Shown here piece after piece: positions 1 through 34,577 of a stretch of 34,577 nucleotides of DNA. Within the stretch, counting starts at the first letter, position 1; every line of letters starts with the position of its first letter. A model generated the notes under the pieces. The model saw only the letters and a list, made by a program, of their open reading frames with translations, was not told the origin of the DNA and ran no database searches. The translations under genes were made by a program, and so were the position numbers. The DNA is from Bryobacteraceae bacterium (lineage in GTDB: Bacteria > Acidobacteriota > Terriglobia > Bryobacterales > Bryobacteraceae), in NCBI GenBank assembly GCA_025056865.1, contig JANWVO010000033.1, forward strand, positions 1 through 34,577, read 5' to 3'.

Positions 1-361
1 GATGCCGCCGTTGCGGCGCGCCGGCCGCCGCGGCCACGCAACGGAACGTGAGCCGGTCAATCTGCGGGCCACGGACCACCGCGGCAACGGAGCTCAGTGG
101 CGCAGAGAAGCCGTCTCCAGCCCGTCGCGAGGGTTGGCGGAACCCTGCCTCCCAGACGGTACGCTCCGTGGCCTGCCCTCTATTGCATTGATTATAAATG
201 CGTTAGAGTCAACGCCCACCGGAGGCTGCACGCTGCGGTTTCACCTTCCAGGCAGCTGCCGCCCCATAGCATGCTTCCGGGTGCGGATTGAGGTCAGGCC
301 CGCGCAGATATGTTGCTGGATTTGAATATGTTAGGACTGACCCGGGGGCGGGTGAATAGTA
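1..361. other. Left-margin region without a recognisable gene
   Basis: The reading frames here are arginine/proline/serine-rich and look like noise in GC-rich DNA; none matches a family I know. The stretch around 180-360 is visibly more AT-rich than the coding DNA and serves as the upstream region of the receptor gene. A TATAAT hexamer reads on the minus strand at 191-196 and sits inside a short imperfect dyad (185-201). No suitable -35 was found for it, so it is not called as a promoter. Confidence 0.6.
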
Positions 362-390
362 TTGACACACTAGGGCACCCCTAATATACT
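362..390 (+). promoter_or_regulatory. Sigma70-type promoter of the TonB-dependent receptor gene
   Basis: The -35 box TTGACA (362-367) and the -10 box TATACT (385-390) are separated by exactly 17 nt. Transcription should start near 397, giving a leader of roughly 78 nt before the ATG at 475. It is the closest match to the housekeeping consensus that I see in the window and suggests strong constitutive transcription. No clear operator flanks it. Confidence 0.8.
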
Positions 391-474
391 TGGCTAGAGC
401 CATCGTCGCGAACCGTTTCAAAACGTCCGAAGCGGTCGTCATTGAGGGCATTGCTAGAGCGAACAAGGGGTCCA

Positions 475-3400
475 ATGAAAGAGACACTCGAAACTGTCAA
501 CCGTCAGGCCAGGCGGAGTCCGCGCGGCTGGCTCCAGCATGCTGCCCTGTTTGCAGTGGCGGTCCTGCTGTTGTCGGCCTTCGCGGTCCCGGCTCTGGCG
601 CAATACGGCAGCGCGTCCATCAGCGCGACGGTGGTGGACCGCTCCGGCGGCGTGGTGCCCAATGCGAAAGTTGTCCTGAAGAACGAAGAGAGCGGCATCA
701 CCCGCGAGACTGTGACGAACTCCAGCGGCGTGTTCGTCTTCCCGTCGGTGCCGCCGGGGACGTACACGGTGACCGTGTCGTTCACCGGATTGGAGACCTG
801 GGAGCGCAAGGGCATCCTGCTCACCCAGGGCGCGACCGTGACGCTTCCGAACGTGGTTCTTGAAGTCGCCGGCACGCGGCAGGAGATCCAGGTTTCGGAG
901 GCGGCCGAGGTCGTGGTTCCGGTCGACTCCGGACAGGCCAGCCAGACGCTGAACCGCACGATGGTCGAGGATCTGACGATCGTTGGCCGCAACGCTGCCG
1001 AGCTGATCAAGATCATGCGCGGCATGGCGATGACCAGCGGCCTCGGCCAGACGATGTGGAACAGCTACGTCACGGCGACCAACTCCGGCCCGATCGGCGC
1101 GTTCTCCGCCGCCGGCACGCAGCCGAACGGCGCGATGACCATGACTTCGGACGGCGCGAACCTGCTCGACCCGGGCAACCAGGGCACGCAGACGGCCAAC
1201 ATCAACCAGAACCAGGTGCAGGAAGTCACTGTCCTCACCTCCGCCTATGGCGCCGAGTTCGCCAAGGGCCCGGTTACCTTCCAGGCGATCGGCAAGAGCG
1301 GCGGCGCGCAGTTCCACGGCAGCGCGTACCTGTATGCGCGGCACGGGAAATTCAACGCGCTCGACAGCTACCAGAAGAGCCAGGGCATCAAGAAGGAGTC
1401 GCCTGACTTCCAGGTCGACAAATTCTACTACCCCGGCGGCGATCTCGGCGGCCCGATCCTGCTCCCCGGTACGGACTTCAACAAGAACCGGGACAAGCTG
1501 TTCTTTTACACGGCGTACGAGTACATGAAGCAGCAGCCCGTTGGGGATCTGCGCAACTATTTCGTTCCGACCGACGAGATGCTGAAGGGCAACTTCAGCC
1601 GCGAGTACCTCGATACGCTCGGGCCGACTTTCGCCACGGCGCGCAGCCAGGCCTATGCTCTGCCCGGCGGCAACGCGACTTCCCAGGACGGCATCCAGTT
1701 CCCGGGCGGCATGATCCCGCAGAGCCTGTTCGACAAGGACTCGATGGCCTATCTGAAGCTGTTCCCCAAGCCGAACGCCGATCCGCGGACGAACTCGACG
1801 GGATCGAATTACCAGTACCTTGCCAACCCGCCTCAGGACCGCTGGGAGTTCCGCGTCCGCACCGACTACAACATCAGCCAGAACACCAAGCTCTTCTTTA
1901 GCTGGAACCATCAGTCCGAGCTTCAGAAGAACCCGATTTCAATCTGGTGGACCATGCCGAGCGCGCTGCCCTACCCCTCTCCGCAGGACGCGCGGCAGAC
2001 GGCAGACGTGCTCAGCGCCAACCTGGTCCATGTGTTCAGCCCGACCCTGACGAATGAATTCATCTTCGCCAAGGCCCGGTTCCTGAACCCGGTGAAGCTG
2101 GTCAATCCGGATGCCGTCAACCCGGACAAGATCGGCTTCACCATGACCGGACTCTTCAAGAACCCGTTCCTGCCGCAGATCCCCAACACGTATGGCTGGG
2201 GCAACTCGGCGGTCGGCTTCGCCACCTACCCGTACGGTGCTCCCTGGCCTGCGGGCGGCGCGAACGCGTTCGGCAAGCTGTCTGATACGCCGAACATCTC
2301 CAACAACCTGACCAAGCTGTGGGGCACCCACACGCTAAAGACTGGCTTCTATTGGGATTTTGCCCGCAACAACCAGACCGGCGGCGGCTTTGACATGACG
2401 ACGCAGGGCGGTGCGGCCTTCGAAAACTGGGGCGCGCGCAGCACCGGCAACCCGCTCGCTGACTGGATCACCGGCCGCATTACCCAGTTCGGCCAGATGC
2501 AGAACGCGCCAGTGACTGACTTCAAGTACTACACGTGGGCGTTCTATGTCAGCGATCAGTGGAAGGTCACCCGCAGGCTCACGCTGACGTTGGGCATGCG
2601 CTTCGAGCACCTCGGCAACTGGGTGCCGCTGGGCGATCACCCAGGCCTCGCCGTCTGGGATCCGGCGCGTTATGACAATACCTCCAACGCGAAGTCCTGG
2701 ACGGGCCACGTCTGGCACGCCATCGACAAGTCGATTCCGAAGTCGGGCTGGCCCTCGAGGACGCTGTTCCCCGAGCCGCGCTTCGGCTTCGCTTACGACC
2801 TGTTCGGCGACGGCAAGACCGTGTTGCGCGGCGGCGCCGGCCTGTACCGCTACCAGATCGCTTACAACTCGGTCAGCGGCCAGGCCTACAGTGCTCCGCT
2901 GGACATCCCGCAGTACACGACGGTCTGGGGCTGCTGCGTGGGCTGGCACCAGTTCAGGCAGTATTCGCCCGCTCTCGGGCCGTCCGGCCTTGGATCGAGC
3001 GTCGCGCCCCTGAAGAAAGGCGACGACCGCGTGCCTTACACCTGGACCTACAACTTCACCATCTCGCGCCGCCTGCCGTGGCGCAGCGTGGCGGAGTTCC
3101 AGTATCAGGGCAACCGCAGCGAAGACATGCTGATCCGCGGCGCGCTCACCAACATCAACGCGATCCCGTTCCGGGCTTTCTTCGGCCCGAACCCGCGGAC
3201 CGGCCAGATCCTCGATCCTTCCTCGTCGGACTTCCCGGTCAACGACTACCGTCCGCTGGCCAACTACAGCAACGTCGAGTTGATCAGCCACGGCAGCTAC
3301 TCGCGCTACAACGCGTTCATCGCCACCTGGCAGAAGCAGTCCGGCCGCGTCACCTTCACCACGAACTACACCTTTTCCAAGGTGCTGGGCGTGCGTGACA

Positions 3401-4095
3401 ACGTGTCGGACAACGGCGCCAGCGCTGGCGCCACGCTGTGGCCCTTCGGCCTGAAGGAAAACTACGGCGTGCTGAGCTGGGACCGCACGCACATCTTCAA
3501 TGCCGCTTACGTGGTCAACCTGCCCAACGTCTCCACCAAGAACAAGTTCTATGGCGGAGTCGTGAACGGGTGGACCATCAGCGGCATCACGCAGATGCAG
3601 AGCGGCGCGCCCATCCAGCCGAACACCGGCGGCACCCTGAACGCGCTGTGGCCGAGCAACTTCACCAACCAGAACCAGCTCGGCACCAACTCCGTCACGC
3701 TGGTTCCCAAGGTGATCTGCGACCCGCGCAAGAACCTGCCTGACGGGCATTACTTCAACCCGGCCTGCTTCGCCCCGCCGCCGGGCAACGGGTTGAACGG
3801 CGACCTGATCTGGCCGTACATCAAGGGGCCCGCGTTCTTCAACAGCGACCTCGCGATGTACAAGACGTTCAGCATCAACGAACGCCACAAGATCCAGTTC
3901 CGGTTCTCGGCGTTCAACTGGTTGAACCACCCGCTGCCGCAGCTCGGCAGGGCCGGCAACCAGGACATCCAGCTGAACTTCACCACGCCTACAGGCCAGC
4001 TCGCGCAGACCAACCAGAACCGGATCACCAGCGGCAAGCCATTGCATACGGTCGGCCGCCGGGTGACGGAGTTCACGCTCAAGTACACCTTCTGA
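475..4095 (+). CDS. TonB-dependent receptor, Oar-like, with carboxypeptidase-regulatory-like N-terminal domain
   Basis: This encodes an outer-membrane protein of about 1206 residues, typical of the very large acidobacterial Oar-like TonB-dependent receptors. A basic N-terminus and hydrophobic stretch end in ALA/Q at residues 40-43, a signal-peptidase I site. Residues 45-130 form a CarboxypepD_reg-like beta-sandwich (GGVVPNAKVVLKN, then SVPPGTYTVTVSFTG). A plug-like region with NGAMTMTSDGANLLDPGNQ follows, then a long aromatic-rich beta-barrel. The chain ends in LKYTF with a C-terminal Phe, the usual outer-membrane sorting signal. I chose ATG 475 because AAGGGG lies 4 nt upstream and the signal peptide begins there; a TTG at 442 would only add 11 residues. 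The substrate cannot be read from sequence; in this phylum such receptors are usually assumed to take up oligosaccharides or other large organic ligands. A strong promoter precedes the gene and a terminator follows it. Confidence 0.93.
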   Translation: MKETLETVNRQARRSPRGWLQHAALFAVAVLLLSAFAVPALAQYGSASISATVVDRSGGVVPNAKVVLKNEESGITRETVTNSSGVFVFPSVPPGTYTVTVSFTGLETWERKGILLTQGATVTLPNVVLEVAGTRQEIQVSEAAEVVVPVDSGQASQTLNRTMVEDLTIVGRNAAELIKIMRGMAMTSGLGQTMWNSYVTATNSGPIGAFSAAGTQPNGAMTMTSDGANLLDPGNQGTQTANINQNQVQEVTVLTSAYGAEFAKGPVTFQAIGKSGGAQFHGSAYLYARHGKFNALDSYQKSQGIKKESPDFQVDKFYYPGGDLGGPILLPGTDFNKNRDKLFFYTAYEYMKQQPVGDLRNYFVPTDEMLKGNFSREYLDTLGPTFATARSQAYALPGGNATSQDGIQFPGGMIPQSLFDKDSMAYLKLFPKPNADPRTNSTGSNYQYLANPPQDRWEFRVRTDYNISQNTKLFFSWNHQSELQKNPISIWWTMPSALPYPSPQDARQTADVLSANLVHVFSPTLTNEFIFAKARFLNPVKLVNPDAVNPDKIGFTMTGLFKNPFLPQIPNTYGWGNSAVGFATYPYGAPWPAGGANAFGKLSDTPNISNNLTKLWGTHTLKTGFYWDFARNNQTGGGFDMTTQGGAAFENWGARSTGNPLADWITGRITQFGQMQNAPVTDFKYYTWAFYVSDQWKVTRRLTLTLGMRFEHLGNWVPLGDHPGLAVWDPARYDNTSNAKSWTGHVWHAIDKSIPKSGWPSRTLFPEPRFGFAYDLFGDGKTVLRGGAGLYRYQIAYNSVSGQAYSAPLDIPQYTTVWGCCVGWHQFRQYSPALGPSGLGSSVAPLKKGDDRVPYTWTYNFTISRRLPWRSVAEFQYQGNRSEDMLIRGALTNINAIPFRAFFGPNPRTGQILDPSSSDFPVNDYRPLANYSNVELISHGSYSRYNAFIATWQKQSGRVTFTTNYTFSKVLGVRDNVSDNGASAGATLWPFGLKENYGVLSWDRTHIFNAAYVVNLPNVSTKNKFYGGVVNGWTISGITQMQSGAPIQPNTGGTLNALWPSNFTNQNQLGTNSVTLVPKVICDPRKNLPDGHYFNPACFAPPPGNGLNGDLIWPYIKGPAFFNSDLAMYKTFSINERHKIQFRFSAFNWLNHPLPQLGRAGNQDIQLNFTTPTGQLAQTNQNRITSGKPLHTVGRRVTEFTLKYTF

Positions 4096-4120
4096 GCGGA
4101 CTCTGAAGCGTTCGAAGACA

Positions 4121-4150
4121 GGGGACGCCTGCGGGCGTCCCCTCTTTTTT
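4121..4150 (+). terminator. Rho-independent terminator after the receptor gene
   Basis: A perfect 9-bp GC-rich stem (GGGGACGCC at 4121-4129 with GGCGTCCCC at 4134-4142) has a TGCG tetraloop and is followed by TC and six T residues (4145-4150). The stem starts 25 nt after the receptor stop. The next gene's ATG (4157) comes 6 nt after the T-run, so that gene either depends on read-through or starts without a normal leader. Confidence 0.93.
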
Positions 4151-4156
4151 GTTCGA

Positions 4157-5851
4157 ATGGAACCCATGAGGCCACCGATCTTCCCGAGCGCATTGGCGGC
4201 GGCTGCGGCGCTTGCGGCGTGGAGCCTGTGGCCGCATCCCGGCACTGGCCTGCTGGCCGGCCAGGCCTCCGCGGCGATCCGCTTTGCTCACGCCTCCATC
4301 GATTTCCGGCTGGAGCACGGCGAGGTGAAGCCCCGCCGCGTGCCCGCCACCATGGCCGGTGGCGTGGCCGTCTTTGACTACAACCGCGACGGCCGCCCGG
4401 ACATCTTCTTCACCAACGGCGCCAACCTCGAAACGTTGCGGAAGGACGACCCGAAATACCGCAACCGGCTGTTCCGCAACGAAGGGGGTGGCCGGTTCAC
4501 CGACGTCACCGCGCAGGCGGGCCTGGCAGGAACGTGGTACAGCCACTGCGCCGCCGTGGCCGACTACGACAACGACGGCTGGCCCGACCTCTTTGTCGGC
4601 GGCGTCCATCACAACACGCTCTACCGCAACAACGGAGACGGCACCTTCTCCGACGTGACGGAGAAGGCCGGCATCCGCAATCAGCCGGACCCGGAATTCG
4701 GCCCCCTGTGGGCCATCGGCGGCGTGTGGGTGGACGTGAACGCGGACGGCCTGCTCGACCTCTTCGTCGTCAACTACCTCCAGTGGGATTCCAGGACGGA
4801 GCCGCTCTGCGAGTACAAAGGCGAAAGCGACTATTGCAGTCCGCGGATGTACAAGGGCACGCCCAACCAGCTTTACCTGAACCGCGGCGGCGGCCGGTTC
4901 GAGGACGTCTCCGCCGCCTGGGGGATCCGCGCGAAAGTCGGCAAGGGAATGGGCGGCGCCATGGCCGACTTCGACGGTGACGGGCGGCCGGATATTTTCG
5001 TCACCAACGACTACCTGTACAACTTCCTTTTCCACCATAAGGGAGACCGTTTCGAGGAAATTGCCTTTCAATCCGGGGTCGCATTGGCTGAAGACGGCCT
5101 CTTTATTTCAGGAATGGGAACGGATTTCCGCGATTTTGACAATGACGGGATTCCGGATATCGTCTTCGCCGCGCTCCAGCGCCAGACGTTTCCCCTGTTC
5201 CGCGGGCTCGGCGCGAAGGGCTTCACGGAAGTGACATCGGCCACGGGCCTGCGCGAGCTGGTGATGCAGATGGCCGGCTTCGGCGTCGGATTCGTCGATT
5301 TCGACAACGACGGCTGGAAGGACCTCTTCGTCTCCCGCGGCGACGTGCTGGCGCGCCCGCTGCCGGGCAACGTGGTCGAGCAGCACAACTCCGTCTTTCG
5401 CAATCTCGGCCCGAAGCGCGGCTGGCAGGCGCTGACAGGAGAAGCCGGACTCGATGCCGTGCCGCCCGCACGCCACCGCGGCCTCGCGTTCGGAGATCTC
5501 GACTCCGACGGGCGCATGGACGCCGTCGTCACCGCCCTTGCCGCGCCGGCCGAAATCTGGCTGAACCGTTCCCCCGGTGCGGGCCACTGGCTGGCGTTCG
5601 AGCTGGAGGGAACCAGGAGCAACCGCGACGGCATCGGCGCCGTGATCCGCGTCGACACGCCTTCCGGCCCGCAGTGGAACCACATGACCACCAGCCTCGG
5701 CTACGCATCGTCCAGCCACGGCCCTGTCCGCTTCGGCCTTGGACCGCACGAGAAAGCGTTGAAAGCGGAAATCCGCTGGCCGTCTGGAAAGGTGCAGACG
5801 CTCGACAACCTGGCAGCGGATCGGATCCATCGCGTCCGGGAGCCGGATTGA
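4157..5851 (+). CDS. Secreted FG-GAP/VCBS repeat protein with C-terminal ASPIC/UnbV domain (CRTAC1-like)
   Basis: This 564-residue protein carries seven calcium-binding-type repeats of the DxDxDGxxD kind, at about residues 73-82, 136-145, 192-201, 271-280, 326-335, 381-390 and 447-456 (for example DYDNDGWPDLF and DFDGDGRPDIF). Such repeats build a seven-bladed beta-propeller of the integrin-alpha type. Residues about 475-550 form an ASPIC/UnbV domain (RDGIGAVIRV ... ASSSHGPVRFGLG ... WPSGKVQTL). An alanine-rich hydrophobic N-terminus suggests export. The family is abundant in Acidobacteria and Planctomycetes; its biochemical role is mostly unknown, with surface adhesion or carbohydrate binding proposed. 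The start could be ATG 4157 or ATG 4166. Neither has a convincing Shine-Dalgarno, and the preceding terminator ends at 4150. Confidence 0.9.
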   Translation: MEPMRPPIFPSALAAAAALAAWSLWPHPGTGLLAGQASAAIRFAHASIDFRLEHGEVKPRRVPATMAGGVAVFDYNRDGRPDIFFTNGANLETLRKDDPKYRNRLFRNEGGGRFTDVTAQAGLAGTWYSHCAAVADYDNDGWPDLFVGGVHHNTLYRNNGDGTFSDVTEKAGIRNQPDPEFGPLWAIGGVWVDVNADGLLDLFVVNYLQWDSRTEPLCEYKGESDYCSPRMYKGTPNQLYLNRGGGRFEDVSAAWGIRAKVGKGMGGAMADFDGDGRPDIFVTNDYLYNFLFHHKGDRFEEIAFQSGVALAEDGLFISGMGTDFRDFDNDGIPDIVFAALQRQTFPLFRGLGAKGFTEVTSATGLRELVMQMAGFGVGFVDFDNDGWKDLFVSRGDVLARPLPGNVVEQHNSVFRNLGPKRGWQALTGEAGLDAVPPARHRGLAFGDLDSDGRMDAVVTALAAPAEIWLNRSPGAGHWLAFELEGTRSNRDGIGAVIRVDTPSGPQWNHMTTSLGYASSSHGPVRFGLGPHEKALKAEIRWPSGKVQTLDNLAADRIHRVREPD

Positions 5852-6059
5852 GGCGGCGGCGCTTCCGCAATCCGTATAGGGAAGCTTCGCGGCCCGCGCC
5901 GCCTGGCCAGCGGAAGAGGAGGATTGCCGCGGAAAATCGGGCGGAAGTCTGCGTCGCTTGCGGCGGGCTTTGCCCGGCTGCTGCAGCCGCTACGATACAA
6001 TCAACTCGAGAGGTGGACAGGCAGGCCTGGGTTTTCTCAACTGAACAAGTGAACACGCC

Positions 6060-8222
6060 ATGAGTTGTTCCAGCCCATTGGAGCCAATACCAGAAACTGC
6101 CCTTCCGGCCTGCGACGTCATAATTCCTGTCTACAACCAGCCGCATTGGGTAGTCCGCTGCGTCCGGGAGTTGTTCCGGAACACGCCCAGGGACGCCCTG
6201 GGCGAGGTTTTCCTCGTCGACGACGGCAGCGGCGAGTCCACGAAGCAGCGCCTTGGCCAGCTTGCGGAGCAGTTCAACCAGGTGCGGCTGCTGCGGCACG
6301 AGCAGCGCATGGGATTCGCCGAGGCTGTCAACACTGCGCTGGCCCGCTCGAGCGCACCCTATGTCCTGCTGCTCAACAGTGACTGTCTGCTGACGCCGCG
6401 GGCCATCCCCAAGCTGGTCGACCACTGCCGAAGGGAAGCGTCCATCGGCCTCGTCTCGCCGCTGTCGAACAACTCCCCGCCGCTCACGGTTCCCATGCCG
6501 GAGGGCTTCAACTTCCACAGGATGAATGTGCTGCTGGAGAGCCGGCTGGCGGGTAGGTGGATGGACGCATGCACGATCGTGGGCAATGCCCTGCTGCTGA
6601 CGCGCGAGTGCCTGCAGGCGGTCGGGCCCTTCCGGCAATGGCACGGATTCGGCTATGGGGAGGAGACCGATTACCAGTTCCGCGCTGCCGAGCGCGGATT
6701 CCGCTCGGTAGCGGCTCTGGATACTTACGTGTACCACGCCGGAAACCAGAGTTTTGCCGCCGATCCTGCCGCGGCCTCCACCCGGCTCCTGAATCAGCGC
6801 GAATTCTTCGAGCGCTGGGGGAAAGCTTACAAGGAACTGGCATCGCGGGTGCCCCCGGAGGCGCCGGCCGAGGAGGCCCGGCGGGCTTTGCAGTCCGAGC
6901 AGGGGCCCTTGCGGGGGTCGATGATGTTCGTGCTGCCCACGCTCGACGACCGGATCGGCGGCACGCACACCGTCGCCGATCTTTGCAATGCGGCGGCGCT
7001 GGAAGGTCTGGATTTCCAGCTTGCGACGCTGCGCAGCGCCGACCGCATTTTCTGGAATCTGCCGCTGTATTTCTCGCCAATTGCGTTTCCATCGATAGAA
7101 AAATTCCTCCGGGATTCTCGCTTCCATCCGTCAGTATTGGTTGCGACTTCCTGGGATACCGTAGCCCCGGTGATGCTGCGCAGCGCGTTGGAGAAGCGGC
7201 CCTGGATTTACTTCGTGCAGGGATACGAGAGCTACTTCGAGGACGGGAGGGCCTTCGTGCCGTTTCTGGAGACATTGAAGGCCGCCGAAGAAGTGCTCAC
7301 CACGTCAGCCTGGCTGAGGGAAATGGCTTCCCGCCATTGCCGCCCGCCGATCCGGATTCTCCCGATCGGTTTCGACGATGCGGTTTTCTTTCCGCGTTCT
7401 GGAACCGCGGAGCAGAAAAAAATCCGCGTCTGCGCCATGGCCCGGGGCAGCCTGGCCAAAGGCCAGCCCTTCCTGCTGGAAATCCTCGACCGGCTTTCGC
7501 CGCACCGGGAGCGCGTCGAGGCGGTTCTTTTCCATCCGCCCGAACTGCAGATCCCGTCCTCGTGGGAAGGATTCTGCGAGAAACGGCCCCTGCCGGTGCT
7601 CCGGCCCGAGCTGGCCGAGATCCTCCGCAACAGCGACGTCTTCCTCGACACGTCCCTTTATGAGGGCTTCGGCCTGGCGCCGCTGGAAGCGATGGCCTCC
7701 GGTTGCGTGGTGGTTGCCTCCTCCTCGGGGGGAGTGAGCGAATACATCGAGGATGGCGTCAACGCGATTCTTATCCGGGAAGTGAACCAGCCACAGGCCT
7801 ATGTCGAGCAGGTGCTGAAGCTGGAGCAAGACCGCGCACGGCTCGGGAGAATCCGGAAGGCGGCGCTGGAAACGGCCGCGCGATTCCGGGGTTCGGAGCG
7901 GTATGCAGACGCCGTGCGAATGCTCGCGGAGCGCGGAGCGGAGGCAGCCGAAAGCCGCCCCAGTTCGCAGCGCGCCGGAGCTTCCGGGCTGAAGCGGCTC
8001 GTCCGGGCTTTCGACATGCTCCGGACGGACTTCGTCGGCATGGACGCCGGACAAAGCGCGGTAGGACTGGAGGCTCGGGTCAGCCGCCTGGAAGCCACCG
8101 TGGACGAGATTCTTACCAGCAGGATCTGGCGCACGTTGCGGGCCGTCGGCGGCGTTCTGCTGACGTTAGCAGGAGTGGCTGGCAAGATTCGGAGCCGGCT
8201 GGGGCTGATGGGTTCGCGCTAA
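6060..8222 (+). CDS. Bifunctional glycosyltransferase: GT2 domain fused to a GT4-like domain
   Basis: This is a 720-residue cytoplasmic enzyme. Residues 18-250 are a GT-A fold GT2 domain: the IIPVYNQ strand, DDGS at 54-57, NSD at 106-108 in the DXD position, and GYGEETD at 198-204 as the acceptor/base loop. Residues 288-640 are a GT-B, GT4-like domain with a Rossmann entry (MMFVLPTLDDRIGGTH) and an E-x7-E motif at Glu535/Glu543 (EGFGLAPLE). The C-terminus (about 650-720) has a short heptad region followed by SRIWRTLR and a hydrophobic segment, a tail I know from modular O-antigen and capsule glycosyltransferases. The natural reading is that it adds two sugars in surface glycan assembly. A TACAAT hexamer (5996-6001) lies in the 208-bp upstream spacer without a good -35. 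The gene is followed 148 bp later by another glycosyltransferase. Donor and acceptor cannot be inferred. Confidence 0.9.
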   Translation: MSCSSPLEPIPETALPACDVIIPVYNQPHWVVRCVRELFRNTPRDALGEVFLVDDGSGESTKQRLGQLAEQFNQVRLLRHEQRMGFAEAVNTALARSSAPYVLLLNSDCLLTPRAIPKLVDHCRREASIGLVSPLSNNSPPLTVPMPEGFNFHRMNVLLESRLAGRWMDACTIVGNALLLTRECLQAVGPFRQWHGFGYGEETDYQFRAAERGFRSVAALDTYVYHAGNQSFAADPAAASTRLLNQREFFERWGKAYKELASRVPPEAPAEEARRALQSEQGPLRGSMMFVLPTLDDRIGGTHTVADLCNAAALEGLDFQLATLRSADRIFWNLPLYFSPIAFPSIEKFLRDSRFHPSVLVATSWDTVAPVMLRSALEKRPWIYFVQGYESYFEDGRAFVPFLETLKAAEEVLTTSAWLREMASRHCRPPIRILPIGFDDAVFFPRSGTAEQKKIRVCAMARGSLAKGQPFLLEILDRLSPHRERVEAVLFHPPELQIPSSWEGFCEKRPLPVLRPELAEILRNSDVFLDTSLYEGFGLAPLEAMASGCVVVASSSGGVSEYIEDGVNAILIREVNQPQAYVEQVLKLEQDRARLGRIRKAALETAARFRGSERYADAVRMLAERGAEAAESRPSSQRAGASGLKRLVRAFDMLRTDFVGMDAGQSAVGLEARVSRLEATVDEILTSRIWRTLRAVGGVLLTLAGVAGKIRSRLGLMGSR

Positions 8223-8357
8223 TGGGAGCCGCCTGTCGATTCGCCCCCCCGAAACCGTCCGTGCCAGGATGGACGTGCCGGTCCAAGCCTTGCAGCGCAG
8301 ATGGGACCCGTGGAGGCAGCGCAGCAGCCCTTCTCGTCAGGAAGCAGGCTGGGGTCT

Positions 8358-8364
8358 GAAGGAG
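8358..8364 (+). promoter_or_regulatory. Ribosome-binding site that decides the start of the second glycosyltransferase
   Basis: GAAGGAG lies exactly 6 nt upstream of an in-frame GTG at 8371. The alternative ATG at 8269 has no usable Shine-Dalgarno, and the 34 residues it would add are rich in Arg, Trp, Gln and Ser and do not resemble the family. I therefore place the start at 8371. Confidence 0.75.
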
Positions 8365-8370
8365 CGCTTT

Positions 8371-10080
8371 GTGAGCTCGATTGCCCGCGAACATCCGCCC
8401 GACGACGCCGAGGTGCTGAACGCGCTGCTAGCGCTCCAGATGCGTTTCCTCGACGAGAGGCTGATCCGGGTTGAGAACAGCATTCTGCTGCGGTTTGCGA
8501 GAGGGATGCGGCAGCGGATCGCGAATGTGGCATCCATGCTGGGCCGGGTCCGCACGGATCACGCCGAATTGGCCCGCTACGGCGCCTGGCTGCTGCAAGA
8601 TGCGCAGAGCCTCCCCACCGCAGAGCAGATGGCGTCGGCCATCGCATCCTGGCGTTTCCGTCCGCTGATCTCCGTGATTGTGCTGCCAGCGGATGAAACG
8701 GACGGCCAGCCTGCGCTGGAGAGCCTGGGCTCTCAGGTCTACACGCATCACGAGGCAGTTCTCATTCCCCGGACATCCCGCGATCCTCTTGCGCTGCGGC
8801 TTCAGCACGCGGCCCGGGAGGCGAAAGGAGATTACCTCCTTTTCCTGCGGATGAGCGACCGCCTGCGTCCTCATGCGCTCTACTGCTTTGCCGAAGGGCT
8901 TCAGGATTGCGGCTACGACCTCATCTACGCCGACCACGAGATTCCCGGCGAGAGCCCCGCCGCGCGCGTCCCCGTGTTCAAGCCGGGATGGTCTCCGGCT
9001 CTGCTGCGGCACTGTTCCTACATTGGGGCGCCGATGCTGGTGCGGAAAGAGCACTTTCTGCGAGCTGGCGCCTCAGACGGAGCGGTGAACGCCGGGGACT
9101 GGCACAATCTCACGCTGCGGCTCGCCGACAGAGCGGAAGTGGGTCATATTCCGAGGGTCCTGATGCAATGCGGCGGCAATTGGGCTGAAAGCGGGGCGCC
9201 GAAGCCAGTATCGTCCTCCCGGCCGTCTCCTTCGGTGGCCGTGATCTGCTCCCGCTCGCCGGCGCTGCTGTCTGCCTGTCTTGACAGCCTGCGGCGGACA
9301 GCCGGCACGCTGCTGGCCGGGATTACCGTGATCGGCCACGCCGAAGGCGAGCTGCTCGAACAGCTCCGGCAGGTGGCGCGGCGGCATGGGGCCACGCTGG
9401 AGCCTTACAGCGGTCCATTCCATTTCGCGCGGATGTGCAACGCAGGCGCAAGGCAGGAGGGGGAGGAGCACCTGCTGTTCCTCAACGACGACGTTATTGC
9501 GAGGACCCGCGGATGGCTGGAGGCGATGACCGGGGAACTTGAGCAGGAGGGCGTGGGTGTCGTCGGCGCGCTGCTGCGATATCCAACCGGCGAGGTGCAG
9601 CACGCGGGCATTGCCCTCGCGATGGGAGATGGGGCGGGACACGTGGGCAAGGGATACCACGCCAGCCGGCTCTGGCCATGGCTCTGCCAGACCAGGGATG
9701 TATCCGCCGTGACTGGAGCCTGCATGCTGGTCCGCCGCCGCATTTTCCGTCAGCTCGGCGGCTTCGATGAGCTCTTCCCAACTAACTACAACGACGTGGA
9801 TTTCTGTCTCCGCGCCCGCTCCGGCGGACATGGGGTGGTGGTCTGCGCCGTCGAGGGGCTGGTTCACAAAGAGTGCCAGACGAGGCCGGGCGTGGTCCGC
9901 GTTGCCGAACGCCTCCCGTTTCTGTCCCGCTGGTGGCGCCTCCTTCGGGGGGCCGATTTCTACTACACTCCGTCTCTTGCTCCAACCGAAGAGCTTTCTC
10001 TGCGGTTGTCCCCGGAATATCCATGGCCGCTCTCTCTGCCGGGAGCGGAGCCGGGGTCACAGATGTTCCAGGTGAGGTGA
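8371..10080 (+). CDS. Tandem GT2 glycosyltransferase with eroded catalytic motifs
   Basis: From the GTG with a strong ribosome-binding site the protein has 569 residues. Residues 1-95 are a charged helical region. Residues 98-265 match the first GT2 module of tandem O-antigen/rhamnan glycosyltransferases, including GYDLIYADHE and VPVFKPGWSPALLRHCSYIG. However, the usual LDHDD metal-binding strand reads LRMSD (159-163). Residues 287-500 are a second GT2 module with LNDDV (371-375), EVQHAGIA and NDVDFCLRA (474-482). Its first nucleotide-binding Asp region (usually DNxS) reads IGHAEGE, so this is also divergent. The first module is probably structural or acceptor-binding, with the second the more likely active one. 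It follows another glycosyltransferase on the same strand, which suggests a joint role in a surface polysaccharide. A GTG at 8371 rather than the ATG at 8269 is inferred, not proven. Confidence 0.85.
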   Translation: MSSIAREHPPDDAEVLNALLALQMRFLDERLIRVENSILLRFARGMRQRIANVASMLGRVRTDHAELARYGAWLLQDAQSLPTAEQMASAIASWRFRPLISVIVLPADETDGQPALESLGSQVYTHHEAVLIPRTSRDPLALRLQHAAREAKGDYLLFLRMSDRLRPHALYCFAEGLQDCGYDLIYADHEIPGESPAARVPVFKPGWSPALLRHCSYIGAPMLVRKEHFLRAGASDGAVNAGDWHNLTLRLADRAEVGHIPRVLMQCGGNWAESGAPKPVSSSRPSPSVAVICSRSPALLSACLDSLRRTAGTLLAGITVIGHAEGELLEQLRQVARRHGATLEPYSGPFHFARMCNAGARQEGEEHLLFLNDDVIARTRGWLEAMTGELEQEGVGVVGALLRYPTGEVQHAGIALAMGDGAGHVGKGYHASRLWPWLCQTRDVSAVTGACMLVRRRIFRQLGGFDELFPTNYNDVDFCLRARSGGHGVVVCAVEGLVHKECQTRPGVVRVAERLPFLSRWWRLLRGADFYYTPSLAPTEELSLRLSPEYPWPLSLPGAEPGSQMFQVR

Positions 10081-11195
10081 CCCTCACGCTCTCCAAGAAA
10101 CGGTCTGTTCCGGCCGCCAGTGGAGCCCGTTCTGGAGGGTCTGTGTCCTACGCGGCTGCGAAGCCGTGCTGGTTGCAAGACCAGTTGCATCTGGTTCACG
10201 CCAGGCACCCCTTTCCGCCCCACACCCGCTTCCCGCACTCTGCCGCAAGGATTTCAGAGCCGATCCGGGCAAGGGGCAGGGCAGGCGGATCAGCCGCCGT
10301 GGAAGAGCCGAAGCGTTCGCGGCCTTTCCTGAATGAGTTCATGGCCGAGAACAAAACGGCCTTCAGCGACCCGGACGACAAGGGCGCCCTCTACGAGCGG
10401 TTCCAGCTTCGTATCGCAAACGACGGGCACGCGGGACCCGGGTGGGATGTCTCTGAACCTGCAACCCGGCGAACCAGTGCCGGTGGCAGATGCCGGACGG
10501 GGTATCCTTTCGGTGGGCGGATTTCCGGGGATTCTGGCTGATGAAAAAATGCAGCGCGACCCGCAACACGCTGCATTCAGGGCAGCGCGCGAGGGGGAGA
10601 TCGCCCCGCCCGGCCTTGTTGGCAAGACGGTGATCGAGTTTGTCGTCTTCAGCCGGCCGGTTAACAACTCTCACTGAGCCGGTTTCCGGACGGATCACCC
10701 AATTCGGTCTCGCCCCGATTCCACCTCGGGCAGGCCAAATCGTGGGCTGACGGAGGCCCCCCTGTCTCCGCGTGGGCGGGCAGGCAGCCGGCAGGCCCGC
10801 AGCGCCCTCGACCACCTGCCCCTGTGTCCATGTGCGCGGATGGGAAGGTGCCTGTCAGATGCCTCTCCTTGCGATGGAGCGGTTCCACCGTGCCGGGGGG
10901 CAGGCCCGGGACCCGCGGGAGGGGGCCAGAGGGATCGTGGTGAGGGGCAAGGCCGACTAAAGAGACACGGAACGGCGGAGGGCAGGTTCAGGCAACGACA
11001 CCACTCTGTGGAGATACTCAACAAGATTTAGGATCACAAACGTTAAAATATGAAAATGTACAGGATCATGAATCCCGGAATGCTAGAGAGGCGTCTCTCG
11101 CCTTAGAAGACGCTGCGCCCGGGCCAAGCCCCGGGTGGCTGACGGAAGACCGGAGCTGGGACGCTGGCGCGACCAAAATCTGGACAGACGGTGGA

Positions 11196-11627
11196 ATGCC
11201 TGGAATCCTGGTCATCGGTGGCACGGTTCCCGGGACGGACCTCAATGCGAACCGTGACGTGGCTCTCGACGTGTCTCCGGAATCCCGCGAGGCGAGAGAG
11301 CAGGCACCGGCGGCGGGGTTCACGCCAAGAGGCGATGACCTGAGATGGCTGGAGGATCGGACCGCTGCTCGGAAGCGGCATTCGGCGGAGATCCGGAGCC
11401 TGTTGGGCGAGCTGGAGGCATCGGTGGTGCTGGACGCGCGCAGAAGGGAAACGCTGGCCACTACGAGGATCAGTTTCGAGGTCCTGGCCATCATGCTGAA
11501 CAACAAGAAGCGAGTGCTTCCGGCGGGAAGGACGAGGGGCGCTCGTCAAGGGGCCCGGCTGTCTGTGCGAGCGGTCGAGGCGAGGCCCGGGCTGCTGGGA
11601 CCGCTTACCCGCCACATGGGTTTCTGA
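11196..11627 (+). CDS. Doubtful ORF, hypothetical protein of 143 residues
   Basis: The ORF is not recognised as any family. Its central part (about residues 48-110) is charged and helix-prone, with RKRHSAEIRSLLGELEAS and LATTRISFEVLAIMLNNKK. The reading frame stays open upstream to a stop at 10941-10943, but no ATG, GTG or TTG occurs before 11196, so a longer protein lacks a start. The ribosome-binding site is poor (GGTGGA directly next to the ATG). In its favour, a strong plus-strand terminator begins 57 nt after the stop and an AT-rich pocket lies upstream. It may be a decayed gene, a start-less remnant or chance. Long minus-strand frames over the same bases are no more convincing. Confidence 0.25.
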   Translation: MPGILVIGGTVPGTDLNANRDVALDVSPESREAREQAPAAGFTPRGDDLRWLEDRTAARKRHSAEIRSLLGELEASVVLDARRRETLATTRISFEVLAIMLNNKKRVLPAGRTRGARQGARLSVRAVEARPGLLGPLTRHMGF

Positions 11628-11683
11628 AGCCTGGTTCTTCCTGACGACGAGATAACCCCTTGGATCGCTCTGGCACACGGATG

Positions 11684-11721
11684 GCCGGGGCCAGCCATGT
11701 CGCTGGCCCCGGCGATTTTTT
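11684..11721 (+). terminator. Strong rho-independent terminator, plus strand, no confident gene upstream
   Basis: A perfect 12-bp stem (GCCGGGGCCAGC at 11684-11695 with GCTGGCCCCGGC at 11702-11713) has a 6-nt loop (CATGTC), followed by GA and six T residues (11716-11721). The minus-strand side has no T-run, so it ends a plus-strand transcript. The only upstream plus-strand candidate is the doubtful ORF 11196-11627 or an unrecognised RNA. Confidence 0.85.
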
Positions 11722-11975
11722 CATTGATTTCGGATTGCGTGGATGCGGAGGGCGTTTTCCGGGCGGCAGCGGCGCCCGGGAGGGCCGGCATGCCTTGCCG
11801 GGGCGTGGGTTTCCGGGCAGGGTTGGCCGGGAAGGCCTGGGTGTCAGATAACGAATCTGCCGAAGCGTCTGGTGTGAGTGGGAAGGAGGAAGCGCTCTGG
11901 AGCCAGAGCGGGTTGGCGGGGTGGCGGTTCGATTGCGGCGGGAACCGGGCCTTCATGGCTGGCCCCGTTGGATCC

Positions 11976-14504
11976 CTATTTGGCGGTGCCGCGAGCCTGA
12001 CCGGGCGCCGGGCTGCCGTTTGGCTGGAGCTGGCCGAGCAGTTGCTCCACATCCTTAAGTCTGCCGGGGAAGGAAGGGAAGCCGACGGCACACGCCCGGT
12101 GTTCGCGAACCGCCCGGGCCACCAGGGAGCGGCCTTCAGCGGCGAGGCGGACCCGGCGGGCACCCGAGGTACGGATTGCTTCCAGCAGGGGAGCTTCGGC
12201 GGCGAACAGGAGAGCCGTGGGGCCTCTCCCGCAGCCTCGCTCGCCTTCGATGCCGGCCAGGCGGCGGGCGAGCGCCCCGCAAACCGCAGCCTCCTTGCGG
12301 GCCTCCGGGTAGCGGCCGAGACGGGCCAGGACGGACGATTTCTGGCAATGGACGTTGGTGACGCCATTCAGCACGCGAACATTTTTCGGATCGGCGGAGT
12401 GGTATTCATCGCGAATGGCCGCGGCTTCGGAGAAAAATGCCAGGGATTTCTGGTAATCGCCGCGCATTCTTGCGATCAGGCCGAGATCGGACAGTGCGAA
12501 AGTCATGTTGTAGCGCTGCATGGAATCCTCCGGATGGCGGCGGACGAGATCGCGGTCGAGTTCAAGGCCTCTCAGATAGCTTTGCTCGGCAGCCGGCAGG
12601 TCGGTCTGCATCAGCATTCCGCCCAGCCGCTTGTATGCGAAAGCCTGCTGGCTCTGAATGGCCGGCTTTGCGGCCTCTTCGCGGGGCAGGCTTTCGAAGA
12701 GGGCGATCGCCTTGCGGTGGAGCCGAATGCTTTCGTCCCGCGGACCCAGGGACGAGCGTAGCAGTCCGAGCTGCGCCCAGTTGACGGCCGTGAGGGCGCG
12801 GCCCTCCGGGGTTCCAACGAGGCGCGACTCCATTTCCCGGACGACGGTTTCGAGCTCCCTGAAATACTGTTCCGCTTCTTCCCGGCGTTTCAACCCGATG
12901 GCTGCCAGCCCAGCTTCGACCAGCAATCTGGCATGCGCGCCGAGGGAGGCGTAGTCTGGCGCGGTGACGCGGCGGGCCGTGCGGACCAGCGCGAGGCCCT
13001 TTTCAAATGACCGCAGCGCCTCTTCCTGCCGGCCGAGGTTGTCGCTGAAGGCCGAGCCGAGCACATTGCCCAGCCGGCGGTAGCCTTCGGCCAGATCCAG
13101 AAGCAGCGGAGGGTCCTGGGATGCAGTGCGGGCTGCGCCGTCGAAAAACGGCATGGCCCGGTCGAGCAGCAGGGCGCGAGCTTCCGTGGAACCGGGGAAT
13201 TTCTGAAGGGCTTCATTGATTTCGAACACGAGCGCGCGCGACAGTTTCTGAATTTCCAGCGCGCGCTGTTCGGCGCGGGCGCGGGCCAGCCGGGCTTCGC
13301 GCGCCTGCCAGGACGTGGCGGCGCCGCCGGCGATCAGCGACAGGAACAGGGCGGCGAGGGCAGCCGCCTGGCCGCGGTTCCGCCGTGCCCATTTGCCCAG
13401 CCGGTAAGAGAGCGAAGGCGTCGTGGCCGAAACCGGCCTGCCGGCCAGCCACGCCTCCAGGTCGTGCGCCAGCGCGTCGGCCGTGCGGTAACGCTCGGCC
13501 GGGTCCTTGCGGAGGCACTTCAGGATGATGTTGTCCAGGTCGCCGCGCAGCGCCGGCCGTACCGAGTCTGGAGCCACGGTGCTGGGCGGCCTCGGTTCGA
13601 TCTCCACAACGCGGCGCATCGCTTCCAGAGGGGACATCCCGGAGAGATCGTAAGGGCGGCGTTCGGCAAGCAGGACATAAAGAAGCACGCCCAGGGAGTA
13701 AATGTCTGTCGCCGTGGTGACCGCCCCGCCGGTGATCTGCTCCGGGCTTGCATATTCGGGCGTGAGGACGTAGGTGACGGTTTGGGCGGCACCTGGCTCT
13801 TCGCTGTCGCCGATCAGGCGTGCGATGCCGAAATCGAGCAGTTTGGGGCGGCCTTCCGCGGTAACCAGAATGTTGCCGGGCTTCAGGTCGCGGTGGACGA
13901 CCAGCCGCTCGTGCGCATGCTGAACGGCGTGGCAGACTTCGACCATCAGGCGAACCCGTTGCTCGAGGCTGGCCTTGCGCTCCTGCGCCCAGCGGTCGAC
14001 CGGCTGGCCCTCCACGTACTCCATGACGAAGTAAGGTAGCCCGTCCGACGTGGCGCCCCCGTCGACCAACAGAGCGATGCCGGGGTGCGACAGCGCGGCG
14101 AGCACCCGCCGTTCGAGGCGAAACCGCTCCACGAGCCTCTCGGTGGCAAGTCCTGCCCGGATCAGTTTGAGCGCGAAGCGGGCCTGGAAGTCCTCGCCCT
14201 CGCGCACGGCTTCGTAGACGACGCCCATGCCGCCGCGTCCGATGAGCCGTAAAAGCCGCCACGGTCCGATGAGCTGGCCTTCCAGCGGCCCTTCGAAAGC
14301 CTCCTGCACGGCGTGGTGGAGGGCGAGCGTGGAATTCTCCAGGAAGTTCTCCGAGCGGGCGTATTCTTCCAGCAGGTTGATGACCTCACGCCGCACCTCT
14401 TCATCGGAGCATTCCCGCTCGACCCAGGCGCGGCGATGCTCCGCGTCGAGCTGAAGCGCTTCGCCGAAGAGCCGCTTCACCTCCTCCCACGCCTGGGTGT
14501 CCAT
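11976..14504 (-). CDS. Membrane Ser/Thr protein kinase with C-terminal TPR-like sensor region
   Basis: This is an 842-residue kinase. A short helical N-terminus precedes a Hanks-type catalytic domain at residues about 80-355: the glycine loop GRGGMGVVYEA (89-99), Lys113 in FALKLI, HRDLKPGN (204-211), DFGIAR (224-229), and TPEYASPEQ in place of the classical APE segment. All catalytic residues are present, so it should be active. One hydrophobic segment (about 378-396) anchors it. The remainder is alpha-helical and TPR-like (for example YRRLGNVLGSAFSDN, RRHPEDSMQRYN), probably a protein-binding region. It is the second gene of a pair: the ECF sigma factor ends 6 bp upstream, and AAGGA within that gene's end serves as its ribosome-binding site. 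Kinase-associated ECF factors are common in Acidobacteria and Planctomycetes, so the kinase likely controls, or is controlled with, that sigma factor. No strong terminator follows. Confidence 0.93.
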   Translation of the reverse strand: MDTQAWEEVKRLFGEALQLDAEHRRAWVERECSDEEVRREVINLLEEYARSENFLENSTLALHHAVQEAFEGPLEGQLIGPWRLLRLIGRGGMGVVYEAVREGEDFQARFALKLIRAGLATERLVERFRLERRVLAALSHPGIALLVDGGATSDGLPYFVMEYVEGQPVDRWAQERKASLEQRVRLMVEVCHAVQHAHERLVVHRDLKPGNILVTAEGRPKLLDFGIARLIGDSEEPGAAQTVTYVLTPEYASPEQITGGAVTTATDIYSLGVLLYVLLAERRPYDLSGMSPLEAMRRVVEIEPRPPSTVAPDSVRPALRGDLDNIILKCLRKDPAERYRTADALAHDLEAWLAGRPVSATTPSLSYRLGKWARRNRGQAAALAALFLSLIAGGAATSWQAREARLARARAEQRALEIQKLSRALVFEINEALQKFPGSTEARALLLDRAMPFFDGAARTASQDPPLLLDLAEGYRRLGNVLGSAFSDNLGRQEEALRSFEKGLALVRTARRVTAPDYASLGAHARLLVEAGLAAIGLKRREEAEQYFRELETVVREMESRLVGTPEGRALTAVNWAQLGLLRSSLGPRDESIRLHRKAIALFESLPREEAAKPAIQSQQAFAYKRLGGMLMQTDLPAAEQSYLRGLELDRDLVRRHPEDSMQRYNMTFALSDLGLIARMRGDYQKSLAFFSEAAAIRDEYHSADPKNVRVLNGVTNVHCQKSSVLARLGRYPEARKEAAVCGALARRLAGIEGERGCGRGPTALLFAAEAPLLEAIRTSGARRVRLAAEGRSLVARAVREHRACAVGFPSFPGRLKDVEQLLGQLQPNGSPAPGQARGTAK

Positions 14505-14510
14505 GTTTCC

Positions 14511-15104
14511 CTATCCTTGCTGTCCGGGCCCATCCCTGCCGCCGGAGAGCCGGCGGTGGATCCAAGTCTTGGCAAGGACCCAATCGCGCTTCACGGTGGC
14601 TGGGGAGATGCCGAGCACATGAGCTGTTTCTTCGACGCCCAGACCGGCGAAGAAGCGCATCTCGACGATGCTTGCCTGCTGGGGATCGAGTTGGGACAGC
14701 TCAGTGAGCGCTGCATCCAGATCGAGCAGATCGACAGGATCCTGTCCCAGCGGACCTGCCGCTTCCTCCAGATGGACCTTCTCCTCGCCGCCGCCTCTCT
14801 TGGCAGCGCCGCGCGCGCGGCGGTAGTCGACGAGGATGCCGCGGATGATTCTGGAAGCGACGGCGTAAAAGTGGGAGCGGTCCGACCACTGGGGCTCCTC
14901 CTTGCCAACGAGGCGCAGGTAGGCTTCATGCACCAGGGCGGTGCATTGCAAGGTGGGGTCTGCCCGCTCCTGCCGCAAGTGCCGCATGGCGATGCGATGG
15001 AGCTCCGGGTAGACGATTTCGATCAGGCGGTCCAGCGCTTCCCTGTCTCCGGTGCTCCACTTGCGCAGCAACAGCGTGACGTCCTGGGTGCCGGGCTCCT
15101 CCAT
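14511..15104 (-). CDS. ECF RNA polymerase sigma factor of the kinase-linked acidobacterial type
   Basis: From the chosen ATG the protein has 197 residues, the usual size. Region 2 spans about 10-100, with TLLLRKWSTGDREALDRL, CTALVHEAYLRLV and SHFYAVASRIIRGILVDYRR. Region 4 spans about 130-190, with a helix-turn-helix in VEETAHVLGISPATVKRDW. These signatures match the ECF subfamily that is expanded in Acidobacteria and Planctomycetes. The frame is open 52 codons further upstream, but that extension is low-complexity and the conserved region begins right after the Met at 15104. A TACAAT -10-like box lies 14 nt before this ATG. No anti-sigma factor gene is nearby; instead the Ser/Thr kinase follows after 6 bp, so phosphorylation is the likely control. 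Confidence 0.92.
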   Translation of the reverse strand: MEEPGTQDVTLLLRKWSTGDREALDRLIEIVYPELHRIAMRHLRQERADPTLQCTALVHEAYLRLVGKEEPQWSDRSHFYAVASRIIRGILVDYRRARGAAKRGGGEEKVHLEEAAGPLGQDPVDLLDLDAALTELSQLDPQQASIVEMRFFAGLGVEETAHVLGISPATVKRDWVLAKTWIHRRLSGGRDGPGQQG

Positions 15105-15118
15105 GAGGTCTTTCGGGC

Positions 15119-15124
15119 ATTGTA
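15119..15124 (-). promoter_or_regulatory. Candidate -10 box of the sigma factor/kinase pair
   Basis: TACAAT reads on the minus strand, 14 nt before the sigma factor ATG, which would leave a leader of only about 7 nt. No good -35 is found at 16-18 nt. The gene could be read by an alternative, possibly self-recognising, sigma factor, or the hexamer could be chance. Confidence 0.35.
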
Positions 15125-15550
15125 GCGTTTCTGGAGCCTGAAGGCATCCGGAAACTCCCTCAAGAGCTCTCCCGGGTGAACAGGAAGCCGCTTCGCGTGC
15201 GGGATGAGAACGCCGGAAAACACCTGACCGCGCGCATTGGCCGCGTTCCCGTTTCTGCATGAGTCTTCTTGCATCCCTTGGCGGCAGCCAGCCCTCAGCG
15301 CCGCCGGCGACTTACTGGACCCAGAGCAAATGGGGGGCGGATCAGGCTCCTCCTCGCCGCAAATCCCGCGGCACCTTCTCCGCCACCCCGTTCCCAGCTC
15401 TCCTCCTCCAGCAGGCCGGGAATCTTGGTACTGGCTGCCCGCCGGACCTTTGCCGCCGGTGTCGCGGCTGACAAGGATCCTCGCGGGCGGCCCGTCAAAG
15501 GGGATACCGGAATCGGGATGAAAAAAAGCTCACAGGAACCGCAGAAAGAT
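15125..15550. other. Intergenic region upstream of the sigma factor gene
   Basis: No gene is recognised in these roughly 430 bases. Open frames on both strands are Pro/Arg/Ser-rich or simply run antisense to the transglutaminase gene. A run of seven A residues at about 15521 stands out. The segment should hold the control region of the sigma/kinase pair, but no convincing -35 or operator dyad was seen. Confidence 0.5.
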
Positions 15551-15571
15551 GGGCGGCCGGTGGGGCCACCC
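15551..15571 (-). terminator. Hairpin directly after the transglutaminase stop codon
   Basis: On the minus strand GGGTGGCC (15571-15564) pairs with GGCCGCCC (15558-15551), an 8-bp stem including one G-U wobble, with a 5-nt loop. The stem abuts the stop codon at 15572-15574. The following ATCTTTCT is only moderately T-rich, so termination strength is uncertain. Confidence 0.5.
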
Positions 15572-17698
15572 TTACGGGCGCCGTCGGGCCAGAGACTCGA
15601 TGCGATCCATCCAGCGGGCCAGTTCGACCGCAGCCCCCGGCTTGGCCCCGTAGCGGAGCTGGTGATAGCAGGCGGTGAAGCCGCGCACGGACTCGCCGGG
15701 CTCGCCTTCCGGCAGGCACGCGGCGAACTCGGCCGGCGTCATCCATGGAGTCTTCTCGAAGCCGAGCGCCCGCAACCTTGCCAGCATTCGCTCGTAAACC
15801 AGGGCGGCGTCGTGCGGCGTCGCTGCTCCCTGGCGAAGTTTCCGGCATCCGGCAACCATCCGCCACCATCGCTGCAGGGACTGCCGGCGCCACCACGCGG
15901 CGAGGCAGGCCAGGGCCAAAAGCGCTGCCGCTGCCCAAGCCAGCGGCTCTGGCGGCTGTCCTCCCGCTGTGCCGCGCAGCCTGCGCCAGAAGGCGGACCA
16001 TTGGCTCCAGCCGAGCCGCCGGCGGGACTGTTCCACCTGCATGGCCAGCGAAAGCTGACGGTCGAGATCATAGCCGAGCACCCATTCCTGCCAGAAGATG
16101 CTCAATGCGTCCGACCAGAAGCTGAGACGGTCGAGGAGGCCCGCCGGCCGCTGTTCAGGATCCGGGGGCGTGGGGTCGAACTCCACCCAGCCGCGCCCGT
16201 CGATCCACGCCTCCACCCAGCTATGGGCGTCCGAAGCGCGGACGACATGCCAGCCGGTGAGCGAATTGTAGCTGCCTTCGCGGTAGCCGACCGCGATTCT
16301 GGATGGCACCCAGACGGCGCGCAGCAGGACAGCCATCGCGGAGGCGAAGTACTCGCAGTGGCCCTTTCTGCCTTCAAACAGGAACCAGGCCAGCGGGTCG
16401 TCCACCTCCCGGTCCAGCGCGCGGAGCGAATACTGGTAATTGCCGAGCAGGTAGGCCTCGATGCGGCGCGCCCTTTCGACGTCCGAACGGGCGCCGCTGG
16501 TGATGCGGCGCGCCAGCTCGATCACGCGCGGGTCAACGACCGGGAGACGGAGGTAGAAGTTGCGCTCGTCGGGCGGCAGCGTGCCGCTCTGGGGGGCGGC
16601 CAGCGTGGCGTGCACGACATAACGGAAGCCCTCGGGGCTGGCCAGAGGCGCGCGGTAGCCGGTGGCGGCGGACTCGAGCACGAGCGGCGTGGACACGCGC
16701 AGGTATTCGGGGGTGCCGGCGATGAAGAGCCAGTCCGAGGAGGTGTTGTTGAGGAACACCTCGTAAGTAAAGCGTCTGCCGGGAAGGCGGAGCTGTTCAT
16801 CGTCGAGGAGCTTGACCAGCCCGTCGGCGGGCCGCAGCGTGCGGCCTTCGCGCGCCCGGGTGCTGTACCAGCGCCAGCCGTCGAATTCGCTGAGGGCGGT
16901 GGCGCGCCATTTCAGGGCAGGGAGGCGCCGGTCGAGGAAGCGCGCGTGGAACACGGCGGTGCTCTGGCGGCGGATTTCGCCCACCTGCCCGAGCAGCACT
17001 TCGGGCGCGAAGCCGGAGGAGCGTTGCGACGGCTTCAGGAGGTGCTCGAAAGCGGCGCGTGCGGTGCGCGGGAGGAAGAAGAAGAGGCCTGCGGTCATCA
17101 GGAGCACGGCCGCGGTGGAGAGCGCGGTCAGCCGGGCGAGCCGGGCCGGGAGGCGGCCGCCTGCTCCGGCCACCAGGCGGCGGCCGCGCGCGGCGCGAAG
17201 GATTTCCTCGCTGGCGAGGGCGGCCATCGAAGCGGCGAGGAACAGGCACAGGAACAGGAGGAAGGTGAGGCTGGCGGAGACGATGGAGGCGGCCAGCATG
17301 GCGAGGAAGGCGATCACCTTGAGCACGAGGAAGTCGCGGGGCGTGCTGGCGGTGAGAATCTTCGCGATAAAGACGAAGAAGACGAGGTGCAGCGTGGCGC
17401 GGAGGAAATCGCGGGACAGCCAGAGATAATCGGCCGGGTAGAAGAGCAGGTAAGCGGCGGTGGCGGCGGTGACCCAGGAGGCCGGCAGCCGGAAAGAGGC
17501 CACGCCGGCGGCGCCGAGGGTGCGTGCGAGCAGGGCGGCGCCAGCCGCGGCGAGCGCGATCAGGTCCGCCGCGCCGTGCGAGAAGGCTCCGGAACCGGCC
17601 AGGGCGCTCCACGCGCTGGCGAGCATGAGCAGGACCGCAAACTCGTGGAAGCGCTCCGGCGCCCCGGCAACCCTGCCTGGCTGCCCGTTGCCAGCCAT
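15572..17698 (-). CDS. TgpA-like membrane transglutaminase (DUF3488-TGase-DUF4129)
   Basis: The protein has 708 residues. The N-terminal third (about 20-210) has about six hydrophobic helices, as in the DUF3488/TgpA N-domain. A periplasmic region follows, then a transglutaminase-like core with the full triad: Cys448 (GRKGHCEYFA), His492 (SDAHSWVEAW) and Asp508 (WVEFDPTPP). A further membrane helix (about 580-600) leads to a cytoplasmic DUF4129-like tail ending near the stop. Homologues act on periplasmic proteins or peptides; the true substrate is generally unknown. The usual MoxR ATPase and DUF58 partners are absent; instead a lipoprotein gene lies upstream and overlaps it. The start is ATG 17698 with GGAAG 4 nt upstream; the open frame before it is the shadow of the lipoprotein gene. 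A hairpin follows the stop. Confidence 0.9.
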   Translation of the reverse strand: MAGNGQPGRVAGAPERFHEFAVLLMLASAWSALAGSGAFSHGAADLIALAAAGAALLARTLGAAGVASFRLPASWVTAATAAYLLFYPADYLWLSRDFLRATLHLVFFVFIAKILTASTPRDFLVLKVIAFLAMLAASIVSASLTFLLFLCLFLAASMAALASEEILRAARGRRLVAGAGGRLPARLARLTALSTAAVLLMTAGLFFFLPRTARAAFEHLLKPSQRSSGFAPEVLLGQVGEIRRQSTAVFHARFLDRRLPALKWRATALSEFDGWRWYSTRAREGRTLRPADGLVKLLDDEQLRLPGRRFTYEVFLNNTSSDWLFIAGTPEYLRVSTPLVLESAATGYRAPLASPEGFRYVVHATLAAPQSGTLPPDERNFYLRLPVVDPRVIELARRITSGARSDVERARRIEAYLLGNYQYSLRALDREVDDPLAWFLFEGRKGHCEYFASAMAVLLRAVWVPSRIAVGYREGSYNSLTGWHVVRASDAHSWVEAWIDGRGWVEFDPTPPDPEQRPAGLLDRLSFWSDALSIFWQEWVLGYDLDRQLSLAMQVEQSRRRLGWSQWSAFWRRLRGTAGGQPPEPLAWAAAALLALACLAAWWRRQSLQRWWRMVAGCRKLRQGAATPHDAALVYERMLARLRALGFEKTPWMTPAEFAACLPEGEPGESVRGFTACYHQLRYGAKPGAAVELARWMDRIESLARRRP

Positions 17699-18102
17699 TC
17701 TGCTTCCAGTTTCGCAGAAAATTCGATCAGGCCCTGCGTGGATTCCATCGAGGAGGAGCAGACGACGAAGAGCTCGCCGCGGTGGAAGGCCACGGAGCCG
17801 GGCTCGTTTTTCCAGCGCTGGAGGGCCTCGAACGCGGCGGCGCTGGAGCGCATGCGGAAGATGTCGACGAGGATGACGGTGGCGTAGGACTGGTAGCTGG
17901 CGCGGACCCATTCGACGGGCGCGGCGGACCGGAGGGCCTCGGGGGCCGAATCGAGAGGGGGCCGCTCGAGCGCGGTCCTTTTCCACACGACGGCGACCTG
18001 CGCCGGCGGCTCCGGGATCCGCGCAGGACGCACGCTGCCGCACCCCGCCAGCAGGAGGCCCGCGGCAGCCGCCGCCAACGCCATACGCATCTCTAGCAAC
18101 AT
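17560..18102 (-). CDS. Small lipoprotein with an out-of-frame C-terminal extension
   Basis: This 180-residue protein has a lipobox LLAGC near residue 20, after a short hydrophobic stretch, and an Ala/Pro-rich linker. The family is not recognised. Residues about 50-135 look like a compact domain (VEWVRASYQSYATVILVDI ... GELFVVCSSSMESTQGLIE). The extended Shine-Dalgarno GGAGGTGAT stands directly before ATG 18102; a TTG two codons later would have better spacing. From residue 136 on, the frame runs inside the first 139 bp of the transglutaminase gene and becomes Ser/Arg/Ala-rich, as expected for a shadow frame. At the junction the bases are ATGG where an ATGA overlap would have ended the protein at residue 135. 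Either the stop was lost or the overlap is genuine. It is probably co-transcribed with the transglutaminase and may assist it at the membrane. Confidence 0.75.
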   Translation of the reverse strand: MLLEMRMALAAAAAGLLLAGCGSVRPARIPEPPAQVAVVWKRTALERPPLDSAPEALRSAAPVEWVRASYQSYATVILVDIFRMRSSAAAFEALQRWKNEPGSVAFHRGELFVVCSSSMESTQGLIEFSAKLEAEWLATGSQAGLPGRRSASTSLRSCSCSPARGAPWPVPEPSRTARRT

Positions 18103-18146
18103 ATCACCTCCGCTTCCTGCGCGGCTTCCGCGGCTGCGGGTTCGCA

Positions 18147-18152
18147 TAGAAT
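18147..18152 (+). promoter_or_regulatory. Candidate -10 box of the DUF1080 gene
   Basis: TAGAAT ends 10 nt before the ATG at 18163. The spacing and the following GACGCCATG are the same as before the lipoprotein gene at 22922. If used, transcription starts only a few bases before the start codon. No clear -35 is seen. Confidence 0.35.
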
Positions 18153-18162
18153 GTAGGACGCC

Positions 18163-19263
18163 ATGCTCAGCCGACGCACTGTACTTGCATTTCCCGCCGC
18201 TCTCTGGATGCAGCAGGACGAAGCCGGCTTCACGCCGCTGCGCGAGTGGACGGTGGTGGACGGGCCCGAGTCTGCGTTCGCCGTCTCGGGCAACGACGTG
18301 GCCGTGCAGGCGCACGCCTCGTTTCCGGCATGGCTGCGGAGCGCGAAGGAGTACCGGAATTTTGAATTGCGCGGAGAATTTCTGGCCGATGGCTGGAATG
18401 ACTCCGGCATTTATCTGCATGCTCCGATGCACGGTTACCCGACGGACGCGGGAATCCAGATCAAGATTTTTCACCAGCCGGAAGATCCCCCGACGCCCTA
18501 TTCCTGCGGGTCGGTCTTTCCGGCGATCGCGCCGCGGAAGGTTCCGGTGAAGAAGGGATGGAACGAGTTCCGGATCCTCGCCGACGATCCGGCGCTGCGC
18601 GTCTGGCTCAACGGAGAGCTGGTGCAGGACCTGAACCAGCGGACGCATCCGGCGCTGCGGGACCGCCTGCGTTCCGGCTACATCGGCGTCGCGGGCGCGT
18701 CCTGCGTGGTGCGCTTCCGCAACCTGCGCATCCGGGAGCTGCCGGGCGCCGAGGAATGGATCCTGCTGTACGAGAAGCCGGAAGACCTGGAGAGGAACTG
18801 GCGCACGACCGTGGGCAAGGTGGAGGCGCAGGCCATCGGGCCGGTGCTGCGCATCGACGGCGACGGGCTGCTGGGGACGAAAGAGCAGTTCCGGGATTTC
18901 TATCTGCAATGCTACGTGCGGGGCTGCGCGCAGCACAATAGCGGCATCATTTTCCGCAGCGCAGGCAAAGGAACGAATCCGCAGTTTGCGTATGAAATCC
19001 AGCTCCATCCGGTGCCGGACGCGCATTTTCCGACCGGCTCGCTGTACCATTATCAGCGGGCGAAATATCCGCGGATCGAGGACGAAAAGTGGTTTCTTTT
19101 CGAGCTGTGGGCGTACGGCCGCGAATGCCGTGTGCGGATCAACGGAGAGACGGTGATGGAGTACGCCGGGCTTCAGAGGATGCAGCCCGGGCTGATCGAA
19201 CTCCAGGCGCACCGGCAGGGCTACTGGGTGGAGTTCAAGCGGATCCGCGTGCAGCGGCTTTGA
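18163..19263 (+). CDS. Tandem DUF1080 (3-keto-disaccharide hydrolase-like) protein
   Basis: The protein has 366 residues with a short twin-arginine-like N-terminus (SRRTVLAFPAALW), suggesting export. Two concanavalin-like DUF1080 modules follow. The first, at about 20-190, has NFELRGEFLADGWNDSGIYL and YIGVAGASCVVRFRNLRIREL. The second, at about 195-365, has DFYLQCYVRGCAQHNSGIIF and LIELQAHRQGYWVEFKRIRV. The family (PF06439) is widespread in Acidobacteria, Planctomycetes and Bacteroidota. Some members hydrolyse or bind 3-keto-glycosides; the two-module form here is not one whose activity I can name. It stands alone on the plus strand, divergent from the lipoprotein/transglutaminase pair with 60 bp between starts. 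It ends facing the coiled-coil gene, with a shared hairpin in between. Confidence 0.85.
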   Translation: MLSRRTVLAFPAALWMQQDEAGFTPLREWTVVDGPESAFAVSGNDVAVQAHASFPAWLRSAKEYRNFELRGEFLADGWNDSGIYLHAPMHGYPTDAGIQIKIFHQPEDPPTPYSCGSVFPAIAPRKVPVKKGWNEFRILADDPALRVWLNGELVQDLNQRTHPALRDRLRSGYIGVAGASCVVRFRNLRIRELPGAEEWILLYEKPEDLERNWRTTVGKVEAQAIGPVLRIDGDGLLGTKEQFRDFYLQCYVRGCAQHNSGIIFRSAGKGTNPQFAYEIQLHPVPDAHFPTGSLYHYQRAKYPRIEDEKWFLFELWAYGRECRVRINGETVMEYAGLQRMQPGLIELQAHRQGYWVEFKRIRVQRL

Positions 19264-19278
19264 GCGCGGAAAGAGACA

Positions 19279-19302
19279 CCGCCGCGCCGGGAGGCGCGGC
19301 GG
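19279..19302 (-). terminator. Hairpin between convergent genes
   Basis: A perfect 10-bp stem (CCGCCGCGCC with GGCGCGGCGG, loop GGGA) lies in the 63-bp gap between the converging DUF1080 and coiled-coil genes. On the minus strand it is followed by TGTCTCTTT, a modest U-rich tail. On the plus strand no T-run follows. It best fits a terminator for the coiled-coil gene, perhaps also slowing the opposite transcript. Confidence 0.6.
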
Positions 19303-19326
19303 CAAGCGAATCCGGCAGGGGAAAGA

Positions 19327-20220
19327 TCAGCGCGACACCTGCACCTTGGGCGTGGCGAGGTAGCCGACGATGACGTCCTTGCGGACCTCGTTGACGACGA
19401 TTTCATACGGCTGCCGCGCCTTGGAAGTGTAGAACTGCACGGGCTCGTTGATGGTCTTGTCTTTCTTCTCCACCTTCTTGTCGTCAGCGATGATCTCGAT
19501 GGTGTAGCGGTTGCGCTTCGGGTCGGTGCGCTTGAGCTGGATGAAGACGTCGCCGACGCGCTGCGGCTCCTTCGTCTTGCCGAGGTTGAACTCGTAGTAG
19601 TTGCGCTCGCCGAGGGCCTTCAGGGCGGCCAGTTCTTTCGAGTTGGTGGCGATGAGGCCGCTCTGCACGCCGAGGTCGCCGGCGACGCTCTTGAGCTGGG
19701 CGATGGTCTTTTCCAGCTCGGACTTCGTGCTGCTGAGCTCGGTCTTGACGGAGCCGACTTCGGTGGAGACTTCGCCGATCTTCGTGGCCGCCTGCTGTTC
19801 GACCTGGGAGATCTGGCCGCGCAACTGGGCTTCGGCGGCCTTCTGCTGCTGGGCGAGGCGGGCGGCGAGCTCTTCGGCGTGCTTCTGGGCTTCCAGCTTC
19901 GCCTGGCCGGTAGCGGTGGCGACCTGGCGGCGCGCCGCTTCCAGCTCGTCCTTCAGCGCTTCGATGTTGCGCTGGGCCGCGGCGGAGGTGACCGTGGAAG
20001 CCTCCCTGGCCTTGCTGACTTCGGCCATCAGCACCTCGCGGTTCTGGGCCATTTCTTTCTTCAGGGCGTCGACCTGGAGAAACAGGTAGACATTGGCGGC
20101 GACGAGGGCGATGACGGCGCCGAACAGGATGGCGGTTTTCACCCCGCCTCCGCCGCCCTGGGTGGGGTAGACATAGGTGGGTTGCTGGCCCTGCGGGGGC
20201 ATGTAGTTGGGATCGCTCAC
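19327..20220 (-). CDS. Single-pass membrane protein with long coiled coil, function unknown
   Basis: From GTG 20220 the protein has 297 residues. A Pro/Gln/Gly-rich cytoplasmic N-terminus precedes one membrane helix (TAILFGAVIALVAANVYLFL). About 150 residues of Ala/Glu/Lys/Gln-rich heptads form a long coiled coil. The C-terminal 90 residues look like a compact beta domain (YYEFNLGKTKEPQRVGDVFI ... RYTIEIIADDKKVEKKDKTI). I do not recognise a named family; similar proteins occur in Acidobacteria. The GTG at 20220 was preferred over the GTG at 20229 because AAGGAG (20229-20234) sits 8 nt before 20220 but overlaps the other. The thymidine kinase gene ends 76 bp upstream on the same strand. A possible operator dyad lies in that gap. 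Confidence 0.85.
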   Translation of the reverse strand: MSDPNYMPPQGQQPTYVYPTQGGGGGVKTAILFGAVIALVAANVYLFLQVDALKKEMAQNREVLMAEVSKAREASTVTSAAAQRNIEALKDELEAARRQVATATGQAKLEAQKHAEELAARLAQQQKAAEAQLRGQISQVEQQAATKIGEVSTEVGSVKTELSSTKSELEKTIAQLKSVAGDLGVQSGLIATNSKELAALKALGERNYYEFNLGKTKEPQRVGDVFIQLKRTDPKRNRYTIEIIADDKKVEKKDKTINEPVQFYTSKARQPYEIVVNEVRKDVIVGYLATPKVQVSR

Positions 20221-20248
20221 GCGTGACACTCCTTGGCCGGGACTCGGT

Positions 20249-20266
20249 CTGTTACCAGATTAACAG
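20249..20266. repeat. Inverted repeat upstream of the coiled-coil gene
   Basis: CTGTTA and TAACAG form a perfect 6-bp dyad with a 6-nt spacer, 28 nt upstream of the start at 20220 and between the thymidine kinase stop and that start. Its size and place would suit a dimeric repressor site. It is short enough to be chance, and no second copy was noticed. Confidence 0.3.
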
Positions 20267-20296
20267 GAAATCATCCTTCGGCCGGAGGGCTGTGCC

Positions 20297-20920
20297 TCAA
20301 AGTTCGCTGCCGGATTCGTTCTGCCGCCGGGCGGCGCGTGGGCGGGCGAACTCGAGATACTCCTGCCGGGGCACGCCGGGCTCGAAGCAGCGACGGCAGC
20401 GGGCCTCGTAAACGCCCATCGCGCCGACCACGATGAGGTCGTCGCTCTCGACGAGCCGCTGCGTGTGTTTGGCAGGGTTGCCGCAGCGCATGCAGATGGC
20501 GAGCGTCTTGGTGATCGATTCGGCGACGCAGAGCAGATCGGGGACGGGAGGGAAGGGGCGACCCATATAGTCGGTGTCGAGCCCGGCGATGATGACCTGC
20601 TTGCCGGAGTCTGCCATCTGCTGGGCGACGGCGACCAGATCCTGGCCGAGGAAGTTGGCTTCGTCGATGCCGACGACCTGAGTGCGCCAGTCGAGCTTGT
20701 CGAGGATCTCGCGCGCGCTGGAGACGACCTCGGACTTCATGCGCGAATCGCCGTGGCTGACGATCTCGTCGACCGAATAGCGGGTGTCGAGCGCCGGCTT
20801 GAAGACCTGCACGCGTTTGCGCGCGATCAGAGCGCGGCGCAACCTGCGGATCAGCTCCTCGCTCTTGCCCGAGAACATCGGGCCGCAGATCACCTCGATC
20901 CAGCCGAGGTGCCCCATCAT
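20297..20920 (-). CDS. tdk: Thymidine kinase, type II (TK1-like)
   Basis: This 207-residue enzyme phosphorylates thymidine to dTMP with ATP for pyrimidine salvage. The P-loop GPMFSGKS is at residues 13-20. A Walker-B-like DEANF follows at mid-protein, and the structural zinc site is visible as CMRCG and CRRC. The lasso region (AGLDTDYMGRPFP) is also present. Length is normal for the family. The start is one of two adjacent ATGs (20920/20917), with AGGTG and GGAAG upstream; the much longer open frame before it is low-complexity and does not belong to the protein. The 5-prime region is unusual: about 450 bp separate it from the next gene upstream, with a promoter-like element, a 41-codon ORF and a perfect hairpin. 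The product links functionally to deoB elsewhere in the window. Confidence 0.96.
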   Translation of the reverse strand: MMGHLGWIEVICGPMFSGKSEELIRRLRRALIARKRVQVFKPALDTRYSVDEIVSHGDSRMKSEVVSSAREILDKLDWRTQVVGIDEANFLGQDLVAVAQQMADSGKQVIIAGLDTDYMGRPFPPVPDLLCVAESITKTLAICMRCGNPAKHTQRLVESDDLIVVGAMGVYEARCRRCFEPGVPRQEYLEFARPRAARRQNESGSEL

Positions 20921-21161
20921 GACTTCCATCACCTGACAGGATACGACGCCAGCCGCGGACCGCGCCCGAGACCGCAGAAACCTCCCTGCGCGGTGTTGGC
21001 AGCCTGGCTGAGCGCGGCACGCTGCGGCGCGGGAGCACGGGCTTGGCCGGGCACGATCCGGGGAGGCGGCGTCTCGGGGGGAACCAGGACTGCCATGAGT
21101 CCCATGTCCGTGGGGCGGGGAAAGCGTATGCGTGCGGGCGGAACTCCCGGTGCAACGGTCC

Positions 21162-21287
21162 TCAGTGGAGATTGCGGAGCGCAAAGCCGCCCAAGATGAG
21201 GATGCCGGTGAGGACTCGGAGGAAGATCCTCACCGGCGGACAGCCAGCCAGAATCGGAGGAAAACGCTGGCAGTACTTACGGCGCAC
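21162..21287 (-). CDS. Candidate 41-residue membrane peptide in the thymidine kinase leader
   Basis: A GTG at 21287 opens a 41-codon frame with a basic start (RRKYCQRF), a middle segment ILAGCPPVRIFLRV and a hydrophobic stretch LTGILILGGFALRNLH before TGA. One short transmembrane helix is plausible. A promoter-like element ends 13 nt upstream of the GTG, so the transcript would be nearly leaderless, and there is no clear Shine-Dalgarno. A perfect 11-bp inverted repeat lies inside the frame. It could be a real small protein, a regulatory leader peptide for tdk, or chance. No family is recognised. Confidence 0.3.
   Translation of the reverse strand: MRRKYCQRFPPILAGCPPVRIFLRVLTGILILGGFALRNLH
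21204..21237. repeat. Perfect 11-bp inverted repeat in the thymidine kinase leader
   Basis: GCCGGTGAGGA (21204-21214) and TCCTCACCGGC (21227-21237) are exact reverse complements with a 12-nt loop. No T-run follows on either strand, so it is not a standard terminator. It lies about 285 nt upstream of the thymidine kinase start, within the 41-codon frame. Confidence 0.7.
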
Positions 21288-21300
21288 GCCGTTGCTTCGA

Positions 21301-21330
21301 ACAGTACATCATGGGCCCGGGTTCCGTCAA
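21301..21330 (-). promoter_or_regulatory. Candidate promoter for the thymidine kinase leader
   Basis: On the minus strand TTGACG (21330-21325) and TACTGT (21306-21301) are 18 nt apart. The -35 is good and the -10 weak. It would drive a transcript beginning near 21295 that covers the 41-codon frame and then thymidine kinase, with a leader of about 375 nt. The sequence around it is more AT-rich than its surroundings. Confidence 0.4.
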
Positions 21331-21384
21331 GAGGGAAGCCTCCGAAATTTTTCACACGGGCGGGTACCAGGGGTTCGTGGCGTA

Positions 21385-22074
21385 CTACAGGTAGAACAGG
21401 CTGAGCCTGGGGAGGGCTTCCAATTCATAGACTTTCCGGTCCAGAAATGACTTTTCGAGCCGCGCCAACTGCCCGGCGCTCATGCGGCTGCGGTAGGGGC
21501 GCAGCTCGCGCTCGAGCTCGCGGCGCATTTCCAGGAGCTGCTCTTCGCTGAGACGCGTGCGGGCGATGGAGGCCATGCGGTCTTCGAGGGCAGTGAGCCG
21601 GAGCTCGAGGTCTTCGAGGTTGGCGAGATGCCCGTCCAGATTGGCAACGAGAGTCCGCAGGCCTGCGGCGATATCGGCATAGGGTTCGCGGGCCTCGAGG
21701 GCGGCGAGAGCTTTCTCGAGGTGCCTGCGGACGGCGTCTGGGGGGATGGCCGGTTCCGCGGGAGCGGAAGAAGCAGGGCGGTTGCCGGCCATCGCCTCGG
21801 CTTCCTTCATCACCGCCTGCGCGCAATAGGCGAGGCTGTTGATCATCTGATGCTTCTGGCGCCGGGAGCGCCATTTCTCGAACGCAGCGTCGATGCCGCG
21901 AAGGACGGCTTCGAGGGGGATGCCGGCGTTCTTCCAGCTTTCGACGAGCGCCCAGTCGAGCGGGGACATCAGGAAAAGGCCGGTGCCGCGGGCGCGCTGG
22001 AAGTGCTCTTCGACTTCGGTGAAGTAGCTGAAGTAGTTCAGCTTCCACTCGCCATTTTCGGGCTGTCCGCTCAT
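21385..22074 (-). CDS. Hypothetical cytoplasmic helical protein coupled to coaX
   Basis: This 229-residue protein belongs to no family I can name. The first 75 residues (NYFSYFTEVEEHFQRARG, LSPLDWALVESWKNAG-like positions 36-51, GIDAAFEKWRSRR) are a compact helical domain. It faintly recalls DnaD-type replication/primosome domains, but this is not strong enough for a call. A Pro/Ala linker follows, then a helical C-terminal half rich in Leu, Glu and Arg (LEDLELRLTALEDRMASIAR) that could form a coiled coil. No signal peptide or membrane segment is seen. Its ATG overlaps the coaX stop by 4 bp (ATGA, 22071-22074), so the two are translationally coupled. Confidence 0.8.
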   Translation of the reverse strand: MSGQPENGEWKLNYFSYFTEVEEHFQRARGTGLFLMSPLDWALVESWKNAGIPLEAVLRGIDAAFEKWRSRRQKHQMINSLAYCAQAVMKEAEAMAGNRPASSAPAEPAIPPDAVRRHLEKALAALEAREPYADIAAGLRTLVANLDGHLANLEDLELRLTALEDRMASIARTRLSEEQLLEMRRELERELRPYRSRMSAGQLARLEKSFLDRKVYELEALPRLSLFYL

Positions 22075-22841
22075 CGCCGGCAGTTCATCTCCCAGATGAT
22101 GCGCAGCCCTTCGAGGGTGAGGTCTTCGTCGGCGGTTTTCACCCAGCGCGAGCCGCGCGTGATGAGCGACGCATGGCCGCCGGTGGCGACGACGCGGGTG
22201 TCCGGGCCGAGCTCGGCGGCCATGCGCTCGACGATGCCATCGATCATGGCGATCAGTCCGTAGTAGAGGCCGGACTGCATGCTGGCCACGGTGTTGGTGC
22301 CGATGAGGCGGCCGGGATCACGGAAATCGACCATCGGCAGCCGGGCGGTGCGCTGGAACAGGCCGGAGATGGAGATGCCAATGCCGGGGCAGATGACTCC
22401 GCCCAGGTATTCACCCCGGGCGCTGACGGCATCGAACGTGATGGCGGTGCCCAGGTCGACGACGACACAGGGGCCGCCATACTTGCGCAGCGCCGCCACG
22501 GCATTGACGATCCGGTCCGCGCCCACTTCGCGGGGGTTGTCGTAGAGGACATTGAGACCGGTTTCGGTGGTGCCGGTGACCCAGAACGGCTCGACGCCGA
22601 AGTAGCGGCGTGCCATCGCGGTGAGTGAGGATTCGAGCGGCGGAACGACGCTGGCCGCGGCGACGCCGTCGATCTGATCGAAGGCGTGGTTTTCGAGGGC
22701 GAAGAGGCTGCGGAGCTGAATGCCCCATTCGTCCGGCGTGCGGTCGTGGACGGTCCGCAGCCGCCAGCGCGTGACGATGCGCGCGCCGTCGAAGATGCCG
22801 ACGGTGACGTTGGTGTTGCCTGCGTCGATGGCCAGCAGCAT
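22071..22841 (-). CDS. coaX: Type III pantothenate kinase
   Basis: This 256-residue enzyme performs the first step of CoA synthesis, phosphorylating pantothenate with ATP; it is the CoaX form, insensitive to CoA feedback and requiring a monovalent cation. The ASKHA-fold motifs are intact: DAGNTN at 6-11 (catalytic/phosphate loop, Asp6), GADRIVNA (107-114, with Asp109) and VVDLGTAITFD (127-137, with Asp129). The length is normal. Start ATG 22841 gives MLLAIDAGNT, the classic beginning of the family. It is the first gene of a pair with the hypothetical protein downstream and diverges from a lipoprotein gene with 80 bp between starts. Confidence 0.97.
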   Translation of the reverse strand: MLLAIDAGNTNVTVGIFDGARIVTRWRLRTVHDRTPDEWGIQLRSLFALENHAFDQIDGVAAASVVPPLESSLTAMARRYFGVEPFWVTGTTETGLNVLYDNPREVGADRIVNAVAALRKYGGPCVVVDLGTAITFDAVSARGEYLGGVICPGIGISISGLFQRTARLPMVDFRDPGRLIGTNTVASMQSGLYYGLIAMIDGIVERMAAELGPDTRVVATGGHASLITRGSRWVKTADEDLTLEGLRIIWEMNCRR

Positions 22842-22905
22842 GGCTTCAGTCCTAGGCTAGCACTGCGGGGGGCAGGGGCCGTCGCGGACGGGCGGGCCTC
22901 AGTGA

Positions 22906-22911
22906 TAGCAT
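22906..22911 (+). promoter_or_regulatory. Candidate -10 box of the lipoprotein gene
   Basis: TAGCAT ends 10 nt before ATG 22922, the same distance as TAGAAT before ATG 18163, and both are followed by GACGCCATG. A transcript start just before the ATG is implied. No clear -35 is seen. Confidence 0.3.
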
Positions 22912-22921
22912 CATAGACGCC

Positions 22922-23404
22922 ATGCGATTCAGGATGCTGTTGTCCGCAATCGCCGCGGGGCTGCTCCTGCTGGCCTCCTGCGGCGGACCCGCTCCGGAGA
23001 AGAAGGCCGCTGCGCCGCCGCCGAAGAAGCGGCCGGCCGTGGCCGACTATACGCACCGGTTTCCGGCGGCCGACCGGATCGAAGCGAAGGTCGTCGAGGA
23101 TCACATCCTGGGCAAGGATTTCCTGCCCGGCGGCAACATGGCCCGCTACCGGAAGGGCAAGCAGGAGTATGAGATGTTCCTGATCCGCGCTTCCGTGCCG
23201 GAAGCGGCGGCGCTGATGCTGATCGACTATAAGAAGCGGCTGGAGAACCCGAAGATCATCGCCCACTTCGGGGGCTATTACGGCAAAGACGGCGACCGGA
23301 TGGTGTTTGTTTTCGCCAAAGGGCCCTGGTTTGCCGGCGTGGTGGGGCTGCCGGAGAAGGAAGCCGACCTGGCGGCGCGGGACCTTGCGGCGCGGCTGAA
23401 CTGA
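22922..23404 (+). CDS. Predicted lipoprotein, function unknown
   Basis: The product has 160 residues, with a signal peptide ending in a lipobox LLASC (Cys about 20), a short Lys/Pro/Ala linker (PEKKAAAPPPKKRP) and a folded domain of about 115 residues (YTHRFPAADRIEAKVVEDH ... EMFLIRASVPEAAALM ... RMVFVFAKGPWFAGVVGL). The pattern of a mixed alpha/beta domain ending in a strand that reports 'VVGL' resembles small acidobacterial DUF lipoproteins, but I cannot give a family with certainty. ATG 22922 and ATG 22934 are both possible starts; the first is next to the -10-like box. It is the first plus-strand gene after coaX and lies 110 bp before yebC, which has its own ribosome-binding site and a possible -10 (TATTCT, 23449-23454), so it may be a separate transcript. 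Confidence 0.85.
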   Translation: MRFRMLLSAIAAGLLLLASCGGPAPEKKAAAPPPKKRPAVADYTHRFPAADRIEAKVVEDHILGKDFLPGGNMARYRKGKQEYEMFLIRASVPEAAALMLIDYKKRLENPKIIAHFGGYYGKDGDRMVFVFAKGPWFAGVVGLPEKEADLAARDLAARLN

Positions 23405-23514
23405 CCCCGGCGGGCGCAAAACCCGTAGATCCGGACACGGGCCGATGGTATTCTGGAGCATTGGGGCGGTTCCTGCCCCGGACAGAATTCATCGACCCAG
23501 GCGAGAGGTAACCC

Positions 23515-24249
23515 ATGTCCGGACATTCCAAATGGGCGACGATCAAGCACAAGAAGGCCGCCCTGGACGCCAAGCGCGGGAAGCTGTTCACCCGCATCAT
23601 CAAGGAAATCACCATCGCAGCGCGCAACGGCGGCGACCCAGACTCCAACCCTCGCCTGCGCACCGCGATCATGGCCGCCAAGGCCGTCTCCATGCCCGCC
23701 GACAACATCCGCCGGGCCATTCAGCGCGGCACAGGCGAAATTGAGGGCGGGGCGATCGAGGAGGTGATGTTCGAGGGCTACGGGCCCGGCGGAGTGGCCA
23801 TCATGGTGGCCGCTGCGACGGACAACCGGAACCGGACGGTGAGCGAGATCCGGCATCTGTTCTCGAAGCATGGCGGCAACCTCGGCGAGCTCGGCTCGGT
23901 GAGCTGGATGTTCGACCGGAAGAGCCAGGTGCTGATCGAGAAGGACAAGGCCACCGAGGACCGCCTGATGGAGATCGCGCTGGAGGCGGGCGCCGACGAT
24001 GTGAAGCTGGAAGGCGAGCACTGGGAGATCCTGTCGCCGCCAGAGGCCCATCATGCGGTGCTGGAGGCGCTGGAGAAGGCCGGCATCCCGACGGTTTCGG
24101 CGGAAATCGGCATGATTCCCAAGAACCTGATGGAAGTGGATCCGAAGCATCTGCCGGGCGTCATGAAGCTGATGGAAGCGCTGGAAGAGCACGACGACGT
24201 GCAGAACGTGTACACCAACGCCGACTTCGGCGACGAGACCGGCGAGTGA
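23515..24249 (+). CDS. yebC: YebC/PmpR family protein (TACO1-like)
   Basis: This 244-residue protein opens with the family's hallmark MSGHSKWATIKHKKAALDAK and continues with DNIRRAIQRGTGE, MFEGYGPGGVAIMV and NGNR-type loop TDNRNRTVSEIRH. The end (MKLMEALEEHDDVQNVYTNA) is also typical. Members were described as DNA-binding regulators (PmpR) and more recently as ribosome-associated factors that help translate difficult motifs; which applies here is not visible. The ribosome-binding site GAGAGG lies 6 nt before the ATG. It heads a five-gene run in which the next gene, ruvC, begins within its stop codon; yebC-ruvC adjacency is common in bacteria. Confidence 0.97.
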   Translation: MSGHSKWATIKHKKAALDAKRGKLFTRIIKEITIAARNGGDPDSNPRLRTAIMAAKAVSMPADNIRRAIQRGTGEIEGGAIEEVMFEGYGPGGVAIMVAAATDNRNRTVSEIRHLFSKHGGNLGELGSVSWMFDRKSQVLIEKDKATEDRLMEIALEAGADDVKLEGEHWEILSPPEAHHAVLEALEKAGIPTVSAEIGMIPKNLMEVDPKHLPGVMKLMEALEEHDDVQNVYTNADFGDETGE

Positions 24250-24767
24250 GCCGGAAGGCGCCCCAGGAGCGCGGGGGGGCCGTGCGGATTCTGGGCATCG
24301 ACTGCGGCAGCCAGGCGACCGGCTACGGCGTGATCGACACCGACGGAAGGCGCCACCGCATGGTGGCGTGCGGGGCGATCCGCACGGACGCGGAGGAGGA
24401 ATTTGCCGAGCGGCTGCGGACAATCGGAACCGCCCTGCGGCAGGTGATTGCCGAGTATCAGCCTGAAGAGGCGGCCGTGGAGGACACTTTCGCCGCGGAG
24501 AACCTGCGCAGCGCGCTGAAGCTGACGCATGTGCGCGGGGTGGCGCTGTTCGTCTGCGCGGAGGCGGGCCTGCCAGTGGCGGCGTATCCGCCCGCGCAGG
24601 TGAAGCTGGCGGTGGCCGGCAACGGGCGGGCCGCCAAGCAGCAGGTGCAGTGGATGACGCGCGCACTGCTCGGATTGCAGGAACCGCCGGAGCCGCTGGA
24701 TGCGTCTGACGCACTGGCGGTGGCCCTCTGCCACGCCGCCCGCCGATCGATTCCGGTATTGCGATGA
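24246..24767 (+). CDS. ruvC: Crossover junction endodeoxyribonuclease RuvC
   Basis: RuvC resolves Holliday junctions with RuvAB by symmetric cleavage. The four acidic active-site residues are visible: counting from the GTG at 24282 they are Asp7 (ILGIDCGS), Glu67 (AAVEDTF), Asp140 and Asp143 (LDASDALAVALCH), close to the E. coli positions 7, 66, 138 and 141. I give the upstream GTG 24246 as the start because it overlaps the yebC stop by 4 bp (GTGA), like every other junction in this run. The GTG at 24282 would give a 161-residue protein with the more typical beginning MRILGIDCG, so either could be right. ruvA and ruvB are not in the window. Confidence 0.96.
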   Translation: MSRKAPQERGGAVRILGIDCGSQATGYGVIDTDGRRHRMVACGAIRTDAEEEFAERLRTIGTALRQVIAEYQPEEAAVEDTFAAENLRSALKLTHVRGVALFVCAEAGLPVAAYPPAQVKLAVAGNGRAAKQQVQWMTRALLGLQEPPEPLDASDALAVALCHAARRSIPVLR

Positions 24768-25417
24768 TGCGATTCGCGCTGTCCCTGCTCGCCGTGCTGC
24801 CGGTGCTGGCCGCCGACGGCCCGCGGCTGTTCTATTCGAAGACATTTCCGGGCAGCAAGCCGCCGTATATGGAAATCCGGCTGGAGCGCAACGGGCGGGC
24901 CGAGTATCGCGAAGCGCCCGATGAGGAGTTTCCGGTCGTGTTCACGCTTCGGCCCGCGGAGACGGAGGTGGTGTGGCGGCTGGCGGAGAAGCTGGACCGG
25001 TTTCAGCGGCCGCTGGAATCGGGCCTGAAAGTGGCGCGGCTCGGCGACAAGGTGTTGCGGTGGGAGCAGGGCGAGGAGCGCCACGAGACGAAGTTCAACC
25101 ACACGCTCGACCCGGACGGCCAGCTTCTGCATGACTGGTTTGAGCGGATGTGCGAGTCGGCGATCCTTCAGGCGAACCTGGAGCGCGCGGTGAAGTACGA
25201 CCGGCTGGGCGTCAACCAGGCGATTCTGCACATCGAAGCTGCATGGGACAAGAAGCGGCTGGTGGCGGTGGACCAGTTTGTGCCGCTGCTGAAGCGCGTG
25301 GCAGCCAACTCCGCCTATCTGAACATGGCGCGGGAGCGCGCCGAGAAGCTGCTGGCCTATTTCCAGGAGCGCGAAGGCTCTGCCGCGGCGCAGGCCTCGG
25401 GCGAGGGCAGGCAATGA
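24764..25417 (+). CDS. Exported hypothetical protein
   Basis: The product has 217 residues with a short signal peptide (MMRFALSLLAVLPVLAADG, cleavage near residue 17). The mature part starts with a beta-rich segment (RLFYSKTFPGSKPPYMEIRL, EVVWRLAEKLDRFQRPLESG) and continues with a helical half ending in a charged tail. I recognise no family. It overlaps ruvC by 4 bp (ATGA, 24764-24767) and its own stop overlaps the next gene in the same way. The next gene encodes an exported thioredoxin-like protein, so both may act together in the periplasm. The mature region has no cysteine pair of its own. Confidence 0.88.
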   Translation: MMRFALSLLAVLPVLAADGPRLFYSKTFPGSKPPYMEIRLERNGRAEYREAPDEEFPVVFTLRPAETEVVWRLAEKLDRFQRPLESGLKVARLGDKVLRWEQGEERHETKFNHTLDPDGQLLHDWFERMCESAILQANLERAVKYDRLGVNQAILHIEAAWDKKRLVAVDQFVPLLKRVAANSAYLNMARERAEKLLAYFQEREGSAAAQASGEGRQ

Positions 25418-26757
25418 GCGCGGCGGGAGCGGCGCAGCCGCTGCCGGGGGCGCGCACGGCGAGGCGCCGGGCGGAGCGGGCAGCCTGGCTTGCACTGGCG
25501 ATCATGGTCTGCGGCCATGCGGGGGCGCAGGGCGTGCAGCCGCCCGCATCGCAGACGCCCGATGAGGAAGAGATCCTGGAGCGCTCGCTCGCGGAGGCGG
25601 GATCGAGCGTCGTCGACTATGCGCGCGCCATCGAGCGGCATCTGAAGCAGCACCCGGATTCGCCGCGCCGGGCTGAATACGAGCGGATTCTGGCGCAGGC
25701 GGCCATCGACCTGCGCGAGCGGCGGTGGCTGCTCGAGTATGGCGTACGGGTGATCGAGCAGGGATCGCGCAGCCTTCCATTGCTGGACCATGTGACGCGC
25801 GCATTGCTGGACAGCGCGCGGCGGGAAGACCAGGAGCGGGCGCTGCGGTATGCGCGGCTGCTGGCGGCGGGGCTCGAGGAGCAGCGCCGGCAGCAGCTCG
25901 CGGCGCCCTACCAGCCGATGCGGGGGCGGCGGCTGGACGAGACCGAGTACGCGCTGGCACGGGCGAGGACGTTCGAGGCCCGCGCCCTGTCCAATCTGGG
26001 CCAGACGGCGGAGGCGCTGGAAGCGGCCCGCGCGGGATGGGAGACGTACCCGACCATCGACAATGCGCGGGAGCGGGCGCGGATTCTGGAACAGGCCGGC
26101 CGTTTCGCCGAGGCGCTGGATGCATTCGCCGAATCGCTGGCGCTGGGCGCCGACCGCACGGGCGAGCCTGACGCGGCGCGCGACGGCGAGCGGCTTGCTG
26201 CCCTGTCCCGCAAGGCGCGCGGGGAGGCGGCGGGATTCGGGCAGGCGCTGCTGGATGCTTACGGGCGGGTGGCGGCTTTGCAGGCGCGGCGGCGGGCGCG
26301 GCTGGAGGAATTCGATCCGAATTTCGGGGCGAAATCGGTATACGATTTCACGTTGTCGAGCACGACCGGCGCGGCGCTGAAACTGGCAAGCCTGCGCGGC
26401 AAGGTGGCGGTGCTCGATTTCTGGGCCACCTGGTGCGGGCCCTGCCGGGCGCAGCACCCGCTTTACGAAGAGGTGCGGCGGCGCTTCCGCGGGCGCGACG
26501 ACGTCGTTTTCCTCCGCATCGCCACCGACGAGGACCGCTCGGCGGTGGCTCCGTTTCTGCGCGAGCAGAAATGGGATCCGCTTTCATATTTTGATGACGG
26601 GCTGGGACAGATGCTGCGGGTGAACGCGATTCCCACGGCGGTGGTGCTCGACCGCGAGGGCAATGTCGTGAGCCGGATGAACGGGTTCATTGCGGACCGG
26701 TTCGTGGAGATGCTGACGGAGAGGATCCGCGAGGCGCTCGGGGAGTCCGGGCCATGA
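25414..26757 (+). CDS. Exported TlpA/ResA-like thioredoxin with helical-repeat N-terminal region
   Basis: The protein has 447 residues. An N-terminal hydrophobic segment (AAWLALAIMVCGHAGAQG) acts as signal peptide or anchor. Residues about 48-300 are helical and TPR-like (EYALARARTFEARALSNLGQ, RILEQAGRFAEALDAFAESL). Residues 310-447 are a TlpA/ResA thioredoxin fold with WCGPC at 340-344 and the cis-Pro in NAIPTAVVLD near 407. It should be a periplasmic disulfide reductase, possibly in cytochrome c maturation or a similar task, with the repeats holding partners. Start ATG 25414 overlaps the previous stop (ATGA) and has GAGGG 6 nt upstream; the open frame further upstream is a shadow of the previous gene. 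The stop overlaps deoB by 4 bp. Confidence 0.9.
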   Translation: MSAAGAAQPLPGARTARRRAERAAWLALAIMVCGHAGAQGVQPPASQTPDEEEILERSLAEAGSSVVDYARAIERHLKQHPDSPRRAEYERILAQAAIDLRERRWLLEYGVRVIEQGSRSLPLLDHVTRALLDSARREDQERALRYARLLAAGLEEQRRQQLAAPYQPMRGRRLDETEYALARARTFEARALSNLGQTAEALEAARAGWETYPTIDNARERARILEQAGRFAEALDAFAESLALGADRTGEPDAARDGERLAALSRKARGEAAGFGQALLDAYGRVAALQARRRARLEEFDPNFGAKSVYDFTLSSTTGAALKLASLRGKVAVLDFWATWCGPCRAQHPLYEEVRRRFRGRDDVVFLRIATDEDRSAVAPFLREQKWDPLSYFDDGLGQMLRVNAIPTAVVLDREGNVVSRMNGFIADRFVEMLTERIREALGESGP

Positions 26758-27923
26758 GATTCGAGCGGATCCTGCTGATCGTGCTGGACAGCTTGGGCAT
26801 CGGCGCGATGCCCGACTGGCGCGAGTTCGGCGACGACATGCCGGGCGACACGCTGGGCCACTGCGCCGAGCGGCGTCCGCTGCGGCTTCCGAACTTCGAG
26901 CGGCTGGGGCTGGCCAACATCCGGCCGTTCGCCCATCTGAAGCCGGCGGCGGAGCCCGCCGCCTGCTACGGGCGGGCGGCGCTTGCCTCCCCCGGCAAGG
27001 ACACGACCACCGGCCACTGGGAGCTGGCGGGCATCGTCCTGAAGAAGCCCTTTCCGCTTTATCCGAACGGATTTCCCGAGGATCTGATCCGGGAATTCGA
27101 GCGCCGCATCGGCCGCGGAGTTTTGGGTAACAAACCGGCGTCCGGAACGGAAATCATCCAGGAACTGGGCGAAGAGCACGTGCGGACGGGCAAGCCGATC
27201 GTGTACACTTCGGCCGACAGCGTCTTCCAGATCGCGGCGCATGAGGAAGTGATTCCGCTGGAGGAGCTGTACCGGATCTGCGAGACGGCCCGGGAGCTGC
27301 TGCGCGGCGAGCATGAGGTGGGCCGGGTGATCGCGCGGCCCTTCACGGGGCGGCCGGGCGCGTTCGTGCGAACGGCCAACCGGCATGATTACGCGGTGCC
27401 GCCGCCGCAGGGGATGCTGCTGGACCGGCTGGCGGAGCAGGGCGTGCCGGTGGCGGGCGTCGGAAAAATCTCTGATATATTCCTCGGAAGAGGCATTTCG
27501 GAATCGCTGAAAACGAAAAATAACGCCGATGGAATGGCGAAGATTCTGGAAGCAATGCGGCGGTTTTCCGGCGGCCTGATTTTCGCCAACCTGGTCGATT
27601 TCGACATGCTCTACGGGCACCGCAACGACCCGGAAGGGTATTCGCGCGCCCTGGAAGAAGTGGACGCGTGGCTGCCGTCGCTGGAAGCGTCGCTCGCGCC
27701 GGGCGACCTGGTGATCTTCACTGCCGACCACGGCTGCGATCCGGTGACGCCCTCCACGGACCACAACCGCGAGTATGTGCCGCTGCTCGCCTTCGGCCCG
27801 CGGGCGCGGCGCGGGGCAGCGCTCGGGACGCGCGCGTCGCTGGCCGATACCGGCCAGACCATCGCGGAGAATTTCTCGACTTCGGTTCCCGCCGGCGAGA
27901 GCTTCCTCGGCGAGCTGGCCTGA
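26754..27923 (+). CDS. deoB: Phosphopentomutase
   Basis: This 389-residue enzyme of the alkaline phosphatase superfamily interconverts (deoxy)ribose 1- and 5-phosphate in nucleoside salvage, with two Mn ions. Motifs are complete: LDSLGIGAMPD (metal-binding Asp12), GKDTTTGHWE (81-90, containing the phospho-acceptor Thr), NLVDFDMLYGHRND, TADHGCDPV and DHNREYVPLL. The length is normal. ATG 26754 overlaps the thioredoxin stop by 4 bp. It is the last gene of the yebC run and ends only 15 bp from the opposing activase gene. Codon usage shifts locally to AT-rich codons at about 27465-27550 (KISDIFLGRGISESLKTKNN) although the protein there is conserved. Together with tdk it indicates deoxyribonucleoside recycling. 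Confidence 0.97.
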   Translation: MRFERILLIVLDSLGIGAMPDWREFGDDMPGDTLGHCAERRPLRLPNFERLGLANIRPFAHLKPAAEPAACYGRAALASPGKDTTTGHWELAGIVLKKPFPLYPNGFPEDLIREFERRIGRGVLGNKPASGTEIIQELGEEHVRTGKPIVYTSADSVFQIAAHEEVIPLEELYRICETARELLRGEHEVGRVIARPFTGRPGAFVRTANRHDYAVPPPQGMLLDRLAEQGVPVAGVGKISDIFLGRGISESLKTKNNADGMAKILEAMRRFSGGLIFANLVDFDMLYGHRNDPEGYSRALEEVDAWLPSLEASLAPGDLVIFTADHGCDPVTPSTDHNREYVPLLAFGPRARRGAALGTRASLADTGQTIAENFSTSVPAGESFLGELA

Positions 27924-27938
27924 AGGGCGGACGCGCCT

Positions 27939-30900
27939 TCACACTTCCGCCGCCATCGCGCGCTCCGGCGCGGCCCTTTGGCCGATGAGGCGCTCCCGGT
28001 GCCTCCGCAGATAATAGTCGATGGTTTCCACCCGCAGGCGGATGGAGCCGGCGGGCCTGTTCTCGTCCAGGTCCTTGAATCCAAAGTAGGGGCGGCCGGC
28101 CGATTCGAGGATCCGCTGGATGAGCCTGTAGGCGGGCGCGTCGTGGCCGCAGCGGAAATTGGAGAGCTCGACGCCGATCAGGTTCGGGTGGCGGGCGACG
28201 AATTTCGCGGCCCAGACCTTGTGCGTGGTGCTGGCCGAATAGGAATGCTGCCAGACGTCGTCAATGTCGAGCGGGTGGTCGCCGCCGAAGACGCGCTCCA
28301 GGATATCGGGGGCGGTGGGCAGGAAGGATTGCGAAAGCACGGGGTAGCCGCGGGTCTGAAATTCTTCGGGGATGCCGTGGTTCAGGCCGGGATCATGGTG
28401 ATACGGCCGGCCGAGGATCACGATGCCGAGCCTGCGCTGCTGTTCAAGCATCTCGATGACGGCGCGGGTTTCGGCGCGCATCTGTTCCATCCACTGCCGG
28501 TGGGCCTCGTGCGCCACGGCGAGAGCGGCGGCGTTTTCCTCTTCGTCGACTCCAAGCACAGGCGCCCAGCATTCGAGCATCTGCCTTTCGAGCAGGCCGC
28601 GGTCGCGCAGGTCGAGCAGCGGACGGAGGAAGGCGATGCCGCGGCGGGCGAATTCGTCGCCGCCGATGCGGAAGGCGGCGTGGGCGACCAGCGGTGTGGT
28701 GCTGACCGTCGGGCAGGCGTTCGTGGCGATGCAGTTTTCCAGGTGCGTCTCCAGCACGTCGAACATGGGCATGAAAATCACCTGGAAGGGGCGGCGCGGG
28801 AAGTGCACGGCGAGCAGGTTGTGGATGTGGGCGACGGCTACCTTGGAGGGGAAGCAGGGGTCGATGGCGCCGCGGCCCATCGCGGCGCGGTACATGGCAT
28901 CGGAAGTGAAATCCGACCAGAGGATGTTTTCCGCGGGCACTCCGAGGCTTTCGAGGTAGGCCGCGAAGAAATTGGCGTAGATGTACTGATAGGTGACGCG
29001 CGGAATGGCGATGCGGATCTGGCTGCGCCGGGCGCGGAGGCGGGCGCGCGGCGTGAGGGCGAGCGGGGGGACGGGGCGGGCGACGAGCGGCGGCCGCTGC
29101 GCGGGGCGCCAGCAGGAGCGGGCAGCGAGCGCCACGAGGTTGGGGTTTTCGCGCCGGTTTCTCTCCGAAGCGGCGAGCACGCGGCGCACGCCCGCGGCAT
29201 CTTCGGCCGCGCCCTTTTCGCAGTTGGCGATGATGAGGCGGCCGCGTTCGCCGCAGAGCTCATAGTGAAGGAACGTGCGGATGCACGCGTTCTGACAGAA
29301 GCGGCAGCGGGTCTGTTCCCCGGATTCGGCGCGGAATTCGAGCGCCTCGATCGCTTCCAGACCGGGGAATTGCGTCGTCCTGCCGGAAGCCCAAAGATCG
29401 CGCGCTTCCAGAGCCGCGCCGATGGCGCCGGCCTCGCCGCAGAACGGGTGAACGGCGATTTCCACGCCGCCCGCGCGCCCGCGCGCGCATTCCCGGATGT
29501 AGTCCACCTGCGCCTTGACGGCGGCAAGGTTGTGCTGCGTGCCGCCCTGGAGGAGGAAGCGGCGGCCGAGCTGGAGCGGGTTCTGGATTTTCGCCACCTT
29601 GATCCAGATATTTCTGGGCAAGACGGCGGCCAGTCCGGCGAGAATTTCCTCCTGCGTCCAGCCCTGGCGCTGGAAATTGACGATGTCGGCCTGGAGGAAG
29701 ATGGCGCAGCCCGGGGTGAAGCGGGGCATGCGCCGGGCGCGGAAAGCGCGGCTGGCGTAGTCTTCCAGTGAAACGCCGAAGGAGCGGGCCACGGCCTGGA
29801 GGAAGTAGCCGTTGCCGGCCGAGCACTGCGTGTTGAGCATGAAATCGCGCACCTGCGGCCCGTGCAGCGTGATGATCTTGATGTCCTGCCCGCCGACGTC
29901 GACGATGACATCGACTCCGGGCATGACGGCAAGGCCCGAGCGGGCGTGCGCCGCCGTTTCGACCAGAGCTGCATCGGTGCGGAGCACGCGGGCGAGCACG
30001 TCTTTGGCGTAGCCGGTGACGGCGGCGCCGAGGACGTGGATCCGCGCGCCCTGCCGTTCTGCTTTTTCCCGCAATTCGCGCGCGATTTCCCGGCAATCAT
30101 GCAGCGGATTTCCGGCCGAGAGGCGGTAGGCCGAAGCGCGGACGGCGCCCCATTCGTCGATCAGCACGGCCTTGGTGGACGTGGAGCCTCCGTCGATTCC
30201 GAGAAAGACGCGGCACTTTTCGCCCCGTTCAAAGCCCCGCTCGGGACGGGAGGGCGGGCGGTACTGTTCGAGGAACTCCTGAAGTTCGCGGCGAGAGCGG
30301 CAGAGCCCCGGGAGCCCATCGGTCCTTGTGTCAGCCAGACACCCAGGGGCTGTCAGTGCGCCGGCGCCGCGGTATCCCGGCGCGCCTCCCTCCTCGCGCG
30401 CGAGCTCCACCGCGCCGAGAGCGGCGAAGTAAACCGCATCGTCGGGGCAGCGAACCAGCTCGGAGGCGGAGGCGCCCGCCGGAAGCTCGAGGCCGCGTTC
30501 CCGCCACAGGCGCATGAGATGGGCGCGCCAGGCCTCCCTGAGCCCGGGCAGATAGTAGTTGGGGCCGCCGAGCAGAAGCACGAGCGGGCGCAGGAGGCGG
30601 CCGCGGGACAGGACGGAAAGGTTTTGAAGCACGAGAGCCTCGAACAGCGAGGCGAACAGCTCGCGCTCCGGCACCCCCTTCTTCTGGAGGCTGTTGATGT
30701 CGCTTTCCGCGAAGACGCCGCACTTGCCCGCCACCGGGTGGACGGGCACGCCATCGTAGCGGTATCCGGCGAGCTGATCCTCGGGGATGCGGAGCTTGGC
30801 GGCGATCTTGTCGATGACGGCGCCGGTGCCGCCGGCGCAGACGTCGTTCATCGTCGATGTCTTCTTCCTGCCGCCGCCGGGCAGCGGTTCGAAGAAGATG

Positions 30901-31235
30901 ATCTTTGCATCCTGCCCGCCGAGCTCCACCACAGAGCCTGCTTCGGGAAAGAGTTTCTCGACGGCGTGCGCCACGGCGGCCACCTCGGAGACGCGGCGCG
31001 CGCCCACCGCGGGCGCGAACCCTGCCGCGCCCGAGCCCGTCATGACGACCTCGAGCCTGTGGCCGGGCGGACCGAATTCGTTATCGATGCGCCGGAGAAA
31101 ATCGGCCACGGTTTCCGCCTGGCGCGCGCCGTGGCGGCGGTAGTCGCGCCAGACGGGCGGACCGCCCGCCGCGGGGCAGACCACCGCTTTGACGGTAGTG
31201 GAACCGACGTCGATGCCGGCAATCCAGGTCAGCAT
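27939..31235 (-). CDS. Fused double activase (BcrAD/BadFG type) with COG3580-like C-terminal domain
   Basis: The protein has 1098 residues. Module 1 (about 5-280) and module 2 (about 343-610) are both ASKHA ATPases of the 2-hydroxyglutaryl-CoA dehydratase activase family. They contain AGIDVGSTTVKAVV and LGIDGGSTSTKAVLI, then VVELGGQDAKII and VIVDVGGQDIKII. Each keeps the two cysteines that hold a shared [4Fe-4S] cluster in HgdC: Cys133/Cys172 (DVCAGGTG, AGKCGVFAESD) and Cys471/Cys510 (TQCSAGNG, TPGCAIFLQAD). The C-terminal part (about 640-1090) is COG3580/DUF2229-like, with a C-x2-C-x3-C motif at 644/647/651, VILGRPYHHDPGLNHGI and SNFRCGHDAPAYRLIQ near the end. ATP hydrolysis probably drives low-potential electron transfer to a dehydratase- or reductase-like partner. 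Start ATG 31235 overlaps the upstream COG3581-like gene by 7 bp. The final substrate is unknown. Confidence 0.9.
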   Translation of the reverse strand: MLTWIAGIDVGSTTVKAVVCPAAGGPPVWRDYRRHGARQAETVADFLRRIDNEFGPPGHRLEVVMTGSGAAGFAPAVGARRVSEVAAVAHAVEKLFPEAGSVVELGGQDAKIIFFEPLPGGGRKKTSTMNDVCAGGTGAVIDKIAAKLRIPEDQLAGYRYDGVPVHPVAGKCGVFAESDINSLQKKGVPERELFASLFEALVLQNLSVLSRGRLLRPLVLLLGGPNYYLPGLREAWRAHLMRLWRERGLELPAGASASELVRCPDDAVYFAALGAVELAREEGGAPGYRGAGALTAPGCLADTRTDGLPGLCRSRRELQEFLEQYRPPSRPERGFERGEKCRVFLGIDGGSTSTKAVLIDEWGAVRASAYRLSAGNPLHDCREIARELREKAERQGARIHVLGAAVTGYAKDVLARVLRTDAALVETAAHARSGLAVMPGVDVIVDVGGQDIKIITLHGPQVRDFMLNTQCSAGNGYFLQAVARSFGVSLEDYASRAFRARRMPRFTPGCAIFLQADIVNFQRQGWTQEEILAGLAAVLPRNIWIKVAKIQNPLQLGRRFLLQGGTQHNLAAVKAQVDYIRECARGRAGGVEIAVHPFCGEAGAIGAALEARDLWASGRTTQFPGLEAIEALEFRAESGEQTRCRFCQNACIRTFLHYELCGERGRLIIANCEKGAAEDAAGVRRVLAASERNRRENPNLVALAARSCWRPAQRPPLVARPVPPLALTPRARLRARRSQIRIAIPRVTYQYIYANFFAAYLESLGVPAENILWSDFTSDAMYRAAMGRGAIDPCFPSKVAVAHIHNLLAVHFPRRPFQVIFMPMFDVLETHLENCIATNACPTVSTTPLVAHAAFRIGGDEFARRGIAFLRPLLDLRDRGLLERQMLECWAPVLGVDEEENAAALAVAHEAHRQWMEQMRAETRAVIEMLEQQRRLGIVILGRPYHHDPGLNHGIPEEFQTRGYPVLSQSFLPTAPDILERVFGGDHPLDIDDVWQHSYSASTTHKVWAAKFVARHPNLIGVELSNFRCGHDAPAYRLIQRILESAGRPYFGFKDLDENRPAGSIRLRVETIDYYLRRHRERLIGQRAAPERAMAAEV

Positions 31236-32860
31236 CCTTCCCGCCTCATCCGTTCCGCTGCGTGCAGGACAAAGCGCGCCGCCGCGCCCGCCGGCGGCGT
31301 TTCCGTTCCGAACCGGTAAAACGGGCTTTGCATTTCCGGGTGAGTTTCGACGAATTTCCGGATCTGTTCCAGCGTCCGTCCGGTGGTTTCCAATGCGGCG
31401 GCGAATTCCTGCCGGGCGCGGCGCCGCGCGTCGGCCAGCGCCATCTGCACCCGGTTCAGCGCATTGATTTCGCCCTCGCCCAGGGTTTCGAGCGGCAGGA
31501 AAACCAGCTCGGGATGCCGGGCCGACACCAGCGCCATGACGCCGTCGGCCTGCGTGGCAGGCATGCAGCCGAAGGGCTTCACGTTGATGAACAGGTGGCA
31601 GTCCTTCTCCTCGACCGCCTCCAGCGCCCGCCCGACGACGAGGTGGCCTTCGCCGCCGCGGGCCAGCGTGTCGTAGAGGGGATGAGCGAGCCTGCCGAGA
31701 CGCTCCTGGTCCTCCAGGCGGCCAGCGATGCCGCCCAGGCGGGCCGCGGATTCGTGATACTGACTGGCCCAGAACCAGGCCGAGAAGCGCAGCAGCGCTT
31801 CCTTTTTCCAGTAGCCGGGACGGAGCCCTTTCCTGCGGCGGTTGTTCAGGCGCGCCTCGTAAAGCCAGTATTGGACGAGGTTGGAGATGGGATCGACGCG
31901 GACCTCCGCGCCTTCCGATTCCAGATAGCGGAAGAGCCGGTAATTGGCGTCGCCCTCGGAGAGGGCGGAGTAGAATTCGCCGGTCACCTTCACGACGGGG
32001 CGGACGCGGAGCCAATCCACGCGGACGCGTTGCAGCCTGTGGCGGCACCATGCGAGCGCCTCTTTCCAGGCCGCGGAGCGGAGATGGAAACGGATCTTCT
32101 TCCAGACGTCCCACCACTTCAGCGCGCCGGGACGCAACGCGGCCTGCGCTTCGGGCCGCCGCGCCTGCTGGCGGAGGAAACGGGCGAGGAAGGCGACGCA
32201 GTCCGCGACGGCCTCGTCCGTGGCTCCTTCCTCGGCCTCGAAGGGGCGGATGCGGTGGCTGATGTCAAACAGCAGGTCGCCCAGAATGAGGGCGTTCAGC
32301 ATCCCGAGGCCGAAATCGACTGTGTATCTGAGACCAGGATGGCGAGAGCCCTCGCGGATGGCGGTGTTGGCGAGGAACGTGAGCACGCGGAACCCGGGGT
32401 AGCCCGCTTCTTCAAGAGCCTGACGGTACTCGGACTCGTACATGCCGAAACGGCAGGGCCCGCATCCGCCGATGGTGAAGTAGACGAAATCGCGGACGAT
32501 TTCCTGCGGGCTGCGGCCGTCTTTTTCGAGTGAGCGCAAGAAATCGATGAGATTTCCGGCGGTGTAATAGTTCGGGTTGCAAAGGCCGTGGTTGCAGTAC
32601 TCCACGCCGGTGGAGTAGCTGGAACGCGATGGCGTGGGGAGGGCGCGGCAGAGGTAACCGGAACCCTGGAAAACGGCCTCGATGAGGGCGTCGTGCTTTG
32701 GCGTCAGATTGCCGAAGAGGATGGTGGTGGAGGCGCGCTCTTCGGGCGTGAAAGGCAGCGCTTCCGGGCGGCGGTAATGGCGGCGCCGGGGTTCGGAAGA
32801 CAGTACAGGGAAGGCCGGCGGGAGTTCCGCTTCACGGGGCGGACCAGGAATCCGAGGCAT
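31229..32860 (-). CDS. COG3581-like partner of the activase (2-hydroxyacyl-CoA dehydratase-related)
   Basis: From ATG 32860, with AGGAGGTG 3 nt upstream, the protein has 543 residues; the longer open frame is unrelated sequence. It carries conserved cysteine motifs: EYCNHGLCNPN (Cys89/Cys94), GGCGPCRFGMYESEY (Cys133/Cys136) and, late in the chain, KPFGCMPA. These fit the COG3581 family, which in many anaerobes is encoded as the last part of one giant activase protein. Here it is a separate gene placed upstream and overlapping the activase gene by 7 bp, so 1:1 production is likely. The cysteines probably bind one or more Fe-S clusters that accept electrons from the activase. No signal peptide or membrane segment is present. 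The enzymatic reaction of this family has not, to my knowledge, been established. Confidence 0.85.
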   Translation of the reverse strand: MPRIPGPPREAELPPAFPVLSSEPRRRHYRRPEALPFTPEERASTTILFGNLTPKHDALIEAVFQGSGYLCRALPTPSRSSYSTGVEYCNHGLCNPNYYTAGNLIDFLRSLEKDGRSPQEIVRDFVYFTIGGCGPCRFGMYESEYRQALEEAGYPGFRVLTFLANTAIREGSRHPGLRYTVDFGLGMLNALILGDLLFDISHRIRPFEAEEGATDEAVADCVAFLARFLRQQARRPEAQAALRPGALKWWDVWKKIRFHLRSAAWKEALAWCRHRLQRVRVDWLRVRPVVKVTGEFYSALSEGDANYRLFRYLESEGAEVRVDPISNLVQYWLYEARLNNRRRKGLRPGYWKKEALLRFSAWFWASQYHESAARLGGIAGRLEDQERLGRLAHPLYDTLARGGEGHLVVGRALEAVEEKDCHLFINVKPFGCMPATQADGVMALVSARHPELVFLPLETLGEGEINALNRVQMALADARRRARQEFAAALETTGRTLEQIRKFVETHPEMQSPFYRFGTETPPAGAAARFVLHAAERMRREGC

Positions 32861-32960
32861 GGGCACCTCCTGAATCCGGACTCCGTTCGGTTCCCGTGGA
32901 CGGGCGTCATGCCGCCACCCAGGGCGGAGCGCCCGCAAAAGACTTGCGTATCTGAGATCC

Positions 32961-32988
32961 AATTTACGCGATTCGGCAGCTTTCGCAA
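32961..32988 (-). promoter_or_regulatory. Candidate promoter of the activase gene pair
   Basis: On the minus strand TTGCGA (32988-32983) and TAAATT (32966-32961) are 16 nt apart, each matching the sigma70 consensus at four of six positions. The resulting leader to ATG 32860 would be about 95 nt. The region is more AT-rich than its surroundings. No operator was recognised. Confidence 0.4.
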
Positions 32989-33099
32989 AGAGAGGAATGC
33001 GGCGAAGGGGCGCGAATTTCCGTGCCGGAAGGGCTCAATGCTGCCGAAATGGGCGGCTTTCGCAAGATGTTCACCGGGGAGGCGGCCCTGGTCCGGCCT

Positions 33100-33852
33100 T
33101 CAGGAACAGGAGGTGGCGAGCATGGCAGCCTCCACGAGCGCTTCCCGCAGGCGCACCACGTGGCCCACGACGAGCACTGCGGGACTGGCAACGTCCACAC
33201 CGCCGGCGGCAAGCGTCTCTAGATCGGTGACGAGGATGCGCTCTTCCGGCAGCGTGCCATTTTCGATGAAAGCAGCGGGCTCCTGCGGGTCCCTGCCAGC
33301 GCGGATCAGGGAAGCGGCGATTTCGGCGCGGCGCGCAACACCCATGAGGATGATCAGCGTGTCGACGCGCGCGAGGGCCGCCCAATCGACGCCGTCGCCG
33401 CCGCAGGCGTGGCCGGCGACGACGGCGAAGCTGCGGGCAAGGCCGCGGAACGTCGGCGGGATTCCGGCCAGCGAGGGAACCGACAGGGCGGACGTCACGC
33501 CGGGGACGAGCTCCACGTCCCAACCGCGCCCGCGCAGCCAGCGCCATTCCTCCGCTCCGCGGCCGAAGACCATCGGGTCGCCGCCCTTCAGGCGGACGAC
33601 GTGCCGGAAATGCCGTGCGTATTCCTCCAGTTCGAGCAGAATCCGCTGCTGCATTTCTTCCTGCCGGCCGTGTTCTTTTCCCGCATCCACGAGCAGAGCG
33701 CCGGGCCGGACCATGGCGAGCACTTCGGACGACACCAGGCGGTCGTAAAGCACGACCTCGGCCAGCGCGAGCACCTCGGCAGCCCGCAGCGTGAGCAGGT
33801 CTCTGCGTCCGGGGCCGGCGCCGACGAGATAGATCCGGGACGTCGGCTTCAT
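33100..33852 (-). CDS. cobA: Uroporphyrinogen-III C-methyltransferase
   Basis: This 250-residue SAM-dependent enzyme methylates uroporphyrinogen III at C2 and C7 to make precorrin-2, the branch point to sirohaem and cobalamin. Family motifs are intact: YLVGAGPGRRDLLTLRA (8-24), YDRLVS, VRLKGGDPMVFGRGAEE (86-102) and VPGVTSALSVPSLAGIP. It is the stand-alone methyltransferase form; the CysG-type dehydrogenase/ferrochelatase domain is absent. ATG 33852 overlaps the stop of the TauE-like gene (ATGA, 33849-33852). Being coupled to a TauE/SafE transporter, it more likely serves sirohaem for sulfite or nitrite reductase than cobalamin, but no such reductase is in view. The open frame further upstream is the shadow of the transporter gene. 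Confidence 0.95.
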   Translation of the reverse strand: MKPTSRIYLVGAGPGRRDLLTLRAAEVLALAEVVLYDRLVSSEVLAMVRPGALLVDAGKEHGRQEEMQQRILLELEEYARHFRHVVRLKGGDPMVFGRGAEEWRWLRGRGWDVELVPGVTSALSVPSLAGIPPTFRGLARSFAVVAGHACGGDGVDWAALARVDTLIILMGVARRAEIAASLIRAGRDPQEPAAFIENGTLPEERILVTDLETLAAGGVDVASPAVLVVGHVVRLREALVEAAMLATSCS

Positions 33853-34577
33853 CGGGCAAAGCTCCTGAGGCCATCCCACATCAGATGGGAGCCCAGATAG
33901 ATCAGCAGGAGGGTGAGCGCGGTGCGGAACGGCCTGGCCGGGAGGAACGAGGCGAGCCAGGCTCCGCAAAGGGCCCCGGGGATGCCGCCCAGGCACAGCC
34001 GCCGGAAGGCTTCGTAGTCGACGTTGCCTGAGGCCAGATGGAGAGAGCCTGCGGCGGCGGCCAGAACGAGGCCGAACAGCAGATCGGTGCCGACGATCCG
34101 TGCCGGGGCCAGAGTCGTGCATTGCATCAATGCGAGGTTGCCGAGAGCGCCAGCACCCGCCGAGGAAAAGCCCACTTCCAGTCCGATGGGAGCGCCCACG
34201 ACCGCCAGCCATGTGCGGCGGCGTTTGCCCCCTTCGGCGAGTCTCCGGCGGAGGGTGCGGCAAAGGTTGATGAACGCCATCGAGACGATCGTCATTCCGA
34301 CGACGACGAGCACCGCAGGGCGCAGTTGCGTTTCCCGGAACAGGTTGTGCACGCGCACTCCCGCGAATGCGCCGGGCAGCCCGCCGGCCAGCAGGAGCGC
34401 CGCGGCGCGCCAGTCGACTTCGCCGCGCAACATGTAGACGGGCGCCGCGAGGAGCTTGACCACTGTGACGAACAGCAACGCCGTGCCGACGGCAGCGGCG
34501 GGTTCCATGCCAAAGCCGAGGATCAGAATGGGCGTCATCAGGACGCCGCCGCCGACGCCGGTGAGTCCGACGGCGAG
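33849..34577 (-). CDS. TauE/SafE family transporter, 5-prime part beyond the window
   Basis: About 242 C-terminal residues of a multi-pass membrane protein are visible; the frame is open through the window edge, so the true start lies outside. Several hydrophobic segments (AAVGTALLFVTVVKLLAAPV, AAALLLAGGLPGAFAGV, ALTLLLIYLGSHL) and the glycine-rich stretch LTGVGGGVLMTP near the edge fit the TauE/SafE (DUF81) family, which exports sulfite, sulfoacetate or related anions. The internal duplication typical of the family is visible as the repeated GG(L/I)PGA(F/L) motif. Its stop overlaps the cobA start by 4 bp, which supports a sulfur-related role. ATG 34538 is probably internal rather than the start. 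Confidence 0.9.
   Translation of the reverse strand, partial: LAVGLTGVGGGVLMTPILILGFGMEPAAAVGTALLFVTVVKLLAAPVYMLRGEVDWRAAALLLAGGLPGAFAGVRVHNLFRETQLRPAVLVVVGMTIVSMAFINLCRTLRRRLAEGGKRRRTWLAVVGAPIGLEVGFSSAGAGALGNLALMQCTTLAPARIVGTDLLFGLVLAAAAGSLHLASGNVDYEAFRRLCLGGIPGALCGAWLASFLPARPFRTALTLLLIYLGSHLMWDGLRSFAR

What the first reader, a model, noticed from the sequence alone, without database searches (positions are those of the whole stretch)
27939..32860. Two-gene activase system with both ATPase modules fused into a possible internal pseudo-dimer
HgdC-type activases work as homodimers with one [4Fe-4S] cluster held by two cysteines from each subunit. Here two activase modules sit in one chain and both retain the cysteine pair (133/172 and 471/510), so a single polypeptide could hold the cluster. 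A COG3580-like cysteine-rich domain is fused behind, and a separate COG3581-like protein is co-translated through a 7-bp overlap. No recognisable hydroxyacyl-CoA dehydratase, benzoyl-CoA reductase or CoA-transferase gene is adjacent. This points to an ATP-driven low-potential electron donor with an unknown target.
Basis: partly seen in the sequence, partly recalled or inferred. Interest (0 to 1): 0.72.

Follow-up and report, generated by a model that had tools for sequence, protein, structure and literature searches.

The report
Self-contained ATP-driven iron-sulfur reductase pair
Two overlapping bacterial genes appear to encode an ATP-powered iron-sulfur electron pump together with the enzyme halves that it feeds, and this kind of machine, usually thought of as anaerobic, sits here in a bacterium that carries genes for breathing oxygen; its substrate is unknown.

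Summary
In detail: 543-aa and 1098-aa proteins overlap by 7 bp, and the longer carries two HgdC-type activase modules that both keep the cluster-cysteine pair (133/172, 471/510; 51 of 51 aligned rows, window included). An internal activase pseudo-dimer is well supported by alignment, but cysteine distances were not measured. The "unknown target" is probably built in: the 543-aa protein's predicted fold has 2-hydroxyacyl-CoA dehydratase, benzoyl-CoA reductase and double-cubane proteins as its 16 best PDB matches, and profile comparison links it to the C-terminal part of the 1098-aa protein and both to PF06050, above all permuted controls. Each half keeps three cysteines across the wider family. 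The pair looks like a complete BcrABCD-like machine: two ATPase modules plus two acceptor halves.

It is not unique. The genes are linked in 67 of 72 loci found, and single-gene four-module versions occur in Collinsella, Haliovirga and Listeria, annotated as activase or dehydratase. The setting is odd: 96 of 101 same-class genomes with the 543-aa family carry a heme-copper oxidase (291 of 299 in the class do) and 0 of 299 the anaerobic ribonucleotide reductase. Substrate unknown.

The parts
31229..32860 (-).
27939..31235 (-). 1098-aa protein P0001: activase module 1 - activase module 2 - four-cysteine linker - COG3580-like acceptor half
30336..31235 (-). Activase (ASKHA) module 1, residues 1-300, cluster cysteines 133 and 172
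29361..30230 (-). Activase (ASKHA) module 2, residues 336-625, cluster cysteines 471 and 510
29136..29360 (-). Linker domain, residues 626-700, C-x2-C-x3-C ... C-x2-G (644/647/651/672), invariant in 51 of 51 rows; metal site type unknown
27942..29030 (-). COG3580-like acceptor half, residues 736-1098 (contains DUF2229 match 741-970); three family-wide cysteines 794, 841, 1029
31229..31235 (-). 7-bp overlap of the two genes (translational coupling inferred)
   Evidence: same overlap in L036 and L035
32864..32871 (-). AGGAGGTG, Shine-Dalgarno-like, before the 543-aa start codon
   Evidence: sequence

Best explanation
The two genes encode one self-contained ATP-driven reductase of the activase/dehydratase type. 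Shown by sequence: two activase modules in one chain, both matching the activase family and both with the cluster cysteine pair; a four-cysteine linker; and two halves (C-terminal half of the long protein, and the 543-aa partner) with remote similarity to HGD-D-type enzymes and three family-wide invariant cysteines each. Inferred: the two activase modules pair as an internal pseudo-dimer holding one [4Fe-4S] cluster. The two HGD-D-like halves pair as a heterodimer, each with a [4Fe-4S] cluster on three cysteines with one open iron. A ferredoxin- or flavodoxin-type donor reduces the activase cluster (perhaps through the linker), ATP hydrolysis drops its potential, and single electrons are pushed into the partner heterodimer, which reduces an unknown substrate. 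It thus resembles BcrA+BcrD driving BcrB+BcrC, rearranged as (A-D-linker-B) + C.
For: Activase modules: Foldseek ranks 1-10 of the 1098-aa model are all MbdQ/P, HadI, HgdC and DCCP reductase (50 of 1463 rows listed); both modules align to solved activases with the cluster cysteines in register; four cysteines in 51 of 51 rows. Acceptor half 1 (543 aa): AF2 model pLDDT 85.7, pTM 0.87; Foldseek ranks 1-16 are all DCCP, MbdON/MbdONPQ, HadBC or BzdNO chains (E 5.6e-5 to 0.12, six of them below 0.001), and rank 17 is unrelated at E 0.25. Acceptor half 2: hhalign COG3580 against COG3581 gives E 1.2e-5, prob 81%, 206 columns, score 49.9 against at most 26.6 in 150 column permutations and 17.5 reversed. 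Against PF06050 proteins: COG3580 30.8 and COG3581 37.5, against at most 26.8 and 27.0 in 150 permutations each, 21.1 and 20.9 reversed, and at most 21.6 and 22.1 over 30 ORF families from the neighbourhoods. Cysteines 794, 841, 1029 in 85 of 85 rows; 136 and 432 in 85 of 85; 94 in 84 plus one gap. The order 94/136/432 resembles BzdO Cys95/128/380, which bind one [4Fe-4S] (PMC11971306, passages; strand-helix linkers, section 7). Single-gene fusions of all four modules in three records looked at: Collinsella, Haliovirga, Listeria. Genes linked in 67 of 72 loci. No other HgdC-type activase and no PF06050 gene found in the own genome.
Against: The COG3580 half could not be fold-searched alone; its PF06050 alignment (145 columns, C-terminal domain on C-terminal domain) has single-pair prob 7.6% and E 0.0046. 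In the COG3580-COG3581 alignment Cys 841 and 136 are one column apart. With narrower alignments none of the three comparisons was convincing (E 0.012, 0.089, 0.29). Activase module 1 as a control scored 24.6 against COG3580. Neither Pfam nor a PDB sequence search finds a relative of the 543-aa protein. No substrate, electron donor or biochemistry. The host class is rich in oxidases, whereas characterised relatives are anaerobic enzymes.
Confidence: 0.7

Rival explanations
1. One reading: a stand-alone low-potential electron donor; the COG3580/COG3581 parts are docking or relay domains, and the real target is another, unlinked enzyme.
For: No conserved neighbour beyond the pair in most loci; no CoA-pathway gene among the window ORFs scanned; substrate unknown.
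Against: The COG3580/COG3581 parts resemble the reductase/dehydratase component itself, with three invariant cysteines each, and are fused to or linked with the activase in nearly all cases seen.
Confidence: 0.15
2. A reductive activator that re-reduces a metal cofactor of another protein (corrinoid, nickel or other), the HGD-D-like halves acting as cluster relay, in the manner of RACo-like or MCR-activation systems (recalled; MCR activation seen as passages of PMC12176620).
For: Stand-alone loci without a pathway; a radical SAM/SPASM gene between the two genes in 8, and near them in 3 more, of 58 longer loci.
Against: No consistent cofactor gene beside it; the uroporphyrinogen methyltransferase upstream in the window is shared only with L036 among the stretches held for 72 loci; the radical SAM gene has no close copy in the own genome (best 28% identity over part).
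Confidence: 0.1
3. An ordinary 2-hydroxyacyl-CoA dehydratase or benzoyl-CoA reductase system with a known substrate, merely mis-annotated.
For: Records call the fused homologues 'acyl-CoA dehydratase activase' and '2-hydroxyacyl-CoA dehydratase'; same overall parts list.
Against: Below the equivalog cut-offs of the benzoyl-CoA reductase models matched; 0 PF06050 matches in the own genome; no acyl-CoA or aromatic pathway gene among 18 other window ORFs scanned; the halves are too distant for Pfam or PDB sequence search.
Confidence: 0.04

Closest known systems
Class I benzoyl-CoA reductases (BcrABCD, BzdNOPQ, MbdONPQ)
   Same: Two different activase units plus two different HGD-D-fold units; solved MbdQ/P are among the best matches of the activase modules and MbdON/BzdNO among those of the 543-aa model.
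   Different: Both activase units and one acceptor unit are in one chain with an extra four-cysteine linker; acceptor halves are recognisable only by fold and profile; three conserved cysteines in each half, not the six named for BzdN (PMC11971306); no aromatic pathway seen in the window.
2-Hydroxyacyl-CoA dehydratases with activator (HgdC/HgdAB, HadI/HadBC)
   Same: Activase cluster cysteines in register; HadBC among the fold matches.
   Different: The activator there is a homodimer of one module (recalled, and the finding); here a tandem; no CoA-transferase or acyl-CoA genes among the ORFs scanned; acceptor halves too distant for PF06050.
Double-cubane cluster protein and its reductase (DCCP/DCCP-R; 6eno, 7yyl)
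   Same: Best fold match of the 543-aa model; DCCP-R is the best PDB sequence match of activase module 1.
   Different: Only three family-wide cysteines in each half, against six for the [8Fe-9S] cluster of BzdN in PMC11971306; DCCP-R is a single module of 243 residues.
Uncharacterised fused four-module proteins ('acyl-CoA dehydratase activase' or '2-hydroxyacyl-CoA dehydratase', 1449-1479 aa; COG1924-COG1924-COG3580-COG3581 labels recalled)
   Same: Same four modules and linker cysteines, same six acceptor cysteines.
   Different: One gene there, two overlapping genes here with the COG3581 gene first.

Membership tests
HgdC-type activase (PF01869/TIGR00241) | Family profile over its cut-off | tested here: met
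HgdC-type activase (PF01869/TIGR00241) | Two cluster cysteines per module in register with solved activases | tested here: met
   51 of 51 rows
HgdC-type activase (PF01869/TIGR00241) | Two modules face each other around one [4Fe-4S] cluster | tested here: inconclusive
2-hydroxyacyl-CoA dehydratase / benzoyl-CoA reductase component (PF06050 HGD-D) | PF06050 profile over its cut-off | tested here: not met
   no match. Hence not filed as a member, only as a remote relative
2-hydroxyacyl-CoA dehydratase / benzoyl-CoA reductase component (PF06050 HGD-D) | HGD-D fold, 543-aa protein | tested here: met
   Foldseek ranks 1-16, best E 5.6e-5, TM by target 0.33-0.48
2-hydroxyacyl-CoA dehydratase / benzoyl-CoA reductase component (PF06050 HGD-D) | HGD-D fold, C-terminal half of the 1098-aa protein | tested here: inconclusive
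   Profile comparison only; not fold-searched alone
2-hydroxyacyl-CoA dehydratase / benzoyl-CoA reductase component (PF06050 HGD-D) | Three cysteines in strand-helix linkers binding a [4Fe-4S] cluster | tested here: inconclusive
   Three invariant cysteines in each half at matching places in the order of strands and helices; cluster not shown
2-hydroxyacyl-CoA dehydratase / benzoyl-CoA reductase component (PF06050 HGD-D) | Acyl-CoA substrate | not testable with these tools
   needs biochemistry
Double-cubane cluster protein | Six cysteines per half for [8Fe-9S] | tested here: not met
   Of the window's cysteines tested (5 of 5 in the COG3580 half, 9 of 10 in the 543-aa protein) three per half are family-wide
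Class I benzoyl-CoA reductase | NCBIfam equivalog cut-offs TIGR02259/02261/03192 | tested here: not met
   109.6, 79.9 and 89 bits against cut-offs 578, 312.85 and 380.2

The most novel reading that the evidence does not exclude
A widespread, uncharacterised enzyme class in which a tandem activase and a remote HGD-D-type heterodimer form one permanent complex that does ATP-driven, radical-type reductions of a new substrate in oxygen-respiring bacteria, with built-in cluster relay (four-cysteine linker) and possibly oxygen protection gained by never separating donor from acceptor.
Probability: 0.33. Interest if true: 0.78.

Novelty: new variant of a known kind. Interest (0 to 1): 0.55.

Why it matters
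Enzymes of this type reach very low potentials by spending ATP and are known from anaerobic fermentation (recalled) and anoxic aromatic degradation (PMC11971306, abstract passage). If this pair is a complete reductase rather than an orphan activator, a large group of proteins now annotated as 'activase' or 'dehydratase' is a whole enzyme with an unknown substrate, and the search for a missing target can stop. Its presence in 101 of 299 genomes of a class where 291 of 299 carry a heme-copper oxidase gene raises a testable question: what low-potential reduction do such bacteria need, and how is it kept from oxygen? Naming the acceptor halves gives a direct expression and assay target.

Tried and rejected
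Radical SAM/SPASM partner: among 58 loci of more than 9 kb, a related radical SAM gene lies between the two genes in 8 and upstream or downstream of them in 3 (L046, with a 1.5-kb gap between its genes, was too short to be among the 58). Its best NCBIfam matches are all far below cut-off (best 25 of 47 and of 52 shown); no close copy in the own genome. Rejected as a required part. The cluster also held L071, visibly a different radical SAM protein; I left it out.

Link to siroheme or sulfur metabolism through the upstream uroporphyrinogen methyltransferase and transporter-like gene: seen only in L036 among the stretches held for 72 loci, several of which are short; rejected as functional evidence.

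Molybdopterin-enzyme-type Fe4S4 domain for the linker: the motif looks like it from memory, but hmmscan of 51 linker slices gave only scattered weak hits (11 families, best E 0.0077; one slice to an Nqo3 ferredoxin-like domain at E 0.024; zinc-finger families as well; none to that domain). Undecided between a Fe-S and a zinc site.

Conserved neighbour search: my gene calls were crude (longest non-overlapping ORFs, high G+C, antisense shadow ORFs included). Apart from the pair and the radical SAM gene, families recurred in at most 5 of 58 loci. Some of the 30 'neighbour families' used as decoys are such shadow ORFs.

Promoter and terminator scan: nothing above chance (0 promoters; 4 terminators against 3.9 in shuffles).

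Literature: ten searches with DUF2229, PF09989, COG3580, COG3581, COG1924, activase names, archerase and double-cubane showed no title or abstract on the function of the four-module family. This holds only for that open library and those terms. Papers that merely contain such a term (for example PMC11362221, PMC11417686, PMC7306483) were seen as listings and not opened. The DCCP complex paper (PMC9351452) is not held. Of PMC5322559, PMC5495212, PMC6952196, PMC4972977 and PMC12176620 I saw passages only; none of those passages describes a function of this family. Of PMC11971306 I saw passages and section 7.

Second PF01869 hit in the own genome (C1:51686): sugar-kinase-like, without the activase cysteine motif. 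The third (C3:116482) is below the cut-off and its ORF reads like a sugar kinase (recalled).

Caveats to counts: (98 of 98 for each activase cysteine) a truncated divergent ORF may contribute its module 2 as the best module-1 match, and window copies L001, L003 and L024 may be counted; the clean number is 51 of 51. In some searches a few rows may be window copies. In one search the last cysteine of the 543-aa protein (543) was not tested. A1 left out loci whose activase is cut by a contig end or split (50 of 72 loci used); A2 used 69 of 72.
Full report
What is there. On the minus strand two genes overlap by 7 bp (31229-31235): a 543-aa protein (32860 to 31229) followed by a 1098-aa protein (31235 to 27939). 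Pfam sees two BcrAD_BadFG ATPase stretches and DUF2229 in the long protein and nothing in the 543-aa protein.

Activase part. Taken separately, residues 1-300 and 336-625 each match solved activases: DCCP reductase 7yyl, HadI 4eht, HgdC 1hux, MbdQ/P 9gai. Module 1 scores best with DCCP reductase (E 2.2e-17), module 2 best with HgdC (E 7.4e-24). In the printed alignments (three per module) Cys 133 and 471 fall on the first, and Cys 172 and 510 on the second, of the two conserved cysteines of those activases. All four are invariant in 51 of 51 rows, the window and 50 homologues from the genome-contig loci. The AlphaFold2 model, built on those 51 rows, has pLDDT 87.2 and pTM 0.82, and its ten best PDB matches are all activases. 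I could not obtain coordinates, so the convergence of the four cysteines is inferred from homology, not measured. The class I benzoyl-CoA reductase complex 9gai already has two different activase chains, so a fused non-identical pair is a modest step.

The missing target. The AF2 model of the 543-aa protein (70 rows, pLDDT 85.7, pTM 0.87) was compared with the PDB. Ranks 1-16 are all chains of the dehydratase / benzoyl-CoA reductase / double-cubane group (6eno, 7yyl, 7yzm, 9g87, 3o3m, 8s02, 8s2r, 9gai, 3o3o); E runs from 5.6e-5 to 0.12, six are below 0.001, and rank 17 is a lactate dehydrogenase at E 0.25 (50 of 292 rows listed). TM-scores are modest (0.33-0.48 by target), rmsd about 10-12 A; I take this as different domain hinging, which is an inference. 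COG3580 against COG3581 gives E 1.2e-5, prob 81%, over 206 columns, with Cys 794 on Cys 94 and Cys 841 one column from Cys 136. COG3580 against PF06050 (145 columns) scores 30.8, prob 7.6%, and lays the C-terminal domain on the C-terminal domain, with Cys 1029 on a PF06050 cysteine. COG3581 against PF06050 (83 columns) scores 37.5, prob 22.5%, but lays its N-terminal domain on the C-terminal domain of PF06050, so it speaks for similar alpha/beta halves rather than for full-length homology. None of 150 column permutations of the partner reached the real score in any of the three comparisons (best 26.8, 27.0 and 26.6); reversed alignments scored 17.5-21.1; 30 ORF families from the neighbourhoods (some of them antisense shadow ORFs) scored at most 22.1. 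The nearest control was activase module 1 against COG3580 at 24.6. An earlier run with narrower alignments gave nothing convincing (E 0.012, 0.089, 0.29).

Cysteine anatomy. Over 85 aligned rows each, which include divergent paralogues and the three fused proteins, three of the five cysteines of the COG3580 half are kept (794, 841, 1029: 85 of 85 each), and three of nine tested in the 543-aa protein (136 and 432: 85 of 85; 94: 84 plus one gap). The others vary, including 133 of the 543-aa protein (71 of 85). In both models the six sit just before a helix or between a strand and the next helix, in the same order. In BzdO the [4Fe-4S] cluster is bound by Cys95, Cys128 and Cys380, and three strand-helix linkers form the cluster sites (PMC11971306, passages and section 7). 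BzdN, with the [8Fe-9S] double cubane, uses six cysteines (same paper). The three-cysteine pattern therefore argues for single [4Fe-4S] clusters with an open iron and against a double cubane. A further four-cysteine linker (644, 647, 651, 672) is invariant in 51 of 51 rows but matches no Pfam family convincingly.

Not unique, and linked. In 72 loci fetched with the 543-aa protein, both genes lie together on one strand in 67: 60 with the short gene first (34 of them within 60 bp, 16 within 61-400 bp, 10 farther apart), 7 with the activase first. In 5 the activase was not found in the stretch held; L070, L096 and L102 end inside or within 300 bp of the short gene, whereas L097 and L098 have room and show none. 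Single-chain four-module proteins occur in Collinsella (1479 aa), Haliovirga (1449 aa) and Listeria (1475 aa); the records call them 'acyl-CoA dehydratase activase' or '2-hydroxyacyl-CoA dehydratase'. The order there is activase - activase - COG3580 - COG3581. The window therefore holds a two-gene version of a widespread, uncharacterised family.

Context. The own genome (4.18 Mb, reported 100% complete) has one HgdC-type activase that I could find, the one here, and no PF06050 gene. It has three COX1-type oxidase genes. In 299 genomes of its class, the 543-aa family is found in 101 (13 of these have only a best E worse than 1e-50, that is a divergent paralogue or a fragment), PF06050 in 39, COX1 in 291 and anaerobic ribonucleotide reductase in 0. 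Comparing the lists by hand, 26 genomes have both the 543-aa family and PF06050, so 75 of 101 have the former without a PF06050 gene, and 96 of 101 have COX1; that is no enrichment over the class (291 of 299), only the class's habit. Absence of NRDD does not prove an aerobic life, since other ribonucleotide reductases can serve without oxygen (recalled), and none of this shows when the genes are expressed. In the DUF2229 search four of 14 control genomes ring: Thermus composti, Deinobacterium chartae, Thermotoga maritima and Lactococcus lactis. Four of the five genomes of the same genus that were searched, the own one included, have the family; G004 lacks it.

How it most likely works. Shown: module composition, cluster cysteines, remote similarity of the two halves to HGD-D-type enzymes, physical linkage and fusion. 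Inferred: internal activase pseudo-dimer, heterodimeric acceptor, electron flow from donor to activase to acceptor with ATP hydrolysis as the gate, and a radical-type reduction. Unknown: the substrate, the donor, and the role of the linker. A radical SAM/SPASM gene is between the genes in 8 and near them in 3 of the 58 longer loci, but has no close copy in the own genome.

Verdict. Observation confirmed; the activase pseudo-dimer reading is well supported but unmeasured; the 'unknown target' reading should be replaced by a built-in acceptor. [quoted passage not shown] it is not filed as a member, because the PF06050 and equivalog tests are not met.

Noticed in passing
L035 1778-3118, L037 5595-6938, L040 9328-10380, L045, L047, L048, L050, L052, L055, L058, L059: A radical SAM/SPASM-like protein next to or between the two genes in many Acidobacteriota bins; closest NCBIfam models are heme b synthase and PapB-type maturases, all far below cut-off.
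   Followed up: partly
L005-L011, L013, L029 and L069 3079-7529: A second, divergent paralogous family of the same architecture (about 1030-1080-aa activase-COG3580 protein plus a COG3581-like ORF) in many relatives, in L069 within 1 kb of the first.
   Followed up: partly
L035 (DYJN01000093.1): Record titled Arcobacter sp., but its two genes are 72-73% identical to the window's, like those of Bryobacteraceae L036; the title probably reflects a mis-binned or mislabelled metagenome contig.
   Followed up: no
window 33100-34538 and L036 1963-3368: A transporter-like (TSUP-like, recalled) gene and uroporphyrinogen-III C-methyltransferase lie upstream on the same strand; this order is kept only in L036 among the stretches held for 72 loci.
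   Followed up: yes
L062 6738-10303: The activase gene falls in two overlapping frames, a frameshift or an assembly error; described only, left out of the alignment.
   Followed up: no
class-level searches: None of 299 genomes of this class has a match to anaerobic ribonucleotide reductase (NRDD), while 291 of 299 have a heme-copper oxidase match.
   Followed up: no
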